Source: a virus
IMG/VR virus record: IMGVR_UViG_3300047548_000298
Coordinates: 1-42,051 of that record
Direction: 5' to 3' (one strand)
Length of the DNA stretch: 42,051 bases
Under the pieces are notes generated by a model that made no database searches, was not told the origin of the DNA, and was given only the letters and a program-made list of their open reading frames with translations. Positions 1-42,051 of the stretch are shown in pieces (positions within the stretch are counted from its first letter, which is position 1; each line of letters begins with the position of its first letter). The translations under genes and the position numbers were made by a program.

Positions 1-172
1 ATCAGCAGCATCATCAAGATCACCTGTATTACGTAACTTTTGAGCCATAGCATCTTTAGTGTTAGGCTTAAATTCTTTTGTTGACGTAGTTTTAGTTGAT
101 TTAATGACTTTCTTAGGTGCAAGAACTTTCTTCTTGGTAACTACCTTCTTAGATTCATCATAGAGACGAGCT
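1..172. repeat. Left copy of the 172-bp window-end overlap
   Basis: Positions 1-172 match 41880-42051 base for base except at 127 (T) versus 42006 (C). Both copies lie inside the scaffold gene and read in the same frame when the ends are joined. The mismatch is the third base of a lysine codon (AAA versus AAG on the coding strand), so it is silent. This is best read as the overlap of a circular or circularly permuted contig rather than a packaged terminal repeat. Confidence 0.93.
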
Positions 173-1035
173 TTATGAATCAATTGGATTGCTACTGGAT
201 CTACTAGATTGTTAATAATCTCAGCATCCATGCCTAGTGTGATTGCATATTCACGAATAGAATCATATAAATTAGAATTCCAGTTCGGGATAGCCTTCTT
301 AAGTTCAACAACAGCCTCTTGTGCTGCTGCTTTTAGTTGCTCTTGTTGCTGCGCTGCGTTCTGTTTAACGAACGTGTCAGCCTCTTCAGAGATAAAACGG
401 AAATCCTCCCAGGCGGCTTGCGCTTCTTGACGTAGTGCTGCAAACTGATCAGCATCGAGCTGTTTACTTGCGACAAGCATATCAATTTTACTGTAAGGTT
501 CCCAGCGATCTGCTGCCTTCTGATATAACTTTTCGTATGAAACTGCGAGCTTACTTTCAGTGTGCTCTATCGCCTTGCGCTTGGCTGCTACTTCTTGGTT
601 TTTCCGTGTGAGTGCTTGTTCTTGTCCCCAAAGTCTTTTTAGTTCTTTTACAGATACCTTTTTAACTTCACCGTCCACCTTGACTTCTACTTCGGCATCA
701 TCTTCAAGAGTTTTCTTAGCCTCAGGCTCTTCTTCCTCTTCTTCAGATTCCTCTTCGTCATCTTCGGTTTCTTCTTCAGTTTCTTCGTCAGGGTCTGTAT
801 CGTCCTCTTCAGATTCTTCAGTTTCTTCTTCACTCTCGCCTTCGTCCTCTTGAGTTTCCTCATCGGTGTCTTCTGGCTCTTCTTTGACTTCAGGCTTATC
901 GGATGTCTCCTCTGGAGAGTCCTCTTCAGTCCATCTGTCCAAAAATGCGTCCTCAGCTTCTGCTTCAGTTAAAAGACCTAGTTCAAGCTGAGTATTTGTT
1001 CCTTGAACCACGCCCGTTTGGGTAGTAGTTGTCAT
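1..1035 (-). CDS. Scaffolding protein (N-terminal 345 codons; continues at the right end of the window)
   Basis: This is the major part of a 355-residue protein; the last 10 codons lie at 41847-41879, because the window is a circle cut inside this gene. Residues ~23-110 are a very acidic Glu/Asp/Ser/Thr stretch. The middle is helical and charged (coiled-coil-like), and the C-terminal part is Lys-rich. It lies between the portal side and the major capsid gene in a head operon, the usual place of a podovirus scaffold, which templates procapsid assembly and is then lost. The start ATG (1033-1035) overlaps the preceding gene's stop as ATGA. No scaffold family could be named from sequence alone; the call rests on position and composition. 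The acidic stretch produces a long Ser-rich shadow frame on the other strand. Confidence 0.8.
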   Translation of the reverse strand, partial: MTTTTQTGVVQGTNTQLELGLLTEAEAEDAFLDRWTEEDSPEETSDKPEVKEEPEDTDEETQEDEGESEEETEESEEDDTDPDEETEEETEDDEEESEEEEEEPEAKKTLEDDAEVEVKVDGEVKKVSVKELKRLWGQEQALTRKNQEVAAKRKAIEHTESKLAVSYEKLYQKAADRWEPYSKIDMLVASKQLDADQFAALRQEAQAAWEDFRFISEEADTFVKQNAAQQQEQLKAAAQEAVVELKKAIPNWNSNLYDSIREYAITLGMDAEIINNLVDPVAIQLIHKARLYDESKKVVTKKKVLAPKKVIKSTKTTSTKEFKPNTKDAMAQKLRNTGDLDDAAD

Positions 1036-1295
1036 AATGTTTCTTCTTCCTCGGAAGTGTTATTAGATAAAATGTTGTCTTTGATTACAACCCATTGCTG
1101 TAGTACAGCGATAAGGTCTTGCAAAGAACGACATTGGTAATATGCTGAGTTACGGCCTTCTACATCATTAGGTGCTGAAGAAAGGAACATAGAGATGTAA
1201 TGATCTAATAGTTCCTTACTTAGCTGATTAAATGTGGTGTTAGACAATAAATCCTGGGCCGAGGTTCCCCTCGTTACCAGTTGTTCTTCATTCAT
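1032..1295 (-). CDS. Small head-operon protein, 87 aa, function unknown
   Basis: An acidic 87-residue protein between portal and scaffold. It starts MNEEQLVTRGTSAQDLLSNT and is predicted mostly helical, with an acidic C-terminus. A good AAAGGAGA site sits just before the ATG at 1293-1295, and its TGA overlaps the scaffold start as ATGA, so the two are probably translationally coupled. Many P22/SU10-like phages carry a small helical protein at this locus, but I cannot assign a family. By position it may be a minor head or assembly factor (inference). Confidence 0.75.
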   Translation of the reverse strand: MNEEQLVTRGTSAQDLLSNTTFNQLSKELLDHYISMFLSSAPNDVEGRNSAYYQCRSLQDLIAVLQQWVVIKDNILSNNTSEEEETL

Positions 1296-1318
1296 AAATC
1301 TCTCCTTTATCTGAATGA

Positions 1319-3358
1319 TTAGTTAGGGGATACGATTGCTCGTACTTGTTCTTCTGGTGCCTGTTTTGCAAGTTCCATCTCTTGTACAGAGATAGCTGCC
1401 TTAGAGGCCACATCGAAGTCTTTACGTTCTGCCTCACGTTCACCAAGGAACTTCTCAAGCTCATATTTGAGTCTATTGATCTCAATCTGTTGAGCTTCAA
1501 GTTGTGCATTGAATTCAACCTTCTTAGAACTGTTATCAGCAACTTTCTCTTGAGTAACGACTTTACGCTCTTCAAGTTCCATCTGCTTAACAAGTACTGG
1601 GTCTGGTTGTGGAGGTTGGATTTCTTCTGGCTTCATTAGGAATGAGTTGATATTCTTGATACCAGCTTTTTCCATAATGGTCTTAGCCATGTTGTATTTC
1701 TTATCTGCACCGTACATAGATGCTAGTGCTGGATCAGCAGATAGGAACTGATGTAATACTACATACTTCTCAGATTCTTTCTCTTGCTCACCGTAGCCAA
1801 GCTTCATCTCTACTACAGCGTCTGTACGCTCTTCCCATGTTGACGGAAGGACTCTTTGGAAGCTACCAGCTACCTTCATCACTTTCTCACCAACTTCATG
1901 AGCTGTTACTAAACGGTATACTTCTAAGTACAAAGGTTTCAAGAAACCATTAGCAAAGTTACGAGCAATGATCTTTTCACGTTGTTGTGAAAGAGTTACT
2001 AGATTCTCTAAGCTACCTTGTGAGTTCTGCTTAGAAATTGCATCTTTGTTCATGCCTTGAGACAACTTAGACACACCAGTAGCTTCTTCCTTATCTTCAT
2101 CCAACAATTGAATTGTCTGGAATACGAATGGGTTTAGTGAAGCTTGTGCTAGTGGGCTAATACCATCAGGACGTGTTACGTTAACGATACCACCAAAGCG
2201 GTTCTCAATTAACTCCTTAGGATTAGTAAGGGAGCCTTTAACGACCTGGTAACGTGGGTTGTTAGTACTAACAGTGTGGTCAAGAATACCACGTACAAGT
2301 GTTGTACGAGCATTTTGAGTAGGAATAACTTTAGCTGCATAGTTAGAGCCATAGAAACTATGAGGAATTGGTAGTGGTACAAAATCAATGAAAGGCTTCT
2401 TGTCTACTTCTTCTTCGTCAAGAATAACATTATTAACTTTAACTACTTTATATAGTTTAGTTTTACCAGTACCTTCTTTATCTAAATATGTGTAGCACTC
2501 ATAGACAATTACTTTTCTAGACTGTTCCTGGCCGTTGTCTTCTAGGTTTAACCTGTCGGCACCAATAGACTCAAAACGAGCTAGAACTTCAGGGTCTGTA
2601 GTTAGTTCTGCCTCATCACCACCAGGGCCAATGTCAGCGACTAGCTCAGGATCATAACCCTCTTCAATTAGGTCTGAAATAGACTTAGAAGTTCTGTGGG
2701 CTACAAAAGGGGCCTCTTGAATTGTCTTTGCCTGAGGAGTAATTAAGAACTCTTCTGGGGGAATTACGTCAATCCTAACCTGACTCTTGTTAATCTGGCG
2801 AGTTAGCTCACCACTGTATAGGCCAGTAAGCTCATCTACTTCTGCTTCGATTTCAGTAATAGAGTCATCGGCATAGAGCACGTCTAATTCATCAATAGTG
2901 ATGTTTGAAAACTCTTCTTCGCACTCTTCTACCTGTTTATCCCAGTAGACCTTAGCGACACCTACACGAGCCATTAGACCATCCTGAATTACATCAGAGA
3001 AAATCTTATAGCCTGGGTTTTGACGGTGTACAACAAAGTCACAATAGTCTGTCTGCACTTGGGCAGATTCTACGTCATCTTCACCTTGAGGATCAAACTG
3101 GACAATGCGATTACCTGCTGCAAACGTTTCTAATAATACTGCCTTAAGAGACTCCACTGAATCGTACACGTCCATAGAGACGTATTTAGATTGTGATGGG
3201 TGAGTAGGCTTAGGTAAGATTGCATTATAGTAATCTAGGACCTTCTCACGCTCTTTGGAGAGCTTTGAATCATAGTATCCGACTGAAGATTTGATCTGCC
3301 GTTCTACGAGACTTGCAAGCTCATCCTTTTTAATTGGTTTAAATCTTTTTTTATCCAT
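1319..3358 (-). CDS. Portal protein (P22/SU10-like)
   Basis: A 679-residue protein that would form the dodecameric ring at the head vertex through which DNA enters and leaves. The length and the pattern match P22-type portals: an N-terminal helical region with a YVSMDVYDSVESLKAVLLET stretch, a long central wing/stem part, and a C-terminal coiled coil rich in Glu, Lys and Gln (residues ~600-660). It does not look like the ~530-residue T7 gp8 type. It lies directly downstream of the large terminase (6-bp gap), the classical terminase-portal order. The Gln/Glu-rich C-terminus could form the barrel extension seen in P22-like portals (inference). Confidence 0.88.
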   Translation of the reverse strand: MDKKRFKPIKKDELASLVERQIKSSVGYYDSKLSKEREKVLDYYNAILPKPTHPSQSKYVSMDVYDSVESLKAVLLETFAAGNRIVQFDPQGEDDVESAQVQTDYCDFVVHRQNPGYKIFSDVIQDGLMARVGVAKVYWDKQVEECEEEFSNITIDELDVLYADDSITEIEAEVDELTGLYSGELTRQINKSQVRIDVIPPEEFLITPQAKTIQEAPFVAHRTSKSISDLIEEGYDPELVADIGPGGDEAELTTDPEVLARFESIGADRLNLEDNGQEQSRKVIVYECYTYLDKEGTGKTKLYKVVKVNNVILDEEEVDKKPFIDFVPLPIPHSFYGSNYAAKVIPTQNARTTLVRGILDHTVSTNNPRYQVVKGSLTNPKELIENRFGGIVNVTRPDGISPLAQASLNPFVFQTIQLLDEDKEEATGVSKLSQGMNKDAISKQNSQGSLENLVTLSQQREKIIARNFANGFLKPLYLEVYRLVTAHEVGEKVMKVAGSFQRVLPSTWEERTDAVVEMKLGYGEQEKESEKYVVLHQFLSADPALASMYGADKKYNMAKTIMEKAGIKNINSFLMKPEEIQPPQPDPVLVKQMELEERKVVTQEKVADNSSKKVEFNAQLEAQQIEINRLKYELEKFLGEREAERKDFDVASKAAISVQEMELAKQAPEEQVRAIVSPN

Positions 3359-3364
3359 AATTTC

Positions 3365-4936
3365 CTAAAGGGCTTCGATATAGAAATCGTCAGTGACTTC
3401 AATTGGAGTAAACCTACCCTCATGAACGTGATTAGCTAGTGCTAAAGAAATAACACAGTCATCATGACAGCCGCTTTCGGCTTCCATACCGCCAGTTTCA
3501 TTAGCGATATATGTCATTAGTTCACGAATGGTAATCTTATCGTTTAACTCAACTTCTTGCTCTCGTAGAGAAGCCCTAAGTTGGTCAATAATTAGAGGTT
3601 TTGTTTTTACGTTTGTTGTGAAACCGATCTTAACTGTTTCTTTTTCAGTAAGCTTATCAACATCCATTGTCATGTAGACGTTTGGATACGCTAAGTCTTT
3701 ACCTAATCTTGTACAAGTTAAAATACCATGGTTATTATTTTCAGGAATAATCTTAGCTACGTTATAATACATACCTAAATGGTAGAGTACAGTAGCAAAG
3801 TAATCGGGGTGAACATGAGATCTGTAAACAGCCACCTGCCTCTTCTTTGAGTCAAGCACTTGAGCTACTGAATAGTCACCACCTCGGACACCCATACTGA
3901 TGTCAGAGCCGATATAATAAGTTTCACCTGGATCATGTTGTTTATAGACAATCAACTCGCCTCTGTTATTTTCAACCCACTCTTCTTGTTCTAATGCCAA
4001 TCTTTCAATTGGATCAGGAGCCTTGTTAAGCATATTCTGTAATTGCTCAAGGTTAAAGATAGGTCTACCAGACGTAATGAAGGCTTCTTCAGGAGTCAGA
4101 GGGTATTCTTGCATGAATAATTCTCTACCTGATGCAGCTATCTTCTTTCGTCTAAACATTAACTGTTCATTGTCGAGCCCATGTTTTTCAACTAGCTCTT
4201 CTTCTTCAGGAGTAATCTTGAAGGTTGCAGGAACTGGTTCACGGTACTCTTTTTGTATGTTCCATGGAAGGAACACTGGTATAAAACCATTAGTACCCTC
4301 TACGGCTCCTCTCCATAACTCTGCAAAAGGGCCAGCAACACCGTTAGCTGTGCTTTCGACAAAGATGGCTGTGTCTTTAGAGTTTGGAATCGCTTGTAGA
4401 ATAGCGTTAAGGTTATCTCTTGCTGACGCAGGAGGCCAGAAGGCTAATTCTGATAAGTGAGCGTCTGTAATCGTTTCACCACGGGCAATACCATCACCAC
4501 CAGCTGTAGCAACTGCATAGGCACTATCAAGTAAGTTAAATACTAATTCTTTTCGAGATGAATACTTTGTCTGAGGTTTTAAAATCTCTGGACAATTATC
4601 ATGGTATCGTTTAGTCAAGTCAAAGAGTGATTTAGTTGACTCAGCTAAGTGAGTTACAACCAAAGCCTTCTTAGCTTTTCTTTGAGACACCCTAGAGTAT
4701 AAGAAGCCACCTACAAAAGTAGATAGTCCCATCTGACGAGCTTTTAGAATTACGATCCTGATTTTACCTTCAGTCGCTAACTGGTTTTCAATCTTATCTA
4801 ACAAAACTGTTTGCGCTTCATTAAGAACAAAAGGCTTAATATCGCCATCTTTAGTTCTAACTTTAAGTGCGTGTTTAGAGTAGAAAGAGAAATCAGTGAA
4901 TAGTCTTTTACGTATTTCTAAAAGCTTATCATCCAT
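3365..4936 (-). CDS. terL: Terminase large subunit (packaging ATPase-nuclease)
   Basis: A 523-residue motor that pumps DNA into the procapsid and cuts it. The N-terminal ATPase has a Walker A-type loop LKARQMGLST (residues 64-73) and a Walker B-like segment ending in an acidic pair near ITDAHLSELAFW (157-168). The C-terminal RNase H-like nuclease shows the expected acidic residues: D345 in YIGSDISMGV, E399 in IIPENNNHG, and HDD at 491-493. It follows the small-subunit candidate with a 2-bp gap. The genome closes as a circle without an obvious terminal repeat in a non-coding region, so headful packaging with permuted ends is plausible (inference). Confidence 0.92.
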   Translation of the reverse strand: MDDKLLEIRKRLFTDFSFYSKHALKVRTKDGDIKPFVLNEAQTVLLDKIENQLATEGKIRIVILKARQMGLSTFVGGFLYSRVSQRKAKKALVVTHLAESTKSLFDLTKRYHDNCPEILKPQTKYSSRKELVFNLLDSAYAVATAGGDGIARGETITDAHLSELAFWPPASARDNLNAILQAIPNSKDTAIFVESTANGVAGPFAELWRGAVEGTNGFIPVFLPWNIQKEYREPVPATFKITPEEEELVEKHGLDNEQLMFRRKKIAASGRELFMQEYPLTPEEAFITSGRPIFNLEQLQNMLNKAPDPIERLALEQEEWVENNRGELIVYKQHDPGETYYIGSDISMGVRGGDYSVAQVLDSKKRQVAVYRSHVHPDYFATVLYHLGMYYNVAKIIPENNNHGILTCTRLGKDLAYPNVYMTMDVDKLTEKETVKIGFTTNVKTKPLIIDQLRASLREQEVELNDKITIRELMTYIANETGGMEAESGCHDDCVISLALANHVHEGRFTPIEVTDDFYIEAL

Positions 4937-4938
4937 GA

Positions 4939-5445
4939 TTACTCAATCTGTTTTGTTTGTTCCATCTCTACAGCGATGTCCGCTAAGAAATCTTCTGCTC
5001 TCTTTACTGTAACTTCAGCTTGAGATGCAGGTTTTGCTAGTGTGAAGTCTAGTACTAATCTAGCAGCCGCTAGTTTATCTTTAGGACTAATTGCTTCCAT
5101 TCGCATTGTCTCTACGGCAGCCACAATAGCCTCACGAGCAAATTCTGCCTTAGGTACTACAAAACCTTTAGTTTCTTCCATATATTTTACGATTTCCTTT
5201 GCTTCGTTCTTGGCAACCTTGCGCTGCTTTCTTAAATTCGCTTGGCTATAACCATCTATAGATCCAAGAGGCCTACCGTTTTTCTTACCGTTTGGGCTTA
5301 GATTTCTTCGGTCTGTCCAGATTTTCCACAGAGTCCTTCCCTCTTCCGTCAGTTGCATCCTCACGAACAGGTTCTTCTCGGGGTCCGTTATTGACCTTCT
5401 CATCTCTTTCTGTCTTTTCTTTCTTGGCTGGAGTGGTGCTCCCAT
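4939..5445 (-). CDS. Terminase small subunit candidate (DNA recognition)
   Basis: A 168-residue basic and helical protein immediately upstream of terL, which is the normal place of the small subunit that recognises DNA for packaging. The core from residue ~52 (NGRPLGSIDGYSQANLRKQ) reads as a small terminase with a helix-rich N-terminal DNA-binding part, followed by an oligomerisation region and a tail for TerL contact. The ATG at 5443-5445 is favoured by an AAAGGA site 7-8 bases upstream. This makes the first ~54 codons overlap the preceding gene in another frame. A shorter start at residue 30 has no properly spaced site. The family assignment is by context and composition. Confidence 0.75.
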   Translation of the reverse strand: MGAPLQPRKKRQKEMRRSITDPEKNLFVRMQLTEEGRTLWKIWTDRRNLSPNGKKNGRPLGSIDGYSQANLRKQRKVAKNEAKEIVKYMEETKGFVVPKAEFAREAIVAAVETMRMEAISPKDKLAAARLVLDFTLAKPASQAEVTVKRAEDFLADIAVEMEQTKQIE

Positions 5446-5653
5446 TCTCTAATTCCTTTATATCTTTCAAACGTCCTGTCATGGAGTTATGTACAACTTC
5501 ATAGGATAGTTGGCTCGATGTGCAGAGAAGCTTAGGTGGGAGGGCTTTTACCCACTCCTCACCCAGCTTTACCTTATCTGCATTTGACAATGATTTACTT
5601 TCAATCATCGCCTCGAACTGTGACCATTGCTGGTATAGTTCTTGTGGTTTCAT
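5285..5653 (-). CDS. Hypothetical protein, 122 aa, upstream of terminase genes
   Basis: The protein has an ordered N-terminal half (residues 1-70, containing WVKALPPKLLCTSSQLSYEV) and a disordered, highly charged C-terminal half ending in PKKSKPKR. An AAAGGAGAG site directly precedes the ATG. The last 161 bases overlap the small terminase gene in a different frame, and the low-complexity tail is what the overlap encodes. It lies between the ejection proteins and the terminase. Function unknown; a DNA-packaging accessory role is only a guess from position. Confidence 0.7.
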   Translation of the reverse strand: MKPQELYQQWSQFEAMIESKSLSNADKVKLGEEWVKALPPKLLCTSSQLSYEVVHNSMTGRLKDIKELENGSTTPAKKEKTERDEKVNNGPREEPVREDATDGRGKDSVENLDRPKKSKPKR

Positions 5654-5662
5654 TTCTCTCCT

Positions 5663-8098
5663 TTATTTCTTACCAAATTTAGTAAGAGGCATTACCATTT
5701 TATTTAAATATTCAATCTCAGCTGGGTCTGTTGCCTTAGCTAAACGTGACTCTACAAGAGCCAGTTTGTCTGCTGGAGATTTAGTACCTGCTATCTTAGA
5801 AGCGAAAATACCTAAAGAAGGTGTCGGTGCAGCTTCCCTAGCCAACTTAGCAGCCTCTGTAGCATTTTTAACATTGGCTTCATAAGAAATAGGGTTACGG
5901 ATACCGCTTGACAAAATACCTTCAGATGCAGGAGCAGCTTTACCAGCTATTTTTCCCTCTTCAGAAAGTCTTCTAATAAGGTTTTGTACACCGTAGAAAG
6001 TGTTAGTGTCTTTAATGTCACCACCACTCTTTAGAATTTGTCTAGCAGCGTCAGCAGTTCCTTTAAATTTAGGATCTACTTTTCCATATTGAGACACAAC
6101 TCTTAAAGCATCAATAGCATCAGCAGAGTTTAAGTTTAATCCTGATTTACCGCCAGGGAGTAACTCTTGGAAAGCACCACCCAAAGGCATACGGCTTGCA
6201 CCTAAAACTTCATTCTTATTCTTTAGAATTTCTACTGCTTGTTGGGCTTTATTTTGTTTTAAGGCAGCTACTCTAGCAGCGTCAGCTGATTTTGCTTTAG
6301 TGGCTAAGTTTTGTAAGTTCTCTAAAGTTGATGGGGAACCTGTGTTCAGTCTATTTAAAACAACATCAGCCGCTTGTTGGCTTCTAGGGGTTAATAGGTT
6401 AGAAGCTACGTCTTCCCTAGTCTGCCGACCTAACAACCTTTGTCCCAAACCTGTAGAAGACAGTTTAAGTGGGACAGGTATACCAAAAGCCATAGAAGAA
6501 GCAATAGTAGCAGGTGCTCTATCTAAACCTTCTCTAATTACGTTACCAACAACCCCACCTCTAGCTTTTACAGCTGAAGTTAATGTTTTACTTCTAATAG
6601 CCTTTTCAATAGCATCCGCTACAGCATCACCCTGAGGAGTTCCTCTTAAAGCGTTTCTAGCTTCAGCAGACAAAGAGTTCCAATTAGTTCCCTTTACTGC
6701 CTCTGATAAAGCCTTATAATTTTCATCCCTTTGAGATTTAGGAATATCATTTAAGGCTTTTCTGACAGGATCTAAGAAAGACTTAGTTACTGCCTGATTT
6801 AAAGTTTCAGCACTTAAAGTATCTGGGGCTTTACCTTTTACAAAACGTGTTGGGTCTGAAGCAACATTACCCATTCGCTTTATGATCTCAGCGTCCATTA
6901 ACGCATTTTTATCGTTACCTGCGTTCTTAACAATGTTGTTTACAGCACTATTAAGCTTCTTAGCATCGTAACCAGCCTTACCAGCTGTCACTAAAGCTAG
7001 AGCAGCGGCTGTTTCAACTGGGGCAACTTCCATTGCACCGCCCAAACCTGCCTGAACAGCCGTACTAGCTGTTGATGTAGGTGCTGGCATTGTTGCTGTC
7101 AACACTTGTTGTGCTGTAGTAGGGGCACCAGTAGGTACGGCTTTGGCTGTAGTTCTAGCTAAAACGTTTTCAACAGCCCCAGGGACTTTAGATATTACAT
7201 TACCAACACCAAGTCCTGATAACAACTCAGAAGCACCACCTACAAACTTCTCAACACCGCCAACTGGTTTAGGTAGGTCTAAGGCATTAGCCACTTGAGC
7301 ACCAGCATTAGAACCCATACCTAAGTTTTGACGAATCCAACCACCTGCGTCTTTTAAACCGAGCATTTCTGCGCCAGAACCGACAGCTTCACCTACAGCT
7401 CTTACAGGGAATGTAAAAGCTTTCTCAGCACCTTGTAAAGCGTACCTTCCAGTTAATCCGCCCTGTCTACCGAGTTCCTCAGTAGTTGTTCGTTTAGGGG
7501 CCTCTTGAGAAACCTTAGGAGCAGCTGTAGTAACCCTAGGGACATCTTCAAAATCGGCTTGTTGTTTAGGAACCTCTTCCCAAGCAGGGCCGCCAGACTG
7601 TGTAGGAACTTCTTCCATTTTATTTTGATTTGTCATAGGCTGTGCTTGAGCTGGAGATACCACCATATCTAAGGTTTTTTCTACCCACGATTGTGATTTC
7701 TTAGGTTGACTATATGGACTGCTAGGAAGAGATGCCCAGGTTTTACCAAGCTTACCAATGGCAGCGTTGTAATCACCCTTTTGGACATCCTCTAAAGCAC
7801 CACCACGTTTAATTAATTCTAAAGCTATTCTGTCTTGACTTTCAGGACTAAAATCGTTAATGCCGAGTTTAGATGCAACATCTTTGTAGGTAGTGTTAGT
7901 AATTTGATATTTACCAGCAGCTGTTGATGGGCCCTCTTTAGTGCGAAGTCCTACCACATTTGGATGCGCTTGATAATCTTCAAACTTTCCACCGCCTACA
8001 ATAGTGTTGTAATCTGCTCCCTCAGCCTGTCCTAAAAAATCTAAGAATTTCTTTGTATTGCCATCCAGTGCTACTGGAACAGATTCCCATTGAGACAT
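5663..8098 (-). CDS. Ejection/internal virion protein with N-terminal lambda-R-like muramidase
   Basis: An 811-residue virion protein. Residues ~15-115 match the lambda R-type lysozyme/transglycosylase pattern (GH104-like): FLGQAEGADYNTIVGG with the expected catalytic Glu27, then FEDYQAHPNVVG and GPSTAAGKYQIT. The rest is Ala/Gly-rich with long amphipathic stretches, as in proteins ejected into the cell envelope during infection. The muramidase would make a local hole in the peptidoglycan for DNA passage. A separate M15-type endolysin is encoded at 33689-34057, so this one is probably for entry. It overlaps the upstream gene by one base (TAATG). Confidence 0.85.
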   Translation of the reverse strand: MSQWESVPVALDGNTKKFLDFLGQAEGADYNTIVGGGKFEDYQAHPNVVGLRTKEGPSTAAGKYQITNTTYKDVASKLGINDFSPESQDRIALELIKRGGALEDVQKGDYNAAIGKLGKTWASLPSSPYSQPKKSQSWVEKTLDMVVSPAQAQPMTNQNKMEEVPTQSGGPAWEEVPKQQADFEDVPRVTTAAPKVSQEAPKRTTTEELGRQGGLTGRYALQGAEKAFTFPVRAVGEAVGSGAEMLGLKDAGGWIRQNLGMGSNAGAQVANALDLPKPVGGVEKFVGGASELLSGLGVGNVISKVPGAVENVLARTTAKAVPTGAPTTAQQVLTATMPAPTSTASTAVQAGLGGAMEVAPVETAAALALVTAGKAGYDAKKLNSAVNNIVKNAGNDKNALMDAEIIKRMGNVASDPTRFVKGKAPDTLSAETLNQAVTKSFLDPVRKALNDIPKSQRDENYKALSEAVKGTNWNSLSAEARNALRGTPQGDAVADAIEKAIRSKTLTSAVKARGGVVGNVIREGLDRAPATIASSMAFGIPVPLKLSSTGLGQRLLGRQTREDVASNLLTPRSQQAADVVLNRLNTGSPSTLENLQNLATKAKSADAARVAALKQNKAQQAVEILKNKNEVLGASRMPLGGAFQELLPGGKSGLNLNSADAIDALRVVSQYGKVDPKFKGTADAARQILKSGGDIKDTNTFYGVQNLIRRLSEEGKIAGKAAPASEGILSSGIRNPISYEANVKNATEAAKLAREAAPTPSLGIFASKIAGTKSPADKLALVESRLAKATDPAEIEYLNKMVMPLTKFGKK

Positions 8099-9258
8099 TA
8101 TTTCTTTTTCCTTCTGATTTTACCATCAACATAGAAGTGCTCATAAGCTGGGTCAAAAACTAAACCAGCAGATCTAACAGCCGCTTCATCAACTGGTTGA
8201 TATGTAGCAGCGTTAGGGGCAGCTTGAGAAGAACCAACAGGTTTTCCTGTGATTCCTGATGCTGGGTCTTGGCCCTTAGCTATTTGTCCTTGTTGATACT
8301 TTTCAATCTTATCAAGAACCTGTAAACGCTTAGTTGCTTGGGCCACCCATAAGTCAGGATCAGCCCAAGGTTTAGGCATAGGCGATTTAAATAGATCCAT
8401 CTCTTGGTTAGAAATAGCACCCTTAGTATTCGCTGTCTTTAATAGAGTTTCATCTACAGTGATTTCTTGTAGTGCTAAATTATCAGCAGCACCTTTAGCA
8501 CCAAAGAACTCAGCTAACGGTTTAACACCAGGAAGTGCCGCAGCTCTTTCTGTTAAAGGACGAGGTACTCTAACAGGTGCACCGTCTTCACCAAGTACTG
8601 GAGTACCATCAGGATTTAACTTAACAGGTGCTACAATATCCATTGCGTTTTTGTATCTATTCTTTAAGCTTGTTGTTTCTTGTAAACCAGCTGAGGCATC
8701 TTGAGCTGTCTTAATGTCTCCCTTAACATCTGCTAATTGAGACTGTACTCTACCACCTAAAATAATCTTTTCTAAACCTTGTTGGAACTTGCTTTCTCCT
8801 TGTTGTTTCAAGAAGGCTGCTACTTGATCGTTTCTTACAATCTTTGTTGTTCCGTTTGGAAAAGCGATTTGAGAAAAGGCACCGTCAGCCAAAGGAGTAA
8901 CTTTTGGTCTGTTAATTTCAGCATCAGAGGCCTGAAGTTTTGTGATGGTTTCTGCTGGGTTTCTAGAACCACCTGCTAATAACGCATTAGCAAATTTATT
9001 TCCAAAACCATCAAAGAAACCGCCCTGCTGTTGACCGTTATTTAAAATTCCTTGGCCTTGTGCTTGGTTTAGCATACCTGGGTTTGGGTTACGATTAGCC
9101 GCTGGATTAAAACCAGGAGTGGCTACTGAATTGTCAGGAATAAATGTAGAACCATCGGCTGGAGTCTCTTCAGACAACATCCCCTGTTTTCGCCAGTCAA
9201 TAGGAGTCTGGTTTTGTTCTTGAGACATCCCTGATAGAATATCAAAAATTGAAGCCAT
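8098..9258 (-). CDS. Internal virion/ejection protein, 386 aa
   Basis: I do not recognise a family. The first ~90 residues are Asn/Gly/Gln-rich and low in complexity; the middle (~100-300) is helical with charged heptad-like stretches; the C-terminus is basic (IRRKKK). It sits between two other ejection-type proteins in the order typical of podoviruses that eject three internal proteins (as P22 gp7, gp16 and gp20 do), and the size fits. Its stop overlaps the muramidase-bearing gene's start by one base and it lies 1 bp after the next gene upstream. The role is inferred from position. Confidence 0.7.
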   Translation of the reverse strand: MASIFDILSGMSQEQNQTPIDWRKQGMLSEETPADGSTFIPDNSVATPGFNPAANRNPNPGMLNQAQGQGILNNGQQQGGFFDGFGNKFANALLAGGSRNPAETITKLQASDAEINRPKVTPLADGAFSQIAFPNGTTKIVRNDQVAAFLKQQGESKFQQGLEKIILGGRVQSQLADVKGDIKTAQDASAGLQETTSLKNRYKNAMDIVAPVKLNPDGTPVLGEDGAPVRVPRPLTERAAALPGVKPLAEFFGAKGAADNLALQEITVDETLLKTANTKGAISNQEMDLFKSPMPKPWADPDLWVAQATKRLQVLDKIEKYQQGQIAKGQDPASGITGKPVGSSQAAPNAATYQPVDEAAVRSAGLVFDPAYEHFYVDGKIRRKKK

Positions 9259-9259
9259 A

Positions 9260-10438
9260 TTATTTCACCATAGAGTAATCAACCATCTTGTAACCATTAG
9301 CGGCCACAGAGATAGCTTGAGGGATAACTGCTTCAACTTCATCAGCCATAACACCACGGAACTTGCCGTGACCTGCAATATCTTTAAACTCAGGCTTATA
9401 TTCGTAATCATAAATATTATGACCACCAACAGATTTACCTACGTATTGAACATTTTCTTTCATACGAGGATCAGAGAAGAAAGACTTAGCGATACCACCA
9501 AGAGTAGACGCTGTAGATGGTCTGTATGTCTCTGTACCTGATTTAGAAGAGGCTCCACCATCAAAAGTACCACCAATACCAGCAACACCTGAAATAGTCT
9601 TAAGAGCATTAAGAGTGTTAGCCTGACTTTCATCAAACTGAGCTTTCTGTGCATCCAACTCTGCTTGGTTCTGAGTCTGATATAGGCCGCCAGCTGTCTG
9701 TCCTTGACCAAATGCTGTGTTAGCAAAGTCTTGACCACCAGCCATAGCATTAATACCGAATTGACCGCCCTGTAGAAGCTGTTGATTAGCACCTAACAAG
9801 TTTTGTAGGTTCTGGTTGTATTGGTTTTGGCCCTGTGTAAGACCTGTAGAGAACAAATTACCACGAATGTTGCTTGCTAGATCGGTCATACGATCAGCGG
9901 CACCACGAGTAGCAATAGCAGACTCTACACCAGCTCTAGAAGAGTTAATGTTACCTGTGCCAGCAGCAGACCTGTTAATACCAGGTAGTTGTTGTTCAAA
10001 TAAATTACGGTTTACGTCTCTAGTTGCAGCATCAATCATGCCTGAGACATATGGATTGTTAGCGTACTGAGAAGCAGTACCTAAAATTTGTTGTGTAGGA
10101 TCACCACTGTACTGTTGAAATAGATCAGCAGCGTTAGCTCCAACGTTACCACTAGCCATCACGTTAGGAACACCAGCAGCAACACCTGCGTAACCTAAGT
10201 TAGCAGTGTTTTGTCCAAAAGTTCCTAAAGTATTAGCAGAACCTGTTTGAAAAGGGTTCAAACCAGCTACTCGTTGACCAGTATAAGCTGGGTTATTAAT
10301 AATATCTGTTAATGTGTTACCACTAGCTGTAACAGCTTGTTGATAAAGAGGTTTAGCAATACCAAACGCTGCATTTGAGATAGCATCACCAGAACTAACT
10401 GCGCTGGACGTACCTTTATCACTGAAAAATTTACCCAT
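9260..10438 (-). CDS. Virion protein with C-terminal S74-like intramolecular chaperone
   Basis: A 392-residue protein. Residues ~1-290 are Ala/Gly/Asn/Gln-rich and helical, resembling ejection proteins (QQYSGDPTQQILGTASQY; NRSAAGTGNINSSRAG). From ~320 it carries FFSDPRMKENVQYVGKSV and then GKFRGVMADEVEAVIPQAIS, the signature of the peptidase S74 chaperone that autocleaves at the Ser of the SD-x-R motif after trimerisation. S74 domains normally sit on tail fibres and spikes, so one here is unusual. Either the protein is part of the tail, or the domain was recruited for an ejection protein. Confidence 0.75.
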   Translation of the reverse strand: MGKFFSDKGTSSAVSSGDAISNAAFGIAKPLYQQAVTASGNTLTDIINNPAYTGQRVAGLNPFQTGSANTLGTFGQNTANLGYAGVAAGVPNVMASGNVGANAADLFQQYSGDPTQQILGTASQYANNPYVSGMIDAATRDVNRNLFEQQLPGINRSAAGTGNINSSRAGVESAIATRGAADRMTDLASNIRGNLFSTGLTQGQNQYNQNLQNLLGANQQLLQGGQFGINAMAGGQDFANTAFGQGQTAGGLYQTQNQAELDAQKAQFDESQANTLNALKTISGVAGIGGTFDGGASSKSGTETYRPSTASTLGGIAKSFFSDPRMKENVQYVGKSVGGHNIYDYEYKPEFKDIAGHGKFRGVMADEVEAVIPQAISVAANGYKMVDYSMVK

Positions 10439-10760
10439 TTTTACTCCATATCCATATTTCTTTAAAGTCGGGGAGGTGTTTTAGTCTCTTAAACCCAAAC
10501 ATTACTAAGAATTTTTGATGTTTTTGGTCATGTAAATCGTGCAGAGCATGGATTGGACCACCGTGTGTGTTTGCTACAGTATCCCAAGACACTTGTAGTT
10601 TTTCTTTTATACTTTTATTCCAGTTAAACACATCACAATGGACAAAAGTACCTTGTAAATGCTGTTCAAACTTTATTACATAATCCTCAGTAACACATAC
10701 AGGCACCTTTAGATAGTGCTCATGTACTACTTCAGGTATCAGAGGAGATCCATAGATCAT
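10431..10760 (-). CDS. Hypothetical virion-cluster protein, 109 aa
   Basis: The protein is rich in His and aromatic residues (HDLHDQKHQKFLVMFGFKRL), and I do not recognise its family. The C-terminal pattern, with a GF turn and a final beta-like strand (EIWIWSKNG), loosely recalls small acetyltransferase-fold proteins found near T7-type internal proteins, but the match is weak. It starts by an ATGA overlap with the 57-aa gene upstream and overlaps the next gene by 8 bases, so it is translated as part of the cluster. Confidence 0.65.
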   Translation of the reverse strand: MIYGSPLIPEVVHEHYLKVPVCVTEDYVIKFEQHLQGTFVHCDVFNWNKSIKEKLQVSWDTVANTHGGPIHALHDLHDQKHQKFLVMFGFKRLKHLPDFKEIWIWSKNG

Positions 10761-10930
10761 GGTCCCTCCAATACTTTGATTCTAGCTTCGGCCTCATATA
10801 AAGCCTCCACCACAGTCTGAAGCATAGACTCTAATTTCCTGAGCTCTTCCTGAAGATACTTCAATTGAGACTCTGGTAAGGAAGGCTGAGGGCTCCTAAT
10901 GTATACCTGTAGTGGGGTTTTATATGACAT
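10757..10930 (-). CDS. Small coiled-coil protein, 57 aa
   Basis: An ORF of 58 codons starting MSYKTPLQVY, followed by a long helix with Leu/Ile heptads (QLKYLQEELRKLESMLQTVV). It fills the gap between the 571-aa tail protein, whose stop is one base upstream, and the 109-aa gene, whose ATG overlaps its TGA. The tight packing at both ends supports expression although the upstream AGG site is weak. A structural or assembly accessory role is possible; no family is recognised. Confidence 0.6.
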   Translation of the reverse strand: MSYKTPLQVYIRSPQPSLPESQLKYLQEELRKLESMLQTVVEALYEAEARIKVLEGP

Positions 10931-10931
10931 T

Positions 10932-12647
10932 TTATCGCCTACTTGTTACTACTAGATCAGCATCGAATCCAGAAATACGGAAGTTCTCAATATCGTCAGT
11001 GCTTATCTTGTAAGCTAAATAACGACCTGCAACTTTAGTATCAATCTTGTATTCTGTATCTGGGCTGTATAGATAATTGGTTGAATATATAATAGCACCG
11101 CCAGGTAAATCTGTAGCTCCCAACTGCCATAAGAACTGGCCGTCAGTCACCTCAAATTCTGCCTGAGGAACCACGCTTCTAATTTGTTTATAACCTCGTA
11201 GACCTGCCTGTTGTTCATCCATATCAATTCCTTCACGAGCAATCCATGCTGGTTTGAATGTTTCTAAGGAAGCTGGTAAGCTCACTGCGCCTACCGTAGG
11301 TAAGTCAATTGCATATACACGAGACTCCGTAAGTCCATTAAGGACATCGGTAATTCCCAACATAATCGGAAGCTTTGGAGTAGACACTTCAAAAGATACA
11401 TAGTCAGTGTTATAGTTTTCGTATGTGTCTGTAACGTCTGGGTATAGGGTTTTATTTAATATTACTTGTGCCTCAGCACCACCCACAATATTGGGTAGGT
11501 CCATAAAAGACCAAGTATCAGACCTGTAGTTATACACAGCGGCTCTATTACAGAACTTAGTGTTTGCAAAGTTAGCTTCGTTCTGACGAGTGTAGTAGTT
11601 GAAATAAATTAGGTTAGCTACTGAATCGTGTAAGACAAAACAACGAGACTTCTTATTTATGTCAAGGTTCTTATAGACAGCTCTGCGAATTTTTCCGTCA
11701 GCTAAAGATTTCTTAGTAGAGCCATCGTGTACATAGATGTCATCAGTACCAAAAACAAAATGTTTGCCTTCTACCTCAACAACACAGTTTACGTTAAGGA
11801 CACCACCAGTAGGAAACAATCGTCTAAAGTTAAAGACAAAACTAGAGCCAGTATATTCCATCTTCCAGACTTGATCTGAAGAATATAATACAAACTCTGT
11901 ACCTAATGCTAGGCCATCAATTAGTGGGTTCTTTAATTCCCCTAATACGTTCTCACCTGCATTATTAGTAGTTAATGTTTCGTCCCAATCAATAGAAGAT
12001 ACTGTTTGGCCGTATTGAATAGCATCAGACCATTTAACCATCGTAGGATAATTAATAGGGCCTTTAGTGACGTTAAGCGCAATAAGGAAGTCGTTATAAG
12101 ACCTCATGACTGCACAGGTCTCATCAGCCGCCCAAGAAGCAGTATTAAAATATTGATAAGCTACATCAGTAGTTATGTTACGGGCATAAGGCCTAGTGTT
12201 TTTACGAGACAACACAGAGATGCCGCCAACTTGAGTAGAAGCCCATGGCTCCTCATTGGTAACTAAAGTTCCTGTAACGGGGGTCTGTAGTTGCAACTGA
12301 CCACCTGGGTATCCACGTACAGTACCATCATTGTCACAAACGAACACTGTCTCACCAGTAGCAGGGTCTGAAAGAGATCCTACATACCTAGAGGTATCAG
12401 TATTGTTTCCCTCAGCGGCCTCATAGGTTACTGTGGCAGACGCCCAAGTATCGGTACCAAAATCATCCCATGTCTTAGAAGACTTAACAGCCTGATACAA
12501 CTGTTTGAATACAGGTGCCCTAGAGATCCTGTCTTCGTCAAAGATGACATTGTTGCCATCAGAGAAAGCGTTGATAGGAAGGTCATAGGGGTTAGCATCA
12601 GTAACAATCCCTACCCCACCTAATTGTCGAATAGGAAGTGTAGCCAT
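10932..12647 (-). CDS. Tail tube/hub structural protein, 571 aa
   Basis: The protein begins MATLPIRQLGGVGIVTDANP and continues through a motif around NAFSDGNNVIFDEDRISRAP. This start is shared by a large family of podovirus tail proteins that I know only as tail stabilisation or nozzle-type structural proteins. The remainder is beta-rich with many Tyr, Trp and Asp-Gly turns, consistent with a beta-propeller-like nozzle. It is the first large tail gene after the appendage cluster in the late operon. A P22 gp10/T7 gp12-like role in closing the tail tube is inferred, not shown. Confidence 0.65.
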   Translation of the reverse strand: MATLPIRQLGGVGIVTDANPYDLPINAFSDGNNVIFDEDRISRAPVFKQLYQAVKSSKTWDDFGTDTWASATVTYEAAEGNNTDTSRYVGSLSDPATGETVFVCDNDGTVRGYPGGQLQLQTPVTGTLVTNEEPWASTQVGGISVLSRKNTRPYARNITTDVAYQYFNTASWAADETCAVMRSYNDFLIALNVTKGPINYPTMVKWSDAIQYGQTVSSIDWDETLTTNNAGENVLGELKNPLIDGLALGTEFVLYSSDQVWKMEYTGSSFVFNFRRLFPTGGVLNVNCVVEVEGKHFVFGTDDIYVHDGSTKKSLADGKIRRAVYKNLDINKKSRCFVLHDSVANLIYFNYYTRQNEANFANTKFCNRAAVYNYRSDTWSFMDLPNIVGGAEAQVILNKTLYPDVTDTYENYNTDYVSFEVSTPKLPIMLGITDVLNGLTESRVYAIDLPTVGAVSLPASLETFKPAWIAREGIDMDEQQAGLRGYKQIRSVVPQAEFEVTDGQFLWQLGATDLPGGAIIYSTNYLYSPDTEYKIDTKVAGRYLAYKISTDDIENFRISGFDADLVVTSRR

Positions 12648-12648
12648 C

Positions 12649-13332
12649 TTAAGCCTTCATAATGTATGCTAGTGCGTAGTAAGGGGGTCTATTCTCATGA
12701 GCCAAACCACCACCAGTAGTAGTAGCAGAAGCTGTAATAGTGTGGGTGTGATCGCCAACATAACTAGAAGAAGCAGAGATCCCAGTAAGAGCTGAAGCAG
12801 TTTCAGGGGTGGCTAGGATATTGTTGTTTAAGTCACCTTCTACGGTAGGGTAGCCAGGAGCACCAACACCATTACCTGAATAGTAAATATGTTTATGTCC
12901 AGGGTCTGAAATAGAGATACTATGGCTATGACCACCAGCACCTGAAGATGTCGCTGAGATGTTATGGGTGTGTGATGGGATCTGAGACTCATTTAGAGTT
13001 ACAGTATTAGCACCACCAGTAGCACCGATAGCATAAGAAGTACCAGCACCTACAATAAATCTATCACGTAAGTCTGGAGTTCCGTTAGTACCATCACATA
13101 GGTTCCACCCAGTAGGGGCAGTAACCCCACTCCACATAGCAATAAGACCAGTAGGTACTGGCATATTTAATTGGGCTGGGGTACTTGTGACAGCAGCATT
13201 AAGATTAGGAAAGGTATCTTTTAATACCTTCTTGATTAGACGTAAATGATCATCGGCCTGTGATACTGTATCAGTAGACAAAGGATTAGACGTATTTAAG
13301 TCTGCAATATATGAAGCAGATTCTAGAGCCAT
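12649..13332 (-). CDS. Tail appendage protein with collar domain and metal-binding HxH repeats
   Basis: A 227-residue protein. Residues ~1-50 (ASYIADLNTSNPLSTDTVSQ) form an adaptor that is clearly paralogous to the start of the gene at 14526-14990. Residues ~57-110 are a phage tail collar domain (PTGLIAMWSGVTAPTGWNLC). After that come repeated H-x-H pairs (SHTHN, GHSHS, GHKH, DHTHT) like those that bind iron or zinc in T4-type short tail fibre tips. It would be a receptor-binding or fibre-tip protein at the tail. The last residues (PPYYALAYIMKA) are the usual end of such collar fibres. Confidence 0.82.
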   Translation of the reverse strand: MALESASYIADLNTSNPLSTDTVSQADDHLRLIKKVLKDTFPNLNAAVTSTPAQLNMPVPTGLIAMWSGVTAPTGWNLCDGTNGTPDLRDRFIVGAGTSYAIGATGGANTVTLNESQIPSHTHNISATSSGAGGHSHSISISDPGHKHIYYSGNGVGAPGYPTVEGDLNNNILATPETASALTGISASSSYVGDHTHTITASATTTGGGLAHENRPPYYALAYIMKA

Positions 13333-13390
13333 AAAATTCTTTCAAAAAGAGGATAGGTTGTCCAATGCGTTGGGAGACGTTTTGGTGTCT

Positions 13391-13708
13391 TTACACTGGA
13401 GATACTTTTTCTATCCACATCAAGGCCTCTTCGCTCCAATAATAGTTTTTACTATCGTTTGGTTTATCCAGAGGGGCTTGCCATTCGTTGTTACTATCTA
13501 ATTCCCATGAAGGATAGGGCGATGGGTTGACAAACTGTTTATTCGTAAAATCGTAAGTGCCACCAAATACAGCAGGTCTTGAAGAGCCTTTGACAAAGTA
13601 CTCAATAAACAATGAAGGCTCACCTACTAATCCAGACTGAATTGTATCAGCGTCTGTTTCGATAGTGCTAGTTACGATACCGTTTTCTATTTTTGCAAAA
13701 TAAGCCAT
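13391..13708 (-). CDS. Small tail-fibre-associated protein, 105 aa
   Basis: The N-terminus is MAYFAKIENGIVTSTIETDA. The C-terminal half has the spaced aromatic pattern SWELDSNNEWQAPLDKP followed by YYWSEEALMWIE. Small proteins with this W-x-LD...W-x-AP...Y-x-W-x-E layout occur next to tail fibre genes in many aquatic phages (from memory), where they are thought to be fibre accessory or assembly proteins. Here it lies between two appendage genes, 2 bp after the Gly-rich one. The function is not proven. Confidence 0.7.
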   Translation of the reverse strand: MAYFAKIENGIVTSTIETDADTIQSGLVGEPSLFIEYFVKGSSRPAVFGGTYDFTNKQFVNPSPYPSWELDSNNEWQAPLDKPNDSKNYYWSEEALMWIEKVSPV

Positions 13709-13710
13709 GT

Positions 13711-14523
13711 TTATCCAAACGTAATTGAAACTCTACCGTCACCGCCCTTACCACCAGCTTGACCAAGATTATCACCAAAATAAGTATGTGATGAACCACC
13801 GCCACCACCACCACCATCTGTTCCAGGTAAACCTGGGTTGTCTCCACCTATTTTAGATCCACCAGGACCGCCAGAGCCAAGAGAGCTACCGCCACTGTAA
13901 CCAGGGACATCTGAGCCGCCTGTGCTACCACCACCACCAGCGTTACCGTTCCAGAGTGTTTGATTAACAATAACTCCTCCAGCACCCCCAGTAGCAACCC
14001 CTAACCCGTTGACGCTACCGCCTGAACCACCACCGCCACCGTTTAAAGTAATTGTACCAATTGGTAAGCCGTTAATAACTGTGGCTGTTCCAGCACTTCC
14101 TGCGATACCGTTTGCGTAAACACCGCCAAAACCACCGCCAGCACCTCCAACACCAATAGTACCAGAAATAACTGTACCTGGAACTACCTCAAAATTCTTT
14201 ACTGGGAAGTATGCACCACCACCGCCACCACCGCCAGGACCATAAACACCTGTGTCAGCGTTAGAGAAAGAACCTGAGCCACCACCACCACCGCCACCTG
14301 CTGCCGTTATGTTTAATGAAGAAATACCATTAGGTACAGTAAAACTAAAAGAACCTGATGTGAAGTTTAAAGACCCTGTTGATTCAGGTAATGCTTTTCT
14401 CCAGACTCCATTTTCGTTTACCCAGACTTCTTTAACTGCTCTCCAAATATTACCACTGGTACAAACATATACTAATTTAGTAGCATATGTTGTTCCTGCG
14501 TTGGTTACATATAAGTTAGCCAT
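13711..14523 (-). CDS. Glycine-rich tail tip / receptor-binding protein, 270 aa
   Basis: After an N-terminal beta region of ~50 residues, the protein contains long poly-glycine runs separated by short turns (AAGGGGGGGSGSF; GPGGGGGGGAYF; GGAGGGFGGVYA; DGGGGGGGSSHTYFG). This pattern is known from phage receptor-binding tips that fold as polyglycine-II sandwiches, such as the gp38 adhesins of T-even-like phages. It lies in a cluster of appendage genes. It probably contacts the host surface, and the loops between the Gly runs are expected to vary between related phages. Confidence 0.75.
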   Translation of the reverse strand: MANLYVTNAGTTYATKLVYVCTSGNIWRAVKEVWVNENGVWRKALPESTGSLNFTSGSFSFTVPNGISSLNITAAGGGGGGGSGSFSNADTGVYGPGGGGGGGAYFPVKNFEVVPGTVISGTIGVGGAGGGFGGVYANGIAGSAGTATVINGLPIGTITLNGGGGGSGGSVNGLGVATGGAGGVIVNQTLWNGNAGGGGSTGGSDVPGYSGGSSLGSGGPGGSKIGGDNPGLPGTDGGGGGGGSSHTYFGDNLGQAGGKGGDGRVSITFG

Positions 14524-14525
14524 TA

Positions 14526-14990
14526 TTAAATCCTATACCAAACGTCACCGTTAGATCCCCCAGAGGGAGCAGAAGTAGAGATTGTTTTAGCACCAACTGA
14601 GTTAGAACCAACTACGTTCCCATTGACAGTTGTGCCTGTAATTGAACCACCAGTAATAGTCACAGCGTTTGAGTTCTGAGAAGACATTGTACCAAGAGCA
14701 GCAATGACAGCATCTAACTGTTGCTTAGGAACAGCCTGTAGAGCACTAGAGGCATTTCCAGGTAGGCTTAGGGGGCCAGTCATGGCCACAGAACCATCCT
14801 TAAGGACGGCATTAATTGCATTGTCTAACTGAGCATTTGTAGCGTTAACTACACCAGCCACGTTAGGGAAAGTTGCTTTAAGGGCAGCTTTAATAAGACG
14901 AATATGGTCATCACCAGAAGCAATAGGATCACTTCCTAATGGGTTGGCAGCATCCAACTGGTTAATATAACTAGCGGTTTCTAAAGGCAT
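14526..14990 (-). CDS. Tail appendage adaptor protein, 154 aa; first gene of the late operon
   Basis: Residues 1-60 (ASYINQLDAANPLGSDPIAS, then DDHIRLIKAALKATFPNVAG) are closely similar to the start of the collar-domain protein at 12649-13332, so the two are paralogues. The C-terminal half is short beta repeats (NAVTITGGSITGTTVNGNV), the usual form of a trimeric fibre shaft. There is no tip domain, so it may be an adaptor that carries the Gly-rich protein encoded next. A strong AAGGAG site is spaced 7 bases from the ATG. It is the promoter-proximal gene of the leftward late unit. Confidence 0.72.
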   Translation of the reverse strand: MPLETASYINQLDAANPLGSDPIASGDDHIRLIKAALKATFPNVAGVVNATNAQLDNAINAVLKDGSVAMTGPLSLPGNASSALQAVPKQQLDAVIAALGTMSSQNSNAVTITGGSITGTTVNGNVVGSNSVGAKTISTSAPSGGSNGDVWYRI

Positions 14991-15024
14991 ATACGGACTC
15001 CTTGGGGGAAAGTAAGGGCACCCC

Positions 15025-15037
15025 AGGGGGGTACTAT
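15025..15037. repeat. 13-bp repeat AGGGGGGTACTAT, copy 1
   Basis: Exact repeat of the sequence at 15213-15225, preceded in both cases by a C-tract (CCCC or CCCCG). It lies about 35 bases upstream of the first late gene. Read on the minus strand it gives ATAGTACCCCCCT, sharing GTACCCC with the elements in the 19.9-20.07 kb control region. It could be a phage RNA polymerase promoter or an operator; the direction of action is not clear. Confidence 0.6.
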
Positions 15038-15206
15038 TGTAATTCGGATTAAAAAAACTTAAGGGATATTAGGTAAGCCGCTAAGTTAGTAAAGGTTAAC
15101 TTAAGGGGTCTTAGGGTGTCTGTTGGGGACTCACTCTCACGTGAAATGTCAACAACAACAACAACGACAAAGGGGTTTAACGGCTTTTTGAAATCAACCG
15201 ATTAAG

Positions 15207-15233
15207 GCCCCGAGGGGGGTACTATCGGGGGCC
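15207..15233. promoter_or_regulatory. GC hairpin containing copy 2 of the 13-bp repeat (15213-15225)
   Basis: GGCCCCGA (15207-15214) can pair with TCGGGGGCC (15225-15233) with one bulged G, enclosing the G-tract and TACTAT of the repeat. It has no T-run on either side, so it does not look like a simple terminator. The repeat inside the hairpin suggests a regulatory element for the divergent transcripts. Confidence 0.5.
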
Positions 15234-15254
15234 AAAGGGGGAAAGCGGGCCAAG

Positions 15255-15502
15255 CTAGGGAATGGCACGGGCTAACCCGTTGATATATATAGATAATCAT
15301 GAGATAAACTATCGGATCAGAATTCCTAAATAGCGTTTTACTCATTAGGCCATTGAGTGATTACCATTAGATCTAGGAAACTTTTCTAAAATGGCTTTTT
15401 ATCTTTTGTTTGAAAACACGGGGAATAGGGCTAGGGATCACTAGGAAAGCATTAGGGATCCGCTTAGGTAAAACTTAGGACAATGCTAGGATAAAATCTA
15501 GG
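15255..15502 (+). repeat. Array of ten YTAGG words, all in one orientation
   Basis: CTAGG occurs at 15255, 15373, 15431, 15441, 15486 and 15498, and TTAGG at 15345, 15452, 15464 and 15475. Eight of them fall within 72 bases (15431-15502). The opposite orientation (CCTAR) appears only once, near 15325. The spacing is irregular. Candidate meanings are binding sites for a phage protein, an iteron-like origin, or simply the word bias of the neighbouring early cassette. Confidence 0.5.
15435..15450 (+). repeat. 16-bp repeat GGATCACTAGGAAAGC, non-coding copy
   Basis: The identical 16 bases recur at 16608-16623 inside the Gp88-like coding sequence. Here they form the densest part of the YTAGG array. 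Two exact copies 1.2 kb apart suggest a shared binding site or a fragment duplicated from the gene. Confidence 0.55.
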
Positions 15503-15569
15503 GCTCTTATCGGGGCTCTTATGGCCTCCCAAAGTTACCCAATGAATACAATCTAAGCCGTGTTATCGA

Positions 15570-15630
15570 TTACCAGGTACGCTCTATTTTTCTCATAATG
15601 TGGAATGACAAACGACAAAAGATTATGAGA
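15570..15630 (+). promoter_or_regulatory. Candidate early promoter overlapped by a 9-bp inverted repeat (operator candidate)
   Basis: TCTCATAAT (15591-15599) is repeated inverted as ATTATGAGA (15622-15630), with 22 bases between. The left arm overlaps a weak -10-like CATAAT (15594-15599) placed 18 bases after TTACCA (15570-15575). The start codon of the first early gene follows 37 bases after the right arm. A dimeric repressor bound to both arms could close the early promoter. The inverted repeat is seen directly; the promoter and its repression are inferred. Confidence 0.45.
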
Positions 15631-15666
15631 CAATCACTTATCAATTAATTTATAGGAGCATAAAAC

Positions 15667-15885
15667 ATGAGATTAGAATTAGACAATGGCTTAAAATTGG
15701 TAGCACTTAAGGATCTTAAGGCTGGGGAATTCTTCAAGCGGAAAGCTGATAGCAATAAAGTATTCACCAAAGCGGAATATAGAAGAGATCTAGCAAAATA
15801 CCAATGTGATGATCATTGCGACATATGGGGCAATGGTTTACAATTAAAGGGGAAAACTTTAGTATTTGTGGGCTTTACTTATTAA
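15667..15885 (+). CDS. Early protein of unknown function, 72 aa
   Basis: This is the first gene of the early cassette. It is a compact beta-rich protein beginning MRLELDNGLKLVALKDLKAG, with FFKRKADSNKVFTK and a cysteine pair (CDDHC). A TAGGAG site lies 8 bases before the ATG. Similar small proteins open the early region of some T7-like phages (from memory, unverified). Being promoter-proximal and early, it may act on the host, but no function can be assigned. Confidence 0.72.
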   Translation: MRLELDNGLKLVALKDLKAGEFFKRKADSNKVFTKAEYRRDLAKYQCDDHCDIWGNGLQLKGKTLVFVGFTY

Positions 15886-15902
15886 ACAAGGGATAAAACA
15901 AA

Positions 15903-16118
15903 ATGACAATTAAAAAACTATTTAAAGGCTTCGGCCGTTACCGTGTAGCTACCTATTGCCCAAAACATGGGGTAGAGATCAATTATTTCAACGATAAGGC
16001 CACAATGACATGGGCCCTTGAGTCAAATTCTACTGTTTGGAAATTGGCTAGGGTACAATCTAGATTTTTAAAACGTGATATTCTTAACGTAACTTTTGGG
16101 GGTGAAAATGTTAAATAA
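15903..16118 (+). CDS. Early protein of unknown function, 71 aa
   Basis: A basic 71-residue protein (MTIKKLFKGFGRYRVATYCP) with several aromatic residues. An AAGGGA site precedes the ATG, and the gene lies 17 bp after the first early gene. Its stop (TAA, 16116-16118) lies inside the start of a 33-codon membrane ORF, so the two are coupled. No family is recognised. A frame on the opposite strand across this gene is a shadow. Confidence 0.68.
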   Translation: MTIKKLFKGFGRYRVATYCPKHGVEINYFNDKATMTWALESNSTVWKLARVQSRFLKRDILNVTFGGENVK

Positions 16119-16209
16119 ATTATTTGAGTTATTTTTAGGCCTTGTTTTGGCCTTAGCTTTTTTCGGTATGTTTTGGGTATCATTCTTTTTTGATCGCTTA
16201 CCAATTTAA
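16108..16209 (+). CDS. Very small membrane protein, 33 aa
   Basis: A 34-codon ORF whose ATG overlaps the end of the preceding gene. After MLNKLFELFLG it is almost entirely hydrophobic (LVLALAFFGMFWVSFFF) and ends with a charged DRLPI. A GGGGGTGAAA stretch lies just upstream as a ribosome site. It is predicted as a single membrane helix. An early-expressed mini-membrane protein could block superinfection or inhibit a host membrane process (inference). Confidence 0.6.
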   Translation: MLNKLFELFLGLVLALAFFGMFWVSFFFDRLPI

Positions 16210-16218
16210 AGGGCCACA

Positions 16219-16530
16219 ATGTCAACACTATTTAAAAACTATTTAATTAATTTCGATAAAAAGCCTAGCAAGGCCGTACTCATGCGCTCAATTGGTAAGT
16301 GTTTAGAGCAAGGAGCTAAATCGATCTCGTTAACCTGGGGGGAAAACTGGATAGATCTAGATTTTCACCCGAACCATGAACAATGGTACGGCCAGGGCTG
16401 GATCAAGCAATTAAGCGGGGACGATATCGCCCAGGAATTAAACACAATCAGAAAGCAAGCTATAGAAGATATACAGGCTTCTAGAAAATTCTATAACGAT
16501 CATTTTCAATTTATTAAAGTGGGGTTTTAA
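16219..16530 (+). CDS. Early protein of unknown function, 103 aa
   Basis: An alpha/beta-looking protein with KAVLMRSIGKCLEQGAKSIS, then a Trp/His-rich strand region (SLTWGENWIDLDFHPNHEQW) and a helical C-terminus. AAGGG lies 5 bases before the ATG, and the next gene begins 2 bp after the stop. No family is recognised. The pattern of a helix followed by a beta-strand with surface Trp and His recalls small DNA-mimic or host-binding early proteins, but that is only an impression. Confidence 0.68.
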   Translation: MSTLFKNYLINFDKKPSKAVLMRSIGKCLEQGAKSISLTWGENWIDLDFHPNHEQWYGQGWIKQLSGDDIAQELNTIRKQAIEDIQASRKFYNDHFQFIKVGF

Positions 16531-16532
16531 TT

Positions 16533-17201
16533 ATGAGTTATCAAGTTATCAATTTTGCAATGCCTAAGAGCCGCATTAAATCTATTAAAGTGGCCCAGGC
16601 CATTGTTGGATCACTAGGAAAGCCTAGCAAAATGCCAGGTTTTACTTATGGGATATCCGCTAAACTTTGCAAAGTAGGCGCAAAGCTGGCCAAAGTGCCT
16701 GGATCAGTTTGTTTTGATTGTTACGCTTTAAAGGCTAACTATCAATATCCCAGCGTTACAAAGGCCCACGATCAGCGAGAAAAAAGCTTATCTAGCCTAA
16801 ATTGGGTTGATAGCATGGTTTTTATGATCAACGCTAAGGCTAACCCTTATTTTCGCTGGCACGATGCGGGAGATTTACAGTCATTCCAGCACTTATTAGA
16901 TATCGTGAAAATTGCGGAACAATTGCCTAATGTTAGTTTTTGGCTCCCTACTAGGGAAAAGGCCTTAATTTTAAAATATCGTGAAGCTTTTGGGGCTTTT
17001 CCTAAAAACTTATGTGTAAGGCTATCAAGCGCAATGATCGATAGTAAGCCATTGGCCTACTTTGAAAACACTAGTACCGTACACGATAAAAGCGAAGCCC
17101 CAGGCCATGAGTGCCCAGCGTATAAGCAAGGCAATAAATGCCTAGATTGTCGGGCTTGCTGGGATAAATCAGTTTTAAATGTAAGTTACAAAAAACACTA
17201 A
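16533..17201 (+). CDS. Gp88-like phage protein (Cys-rich), 222 aa
   Basis: The protein matches my memory of the Gp88 family of phage early proteins: an N-terminal MPKSRIKSIKVA block, a VCFDCYALKANYQYPSV segment, a central RWHDAGDLQSFQHLL, and a C-terminal CPAYKQGNKCLDCRACW cluster. Cysteines at VCFDC, CPAY, CLDC and RACW could bind a metal or an Fe-S cluster. The function of the family is unknown. It is the largest gene of the early cassette. It contains the 16-bp sequence that is repeated in the upstream control region. Confidence 0.75.
   Translation: MSYQVINFAMPKSRIKSIKVAQAIVGSLGKPSKMPGFTYGISAKLCKVGAKLAKVPGSVCFDCYALKANYQYPSVTKAHDQREKSLSSLNWVDSMVFMINAKANPYFRWHDAGDLQSFQHLLDIVKIAEQLPNVSFWLPTREKALILKYREAFGAFPKNLCVRLSSAMIDSKPLAYFENTSTVHDKSEAPGHECPAYKQGNKCLDCRACWDKSVLNVSYKKH
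16608..16623 (+). repeat. 16-bp repeat GGATCACTAGGAAAGC, coding copy
   Basis: Exact copy of 15435-15450, here encoding part of the Gly-Ser-Leu-Gly-Lys stretch of the Gp88-like protein. Its presence in both coding and non-coding DNA argues for either a duplication or a site used in DNA. Confidence 0.55.
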
Positions 17202-17213
17202 GAAAGGTATTAA

Positions 17214-17312
17214 ATGAGAAAATTTCACTTACCCATAAAACCTAGGCAATGCCCAGGATGTAAAAAGTTTTTAAGCTATCAAGGCTGGATATTGTGCCGA
17301 GACTGTAGATAA
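17214..17312 (+). CDS. Mini zinc-ribbon protein, 32 aa
   Basis: A 33-codon ORF with a well placed AAGAAAGG site. It has two Cys pairs, CPGC near residue 13 and CRDC near residue 28, separated by KKFLSYQGWIL: a minimal zinc ribbon. It closes the early cassette and is followed at once by two terminators. The spacing of the pairs and the good ribosome site argue that it is real despite its size. Confidence 0.62.
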   Translation: MRKFHLPIKPRQCPGCKKFLSYQGWILCRDCR

Positions 17313-17331
17313 AACCATAAGACTATAAACC

Positions 17332-17366
17332 AAAGGCCCTGGCTATATGCTGGGGCTTTTGCTTTG
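17332..17366 (+). terminator. Rho-independent terminator 1 after the early cassette
   Basis: AAAG-(G)-CCCTGGC pairs with GCTGGGGCTTT through 11 pairs with one bulged G and a TATAT loop, followed by TTTTGCTTT. It lies 20 bases after the last early stop codon. Confidence 0.8.
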
Positions 17367-17377
17367 TGGCCGTATAT

Positions 17378-17413
17378 AAAGCCCTGGGCGGGATCCTGGG
17401 GCTTTTGTTTTAT
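17378..17413 (+). terminator. Rho-independent terminator 2 (tandem, same stem sequence)
   Basis: AAAGCCCTGGG pairs with CCTGGGGCTTT, with two wobble pairs and a CGGGAT loop, followed by TTTTGTTTTA. The stem repeats that of terminator 1 twelve bases upstream, so this is a duplicated element giving strong insulation before the opposing reductase gene. Confidence 0.82.
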
Positions 17414-17732
17414 GTATTACCCGCCAAGAAACGATTTTAAGGCGGTTTTAAGCCGTTTTCTCATGTTACCTAAGGGCTAACCTAGGGAATATAAGAAAAG
17501 AGCTTATAGCGTGTTTTGAGCTGTTTTGTAGGGTTTGGCCTTGTTGGCCTTATGTTTATTAGGTTTTTGCCTAAGAATTGAGGTTTTATAAGGCTCTATG
17601 GCCTATATGTACGGCAGTATAAGGCTTTCAGGACAGTTAGTAAAAATAGGTAACTGTATGCTGATTTTTCATGGTTGAAATTTGCCTATATATCGTTTTA
17701 ATCAGAAATTTTGAAAATCACTGGGAGTTTGG
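17414..17732. other. Non-coding convergent spacer
   Basis: These 319 bases lie between the early terminators and the reductase terminator. I see no supported gene, tRNA or repeat array. It is T-rich on the plus strand and has short GGCC/GGCCTT repeats near 17537-17554 and CTAAGG/CCTAGG words that continue the word bias of the early cassette. No function can be assigned. Confidence 0.6.
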
Positions 17733-17772
17733 AAAAGGAGCCGAGGATAATTTGAATTATCGCTCAGACCCC
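17733..17772 (-). terminator. Terminator of the reductase gene (leftward)
   Basis: On the minus strand GGGGTC-T-GAG-C-GATAATT pairs with AATTATC-CTC-GGCTCC, forming a long stem with two single-base bulges and two G-U pairs. A short U4 run (17733-17736) follows. It begins 29 bases after the reductase stop. The core inverted repeat GATAATT-TG-AATTATC at 17746-17761 is perfect. Confidence 0.6.
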
Positions 17773-17800
17773 TTCCCATCCCATTAAACCACTTTAAATC

Positions 17801-19690
17801 TTACAGTTCACAGACTCCAGCGGAACAAGCCAATGTTTGGGCTCCCTCCACGTTGTCATCAGACTCCGTAAGAATATCCCAAGAAATCTCCTGGGGAATT
17901 TTACTCATTAGCTCCTCGTACTCTTCTTTAGTACAAGTCTCATAAGGAGCTTGTCGGTATGTACCACCATCCATTGGAAGGAAGGATACACCGCTGATCT
18001 CATCAAAGTGTTTGTATACCCAAGCACCCACCTCAACCCACTCGTGTTCTTGTACAGAAATCGTAATGGAAGGCTTATGCTCAGTATAGTGTCTCTGATA
18101 GATCAACCAAAGGTTTAGATGCTGAGTAGCTGTTAGGTCACTTCTAATCAAGGCACCCTCAGGGGCTTTCTTAGGAAACGTGAATACACTTGTGCTATCA
18201 GGTTTCATGACATCAGCTTCACAAGGGACACCAGACTCCTTCAGGAAGTTTGTAAGAGGATCTTTATTATCCCCTCTGACTCTTCTGAAGTAATACGGGT
18301 CGTGTCTTGTGTGGATACCTGAGGCTGAATCAACTAATTGCGATACAGTACCTGAAGGTTTCACAGCTGTAATTGCAGTAGACTGAGGGATGTTGAGCTG
18401 TTCTGCCCATTCCTTGTTTGTCTGTACTGCTACTTCTCTTAAGTTTTCTAACCTTGCTGGTAACTCAGGATCATCAGGATTGTTATACAGTGGATTATCT
18501 AGGATACCTGTTAAGGATACACCTAGTAGTCTTTCTTCTTCTGTATTCTTTCTCCAGACTGCTCTCAAGTACGGGAAGTTAGTTAAGGTAGCCTGTAGTG
18601 TTCCTAAGATAGTCGCTAGTTTAATCTTAGCAACTACATCAGCATGACTATCGGATGCCCTAATGACTACTTCAGTTAGGTTACAGAATTGATAAGGTCT
18701 TAGAATGATCTCACTACATGGGTTAGTACCAAACTCATAAGTGCTATCTCTTCGGCCATTCTTGGCAGCTTGTTTCTGTGAAGCTTCTCTATTAAAGATG
18801 CCACGCTCACCTGATTTAGACTCATATAATGATAACCACTCTTGCATGAATAGGCCAATGTCTGGTTTCTCTGTGTAACAGGCTGAGTTATTAGCTAATG
18901 CTCTTTGACCATTCTGTTCCCACCAAGCACCTGACTTAGCATGACGCATACGATCATCGCTAAGGTTACTTAAGGAAATCATTGCTGATCTTCTAACTCC
19001 ACCTACGACTACCACATCACCAATCTTACACATGATGTCATGACATTCTAAGGAAGTCAGTTTACGGCCCTGAGCACCCTTAAAGATCTTAGTAACGAAT
19101 TTGAATAGTTCTTCTAATGGTCCAGGACCTGAAGCTCTACCACCAAATGTCTTAAGTCTAGCCCCTGCTGGTCTAACTTTGGAGACGTCCCACTTAGGGA
19201 TCTCTCCAGACCACAATAGAGCCATCACTTGTCTTAATGCTTTTGCCCAGCCTTCTTTAGAATCCTTAACATGGACTACAGTATCTGATTCGTATAACTT
19301 CTCTGGGACTTCTGGTAGCTTAGAGATGTATTGTCTCTCTGCTGAGAATCCTACCCCAGTGCCACATAAGAGGATGTACATTGCCTCATCAAAACTCTTA
19401 GGGTCATCAATGGGTAAATAACTACAGTTATATCCTGCTGTGTTATCTCTCTTTAATGCTTCTCCTGCTGTCATGACTGCTCTCATTGAGGGCATAACCT
19501 TCAGGTCCACTATAGCCTCACTTAAGATAGCCTTAAGATGACTCAGGTCTAATCCCTGGGACTCCTTAACTTGACTTAAGATGAAATCTATATATCTATC
19601 TACAGTCTCACTCCAGTGTTCTCTTCTATTCTGCTCAGGTAAATACCTAGCATATCTACTCTTATGGATGTATTGTTGATACAGGTCCAT
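17801..19690 (-). CDS. nrdJ: Class II (adenosylcobalamin-dependent) ribonucleoside-triphosphate reductase
   Basis: A 629-residue monomeric-type class II reductase that makes deoxynucleotides with B12 as radical source. Visible residues are C89 (YNCSYLP), the catalytic C325 and E327 in GTNPCSEIIL, C336 (QFCNLTE) and the C-terminal redox pair C622/C627 (CSAGVC). The 11-residue gap between C325 and C336 and the 5-residue gap of the tail pair equal those of the Lactobacillus leichmannii enzyme. It is ~110 residues shorter than that 739-residue enzyme, mostly between C89 and C325. It is transcribed alone, against both neighbours, from a strong AAGGAG site. It would feed the phage polymerase in hosts able to take up or make B12. 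Confidence 0.93.
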   Translation of the reverse strand: MDLYQQYIHKSRYARYLPEQNRREHWSETVDRYIDFILSQVKESQGLDLSHLKAILSEAIVDLKVMPSMRAVMTAGEALKRDNTAGYNCSYLPIDDPKSFDEAMYILLCGTGVGFSAERQYISKLPEVPEKLYESDTVVHVKDSKEGWAKALRQVMALLWSGEIPKWDVSKVRPAGARLKTFGGRASGPGPLEELFKFVTKIFKGAQGRKLTSLECHDIMCKIGDVVVVGGVRRSAMISLSNLSDDRMRHAKSGAWWEQNGQRALANNSACYTEKPDIGLFMQEWLSLYESKSGERGIFNREASQKQAAKNGRRDSTYEFGTNPCSEIILRPYQFCNLTEVVIRASDSHADVVAKIKLATILGTLQATLTNFPYLRAVWRKNTEEERLLGVSLTGILDNPLYNNPDDPELPARLENLREVAVQTNKEWAEQLNIPQSTAITAVKPSGTVSQLVDSASGIHTRHDPYYFRRVRGDNKDPLTNFLKESGVPCEADVMKPDSTSVFTFPKKAPEGALIRSDLTATQHLNLWLIYQRHYTEHKPSITISVQEHEWVEVGAWVYKHFDEISGVSFLPMDGGTYRQAPYETCTKEEYEELMSKIPQEISWDILTESDDNVEGAQTLACSAGVCEL

Positions 19691-19900
19691 ACTTCTCCTT
19701 AGGTTTATTAATGGGTTAATGATCAGTACTCTTAGGTCTACTATAGTAAACTCTAGTTATCCTTAAGTAGCCTTAAGGTTTCTTGTGAGTATAAATACTC
19801 AACTAGGCTTGTGCTCCCCCTACCCCCTCATAAGAAGAAGTAAGGAAAGACTCAGTTATCTCAACTGAGGCAGTATGTCCCCAAACGAAGTGTTTCGTTC
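19691..19900 (-). promoter_or_regulatory. Structured 5' leader of the reductase mRNA
   Basis: About 210 bases between the promoter candidate and the reductase start. It can form AACGAA/TTCGTT at its very start (19884-19899), CTCAGTT-ATCTC-AACTGAG (19851-19869) and GAGTA-TAAA-TACTC (19787-19800). It also holds a direct repeat of CCTTAAG and a 10-bp palindrome TACTATAGTA (19739-19748). No cobalamin riboswitch core was recognised. The 5'-terminal hairpin may stabilise the mRNA. Confidence 0.5.
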
Positions 19901-19917
19901 TATAGTAGGGGTACCTC
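19900..19917 (-). promoter_or_regulatory. T7/T3-like promoter candidate for the reductase
   Basis: The minus strand reads GAGGTACCCCTACTATAG, ending in the G at 19900. The CTATAG at -5 to +1 equals the T7 class, and ACCC..ACTA.AG aligns with the T3 promoter. The predicted RNA would begin GAACGAA and fold at once into a 6-bp hairpin. It is 210 bases upstream of the only gene it could serve. No canonical T7, T3 or SP6 promoter is present, so the true consensus of this polymerase is unknown. Confidence 0.45.
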
Positions 19918-19949
19918 AGCACTCCCATATAAATCAATGACTTAGACTG

Positions 19950-19963
19950 ACCCCTACTCTTGA
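19950..19963 (+). repeat. 14-bp repeat ACCCCTACTCTTGA, copy 1
   Basis: Exact repeat of 20056-20069. The first nine bases also occur inverted at 19904-19912 in the reductase promoter candidate. Copy 1 lies just upstream of the proposed host promoter of the RNA polymerase gene. Both copies are next to ATGAAAAATAGT, which is also repeated (19963-19974 and 20036-20047). Confidence 0.65.
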
Positions 19964-19973
19964 TGAAAAATAG

Positions 19974-20003
19974 TTGTTTTCTTTATTATTTATATGATAT
20001 GAT
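19974..20003 (+). promoter_or_regulatory. Host sigma70-like promoter candidate for the RNA polymerase operon
   Basis: TTGTTT (19974-19979), an 18-base spacer and TATGAT (19998-20003) make a reasonable host promoter 33 bases upstream of the leader ORF. A second TATGAT overlaps at 19993-19998. The RNA polymerase gene must be read by the host enzyme first, so a host promoter is expected here. Confidence 0.5.
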
Positions 20004-20035
20004 TCGTTATCGATTCAAAAAGGAGATTCCACGAT

Positions 20036-20095
20036 ATGAAAAATAGTAAGCAGGTACCCCTACTCTTGACCGAATACATTTTGGAGGCTGTATGA
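20036..20095 (+). CDS. Leader ORF, 19 aa, translationally coupled to the RNA polymerase gene
   Basis: This 20-codon ORF (MKNSKQVPLLLTEYILEAV) has a strong AAGGAG site 10 bases upstream. Its TGA overlaps the polymerase ATG as ATGA (20092-20095). It carries copy 2 of the 14-bp repeat inside its codons. Translation of the leader could open or re-initiate at the polymerase start; alternatively a protein binding the repeat would control both. It is too short to assign a protein function. Confidence 0.5.
   Translation: MKNSKQVPLLLTEYILEAV
20056..20069 (+). repeat. 14-bp repeat ACCCCTACTCTTGA, copy 2 (inside the leader ORF)
   Basis: Exact copy of 19950-19963. With the preceding GGT it shares 12 bases, GGTACCCCTACT, with the minus-strand reductase promoter candidate at 19904-19915. 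It ends 22 bases before the polymerase start codon. Confidence 0.65.
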
Positions 20096-22299
20096 GCATA
20101 GAACAAAATATTATCGAAACTCTCATGTCCCAGGACGGAGCAGATAGATATAAGAAGGATGCAGACTACAAAAGATCTCACCAGATGTTTACAGCACCTG
20201 AGTGGTCATTGTTTCGTAAAGCCTTTCCTGTGGTAGCTGATGCTGTTCATAAGACAGCAACAGATTCGCTATCAGGAAGAAAAAGACAAGCTTGGCAGGA
20301 CGTAATGACTGAAGTAGGCACAGACAATGTGGCCTTCATTGGCCTACAAGTAGCCTTCTATAAGTCTATTGAGCGTAAAGCTGAGGTAGACGTGGCCAGT
20401 AGTATTGGTAAGCTAGTCTATGCACAACTAGAAAAGAAGCCAGAAGTTAAAGATGAGATAACATTAGGCTTACAAGTGCTTGGTTGTGTTATGGAATCTG
20501 GTTTATTCGTACTCCAGGCCCCTGAAGAGTTTAAGTCTTACACAACACTAGAGTTCACAGAGGAAGCAGTAGAACAGATGCACTCCCTTGAGGAATGGCA
20601 AAAGTACATGAGGCCTATCTATAGACCCATGGTGTCTAAGCCTAACTCAGTCCTAGTGGGGTCTTATCTTGATGCTAAAGTGGCCTCAACAGTGTCTATG
20701 GTTAAAACAACCAATAAAGAACATTCTAAGTTGATTCGCCATGCAGCAGAATCTGGTGCTAACTTCGTAAAAGCAGCCGATGCTATCCAAGAGGTACCCC
20801 TTAAGATTAACCAATGGGCCCTAGGAGTTGTTGAGAAGGCCTACAAGGCTGGTTTGAGCATTGGGAGTGTGCCTCCTATTGACTTGCCCCCAAAAGGCCG
20901 CTTAAGGTCTCAATTGAGGTCTCAACAGGCTGGATTTTTGACTGACTTAAATGAGGCTAAGGAATACTCAGCGTTTGATGAGGTGTTCTTACCTGCTACT
21001 TTGGACTTCAGAGGGAGGGTTTATGCCAAGCCACACTTGAACCACCAAAGGGCCGACTATGTGAAAGCCTTATGGTACTTTACTGAGGGTAAAAAGTTAG
21101 ATGTGGCTGGTTTGGCCTATCTTAAGATCCACTTAGCTAACTGTGGTGATTTTGATAAGGTATCTAAAGCTCCATTTATAGATAGGATCTTGTGGGTAGC
21201 TAAGAATGAAGATAAGATTATGCAGGCAGGTACAGACCCTTGGGCTGACCAGTGGTGGACTAAAGCTGATTCTCCATTCTGTTTCTTGGCTGCTTGTCAT
21301 GAATATGTTCGTTATTTAGAACATGGTGATGATTATGTATGTCATTTACCCGTGGCCATCGATGGATCGTGCTCAGGATTGCAACACTATTCTGCGATGC
21401 TTCGTGACGAGCAAGGGGCTGCTTATGTAAACCTAGTGGCCTCTGAGACTCCTGAGGATGTCTATAAGGAAGTTGCTAATATCGTTAATGAGTTAGTATT
21501 GGGTGATCAAGATGACCCTTTGGCTCAGGAGTGGTTAAAGCATAAGATTGACCGTAAGGTAACAAAAAGGGCCACAATGACTCTTTGCTATGGCTCCAAG
21601 CAGTATGGGTGGAGAGAGCAGATCATTGAAGATTTTATGAAAGAGTACGAAAAGGAGGTACAGCTTAACAAGAGGGAGAAGCACCCATTCACAGAACCTG
21701 GGAAAGCAGCAGGTTATATGGCGAAGAAGCTTGATATTGCCTTAAGAAGAACGGTAAAAGCAGCTGTAGAAGGTATGGATTGGTTACAAGCCACATCAGC
21801 CTTGTTAGCTTCTGAGAATAAACCAGTGATCTGGACAACCCCTATTGGGTTCCCAGTGGTCAATGGATATTATGAGCCTATCCTTAAACAGGTAGATATT
21901 AAGATCAAAGGTAAACGTAAACGTCAACAGTTGTTATTAGGCTATACTGACAAGCTTAAGAGAACTAAACAGAGAAGCACAATTGCTCCTAACTTAGTAC
22001 ATAGTTATGATGCTTGTCATCTCATGATGGTTGCGCTAGAGGCTAAAAAACAAGGTATTAAATCCTTTCTATTGATTCATGATAGTTTTGGATGTTTACC
22101 TACCGATATGCCTATCTTTGCTAATATTGTCAGAGAGAAGTTTGTAGAGTTGTATAAGAATCATGACCCGTTACAAGCGATTCATGAAAATGCTTTGATA
22201 GCTTTGTCTGATAAAGGCCAAGCTAAATTAACCGCATCACCAAGCAAGGGTAGCCTTGATATTGAGGATGTTTTAAATAGTCAATATGCTTTTGCATAA
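20092..22299 (+). CDS. T7-type single-subunit DNA-directed RNA polymerase
   Basis: A 735-residue polymerase that reads phage promoters. Clear T7 RNAP motifs are DFRGRVYAKP (305-314), motif A VAIDGSCSGLQHYSAMLRDE with D424, motif B RKVTKRATMTLCYGSKQYGW with K492 and Y500, and motif C LIHDSFG with H663 and D664. The promoter-specificity loop between GFPVV (~586-590) and IAPN (631) is full length, about 40 residues as in T7. The C-terminus ends YAFA like the T7 FAFA foot. It is ~150 residues shorter than T7 RNAP (883), mostly in the N-terminal domain. The start is set by GGAG and the ATGA overlap with the leader ORF. Confidence 0.96.
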   Translation: MSIEQNIIETLMSQDGADRYKKDADYKRSHQMFTAPEWSLFRKAFPVVADAVHKTATDSLSGRKRQAWQDVMTEVGTDNVAFIGLQVAFYKSIERKAEVDVASSIGKLVYAQLEKKPEVKDEITLGLQVLGCVMESGLFVLQAPEEFKSYTTLEFTEEAVEQMHSLEEWQKYMRPIYRPMVSKPNSVLVGSYLDAKVASTVSMVKTTNKEHSKLIRHAAESGANFVKAADAIQEVPLKINQWALGVVEKAYKAGLSIGSVPPIDLPPKGRLRSQLRSQQAGFLTDLNEAKEYSAFDEVFLPATLDFRGRVYAKPHLNHQRADYVKALWYFTEGKKLDVAGLAYLKIHLANCGDFDKVSKAPFIDRILWVAKNEDKIMQAGTDPWADQWWTKADSPFCFLAACHEYVRYLEHGDDYVCHLPVAIDGSCSGLQHYSAMLRDEQGAAYVNLVASETPEDVYKEVANIVNELVLGDQDDPLAQEWLKHKIDRKVTKRATMTLCYGSKQYGWREQIIEDFMKEYEKEVQLNKREKHPFTEPGKAAGYMAKKLDIALRRTVKAAVEGMDWLQATSALLASENKPVIWTTPIGFPVVNGYYEPILKQVDIKIKGKRKRQQLLLGYTDKLKRTKQRSTIAPNLVHSYDACHLMMVALEAKKQGIKSFLLIHDSFGCLPTDMPIFANIVREKFVELYKNHDPLQAIHENALIALSDKGQAKLTASPSKGSLDIEDVLNSQYAFA

Positions 22300-22305
22300 G
22301 GAGAG

Positions 22306-22482
22306 ATGATGTTAAATAGATATGAAGTAGTTCGTGAGTTTGTAAACGAGGGTTATTTGATCCCACTAGACATAGCCGTTAGCTTGATGGTTGATGGTTA
22401 TGATGTAAACGCATTACACAGAAGTCTTGAAGGATATTCTGTAGAAGATTTAATTGACATGAAGGAGTTAGAAAATGAGTGA
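22306..22482 (+). CDS. Small protein between RNA polymerase and SSB, 58 aa
   Basis: A 59-codon ORF starting Met-Met (22306; the second Met at 22309 is also possible) with AAGGAGAG directly upstream. It is acidic and helical ([36 protein letters not shown]). Its stop overlaps the SSB start by 8 bases. Function unknown; the continuous packing supports that it is expressed. Confidence 0.65.
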
Positions 22483-23146
22483 TTTAGTATCCCCAAAAGG
22501 TAAGTTCGCTTACCCTGCAATTACAAAGCCAGACTATGGCAATGATAAGCACCCAAAGCCGCATGGTGAATATAAGGTATCCTTAGTATTAACTGAGAAG
22601 GAAGCACAACCATTCATCAAGCAGTTACAAGAAGCCTATGACAGTGCTATTGAAGCTGGTGAAGAAGCTTTTAAAGAGTTGGGTGTAGCTCAACGTAAGA
22701 AGCTTGGCTCAGTAACTAAGAATGATCTATATGCTGTTGAGTATGATAAGCAGACTGAAGAGCCTACAGGCAATGTAATCTTCAAGTTCTCAATGAAGGC
22801 ATCAGGTAAGAACAAGAAGGGTGAAGAGTGGCATCGTAAGCCTTCAGTATTTGATGCTAAGGGTAAGCCTATCAAGACAGCTATCAATATCTGGAGTGGT
22901 ACTGTAGGTAAGGTAGCTTATTCTACATCTCCATATTTCGTAGAAGGTACTGGTTCTGCGGGCCTTAAGCTATACCTCAATGCTGTTCAGATTATTGAAT
23001 TAGTTAACGGTGATAGTAAAGGTGCTTCAGCTTTCGGCTTTGGTGAAGAAGAAGGTTTCACTGCTGAGGAAGAAGAGTCTTTCCCATCGGCTATTGCTGA
23101 AACTGAAGAAGGTACTGCTGATGCTGAAAAAGAAGTGGACTTCTAA
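22475..23146 (+). CDS. Single-stranded DNA-binding protein (T7 gp2.5-like)
   Basis: A 223-residue protein with the layout of gp2.5-type phage SSBs: a beta-barrel core (residues ~1-180; [37 protein letters not shown]) and a strongly acidic C-terminal tail that ends in Phe. In T7 that tail and terminal Phe contact the polymerase and helicase. It lies directly before endonuclease I, as gp2.5 and gp3 do in T7. The tail codons overlap the endonuclease start by 26 bases. Confidence 0.88.
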
Positions 23147-23561
23147 ACCGAAAGGTCAGAAGCTTACTCAAGAGCAGGTGTTGCTCCACCATGGTGTCCG
23201 AAGTGGTTTAGAAGACACTATATGCCAGGAGCTCTCAGCTCTTGGTGTGGAGTACAAGTACGAAGAGTTAAAGATTAAATACACTCAACCTTCTAAGGTA
23301 CGTACATACACCCCAGACATCGAACTGCCTAATAAAATTGTTGTAGAAATCAAAGGCCGCTGGGTTGCCGCTGATAGACAAAAGATAGCCTTAGTCAAAC
23401 AGCAGCACCCCGATATGGACCTTAGGATGGTCTTCAGTAATTCTAGGGCAAAGATCAGTAAGACTTCAAAAACAACTTATGGGATGTACTGTGATAAGAT
23501 AGGTATCCCGTATGCAGATAAACATATTCCACTTGAGTGGATCAAGGAAAAAAAGAAATGA
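23121..23561 (+). CDS. Endonuclease I (T7 gp3-like Holliday junction resolvase)
   Basis: A 146-residue protein if started at the ATG at 23121, which has AAGAAGG 8 bases upstream; T7 gp3 is 149. The longer frame back to 23010 lies wholly inside the SSB gene and has no good site. The catalytic set is complete and spaced as in T7 (E20, D55, E65, K67): here E31 (SGLED), D66 (YTPDIELP), E76 and K78 (VVEIKGRW). The end ([12 protein letters not shown]) also matches. It resolves branched DNA before packaging and helps break down host DNA. Confidence 0.94.
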
Positions 23562-23677
23562 TTTTTATTGAATGGTTAAAGGGCTTGTTTGCCCCTAAGA
23601 AAACCTTAGCACCTCCTATGCCTAAACAGCGGAAGACAGCAGCTAAGAAACCAACAACACGGAAGAAAACAAAATGA
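23558..23677 (+). CDS. Small basic protein, 39 aa
   Basis: A 40-codon ORF joined by ATGA overlaps to the genes on both sides. It begins [15 protein letters not shown] and ends in a Lys/Ala/Pro/Thr-rich basic tail (KQRKTAAKKPTTRKKTK). The N-terminus could be an amphipathic helix and the tail could bind nucleic acid. No family is recognised; the double coupling makes it likely to be translated. Confidence 0.62.
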   Translation: MIFIEWLKGLFAPKKTLAPPMPKQRKTAAKKPTTRKKTK

Positions 23678-23892
23678 CACAAAACCAACAAATTCTTGAG
23701 CACATGAAACGTACAGGTTCAATTACAATGCGTGAAGCTTTGATTGACTATTCAGTACAGAGTTTAACTAAACGTATCCAAGAGCTTCGTGCTATGGGTT
23801 ACAAGATTGACTCAGTAAAGAAACTACATCCAACTACTGGCCAACGCTATACTCGCTATACGTTGAAACGTAAGACACCTTTGGGGGCCTAA
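23674..23892 (+). CDS. Small helix-turn-helix protein, 72 aa
   Basis: The pattern QILEHMKRTGSITMREALID followed by LTKRIQELRAMGYKIDS fits a winged helix-turn-helix of the type seen in many phage and bacterial small DNA-binding proteins (HTH_39-like). The basic C-terminus (YTRYTLKRKT) would be the wing. It is one of only two candidate DNA-binding regulators in the genome, and it sits early in the replication operon. It could be a transcription regulator or a replication accessory protein. Confidence 0.75.
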   Translation: MTQNQQILEHMKRTGSITMREALIDYSVQSLTKRIQELRAMGYKIDSVKKLHPTTGQRYTRYTLKRKTPLGA

Positions 23893-24140
23893 TGAAACAA
23901 TTTCAGTTTACTTGTGTAGAACAAGACACAGTTGTGCTTCCAGATGACTTTCCACAGGCTAAGACCAGTAACATCACTGTACAGTTTAATGACGGTGTTG
24001 TTTGGACGGTGGTTGTTGACCAGTTCTTAGGCTTCTTAAGTTCTGTATATGGTTATGATATACGTGATCAAGTAGAATATTTATCCTATGCGGAAAAGAA
24101 GCGTAACCTTGAAGAACGCTACGGTTTAGAGGAAATGTAA
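23892..24140 (+). CDS. Hypothetical protein, 82 aa
   Basis: An acidic protein that starts as a one-base overlap (TAATG) after the helix-turn-helix gene and ends by a similar overlap with the next. The N-terminal half is beta-rich (FTCVEQDTVVLPDDFP; GVVWTVVVDQFLGFLSSVYG), and the C-terminus is a charged helix. No recognised family. Confidence 0.68.
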   Translation: MKQFQFTCVEQDTVVLPDDFPQAKTSNITVQFNDGVVWTVVVDQFLGFLSSVYGYDIRDQVEYLSYAEKKRNLEERYGLEEM

Positions 24141-24376
24141 TGACAGTACCCATCCATAAATTAGATTGTAAGACAGGATGCCAAGGAGATAGGCTTAAGT
24201 TCTTGTTTGAGCAATATGCTTTAGATATGGATGAGGTACTTAATACTATCCAAACAGATCATATTGATTTATGTAATATTATCGCTGAGGTTGTAGTCCC
24301 CTATCTTGAGTATCATTCTCAACGTGGTGACGAAGAAGCCCAAGCATTAATGATAGAATTGAGCCCATTTATATGA
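24140..24376 (+). CDS. Hypothetical protein, 78 aa
   Basis: An acidic, helical 78-residue protein (FEQYALDMDEVLNTIQTDHI) immediately upstream of the primase-helicase. Its last four bases overlap that gene's ATG (ATGA). There is no recognised domain. Its coupling to the helicase gene suggests it is made in step with the replisome. Confidence 0.68.
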   Translation: MTVPIHKLDCKTGCQGDRLKFLFEQYALDMDEVLNTIQTDHIDLCNIIAEVVVPYLEYHSQRGDEEAQALMIELSPFI

Positions 24377-25986
24377 AAAAGCACGAGACCTCTTCAGAGT
24401 TCCTAAGACATGAACCGTGTCCCTCTTGTGGTAGCAAGGACAACCTAGCTAGATACACAGACGGCCATGCTTATTGTTTTGGGTGTGACCATTACGAAGC
24501 TGCTACTGATGCAGAACCAACTACAATTAAAAAGGAGAAGATTATTTCTGATGATTTTAATTCTTACAGAGAATCCTCTACTGAAGCTTTAGCTGCTCGT
24601 GGTATCACTGAAGAGACGTGTGCTAAGTTTGGAGTTAGAGTAGGTTACTACAATAAAAAGAAAGTACACTTCTATCCTTATTACAAAGACAATACTTTAT
24701 TGGCCTGTAAGTTAAGAGATAAAGATAAGAACTTCACTGTCATTGGTGAGGGTTCTAAGTTACCTTTCTTTGGACAAAACCTATGGTCACCTGGGAAAAT
24801 GCTGGTAGTCACCGAAGGAGAGATCGATTGTCTAACAGTATCCCAGGTCCAAGGTAACAAGTGGCCAACTGTATCTGTACCAGTAGGTGCCAAAGGAGCC
24901 GCCAGAACCTTCAGACAACAATTAGAATGGCTTGAGCAGTTTGAGTCAGTCATTATTATGTTTGATATGGACGAGGTAGGCCAAGAGGCAGCTAAAGAGT
25001 GTGCAGAGATATTAAGCCCAGGAAAAGCTAAGATAGCCTCATTACCCCTTAAGGATCCTAATGAGCTCTTAGTAGAAGGCCGCAGTCAAGACATTATTAA
25101 AGCTATCTGGAACGCTAAGGAGTTCAGGCCTGACGGTATCATCTCAGGTGAAGACTTATGGGAAGCTGTATCTCATGAGGAAGCTATAGACTCTGTATCA
25201 TATCCCTTTGTGGGACTTATGGAGAAAACTAAGGGGCTCCGCAAAGGTGAGCTTGTGACTGTGACTGCTGGATCTGGCATTGGTAAATCTGCTTTTGTAC
25301 GTGAGGTTGCACACCACTTACTTGTAACAGAAAAACAAAAAGTAGGTATGTTAATGCTCGAAGAGAATCCCAAGAGAACAGCATTAGGCCTCATGGGTAT
25401 TCATTTAAATAAACCTATTCATATTTCTAAGGATGGAACCGATGAAACTTCGTTACGCACTGCCTTTGATGCTACTGTTGGTAGCGGTAATCTTTTCCTC
25501 TACGACCATTGGGGTAGCAGCGATATTGACAATCTTATCTCTAGAGTTCGATTTATGGCTCGGGGCCTTGGGTGCAATTGGGTTGTACTTGATCACTTAT
25601 CGATTGTGGTCTCAGGTCTGGGAGATGGTGACGAAAGACGTTTAATTGATAATACGATGACTATGCTTAGAACTCTTGTAGAAGAGACAGGCATAGGATT
25701 AATCTTAGTATCACATTTAAAAAGACCAGAAGGAAACAGAGGACATGAGGAAGGTGCTAGTACCAGTCTTAGCCAACTACGAGGAAGCCACGCAATTGCA
25801 CAACTTAGCGACCTTGTTATTGGACTCGAAAGGAACCAGCAAGGTGATTCCCCTAACACCACTACAGTACGAGTACTTAAAAACAGGTTCAGTGGTGATA
25901 CTGGAATAGCTTGTGAGTTGCAATATGACAAAGAATCAGGTAGACTCACTGAGAGTCCATTTGGTATAGATAGTAGTTCTTTTTAA
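24373..25986 (+). CDS. Primase-helicase (T7 gp4-like)
   Basis: A 537-residue bifunctional replication protein; T7 gp4 is 566. The N-terminal zinc-binding domain has cysteines at 16, 19, 35 and 38 (CPSC and CFGC). A TOPRIM-type primase core has VVTEGEIDCL (145-154) and the acidic MFDMDEVG (196-203). The C-terminal RecA-like helicase has Walker A GSGIGKS (300-306) and Walker B NWVVLDH (402-408). It unwinds DNA 5'-3' at the fork and primes the lagging strand for the family A polymerase encoded just downstream. Confidence 0.95.
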   Translation: MKKHETSSEFLRHEPCPSCGSKDNLARYTDGHAYCFGCDHYEAATDAEPTTIKKEKIISDDFNSYRESSTEALAARGITEETCAKFGVRVGYYNKKKVHFYPYYKDNTLLACKLRDKDKNFTVIGEGSKLPFFGQNLWSPGKMLVVTEGEIDCLTVSQVQGNKWPTVSVPVGAKGAARTFRQQLEWLEQFESVIIMFDMDEVGQEAAKECAEILSPGKAKIASLPLKDPNELLVEGRSQDIIKAIWNAKEFRPDGIISGEDLWEAVSHEEAIDSVSYPFVGLMEKTKGLRKGELVTVTAGSGIGKSAFVREVAHHLLVTEKQKVGMLMLEENPKRTALGLMGIHLNKPIHISKDGTDETSLRTAFDATVGSGNLFLYDHWGSSDIDNLISRVRFMARGLGCNWVVLDHLSIVVSGLGDGDERRLIDNTMTMLRTLVEETGIGLILVSHLKRPEGNRGHEEGASTSLSQLRGSHAIAQLSDLVIGLERNQQGDSPNTTTVRVLKNRFSGDTGIACELQYDKESGRLTESPFGIDSSSF

Positions 25987-25996
25987 GGATGTAGAT

Positions 25997-26137
25997 ATGA
26001 ATTTTATTTTAGAAGTTAATTTCATCACTGGTTTTATGTTAGGTTTTGAGTGGGCCCCAAAAGGACACTTAGATGAAGAAGAAGGTTACATAGTAGTAGA
26101 CTTAGGCATCTTTAGATTCCTGGTAACATACGAATGA
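25997..26137 (+). CDS. Small conserved-type protein, 46 aa
   Basis: A 47-codon ORF with AAGGA upstream. The pattern NFITGFMLGFEW in the first half and VVDLGIFRFLVTYE in the second is of a kind often seen as a short ORF beside the replication genes of T7-like phages (from memory). It is probably a small beta protein or peripheral membrane protein. Its stop overlaps the next mini-ORF as ATGA. Confidence 0.6.
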   Translation: MNFILEVNFITGFMLGFEWAPKGHLDEEEGYIVVDLGIFRFLVTYE

Positions 26138-26208
26138 TTTACGAAGGGAAAGCGGATGCTAGTGGACACTACTCAGTTTGTATAGGTAAAACTCTACATT
26201 CCCACTAG
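26134..26208 (+). CDS. Possible mini-ORF, 24 aa
   Basis: 25 codons (MIYEGKADASGHYSVCIGKT...) starting by ATGA overlap with the preceding gene. Nothing but coupling supports it. The stretch 26209-26257 up to the DNA polymerase gene has no clear feature except the ribosome site (AAAGGGAG). Confidence 0.3.
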   Translation: MIYEGKADASGHYSVCIGKTLHSH

Positions 26209-26257
26209 ATGCAGCGAGTACCTTCACCTATTTTTTCCACTTCAGCGAAAGGGAGTT

Positions 26258-28102
26258 ATGGCACTAATTTTAGATATTGAGACCAACGGGTTTCTACAAG
26301 ATGTAACACAGATACATTGTTTAGTCCTAAAAGACACAAATACTAATGAAGTATTAAGGTTTGCAAATAATAGCGCATACCAAAGCATCAGAGATGGCTT
26401 ACGTTATGTAATGAACTCTACTGATACGATTGTCGGACATAACATTATCAAGTTTGATATACCAGTTATTCAGAAGTTGTACCCTAATGATTTTAATGTA
26501 GCCCAAGACAGACTTGTGGATACTTTAGTTTTATCTAGGTTGATCTATAGTAACCTTAAGGAATTAGATCCTAAATTAGTTATGCTAAACACACCAGCTG
26601 TATACAGTGATGTAAACATGACTGAGCTAGTTAAAGAAGCTTACGTAAGACTACCCAATAGACTCACTGGGTCACACTCATTAAAGGCCTGGGGCTATCG
26701 CTTGAATGTCTTTAAGGGTGAGTATGGTGAGCAAGAGGATGCCTGGGAGACTTTCTCAGAAGAGATGATGGAATACTGTGTGCAGGACGTACACGTAACA
26801 CACCAACTCTATGAAAAGATGTTATCTAAGAACTATTCTGAAAAAGCTATTAAACTTGAGCATGAGGTTGCTCTTATCTGTGCCCGTATGGAGAGATCTG
26901 GCTGGGTATTTAACAAGTCTAAGGCTGTTGAACTCTATGCAGGTTTAGTTACTATCAAGGAAGACATCCTTAAACAGATGACAGAGACCTTTGAGCCTTT
27001 AGTAGAAGAGAGATGGTCAGCTAAGACAGGTAAGAGACTTAAAGACAAGGTAACACATTTTAACCCTGGGTCACGTCAGCAGATAGCTGATAGGCTTATT
27101 AAGAAATACAATTGGAAACCTAATGAATACACTCCAGCAGGTCAAGTTAAGATTGATGAAGACATTCTTAAACGTCTTGACTACCCTGAAGCTAAGATAC
27201 TCGCAAAATACTTCTTGGTGGATAAGAGGATTAGTCAAATTGCAGAAGGTGATCAGGCTTGGCTCAAGCTCGAAAGAGAAGGTGTCATTTACGGATCGAT
27301 TAACACAAACGGTGCAGTTACTGGAAGAGCCACACACCAATCCCCTAATTTGGCACAAGTGCCAGCGGTGCGGAGCCCTTACGGAAAAGACTGTCGTTCC
27401 TTATTTACTGTGCGCCCAGGGTTTTCCATGGTCGGTGCAGACTTGTCAGGACTTGAATTACGGTGCCTTGCCCACTTTATGCACCGTTGGGATGGTGGTA
27501 CCTATGGAGAAACAGTAGTCAATGGAAAACAAGATGACGGAACAGATATACACTCAGTTAATCAACGAGCAGCAGGTCTACCAACGAGGGATGACGCAAA
27601 AACTTTTATATACGGCTTTCTGTATGGAGCTGGGGATGCAAAGATTGGAGAAATTGTGGGAGGAAATAAAAATGACGGAAAAAGACTTAAAGAGCAATTC
27701 CTTAAGCATACTCCAGCCCTTGCAAATCTTAGAAAAAAAGTTGGTGTCGCTGCAACAAGAGGTCATCTCATTGGGCTTGATGGCAGACTCCTCCACGTTA
27801 GATCAGAACACGCAGCCTTAAACGTGTTGTTACAATCTGCTGGGGCCTTGATCAGTAAGCAGTGGATTCTAGAAGTAGAAGCCTGGGCTACAGAAAGAGG
27901 TCTTAAGTATGGTTGGGACGGTGATTGGACTATGTTAGGTTGGATTCATGACGAGATTCAGTATGCTGTGAAAGAAGATTTAGCTGAAGAGTTTGGTAAA
28001 GCTGTCTTAGATGCAGCACGTAGATCGGGTGAGTATTTTAACTTTAACTTACCTATTGGAGCTGAGTTTAAAATCGGAAACAACTGGGCAGATACCCACT
28101 AG
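26258..28102 (+). CDS. Family A DNA polymerase with 3'-5' exonuclease (T7 gp5-like)
   Basis: 614 residues; T7 gp5 is 704. The exonuclease domain opens with LILDIETNG, placing D6 and E8 at the metal site. The polymerase domain has motif A GADLSGLELRCLAHF with D395, motif B DDAKTFIYGFLYGAG with K448 and Y452, and motif C IHDEIQ with H564 and D565. The Tyr in motif B is the form that accepts dideoxynucleotides well in T7. The ~90 missing residues relative to gp5 probably include the thioredoxin-binding loop region, so the processivity factor may differ (inference). Confidence 0.95.
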   Translation: MALILDIETNGFLQDVTQIHCLVLKDTNTNEVLRFANNSAYQSIRDGLRYVMNSTDTIVGHNIIKFDIPVIQKLYPNDFNVAQDRLVDTLVLSRLIYSNLKELDPKLVMLNTPAVYSDVNMTELVKEAYVRLPNRLTGSHSLKAWGYRLNVFKGEYGEQEDAWETFSEEMMEYCVQDVHVTHQLYEKMLSKNYSEKAIKLEHEVALICARMERSGWVFNKSKAVELYAGLVTIKEDILKQMTETFEPLVEERWSAKTGKRLKDKVTHFNPGSRQQIADRLIKKYNWKPNEYTPAGQVKIDEDILKRLDYPEAKILAKYFLVDKRISQIAEGDQAWLKLEREGVIYGSINTNGAVTGRATHQSPNLAQVPAVRSPYGKDCRSLFTVRPGFSMVGADLSGLELRCLAHFMHRWDGGTYGETVVNGKQDDGTDIHSVNQRAAGLPTRDDAKTFIYGFLYGAGDAKIGEIVGGNKNDGKRLKEQFLKHTPALANLRKKVGVAATRGHLIGLDGRLLHVRSEHAALNVLLQSAGALISKQWILEVEAWATERGLKYGWDGDWTMLGWIHDEIQYAVKEDLAEEFGKAVLDAARRSGEYFNFNLPIGAEFKIGNNWADTH

Positions 28103-28109
28103 GAGTAAT

Positions 28110-28307
28110 ATGATAGATAGAGTTAATTCAGTAATTCAAAAAGCTTGGTTACAGGGTTTCAGAACTAAATCTAACTTTGCTCGTTTATATGCTGATGAGG
28201 TGGCAATTGCTGCCTCATTAGGATTAATCAGTACAAAGATTGGTAAAGAAAAGTTTGATAAAACATGGCACATCACCCGTAAGGGTTTAGACTATATTGG
28301 AGAATAA
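28110..28307 (+). CDS. Small winged-helix-like protein, 65 aa
   Basis: The start at 28110 is chosen because AGGAG lies just before it; a longer frame back to 28011 lies inside the polymerase gene. The protein is basic at the N-terminus (VNSVIQKAWLQGFRTKSNFA), with AIAASLGLISTKIG and a final WHITRKGLDYIGE that resembles the wing of a winged helix. A DNA-binding role is possible but unproven. Confidence 0.62.
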   Translation: MIDRVNSVIQKAWLQGFRTKSNFARLYADEVAIAASLGLISTKIGKEKFDKTWHITRKGLDYIGE

Positions 28308-28308
28308 C

Positions 28309-28497
28309 ATGAAAGACACGGATATTTTAATTAGTGAGAACAAATACCTTGAGCAGATCAATGAAAAGCTTATGTTTGACAATGAGAAAATGAAGCGATT
28401 CCTTCAGGACCTTAGACACCCTGAGGCTTATGGTCATGCTGTAACCACTGAGGTACGTCAAATTGCTGCAAGGATCCTTCAGGAGCTCCAGCTATGA
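28309..28497 (+). CDS. Small coiled-coil protein, 62 aa
   Basis: The ATG at 28309 has GGAG 6 bases upstream; a TTG further upstream would add four residues but has no site. The protein is helical and acidic (ENKYLEQINEKLMFDNEKMK). It starts right after the preceding stop and is followed by the membrane protein gene. Function unknown. Confidence 0.62.
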   Translation: MKDTDILISENKYLEQINEKLMFDNEKMKRFLQDLRHPEAYGHAVTTEVRQIAARILQELQL

Positions 28498-28525
28498 GTA
28501 AATGTCACATTTTTGCAAGGTCTTT

Positions 28526-28744
28526 ATGTTAATAATCAAGTGGTTAGGCACGATTTTATGTCTAACGGGAATAGCCCTTACTAGCTTCAATGTCTACCCC
28601 TTGAACATCTTCCTGAGTCTCTTAGGGAGCTTCCTATGGACAGTGGCAGGTTTCCTACAGAAGGATCCTCCGCTGTTCTTGGTTGAGGCTGTAGCTGTTG
28701 TGTTATACTTATCTGGAGTTATTACTTATTTGGGGACTTTATGA
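28526..28744 (+). CDS. Small multi-pass membrane protein, 72 aa
   Basis: The start at 28526 is favoured by AAGG five bases upstream; an ATG at 28502 would add 8 residues. Two or three membrane helices are visible: IIKWLGTILCLTGIALTSF, IFLSLLGSFLWTVAGFL and FLVEAVAVVLYLSGVITYL. I recall similar three-helix proteins in other aquatic phages, of unknown role. It overlaps the next gene by an ATGA. Possible roles are a membrane modifier or small transporter; none is supported. Confidence 0.65.
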   Translation: MLIIKWLGTILCLTGIALTSFNVYPLNIFLSLLGSFLWTVAGFLQKDPPLFLVEAVAVVLYLSGVITYLGTL

Positions 28745-29010
28745 AAGAAGATTTAGTTTTTAGATTACGGAAACGAGCAGAGATTAGAAGACAGATTGAT
28801 ACTCGTAAATCAGTTCAGAATAACGAACCAGACCGTATAGCAGACTTGTTAGAAGAAGCAGCGAATGAGTATAAAAAAGTTTTAGAAACCATGGAAAAGT
28901 ATAAAAAAGTGTTGATAGATATAGCTAATGATTATCCTGAGCTAAGTCACGACAAGGCTCGTATGCAAAACTTAGACCACATTAAGTGGTCAAAGGAGGC
29001 ACTGAAATGA
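28741..29010 (+). CDS. Charged helical protein, 89 aa
   Basis: It is made of helices rich in Lys, Arg and Glu (DLVFRLRKRAEIRRQIDTRK). It contains two similar short blocks, EYKKVLETMEKYKKVL, that read as an internal duplication. It starts by ATGA overlap with the membrane protein gene. No family is recognised. Confidence 0.6.
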   Translation: MKEDLVFRLRKRAEIRRQIDTRKSVQNNEPDRIADLLEEAANEYKKVLETMEKYKKVLIDIANDYPELSHDKARMQNLDHIKWSKEALK

Positions 29011-29339
29011 AAGAAGAAGCATTAAAGTTAGCTGATGAGTTAGAGGCATTGCATCAGTATGTACCAAGTGAAGCACCTGCCATGATTCGTAGACTTGTAG
29101 AACAATATGTCGATAAAAACGAAAAGCATCGACATGAGCCTGTTGCATATAGAGGCTATGACACTCAGCAGAAAAAGTGGAGGTTATATTTAAAAGAACT
29201 TGCACCACCTAATGCAGAACCGTTATACTCTGAGTATGAACACTTTAAAGAAATGGTAGCTATTTGTGTACATTGTGCTAAAGATTTAGGCATAGAATGG
29301 GAAGATCCTGATGAACGAGAATCAAAAGAAAGTAACTAA
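29007..29339 (+). CDS. Hypothetical protein, 110 aa
   Basis: The start at 29007 has AAAGGAGG 7 bases upstream and replaces a GTG at 28986. The N-terminal half is helical (LADELEALHQYVPSEAPAMI). The C-terminal half has HEPVAYRGYDTQQKKWRLY and a Cys/His segment (MVAICVHCAKDLGIEW). The centre resembles small phage proteins of the EAA/DUF551 type only loosely. Function unknown. Confidence 0.62.
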   Translation: MKEEALKLADELEALHQYVPSEAPAMIRRLVEQYVDKNEKHRHEPVAYRGYDTQQKKWRLYLKELAPPNAEPLYSEYEHFKEMVAICVHCAKDLGIEWEDPDERESKESN

Positions 29340-29481
29340 GGAGTATCTCAATAACTGGGATTCAATCTTTAAAAAGAAAGGAACTGTAAATGGAAACGAA
29401 GAAAATACGCAAGAACCTGGGAACAGGGGGGACTTATCTAATCAGCGGCCAGAAGCAGGAAGAGGTGATGAGAATCGCTAA
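29311..29481 (+). CDS. Possible overlapping ORF, 56 aa
   Basis: A 57-codon frame that begins inside the preceding gene and runs out of frame into the following one. It is Asn/Gln/Glu/Lys-rich and low in complexity (MNENQKKVTKEYLNNWDSIF). It bridges the 50-bp gap between its neighbours, the only argument for it. The ribosome site is weak (GGAAG). Confidence 0.3.
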   Translation: MNENQKKVTKEYLNNWDSIFKKKGTVNGNEENTQEPGNRGDLSNQRPEAGRGDENR

Positions 29482-29590
29482 GGAAACTAAGGACTCTATA
29501 GACTATTATTGTAGTCCAATGATCTACGGGCCCAATAAGAACTCTCAGGGTGAGTGGGTTGCTGAGGTGAGATACTATGGGTTGGATTAA
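29390..29590 (+). CDS. Hypothetical protein, 66 aa
   Basis: A basic N-terminus (METKKIRKNLGTGGTYLISG) followed by a helix and a C-terminal strand (EWVAEVRYYGLD). An AAAGGAA site precedes the start. It ends by overlapping the next gene by 14 bases. No family is recognised. Confidence 0.58.
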   Translation: METKKIRKNLGTGGTYLISGQKQEEVMRIAKETKDSIDYYCSPMIYGPNKNSQGEWVAEVRYYGLD

Positions 29591-29783
29591 ATACGTTCTA
29601 AGTTTTTCACTTGGTGTTACCTTTGTCATAATTGTAAATAGTGTTACTTCTAATTTGGACACTTATAACTGTGGCTATATGAAAGGTTATACTACCCACG
29701 TGACTTATGATAATGGGCACCTAGTTTGTGTCTGGAGACAGAACAGCTGGCCTTTTAAAACTATTTCAGGAATTAAAGTATGA
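29577..29783 (+). CDS. Small membrane-anchored protein, 68 aa
   Basis: Residues ~4-22 (IKYVLSFSLGVTFVIIVNSV) form one membrane helix or an uncleaved signal. The remaining ~45 residues (YNCGYMKGYTTHVTYDNGHL, with a second Cys) would face the periplasm and could be disulfide-bonded. Possible roles include superinfection exclusion or an inner-membrane inhibitor (inference from topology only). Confidence 0.58.
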   Translation: MGWIKYVLSFSLGVTFVIIVNSVTSNLDTYNCGYMKGYTTHVTYDNGHLVCVWRQNSWPFKTISGIKV

Positions 29784-30019
29784 TAAATGAACACGATATT
29801 AATGATCACGAATGCGCTCTATATGAGTTAACAAAAGGTGCCAGATTTAAACTAGACGATTCTGAGGAAATTAAAGTACCAGTTTCTTTTAATCAGTTTA
29901 AGATTAATGACATCTTTAAGTTTGAAAGAATTGACGGTATGTATAGCCGTTGTTTTGATAGTGAAGGCGCATTACACCACTTCGCTGCTTGGACTAAAGT
30001 AAAGGTTATTCATGAGTAG
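29780..30019 (+). CDS. Hypothetical acidic protein, 79 aa
   Basis: It starts by ATGA overlap and ends 8 bases inside the next gene. The protein is acidic and beta-like (HECALYELTKGARFKLDDSE; FKINDIFKFERIDGMYSRCF), reminiscent of a small SH3-like barrel. No function assigned. Confidence 0.6.
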   Translation: MINEHDINDHECALYELTKGARFKLDDSEEIKVPVSFNQFKINDIFKFERIDGMYSRCFDSEGALHHFAAWTKVKVIHE

Positions 30020-30284
30020 AGCACATTACCACTGCCCTGTATGTGGCGAAATGACCATGAGCGGTATTAACTGTTGTGAACACGAACAACCACGTCAGTT
30101 AGACTTAGAGCTTATTTTATTAGAACAAGAGATTGACAGCTTAAGGGCTGATATTGCTATCTTAGAATTAGAGAGCCATTTAATGCGGGCCCGCAATGAA
30201 CGACTACAGGATGAGAATGAACGTCTAATGCGTAAACTTGCTGGCCCTTGTAGTAGTCACGCTTATGAAGAGGGCGATAAGTGA
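30012..30284 (+). CDS. Zinc-finger plus coiled-coil protein, 90 aa
   Basis: The N-terminus has CPVCGEMTMSGINCCEH, which can form one zinc site. It is followed by a long coiled coil (LDLELILLEQEIDSLRADIA, then MRARNERLQDENERLMRKLA). Such proteins usually dimerise and bind nucleic acid or a host protein. Its stop overlaps a GTG start (GTGA) of the next gene. Confidence 0.65.
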   Translation: MSRAHYHCPVCGEMTMSGINCCEHEQPRQLDLELILLEQEIDSLRADIAILELESHLMRARNERLQDENERLMRKLAGPCSSHAYEEGDK

Positions 30285-30412
30285 AGATAGAGTTTGTAAA
30301 ACTGCCTTGGTTTAAAGGAACACCTGTTTACTTTCATTGTACCTTTTTCAGTAACGGTGATGTGTATACGGCATATAGATTTTTTTGTTTATCAATAAGG
30401 ATTAGAAAATGA
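30281..30412 (+). CDS. Small protein with GTG start, 43 aa
   Basis: A 44-codon ORF starting GTG, with AGAGGG 6 bases upstream, and joined at both ends by 4-base overlaps (GTGA and ATGA). The sequence is aromatic and basic (IEFVKLPWFKGTPVYFHCTF; FFCLSIRIRK), maybe a small beta hairpin at the membrane. No family is recognised. Confidence 0.55.
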   Translation: MKIEFVKLPWFKGTPVYFHCTFFSNGDVYTAYRFFCLSIRIRK

Positions 30413-30693
30413 AAGAACCAACTAGCTTTAAAATTAAACCTAAATTAGAAGTAGCTATTTTCCCATACATTGAAGACACAACATTTAATATGGATATTGT
30501 TGTTAACGGTGAAGAATACAAAACAGTGTCAGTAGGCCTCAATAAACTATTTAGAGAGTACCTAAGTTTCCGCACTGTAGTAGGAGAAAACAAAATCAGT
30601 CCTAACCATAGACAAGAAGTTGTTGAGATGATTGCTTGTCTAAGATACATTGCTAAAGAGATGGAGGTTGAGGTTGACGATCTTATTAATTGA
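30409..30693 (+). CDS. Hypothetical protein, 94 aa
   Basis: Strands in the first half (SFKIKPKLEVAIFPYIEDTT; NMDIVVNGEEYKTVSVGL) and a helical second half ending in an acidic EMEVEVDDLIN. It overlaps the exonuclease start by 20 bases. The regular alpha/beta pattern and the context suggest a nuclease or replication partner, without proof. Confidence 0.6.
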   Translation: MKEPTSFKIKPKLEVAIFPYIEDTTFNMDIVVNGEEYKTVSVGLNKLFREYLSFRTVVGENKISPNHRQEVVEMIACLRYIAKEMEVEVDDLIN

Positions 30694-31408
30694 TGCAGAC
30701 ATCCTAGCATACCAAGCGACCTCCTCAGCAGAGCAAGAGATTCAATGGGACGCTGATACATGGACTGTGGACACAGACTTAGGTGAGGCTAAGAGACACT
30801 TTAATAGAATCTTAGATGACTATAAGAAGCTCACAGGTATTGATAAGTATAAGCTATGCTTCTCTCATAAGAACCTATTCAGAAAAGAGATATACCCACA
30901 ATACAAAGCCAATCGCAAGGGGCGAAAACCTGTAGGGTACTCTGCAATTAAAGAGTGGGCTCTAGAGGAATTCCCAAGCTTTATGAAGGACTCTCTTGAG
31001 GGTGATGATTGTCTTGGTATCTTAGCTACTAAGTTTACTAACCAGACCATCATTGTATCCATGGATAAAGATATGAAGACTATCCCTGGGAAGTTCTTTA
31101 GGATCTCCCCATCAGGAAACCATGAGATGCTTACGATTACCCAAGAGGAAGCTAACTACTACTTCTTGACTCAAGCGTTGACTGGTGACTCTTCTGATGG
31201 CTATCCAGGTTGTCCTGGTATTGGTCCTAAGAAAGCTGAGGAGCTACTTAAGAAGCACGGTGCTGTATGGAAGACTGTAGAAGACGCTTATCTAAAAGCA
31301 GGACTTACAGTAGAAGATGCACTGGTCCAGGGAAGATTAGCTAAGATTCTACAGGCAGACAATTGGGATTTTGATAAGGAGAAAGTTAAATTATGGCAAC
31401 CAAAGTAA
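30674..31408 (+). CDS. 5'-3' exonuclease (T7 gp6-like, FEN family)
   Basis: A 244-residue protein if started at the TTG at 30674, which has GGAGG 6 bases upstream; no ATG serves. It opens with ILLIDADILAYQA (metal-binding D7 and D9). It continues with LEGDDCLGILATK and IVSMDKDMKTIPG, and has the helix-hairpin DNA-binding segment TGDSSDGYPGCPGIGPKKAE typical of FEN nucleases. In T7 this enzyme degrades host DNA and removes RNA primers. The position after the polymerase also matches gp6. Confidence 0.92.
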   Translation: MTILLIDADILAYQATSSAEQEIQWDADTWTVDTDLGEAKRHFNRILDDYKKLTGIDKYKLCFSHKNLFRKEIYPQYKANRKGRKPVGYSAIKEWALEEFPSFMKDSLEGDDCLGILATKFTNQTIIVSMDKDMKTIPGKFFRISPSGNHEMLTITQEEANYYFLTQALTGDSSDGYPGCPGIGPKKAEELLKKHGAVWKTVEDAYLKAGLTVEDALVQGRLAKILQADNWDFDKEKVKLWQPK

Positions 31409-31557
31409 GAATCATTCAAAGGCCTGATGGGTATTATGAGGTCCAAAAACGAGGGTTGTTTGGTTGTTGGCGGTATCAGTGTGTAGCGTATACTTTAGAA
31501 CACGCTGAGACAATTGCAAACAAAGTTTTAAACCCTATTGTAAAGGAGTATGAATGA
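31393..31557 (+). CDS. Small protein, 54 aa
   Basis: A 55-codon ORF that overlaps the exonuclease end by 16 bases and the next gene by ATGA. It is a basic, aromatic beta-type protein (VRIIQRPDGYYEVQKRGLFG; CWRYQCVAYTLEHAETI). No family is recognised. Confidence 0.6.
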   Translation: MATKVRIIQRPDGYYEVQKRGLFGCWRYQCVAYTLEHAETIANKVLNPIVKEYE

Positions 31558-31904
31558 AGAATTGTTCTAACTGTCATTGGAAAGTGACACCTGAGCTTCA
31601 TGATGTCTGTTCATCATGTGATTACTATTCCACCCCTAGTGAGCCTTTTCCATACTGGCAACTAGATAGTAATAAGACTTATGGAGTTATAGAGCCAGAG
31701 GATGTAGTAAACAACCCTAAGCACTACACAGGACACCCTAGCGGCATCGAATGTATCCAAGTCACTGAATATATGGGTTTTTGCCTGGGAAACGCTATAA
31801 AGTACATTTGGCGGGCAAATGATAAGCATGAGAGTCCCTTAGAGGATCTGAAGAAAGCCAAGTGGTATATTGAACGTGAGATCAAACGATTGGAGAAAGA
31901 ATGA
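31554..31904 (+). CDS. DUF3310-type protein (related to the C-terminus of T7 gp1.7)
   Basis: A 116-residue protein. The N-terminus carries a zinc site with two Cys pairs (CSNC, CSSC). The C-terminal domain has VVNNPKHYTGHPSGIECIQV followed by FCLGNAIKYIWRAN and DLKKAKWYIEREI, the hallmark of DUF3310. The same block (Kp-HY...G..I-KY..RA) forms the C-terminal half of T7 gp1.7, described as a nucleotide kinase. A role in nucleotide metabolism is therefore plausible, beside the phage reductase. It overlaps the next gene by 4 bases. Confidence 0.82.
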   Translation: MKNCSNCHWKVTPELHDVCSSCDYYSTPSEPFPYWQLDSNKTYGVIEPEDVVNNPKHYTGHPSGIECIQVTEYMGFCLGNAIKYIWRANDKHESPLEDLKKAKWYIEREIKRLEKE

Positions 31905-32194
31905 AGCAATTTAAAATACCTAAGCAGTTTGATCTAGCAGGAGCCACATTCAAGGTGCTCATCAAGGAAGGTATCAGTAAGGCTGGGGCCCATGGCCTCA
32001 CCCACTATGATGCAGCTGAGGTCTGGATTGATAAGGACCTGAAGCCTGAGGACCTTAAGGCTATCACTTTTTACCATGAGTTATTCCATGCCATGTTTAA
32101 TACATTGGGTAAGGATGACCTTAAGAATGATGAGAGTCTCGTGGATGCCTTAGGTAATCTAATGTGGCAGTTCCATAAATCGTCTAAATATTAA
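31901..32194 (+). CDS. Minimal zinc-peptidase-like protein with HELFH motif, 97 aa
   Basis: The segment AITFYHELFHAMFNTLG contains HExxH, the zinc-binding and catalytic motif of metallopeptidases, followed by a helix (DESLVDALGNLMWQFHKSS) that could bring a third ligand (Asp, Glu or His). A beta-hairpin-like N-terminal half (THYDAAEVWIDKDL) resembles the edge strand of ImmA/SprT-like minimal gluzincins. Known ImmA-like proteins cleave phage repressors; this one is two genes before the integrase. A protease role is inferred from the motif only. Confidence 0.68.
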   Translation: MKQFKIPKQFDLAGATFKVLIKEGISKAGAHGLTHYDAAEVWIDKDLKPEDLKAITFYHELFHAMFNTLGKDDLKNDESLVDALGNLMWQFHKSSKY

Positions 32195-32221
32195 CTATTA
32201 CTTTTAAGAAAGACAATAAAC

Positions 32222-32413
32222 ATGAGAGAATTTACAAACCAAGAATTGCTTGACATCTGTGATAATATGCCTGATGATCTTAAGAAATGCGGTGTTACTA
32301 CAGCCGAAGATGGCACAGGCACTGTTGATTTAGGTGATTTTATAGTAAACTATGGACGTGCATTGTTAACGGAGTTAGAAAAAGATGAGCAAAAGGTATC
32401 TAGTCAAGGATGA
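32222..32413 (+). CDS. Hypothetical acidic protein, 63 aa
   Basis: It starts REFTNQELLDICDNMPDDLK and is acidic and helical. It has no strong ribosome site (AAGAAAG) and 27 bases of spacer before it. It overlaps the next ORF by 29 bases. No family is recognised. Confidence 0.55.
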   Translation: MREFTNQELLDICDNMPDDLKKCGVTTAEDGTGTVDLGDFIVNYGRALLTELEKDEQKVSSQG

Positions 32414-32546
32414 AGACGGCCCCCTAAGAGTGTTTGACTCTAGGGAGGAAGCCCTACATTTTATGGATAAGGAGATGACTTTAGAGGTTATACCTATGAA
32501 GCCAAAACCAGACCCATTTAAAATAGTTGGTGATGCGCCATTTTAA
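32385..32546 (+). CDS. Small protein, 53 aa
   Basis: A 54-codon ORF (MSKRYLVKDEDGPLRVFDSR...) with a beta strand then a helix (EEALHFMDKEM), ending in a proline-rich tail. It lies between the 63-aa gene and the integrase and overlaps the former out of frame. The pattern of a strand with an acidic turn (VKDEDGP) is common in small phage proteins of unknown function. Confidence 0.5.
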   Translation: MSKRYLVKDEDGPLRVFDSREEALHFMDKEMTLEVIPMKPKPDPFKIVGDAPF

Positions 32547-32580
32547 TGTTATACTAGATTTACTTTATAGGAGAGACACC

Positions 32581-33396
32581 ATGAAAACAACCCCACCAGC
32601 AACCTTCAGAGAACTCTATAGAAGAGCTATACCAGCCCTATGGACATCTAGAGCTATGGTGAAGATTTCCTCAGCACACCTTATGGACGCTGAGAAGATA
32701 ATAGGTAATCCACGTCTTGATGAGATCAGTACAGATATGATTGATCATTACAAGAATAAGATTTCCTTTGGTGTCTCTCCAGCTACGGTTAATCGTAAGC
32801 TATCATCTATGCACAAGCTACTTAAGTATGCTCATGATCGTGATTGGCTTGCTAAGATGCCTATGTTCTCTTGGAATAAAGAAGATAACGAGAGAGTTCG
32901 TTGGCTATCTAAAGAAGAAGAACTACAGTTATTATCAATGTTACCTAAAGATGTCTCAGTGTTCTGTGAGTTATTACTACAGACTGGTATGAGACGTAGT
33001 GAGTTACTAAACCTAACTCCTGATAATGTTGATGGTAGCTATATCCGTCTATGGAAGACTAAGACTGGTAAGCCTAGATCAGTACCAATGAGCCAAAGAG
33101 CCCAGGTATTGATTAAAGACTTCTTAAGTAATAAACCTGATGTCACTAGGATTCATAAAGAGTGGCTGAAGGCTAAGAAAGCCATGGGACTAGAGAACGA
33201 TAAGAACTTTGTATTACACATCCTAAGACACACTACAGCTACCCGTATGTTAGACACTACTGGTAACATTGCAGTGGTACAAAGGATGCTTGGTCACTCC
33301 AAGATCACAACAACTATGAGATATGCTCACATAGCTGATGATAAACTGTTGGAGGCTGTACAAGCCACCTCAGAGAAACACAACTGCCTCGCTTAA
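32581..33396 (+). CDS. int: Tyrosine-type integrase
   Basis: A 271-residue recombinase from the ATG at 32581, which has GGAGAG 6 bases upstream; a longer frame back to 32527 is not supported. The core-binding part (residues ~1-100; SPATVNRKLSSMHKLLKYAH) precedes the catalytic domain. The full catalytic set is visible: R138 in TGMRRSELL, a Lys in KTKTGKPRSVP, H213 and R216 in HILRH, H239 in LGHSKI and Y248 in MRYAH. It would insert the genome into the host chromosome. It ends the rightward operon and its stop codon lies in a terminator loop, so it may be poorly expressed in late infection. Confidence 0.94.
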   Translation: MKTTPPATFRELYRRAIPALWTSRAMVKISSAHLMDAEKIIGNPRLDEISTDMIDHYKNKISFGVSPATVNRKLSSMHKLLKYAHDRDWLAKMPMFSWNKEDNERVRWLSKEEELQLLSMLPKDVSVFCELLLQTGMRRSELLNLTPDNVDGSYIRLWKTKTGKPRSVPMSQRAQVLIKDFLSNKPDVTRIHKEWLKAKKAMGLENDKNFVLHILRHTTATRMLDTTGNIAVVQRMLGHSKITTTMRYAHIADDKLLEAVQATSEKHNCLA

Positions 33397-33414
33397 TTGC
33401 GGGGCTTTTTTTTT
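33386..33414 (+). terminator. Rho-independent terminator of the rightward operon
   Basis: GCCTCGC pairs with GCGGGGC (one G-U pair) around a TTAATT loop, followed by nine Ts (33406-33414). The integrase stop codon TAA is in the loop, so termination is set right at the end of the gene. Confidence 0.9.
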
Positions 33415-33468
33415 GTATCGTATATTATACATTTTGGGGGTATTTGTATATAATGAGATACAGTTAAG
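33415..33468. other. AT-rich spacer between opposed terminators; candidate attP region
   Basis: This stretch is AT-rich with an imperfect inverted repeat: TGTATC (33414-33419) and GATACA (33457-33462) enclose TATATTATAC and GTATATAAT around a TTTTGGGGGT centre. Phage attachment sites are often next to the integrase and flanked by inverted core sites. No tRNA fragment was recognised, so the identification is weak. Confidence 0.3.
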
Positions 33469-33506
33469 AAAAAAAAGGCAGCCCCTAGAGTTACCTAGAG
33501 ACTGCC
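33469..33506 (-). terminator. Rho-independent terminator of the leftward late operon
   Basis: On the minus strand GGCAG and CTGCC (33502-33506 and 33477-33481) form the outer stem and CTAG/CTAG an inner stem. Eight Ts follow (33469-33476). It lies 7 bases after the last late gene and faces the rightward terminator at 33386-33414, so the two operons are cleanly separated. Confidence 0.82.
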
Positions 33507-33512
33507 TGTGTA

Positions 33513-33680
33513 TTACTTCTTCTTTTTCTTTGGTTTAGCCATGCCAGCTTCGCTCATTGCAATAGCGACAGCTTGTTTAGGGCTTTTAACCACGGGACCG
33601 CCCTTACCAGAGTGTAGGCCTCCCGCTTTAAATTCTTTCATTACTTTACCAACTTTAGTGGCTTGTTTCTTAGTTGCCAT
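33513..33680 (-). CDS. Small basic protein of the DUF6496 type, 55 aa; last gene of the late unit
   Basis: A 56-codon ORF reading KVGKVMKEFKAGGLHSGKGG, then VVKSPKQAVAIAMSEAGMAK, then a Lys tail. The pattern VM-x-EF-x-x-G-x-LHSG ... VKS-x-KQA-x-AIA-x-SEAG is that of a widespread small phage and bacterial protein (DUF6496, from memory) of unknown function. An AGGAG-type site (minus strand, TTAGGAGAAAC) lies upstream. It is followed directly by the late terminator. Confidence 0.78.
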   Translation of the reverse strand: MATKKQATKVGKVMKEFKAGGLHSGKGGPVVKSPKQAVAIAMSEAGMAKPKKKKK

Positions 33681-33688
33681 TGTTTCTC

Positions 33689-34057
33689 CTAAATCAATTC
33701 AAAATGAGGACCATCAAAGAAGGACTTAAAATCCCCACCCCAACGGATATTGATACGTAACTCCTCAGCTGCCTTTTTGACAGCTAAAGATAATGTTACA
33801 TAGTGTTGTTTGTCCCAGGTGATCTTACCATCAACAATACACCCCAAGTCCACTGCATGGCCCGTAAGGTGCTTTGATTTGAGAGTCTGACTGAAACCAT
33901 CAGCTACCAATTGCTTTTGCCTCTCAAGAGTCCTAAGACCCTCAAGAACACTAAAGTCAATTGGTGTGATCTCTATAGCTCTCTTTACGACTTTTACCAA
34001 TCTCTCATCAACACCCTGGAGACGTTCTAAAGACTTGCTAGAGAGTTTAAATGTCAT
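33689..34057 (-). CDS. Endolysin, M15-family L-Ala-D-Glu / D-Ala-D-Ala type peptidase
   Basis: A 122-residue single-domain zinc peptidase that cuts peptidoglycan peptides. The motifs are complete: SKHLTGHAVDLG, giving the S-x-H-x-x-G-x-A-x-D block with zinc ligands H63 and D70, and WGGDFKSFFDGPHFELI, giving H118 and the WGGDW-like strand. There is no signal peptide, so it needs the holin encoded immediately upstream, with which it overlaps by 4 bases. It is distinct from the muramidase in the virion protein at 5663-8098, so the phage cuts both the sugar chains and the peptide bonds. Confidence 0.9.
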   Translation of the reverse strand: MTFKLSSKSLERLQGVDERLVKVVKRAIEITPIDFSVLEGLRTLERQKQLVADGFSQTLKSKHLTGHAVDLGCIVDGKITWDKQHYVTLSLAVKKAAEELRINIRWGGDFKSFFDGPHFELI

Positions 34058-34449
34058 CTTGTGACTCCCTTGATCTTCTCATAGGTTCTTAGTCCACCGA
34101 TACCCAATAGGCCACCTAAGACTGTCAATAGAGTAGTCATGTCAAAACTAATGTTAACCTCTTTTTGCCCTAAGGCTACTAAGATGAAGTTAATTATAGG
34201 GAAGACTACAAAGTGTAACTGGAAAGCTACACCACAAGTCCAACCAATGTTTGGTCGCCACCCTGAGACATATAGACTGGGGTTCTCTGCTTCTCTCTTG
34301 TTAATCTCTAGTTGTGCTAGGGATAGTTGGAAGTCTTGATCCTGAGCAGCTCTGATTAGTTCTGCTTGAGCTTTTTCTCTTGCATCTTTATCAGGGATGA
34401 TTTTATCAAGGAGCTTTGCGCCTATTTCTATGATAGCTAAAGGGTTCAT
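34054..34449 (-). CDS. Holin (3TM-type candidate)
   Basis: A 131-residue protein. It has a helical charged N-terminal half (LLDKIIPDKDAREKAQAELI), then NPSLYVSGWRPNIGWTCGVA and two to three hydrophobic segments (VAFQLHFVVFPIINFILVAL; MTTLLTVLGGLLGIGGL) before a basic end. The W-R-P-x-x-G/W region before the membrane helices is typical of the GTA/3TM holin family (from memory). It lies between the 69-aa membrane protein and the endolysin, the standard lysis order. It would open the inner membrane to release the endolysin. Confidence 0.82.
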   Translation of the reverse strand: MNPLAIIEIGAKLLDKIIPDKDAREKAQAELIRAAQDQDFQLSLAQLEINKREAENPSLYVSGWRPNIGWTCGVAFQLHFVVFPIINFILVALGQKEVNISFDMTTLLTVLGGLLGIGGLRTYEKIKGVTR

Positions 34450-34452
34450 AAG

Positions 34453-34662
34453 TTATCCTAAGTGTTTTATAATCCACTCTTTAAAAAACATGATGGCCAC
34501 ACCAATGGCTGATATGAGGAACGCAACACCTCCTAAGAAGCCTTTGTATCTCGTCATCTCATCTTTTATTTCGTGCATTAGTTTTAGCATTTCCTGGTGA
34601 TTGTCTTCTAATGAAGATACTTTAGTTTCCAGGACTGCTGTTCTTTCTACGTGGTCTGTCAT
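34453..34662 (-). CDS. Lysis accessory membrane protein (XhlA/antiholin-like), 69 aa
   Basis: The start at 34662 is chosen because AAGGA lies 5 bases before it and it overlaps the methyltransferase stop as ATGA; a start at 34692 has no site. It has a soluble coiled-coil N-terminus (ETKVSSLEDNHQEMLKLMHE) followed by one membrane helix (FLGGVAFLISAIGVAIMFF) and a basic end. This layout is that of XhlA-type lysis proteins that act with a holin. It lies just upstream of the holin gene. Confidence 0.75.
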   Translation of the reverse strand: MTDHVERTAVLETKVSSLEDNHQEMLKLMHEIKDEMTRYKGFLGGVAFLISAIGVAIMFFKEWIIKHLG

Positions 34663-35303
34663 AGACTTCCTTGAATAAATAGTAATTGCCATGAAGCAGG
34701 AAGCTCTAAGGTAGACACAGATAGGTGACTTAAGTTGGCCTCTTGTAACTGCTGCTCTACTTCTGATACAGTAAAGGCAGCCTTCATAGAGTTGTCAAAG
34801 TCTAATCGGAATTGTGCAAACTTAGCTTCTGGTGCATAAGTGTTAAGTATGTTGGATCTTGTATCTTTATCCTCTACCCTTACCATATCCATGATAAAGA
34901 TTTTAGATCCAGGTTTTCCAACCTGTTTGATAGTGTCCCACATACCGCTAGGGTCAGCTAGTTGGTGTAGTACCATGCTGCTGATAATACCATCGTACTT
35001 TTCCGTGATTGATAGATCAGGGATAATACGGTTTTCTAAAGTCACATTAGGGATGTTTCTACTTTTAGCTATTTCAAGCATATTAAGAGAACCATCAATC
35101 CCCGTGAAGTGTACGTTAGGAAATGCTGAAGTTAACTTAGGGAAGTAATCACCAGCACCACATCCTATATCTAAGACATCCCCTGTCTGGTTAAGGTTTA
35201 GCTTAGAGACATAAATATCTATAAGAGGTGTCTTATCAAATTCAGCATAAGACTCTACCTGTAGAGGATCGCTCATGACTTCTGTTTCAAGTATTCTTGG
35301 CAT
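34659..35303 (-). CDS. Class I SAM-dependent methyltransferase, 214 aa
   Basis: Motif I VLDIGCGAGDYFPKL (residues ~39-53) with its GxGxG loop and the following acidic FTGIDGSLNMLE are the SAM-binding signature. GIISSMVLHQLADP is motif IV-like. The fold is of the small-molecule or broad Methyltransf_25 type, with no DNA-methylase NPPY/DPPY motif. It has a GAGGAAC site. It sits in the late operon between tail-fibre accessory genes and lysis genes, an odd place for such an enzyme. The substrate is unknown; a virion protein or a host metabolite are both possible. Confidence 0.85.
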   Translation of the reverse strand: MPRILETEVMSDPLQVESYAEFDKTPLIDIYVSKLNLNQTGDVLDIGCGAGDYFPKLTSAFPNVHFTGIDGSLNMLEIAKSRNIPNVTLENRIIPDLSITEKYDGIISSMVLHQLADPSGMWDTIKQVGKPGSKIFIMDMVRVEDKDTRSNILNTYAPEAKFAQFRLDFDNSMKAAFTVSEVEQQLQEANLSHLSVSTLELPASWQLLFIQGSL

Positions 35304-35808
35304 TTTTAAGTTCCTCTAGGTAGTCCATTGTTTTTGTAGTATCAGCATAGCCATCATAAATAAAAGCATTAGGATTAAATCTACGAATTAAAGCCTCGTG
35401 TTTAGGACCTACTGTCTTTCCTTTCCACTGAGTAGCTACTGTAGTTGGTGTTAGTTTAGGATGCCATCTTTGAATAGATACTAATGGATAGCCTCTTAAT
35501 TCTGCTTTGTCTCTAATTCCTACACCATGTGCTTCACCGTTGCGTAGTGTAGGTATTAAGGTTACTACGCTTTCTGTTACAGGTGTTTCTATTACCTCTA
35601 CACCAGGATGCTCGTGAACAGGAACAAAGGGTTGAGGGAATATTAAATACAACTCAACCTGAAATTGCCCTTTACGAAACATACAAAAAGCAGTAGCATC
35701 ATCAGAGTTAAACACTTCAACACCTACAGGAGGCATAAATGGTAAACCATTGTCTACATACCATTTAGCAAATTCTTCTGTTGAGTTCCATGTTTCAGGT
35801 ATGATCAT
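35287..35808 (-). CDS. Tail-fibre-associated protein with cupin-like HEHPG motif, 173 aa
   Basis: The N-terminus is MIIPETWNSTEEFAKWYVDN. The centre carries LIFPQPFVPVHEHPGVEVIE, a cupin-like metal-binding strand, and the C-terminus is basic and helical. It is found downstream of the tail fibre and before the methyltransferase (17-base overlap). Proteins of this kind are seen near fibre genes of other aquatic phages (from memory). It may be a fibre-modifying or assembly protein. A cupin fold would need confirming. Confidence 0.65.
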   Translation of the reverse strand: MIIPETWNSTEEFAKWYVDNGLPFMPPVGVEVFNSDDATAFCMFRKGQFQVELYLIFPQPFVPVHEHPGVEVIETPVTESVVTLIPTLRNGEAHGVGIRDKAELRGYPLVSIQRWHPKLTPTTVATQWKGKTVGPKHEALIRRFNPNAFIYDGYADTTKTMDYLEELKNAKNT

Positions 35809-36047
35809 AATTTACTCTGCATTTTTTTTATAATTTCAGCTTCATCGACAGAAGTCACTGCACTAGAAGAATTCCAAGTTTCCCAGCCATTTTCATCGGT
35901 AGTAACAATACTGTATACCACCCCATGTCCATGAGTTACATAAAAAGCTAAAGCTCTTTCAGCTAGTTTTATTTTTATATCAGCTTCAGAATCAAAATAT
36001 TCATATTGACCCGTAGCTGGATCTAACAAAGCATATTTAATTGTCAT
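35805..36047 (-). CDS. Hypothetical tail-cluster protein, 80 aa
   Basis: An acidic 80-residue protein (MTIKYALLDPATGQYEYFDS) with a beta-rich N-terminus and a central HGHGVVYSIVTTDENGW. It is joined to the Gly-rich gene upstream by a one-base overlap and to the cupin-like gene by an ATGA. A role as fibre accessory or assembly factor is inferred from location only. Confidence 0.6.
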   Translation of the reverse strand: MTIKYALLDPATGQYEYFDSEADIKIKLAERALAFYVTHGHGVVYSIVTTDENGWETWNSSSAVTSVDEAEIIKKMQSKL

Positions 36048-37201
36048 TATGATATTGCTCCATATCTAGTCCCTGTAGCTGCCCATGTAACTGAATATCC
36101 GTTTAAGTGAACAGCTTTACCACCAGTAGTTACAGAAGGATTAATTGCTGCTGTAGTAATAGTGCTATCACTTCCTCCACTACCTCCAGAAGCACCCCAA
36201 CCACCGCCACCACCTGATCCACCCGACGAATAGTAATAACCCTGATACATCGAAGCAGCTCCACTACCACCTGCTGAACCACCAATACCTACTGCATTTT
36301 GAACAGCTGTTCCACCAGTTATTTCTGGTACACTGGCATTTCCTCCTGCGTTACCTGCTCCGCCGCCAACACCACCATAAGTTGTTACTGTTCCGTTTGA
36401 TGCTGCAGGAGAACCTGTATTACTACCAGGCATAATCCTACCACCACCACCTCCAGTAATTGCATCTGTTATTACAGCTATTGAAGACGTTGCTGCACCT
36501 GCTCCATTAGATCCAGAAGAACCTATTCCACCACCTGAAGCACCTGTTCTTGAATAAGTAACAGGAGCTGTTCCAGCAGTGTAATAATAGAAAGAGCCAC
36601 TCATACCACCTCCAGCTCCTCCTCCTCCAGTAACACTAGATCCTCCGAAACTACCACCGCCACCGCCACCACCGATATAACTGTTATTTTGAATAGTACA
36701 TGAAACACCTAAGTTAATAGCATTACCACCTGATGATACTCCCCAATTTTGAATATTAGTAACAGGTGAAGTAGCAGCACTATAATAATATCCACCGCCA
36801 TTGCCACCCATACCCATGATGAAACCATTATTAACTAAGGTTACACCATTAGGGAATGAACCATCAATAGTTAAAGCAGGTGTTCCAACAGCTGTTGAGT
36901 AAATATAATAACCAGATGCAAGTGTTGCTATAACAGCGGAAGATTGATTCCATCCAGCAGCAACGGCTAAGCTTCTTAAGTTTGCGTTTGCTTGATGAGA
37001 CGAAATAGTAAAGCTAAACGTAGGACTTGCTAATTGTTTACCATAGAAATCACTGAAGCTAATTGCTCCAGCAGGGAACGTACCTGAACCACCAGCAGCT
37101 GTGTACCACTGAGTTCCACGATAAGAATTTAAGTCGTTTCCTCTACCAAACTCAGCATTAATCTGCTGGATCGATAGGGGTCCTGAAGCAGGTAGCGTCA
37201 T
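36047..37201 (-). CDS. Glycine-rich tail fibre tip protein, 384 aa
   Basis: It begins with LPASGPLSIQQINAEFGRGN, and SFSDFYGK follows near residue 45: an N-terminal module common at the start of phage fibre proteins. Most of the rest is Gly/Ala/Ser/Thr-rich with repeated GGGGG runs and short Tyr-containing loops (SYIGGGGGGGSFGGSS; SGGSGGGGGWGASGGSGG; YYYSAATSP). The pattern suggests polyglycine-II sandwich domains with variable loops for receptor binding. It follows the long S74 fibre directly. Together with the protein at 13711-14523 this makes two Gly-rich adhesins. Confidence 0.78.
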   Translation of the reverse strand: MTLPASGPLSIQQINAEFGRGNDLNSYRGTQWYTAAGGSGTFPAGAISFSDFYGKQLASPTFSFTISSHQANANLRSLAVAAGWNQSSAVIATLASGYYIYSTAVGTPALTIDGSFPNGVTLVNNGFIMGMGGNGGGYYYSAATSPVTNIQNWGVSSGGNAINLGVSCTIQNNSYIGGGGGGGSFGGSSVTGGGGAGGGMSGSFYYYTAGTAPVTYSRTGASGGGIGSSGSNGAGAATSSIAVITDAITGGGGGRIMPGSNTGSPAASNGTVTTYGGVGGGAGNAGGNASVPEITGGTAVQNAVGIGGSAGGSGAASMYQGYYYSSGGSGGGGGWGASGGSGGSDSTITTAAINPSVTTGGKAVHLNGYSVTWAATGTRYGAIS

Positions 37202-37203
37202 AG

Positions 37204-39816
37204 TTAATTACCTTTCTTTAATTCTTCTATTTCTTTTCTTAATAAGACAACTTCTTTTGCTAATTCAACAGCAGCTACAAGAGCAGCGTTACCATATGCA
37301 ACTGATAATTCTTTATCACCAATTTCAACAATAGCCTCAGGTAAAAACTTTTGTAAAGATTGAGCACCAACACCTACTTGTGTTGCTACTATATCAGTTC
37401 TATCATAAATACCTGATTTTAAATTTGCTAGTTGTTCAATAAAATCACTTGGTAAACTTTTCCAATTAGTTTTTACTCTTTCATCGGAGTAAGCTGTTAC
37501 GTTTCCTCCAGCAATAAAGTTTGCACTATTATATGTTCTTACGTTATTTGCTTCTGTAGCATAAATGCCAACAGCATAAGTTGCATTATACCAACCAGCT
37601 TGACCAGCACTTCTAAACCAACCATCTCCACCATTTGTGTAAGCAAAGGCATTATTTAAATACCCAGCTGATGTAGCACTAGTAGCAGTTGTTGCTGTAG
37701 TTGCTGAGTTAGCTGTACTAGCAGAACCAGCAGTAGTCGCATAGTTAACAGATTGAGAACCGATGTTAGCAGTAGTAATAGCATCAGTAATACCATAACC
37801 ACTAATAGTAGTTGGTGTACTTGAAACACCAGACCACGTAACTGAAGTTGCAGTAGCTGCGCTGCCTGAAACAGAGATTGCCCAAGTGCCAGTAGCGTTA
37901 GAACCAGAAGTATTCGCTTTGGTATCTAAAGAAGCCTGAAGGCCTGTAATCGCTGATATAGGGTGTTGATCAGTAGCTGATCTATCAGTTAAAGAGTTGT
38001 GGCTAGAAGCACTAAATGCTAAAGCACTAGCTTGTTGATCTTCAATTAGACGAACACCAGCAATTTGTACACCAGCATTGTTTGTATAAGTACCAACCTT
38101 TAATACTACCTGATACATAGTTACAAACTCAGGCAATGATAAACCATAGTCATCAAAGACTTCAGCATAAGCATCATCAATTTGATTATATGAACCACGG
38201 CCCATTACGAGTTTAACTGGATAGTTCTTATCGTTTGTAGCTACAACCCAATAGGAGATGTATTTGTTTAATGTGGAATCCGCAAGACTTCCTGAGTTAC
38301 CTGAAATTAGGTTATAGGCTGCATATACAGAACCCTTAACCCACGGATCAGTAGCGGGAGTAGTCTCAACATACCCAGTACCATTCAAATAGATAACAGG
38401 TAGAGAAGCAATGGAATCCAATACTTGACTATAGTTACCTGAAGGAGTCGCTGAGTGAGTAATAGAGTGCTCTACATCTTCGTCAGCAATGTTAATAGGT
38501 GTTACGAAACCTACAGACACTGTGTTGCTGTTTAAAGTGTAATTGATGGCACCACCAGATCTCCAAATGGCTCCGATGTCTCTATGTTGAGAGTAGTGCC
38601 ACTGTGTATCTCTTTGTACTGAGTGACGCTCATCACCAACAATAATAGCTTTACTATTTACTGCATCCCAATAAACGTATGCAACTAAAATAGAAGCCCT
38701 AATATTAGGTATTGAGGTACCTTCTACTAATAAACCAGTTACTGGATCATAAGTAATATAACGACCACCAGTAGTGTTTGTAAGCTGAAGAGTCTTAGCT
38801 ACAGCAATAGTGTACTCAAGTCCTCTATAGTAGACTAAAGTGGCTGTTGTGGGTGTTAATGTTAGTGTTCTTGTACCGTTATCGAATGAGATAGTAGAAG
38901 AAGTTCTGTTTAAGAAACCAGACATATCAGCTGTAAGCTCACCGACTGTATTAACAATACCATCAATATCGACAGAAGCAGCAGCAGTGGCCGCATCTTG
39001 AGCATATTTCTTAGCTGAATACTCTACACCGTCTACAGTACCAGTAGTTTTATTTGCCCAGTCTTCTGCAAGATTAGCAGAGGCACTGGCATTGTTAGCA
39101 AAACCGCTTGCAGCAGTTGCACTATTAGCTGAACTAGTGGCAGAACCAGCAGAAGCTGTAGCCGCAGTTGTGGCCGTAGTGGCAGCATTGTTAGCCGTAG
39201 TAGCAGAATTGCTTGCAGCTGATGCAGAACCAGAAGCAGCTGTGGCCGCTGTTTGAGCACCAGATTTAGCAACCTCAGCAGCAGCCTGGGCTATCTCAGC
39301 GTTAACCTCAGCAAGCTCTGCGTTGTTTTCAGCAGTTTGAGCAGCAGTTGCACTTGTAGAAGCAGCAGAAGCACTAGAAGCAGCAGCATTTTGAGATACC
39401 AATGCAGCCGCAGCAGCAGCCTCAGCATTAACTTCAGCTGTCTCAGCGTTAGCCTTAGCAGTCTCAGCAAGAGCTTGAGCAGCCTGAGCAGCTATCTTAG
39501 CAGCCTCAGCTTGAGCAACACCAGCATTAACTGTCACAATAGCGTTCTGAGAAGCCAATAGAGCAGCCTCAGCTGCCGCCTGAGCAGCTACAGCAGCATT
39601 TAAAGTAGCCTGAGCTTGTGCTAGTAAAGAGGATACGCTGTTTTCAGAAGCCTTAGCGTTATTCGCAGAGGACAGGGCATTAGCAGCTGATGTTGCAGCA
39701 GCGTTCTGTGATAATTGAGCAGCTGCTACCTTTGCTTCTAAATCAGCAATTAACTCATTAAGTGTGCTTTGTTCAGGAGCAGGAGAACTGCCATAAAAGA
39801 AACTGGTAGTAGCCAT
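37204..39816 (-). CDS. Long tail fibre with coiled-coil shaft and C-terminal S74 chaperone, 870 aa
   Basis: Residues ~20-260 are an Ala/Ser/Asn-rich coiled-coil shaft with near-repeat units (AAEAALLASQNAIVTVNAGV; ANAETAEVNAEAAAAAAL). The middle is beta-rich, and from ~630 a shaft rich in ATATSVTWSGVSSTPTTISG follows. The C-terminus from ~777 is a peptidase S74 intramolecular chaperone (YSDERVKTNWKSL with the cleavage Ser; VGVGAQSLQKFLPEAI; helical end VLLRKEIEELKKG). It is a trimeric receptor-binding fibre that releases its chaperone by self-cleavage. The codons of the shaft make a long repetitive DNA block at 38950-39780 and many shadow frames. Confidence 0.88.
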   Translation of the reverse strand: MATTSFFYGSSPAPEQSTLNELIADLEAKVAAAQLSQNAAATSAANALSSANNAKASENSVSSLLAQAQATLNAAVAAQAAAEAALLASQNAIVTVNAGVAQAEAAKIAAQAAQALAETAKANAETAEVNAEAAAAAALVSQNAAASSASAASTSATAAQTAENNAELAEVNAEIAQAAAEVAKSGAQTAATAASGSASAASNSATTANNAATTATTAATASAGSATSSANSATAASGFANNASASANLAEDWANKTTGTVDGVEYSAKKYAQDAATAAASVDIDGIVNTVGELTADMSGFLNRTSSTISFDNGTRTLTLTPTTATLVYYRGLEYTIAVAKTLQLTNTTGGRYITYDPVTGLLVEGTSIPNIRASILVAYVYWDAVNSKAIIVGDERHSVQRDTQWHYSQHRDIGAIWRSGGAINYTLNSNTVSVGFVTPINIADEDVEHSITHSATPSGNYSQVLDSIASLPVIYLNGTGYVETTPATDPWVKGSVYAAYNLISGNSGSLADSTLNKYISYWVVATNDKNYPVKLVMGRGSYNQIDDAYAEVFDDYGLSLPEFVTMYQVVLKVGTYTNNAGVQIAGVRLIEDQQASALAFSASSHNSLTDRSATDQHPISAITGLQASLDTKANTSGSNATGTWAISVSGSAATATSVTWSGVSSTPTTISGYGITDAITTANIGSQSVNYATTAGSASTANSATTATTATSATSAGYLNNAFAYTNGGDGWFRSAGQAGWYNATYAVGIYATEANNVRTYNSANFIAGGNVTAYSDERVKTNWKSLPSDFIEQLANLKSGIYDRTDIVATQVGVGAQSLQKFLPEAIVEIGDKELSVAYGNAALVAAVELAKEVVLLRKEIEELKKGN

Positions 39817-39827
39817 GTTTTTCCTTA

Positions 39828-40442
39828 TTAATATTCAGGATTGTTTGCAGAAGTAGAAATGGCCATACCCTCTTGGGCGAATTCCATTTCAACAGCTTGT
39901 GTTACGATTTCTTCATAGATACGGACAGCAGTAGCTTCAAAAGAATCTTTACGATCATCTAAGAAGAAGTCAGCAGCAAATGTTAAGGCACCATATACCA
40001 ATAAATCTGGAGCTATCTCTGTAACAAAGTTTGTAGACGTATCAGATACTAGATCTGGAATCTCACCGTAGTAAACCATGTAAATCTTGTAACCCACAGG
40101 AGGACTAGATTTAATCTGTAGGCTTCCTTGGATTCTTGTGTAGATGCTAGGTGCATTACCTGGGGCATCTTGAGTCATAATATACTCATTTAAATCGACA
40201 TACCTAATGGTGCCGTTCTGAGTATACAAATGCTTTAACTGAAGGAAATCTGTAGGTAGTGTTAGGAGGTCCTGGGCAGTCGTTCCTGTTGTATATACTA
40301 CAGTCTTTTCCATACTAGGAATACGCAGAGTGCGTTGAATCCTTGCTACAGCCTGGTCAATAAAGATGTCAGCTTGTGTGTCTGTTAAATCATTACGGTT
40401 AAGGAGACCCTTAATCTGATTACGTATTCCTAATTTATTCAT
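39828..40442 (-). CDS. Head-tail adaptor protein (SU10-type), 204 aa
   Basis: The protein starts NKLGIRNQIKGLLNRNDLTD. A block follows with FIDQAVARIQRTLRIPSMEK and LTLPTDFLQLKHLYTQNGTI. This L-P-x-DFL-x-L pattern is the hallmark of the SU10-type adaptor family that sits between portal and tail (family name from memory). It lies between capsid and tail fibre genes, a standard adaptor place. The remainder is beta-rich then helical. It would form a ring under the portal and allow the tail to attach. Confidence 0.78.
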   Translation of the reverse strand: MNKLGIRNQIKGLLNRNDLTDTQADIFIDQAVARIQRTLRIPSMEKTVVYTTGTTAQDLLTLPTDFLQLKHLYTQNGTIRYVDLNEYIMTQDAPGNAPSIYTRIQGSLQIKSSPPVGYKIYMVYYGEIPDLVSDTSTNFVTEIAPDLLVYGALTFAADFFLDDRKDSFEATAVRIYEEIVTQAVEMEFAQEGMAISTSANNPEY

Positions 40443-40443
40443 T

Positions 40444-40737
40444 TTATACCTTATCTGAGGTTACAAAGTACTCTAGACCTTCAGCCTTAAGTTTAGCTAC
40501 AGATTTAGCTACAGGCTCCTTATGGACATCATAGCCCTCTGCAAGCCACTTCTCGACCACCGCTTGGGGGACTGAAGCAACCCTGTGCATTTCACCAGCC
40601 TTACTAAATTTAGATTGGAATCTGGCTTCCTTAAGATCATCTATCCACCACTGTGGAATGTCTTGAGATTTGATTACTACGAGACCTTCACTGTTTTCGT
40701 CAAAGTCTATTTGTTGTTCAATAATTTTTTGTGTCAT
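40444..40737 (-). CDS. Hypothetical head-completion protein, 97 aa
   Basis: The sequence has an acidic N-terminus (MTQKIIEQQIDFDENSEGLV) and a helical middle (IPQWWIDDLKEARFQSKFSK), and it ends with a short strand region. It lies between the capsid terminator and the adaptor gene. In podovirus head operons, small proteins at this site are often capsid decoration or head-tail factors, but no family is recognised. Confidence 0.6.
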   Translation of the reverse strand: MTQKIIEQQIDFDENSEGLVVIKSQDIPQWWIDDLKEARFQSKFSKAGEMHRVASVPQAVVEKWLAEGYDVHKEPVAKSVAKLKAEGLEYFVTSDKV

Positions 40738-40833
40738 GATTTTATATAAAAGAGGATGAGGCAGGTAGGAGAGAGACCCACCCCACCCAAAAACGGTTAC
40801 TGTCCTAAATAGGAGAGGTTATGGAACCAAGTT

Positions 40834-40862
40834 AAAAAGAGGGGGACGTAACCCCCTCCTCT
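40834..40862 (-). terminator. Terminator after the major capsid gene
   Basis: On the minus strand AAGAGGAGGGGG pairs with CCCCCTCTTTTT (12 pairs, two G-U) around a TTACGT loop; the descending arm supplies the T run (40834-40838). It lies 16 bases after the capsid stop. A terminator just after the capsid gene, as in T7 after gene 10, would set high capsid and lower fibre expression by partial read-through. The bases from here to 40740 hold no recognised element. Confidence 0.85.
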
Positions 40863-40877
40863 TATACCGTTAAACTA

Positions 40878-41807
40878 TTAAGCAGGTACGTTACCGTTAG
40901 TACCAGTTAAACCAGTAATACGGCCAGTGCCTTTGTAGTTCATGTGCTTCAATGAAAGCTCACCAACGATCATGTGACGGTCAGAGTCACCTGTCTTAGC
41001 CAACAACTCACGTGTAAATGGACGTAAGTTAACCATTTTCCACATTTCTGGCTTGAATACCAAAGCCTCAGTAGCCTTGATAAAGCGGTTGATGATAACT
41101 TTTTGCTCACCGAATGGAGAAACATACAAGTCAACAGCGTTAACTACAGTCTTGCCACCGTCATTGATTGTACGGTTACGGCCAGCTGATTTGTCAAAGT
41201 TAGCGATGATCAAAGAATCAGCAGGTTTAACCATGATGTATGAAGCATCAGAACCAGCTTCGTACAACTTTTGGTTAACGTCAAGGATGTCTTGCTCTGT
41301 CAATGCGCCAGCTGTGTCAACAGTTACTGAAGCATCAATAACAGCTGCACCAGCAACGACTGTACCGAAAGCGTTAGCAAAACGTCTTGCTGTGTCTGTA
41401 CCGTTACCTACAGTAGCGTTCTGAGCTTTACCAACTAAGTGGAACTCTACTTCACGCTTTAGCTCGGCAGATTTTTTACTCAACTGGTATGCAGTCTCCT
41501 TAGCACGGCCATAAGTAGCAATAGCGTCAGCAGTAGCAGTTACGTTAACTACTTTAGACATAATCTGTGTGTAGTTTTGACGTAATACTGTTGGTGTCAA
41601 TGTGTTGTCAGAAGCTTGGAAGCCTTCAACTTGAGCGTTGTCAGCAACTGCTGTCAAGCTGTCTTCTTGCCAACCGAAAACTGTGTTAGAGCACTTCTCG
41701 CTCTTCAATAGAGATTGGAAAGGAGTTGTAGTTGGGCTGATGTTAGAAATGATCTCAGAGATGTCTTCTTTTTTACCAACTTGGTCATAGGTCTTAAAAC
41801 TTGCCAT
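40878..41807 (-). CDS. Major capsid protein (SU10-type, HK97 fold)
   Basis: A 309-residue protein that opens with KTYDQVGKKEDISEIISNIS followed by PTTTPFQSLLKS, then QNYTQIMSKVVNVTATADAI and ELKREVEFHLVGKAQNATVG. This order is typical of the SU10-type capsid family (DUF5309, from memory), which has the HK97 fold. It is followed by a strong terminator and preceded by the scaffold gene. The C-terminal part (LRPFTRELLAKTGDSDRHMI) is the conserved end of this family. It would build a T=7-type shell. Confidence 0.87.
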   Translation of the reverse strand: MASFKTYDQVGKKEDISEIISNISPTTTPFQSLLKSEKCSNTVFGWQEDSLTAVADNAQVEGFQASDNTLTPTVLRQNYTQIMSKVVNVTATADAIATYGRAKETAYQLSKKSAELKREVEFHLVGKAQNATVGNGTDTARRFANAFGTVVAGAAVIDASVTVDTAGALTEQDILDVNQKLYEAGSDASYIMVKPADSLIIANFDKSAGRNRTINDGGKTVVNAVDLYVSPFGEQKVIINRFIKATEALVFKPEMWKMVNLRPFTRELLAKTGDSDRHMIVGELSLKHMNYKGTGRITGLTGTNGNVPA

Positions 41808-41846
41808 TATTTATTTCTTTCTTTTTGGATTTTGGATTGTGAATGA

Positions 41847-42051
41847 TTACTCGTCTTGTTGCCAACGACTTAAGAATAAATCAGCAGCATCATCAAGATC
41901 ACCTGTATTACGTAACTTTTGAGCCATAGCATCTTTAGTGTTAGGCTTAAATTCTTTTGTTGACGTAGTTTTAGTTGATTTAATGACTTTCTTAGGTGCA
42001 AGAACCTTCTTCTTGGTAACTACCTTCTTAGATTCATCATAGAGACGAGCT
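41847..42051 (-). CDS. Scaffolding protein, C-terminal part (continues at position 1)
   Basis: This piece supplies the C-terminus LFLSRWQQDE and stop (41847-41849) of the gene whose N-terminal 345 codons lie at 1-1035. Positions 41880-42051 repeat 1-172, so only 41847-41879 is new. The joined gene has 356 codons and stays in frame. The short acidic-aromatic end is typical of scaffold C-termini that bind the capsid. The gap of 39 bases to the capsid start holds only the capsid ribosome site. Confidence 0.85.
   Translation of the reverse strand, partial: ARLYDESKKVVTKKKVLAPKKVIKSTKTTSTKEFKPNTKDAMAQKLRNTGDLDDAADLFLSRWQQDE
41880..42051. repeat. Right copy of the 172-bp window-end overlap
   Basis: Repeats 1-172 with one difference (C at 42006 versus T at 127). 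The variant is silent, as described for the left copy. It may represent a real polymorphism in the population or a read error at a contig end. Confidence 0.93.

Follow-up and report, generated by a model that had tools for sequence, protein, structure and literature searches.

The window, meaning the whole 42,051-nucleotide stretch of viral DNA that we analyzed, is probably a complete genome: its two ends carry a 172-bp repeat with one mismatch. At the locus considered here, the genes for a B12-dependent ribonucleotide reductase (RNR) and a single-subunit RNA polymerase (RNAP) point away from each other, and the features between them are listed in Table 1. The RNR is up to 70% identical to phage RNRs. 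The RNAP has a complete set of catalytic residues (equivalents of D537, K631, Y639 and D812), and its closest match among GenBank phage records is only about 35% identical. A portal protein of the SU10 type (PF23899; 1319-3358, minus strand) is found alongside the T7-like replication and RNAP module. Where the plus- and minus-strand operons converge, strong terminator-like hairpins face each other (33386-33405, plus; 33507-33476, minus).

Table 1. Genes and predicted elements of the RNR-RNAP locus (window coordinates)
Feature	Position	Strand	Basis or remark
Class II (B12-dependent) RNR, 629 aa	17801..19690	-	Pfam PF21995, PF02867
Long last leader stem, 16 pairs	19814..19849	-	Pyrimidine 5' arm, purine 3' arm GAGGGGGTAGGGGGAG; fold
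Internal hairpin of RNR leader, CTCAGTTGAGATAACTGAG	19851..19869	-	Scan and fold
5'-terminal hairpin of predicted RNR transcript, first pair at +1	19883..19900	-	Fold; pairing across five lineages
Candidate phage-RNAP promoter (-17 to +1), facing RNR	19900..19917	-	Sequence; weight matrix 35.1; predicted start 19900
IHF-consensus site AATCAATGACTTA, between divergent promoter copies	19932..19944	+	Perfect match to consensus
Distal plus-strand copy ACCCCTACTCTTGA, facing RNAP	19950..19963	+	Predicted start 19962
RNAP-proximal plus-strand copy ACCCCTACTCTTGA	20056..20069	+	Predicted start 20068, 24 nt before RNAP start codon
T7-class single-subunit RNAP, 735 aa	20092..22299	+	PF00940 2e-104; T7 RNAP match

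Read on the minus strand from 19917 to 19900, the element facing RNR is GAGGTACCCCTACTATAG, and it continues into GAACGAAACACTTCGTTT at 19900-19883. With AGGTACCCCTACTATA followed by GAACGAAACACTTCGTTT on this strand, the predicted +1 lies 210 nt from the start codon of RNR, which is downstream. Likeness to the T3/T7 consensus was dropped as sole evidence, since it is at chance level for a single site in 42 kb. CTATAG occurs at 26 sites in the window (26-38 in shuffles), at least 10 of the 13 positions of the T3 core are matched at 17 sites (7-21 in shuffles), and hairpins with 7 bp and a loop of 4 number 129 (95-122 in shuffles). What goes beyond chance is the presence of three clustered copies, their matrix scores and the conservation of element, place and hairpin in relatives. 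Exact ACCCCTACT is found three times in the genome, all inside 170 bp, against a shuffle mean of 0.35 and a maximum of 2. In a weight-matrix scan the three copies score 35, 33 and 28, against 12.6 for the runner-up in the genome and at most 18.8 in shuffled sequence; the copies' own scores are optimistic because the matrix was built including them, but the gap to all other sites is still informative. This matrix revealed no further copy anywhere in the complete 42-kb genome, including its late operon.

Relatives in IMG/VR are few (L004 through L009, and L018), and none were found among prokaryote genomes. The RNAPs of L005, L006, L008 and L018, hereafter the four relatives, are 74-79% identical to that of the window, and each carries, upstream of RNAP, a single element directed toward the RNR side plus one or two directed toward RNAP. 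As expected of promoters for T7-class RNAPs, which are conserved repeats of about 17-23 bp that include the start site, copies number 2-3 per hub-bearing relative and three in the window. The hub sequence of L007 is the same as that of L006, and in L004, whose RNAP is 94% identical, the upstream region is missing. The initial annotation had described a T7/T3-like promoter leading immediately into a hairpin and expected the motif to be conserved in relatives with the same polymerase. Comparison backs both points: the minus-strand candidate has counterparts at the same place in all four relatives, where element, place and hairpin are kept. These lineages are few, L006 and L018 are related to each other, and the L018 contig stops before RNR; in L006, an additional 161-aa ORF lies between promoter and RNR.

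Across IMG/VR the motif occurs only with this RNAP clade, barring one unrelated coding match, and an 18-letter version matched three of 2.9 million contigs, all of them RNAP relatives. The unrelated match, exact over the 15 specified bases, is in L115 and was taken as chance; L115 is an unrelated phage, and its neighboring genes include neither RNAP nor RNR. Among RNR relatives (L035-L114), only L008 appeared again, together with unrelated partial matches. The motif was absent from L010-L017, whose RNAPs are 33-38% identical and have other loops. Of these, L011-L015 have another common element, CCTATAGCATATACGCC, upstream of the RNAP gene, possibly the promoter class of these distant RNAPs.

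The polymerase itself bears on the identity of the element. In all lineages that carry the motif the specificity loop reads QVDIKIKGKRKRQQ, save for one K/R difference in L018. An Asp occupies the position of T7 Asn748, as in T3, and the motif resembles T3 promoters in having C at both -11 and -10. The N748D substitution switches T7 RNAP to T3 promoters (PMC11477551) and was also obtained by selection (PMC4633624). In the loop alignment, which is ambiguous around T7 R756/Q758, the bases at -11 and -10 agree with the specificity loop. In L009, the 748 position is Asn and the loop, RVNIVIKGKRQQQT, is not the same. At the corresponding distance from the RNAP start, L009 carries CCGCTCACCATTGAACGAA, which differs from the clade motif at -10, -8, -7 and -4 (CGCTCACCATTG, compared with the clade element ACCCCTACT); this single case of loop and promoter covariation, read by eye, is suggestive only.

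At the 5' end of the predicted RNR transcript, the fold gives a stem of six Watson-Crick pairs with a G-U closing it at the predicted +1, in accord with the 6-bp hairpin proposed at first. The +1 G opens a predicted hairpin in 5/5 lineages, with the sequence varying and the pairing kept: over the first four pairs, every cell (20/20) shows standard pairing; pair 3 is A-U, G-U or G-C and pair 4 is C-G, G-C or A-U, so that both sides vary. An equal or better hairpin at +1 was obtained in 0.9-8% of shuffles per relative (n = 4), for a combined P of about 0.001, a value that is somewhat generous because L006 and L018 are related lineages, with 79% agreement over the leader. This hairpin is the first in a series of several, and in the window and the four relatives the leader ends with a long terminal pyrimidine/purine stem. 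At 150-200 nt the leader is more stable than shuffles (z -3.1 to -7.4). The length of the 16-pair stem in the window (19849-19814) fits an RNase III site of the T7/T3 R1.1 type, and this stem may be an RNA processing site. Since the RNR is B12-dependent, we considered a cobalamin riboswitch; the leader had no Rfam match to one at permissive thresholds, nor did it match any Rfam family.

Two plus-strand copies of the element, overlooked in the initial annotation, share the intergenic region. They read TCTTG where the minus-strand copy reads TATAG, which is unlike T7/T3, and folding gave no comparable +1 hairpins for them. In the four relatives, transcripts from the counterparts of the RNAP-proximal copy are predicted to begin 19-37 nt ahead of the RNAP start codon. 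The minus-strand promoter had been thought to serve only the reductase gene, separately from the replication operon. This part of the proposal is not supported: the same element faces RNAP and the replication genes twice (19950 and 20056), and both operons are apparently under the same polymerase from one hub. Because these two further copies face the polymerase and replication genes, RNR and replication share one divergent hub, from which both sets of genes appear to be under phage RNAP control.

The consensus WATCAANNNNTTR for IHF occurs at a conserved place in the hub; the match is perfect in the window, L006 and L008, has one mismatch in L018, and is lacking at this place in L005. The hub is probably bent by IHF. 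Divergent copy pairs are 38, 39 or 49, 50 bp apart, a difference of about one helical turn, albeit from only four values. An A+T-rich stretch covers 19960-20040 of the hub. The RNAP-proximal copy lies inside a short reading frame, MKNSKQVPLLLTEYILEAV (20037-20094, read by eye), with counterparts at 9926-9993 in L005, 7155-7262 in L006 and 438-506 in L018. The stop of this frame overlaps the RNAP start (ATGA; GTGA in L005), and L006 and L018 have an in-frame fusion; a leader peptide or an N-terminal extension of RNAP is possible. Because the RNAP-proximal copy overlaps this PLLLTE-like frame in the window, L005, L006 and L018, its conservation could be partly coding.

We conclude, at a probability of roughly three in four, that the element at 19917-19884 is one of three phage-RNAP promoters in the RNR-RNAP hub, working by the mechanism proposed below. 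Comparison of sequences is what carries the motif, its copies and their orientation, their conservation, the +1 hairpin, the structured leader and the specificity-loop match. Might the element be an operator instead, at which a regulator of phage or host origin works together with IHF, and its T3/T7 likeness coincidental? That likeness alone is at chance level, every copy lies within one control region, and the copies flank the IHF site at the 38/39 or 49/50 bp spacings, about one helical turn apart. However, each copy points out of the hub toward a gene, the promoter-defined +1 is the first paired base of the hairpin in 5/5 lineages, and the RNAP loop predicts C at -11/-10. An operator is thus unlikely. 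Less probable still is a hub that is chiefly a replication origin, with phage-RNAP transcripts priming DNA synthesis and the RNR leader hairpins acting in priming. The IHF site and the A+T-rich stretch would suit an origin, and the primary origin of T3 is annotated just downstream of phi1.05 (NC_003298). GC skew, however, tracks gene direction with no separate switch at the hub, the region at 15.1-15.6 kb, which has IHF sites together with conserved repeats, is just as good a candidate, and an origin here would be compatible with promoter activity. A host sigma-70 promoter for RNR is very improbable: its would-be -10 box, TACTAT at 19906-19901, has 4/6 consensus bases, but there is no -35 box at 16-18 bp, a scan, in which total sites fall below the shuffle counts, places none at this position, and the relatives read TACTCT or TACATT.

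Upstream of the late operon lies a strongly conserved noncoding block (15120-15200, minus strand; CAAAAAGCCG..GTTGTCGTTGTTGTTGTTGTTGAC..GAGAGAGTG), with counterparts at 5450-5540 in L005 and 3220-3290 in L006. It might act in late control, as an origin or in packaging. IHF-type sites are present upstream of the late operon in the window, L005 and L006, with no promoter copy there. CCTAAG/CCTAG-like repeats in steps of about 11 bp occur both close to RNR and ahead of the late operon (minus strand of the window, 15430-15500 and 19690-19790; L006 6590-6740). Phased binding sites were considered for the CCTAAG-type repeats, those by RNR as well as those at 15.4 kb. CCTAAG is over-represented genome-wide (46 versus 30 expected).

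For the three-promoter reading we infer transcription, start sites, mRNA stabilization and IHF binding along the following lines. Host RNA polymerase would first produce some phage RNAP. Initiation by the phage enzyme at both plus-strand copies would then boost expression of RNAP and the replication genes, and its initiation at the minus-strand copy would yield an RNR mRNA beginning at 19900. The stem-loop would sequester the 5' end of this mRNA and most likely protect it from 5'-end-dependent decay by RppH and RNase E. Bacterial mRNA is stabilized by 5' secondary structure, and pairing at +1 hinders both enzymes (PMC3997798). A bend of the IHF type in the DNA between the divergent copies may serve to coordinate their activity. 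The late genes may be transcribed by read-through from the minus-strand promoter past terminator-like sites near 17.25 kb, or by host RNAP. We regard as speculative, and rather doubtful, the notion of a T7-class RNAP dedicated to a single divergent, IHF-bent hub, serving RNR in one direction and RNAP plus replication in the other, with the RNR leader a new conserved RNA regulator made of several hairpins that controls how much RNR is produced or how far transcription reads through toward the late operon.

The closest described arrangement is that of the KP34-like phage promoters: in Klebsiella phages KP34, SU503 and SU552A, CTATAG runs straight into a hairpin at two sites per genome (PMC4411677). 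Common to both are the start box leading into a hairpin, the small number of sites and the finding of none before the late genes. Gene layout and sequence all differ, however; here three copies diverge around an IHF site with the hairpin on the RNR side only, and the hairpin sequence varies between lineages, whereas it is nearly constant in the KP34 type. With T3 and T7 our phage shares a T7-class RNAP and the start box, and with T3 the C at -11/-10 and Asp at 748; in T3, the stem-loop of RNase III site R1.1 overlaps the end of the phi1.1 promoter (NC_003298). In contrast to T3/T7, whose promoters have C-7 and T-8, the element has T-7 and C-8; it also occurs in TCTTG variants, and no promoter series runs along the genome or precedes the late genes, a trait also absent in KP34-like phages. 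Phage LUZ100 has a phage promoter, phi1, immediately ahead of its RNAP gene (PMC10134795), but it has eight such promoters, late genes included, and is without a divergent RNR promoter and hairpin. The 5'-terminal stabilizing stem-loops of bacterial mRNAs (PMC3997798) likewise pair the first transcribed nucleotide; the hairpin here, with its presumed protective role, belongs by comparison to a longer hairpin array.

This kind of viral gene switch is already known; what sets the present example apart is its divergent hub and its structured RNR leader. The conserved RNR leader represents a structured RNA outside all Rfam families, and the match between loop and promoter is a natural data point for the recognition code of T7-class polymerases. 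For an uncultured phage group, the result is a predicted polymerase-promoter pair with an exact predicted start, a predicted recognition code and a compact hub.
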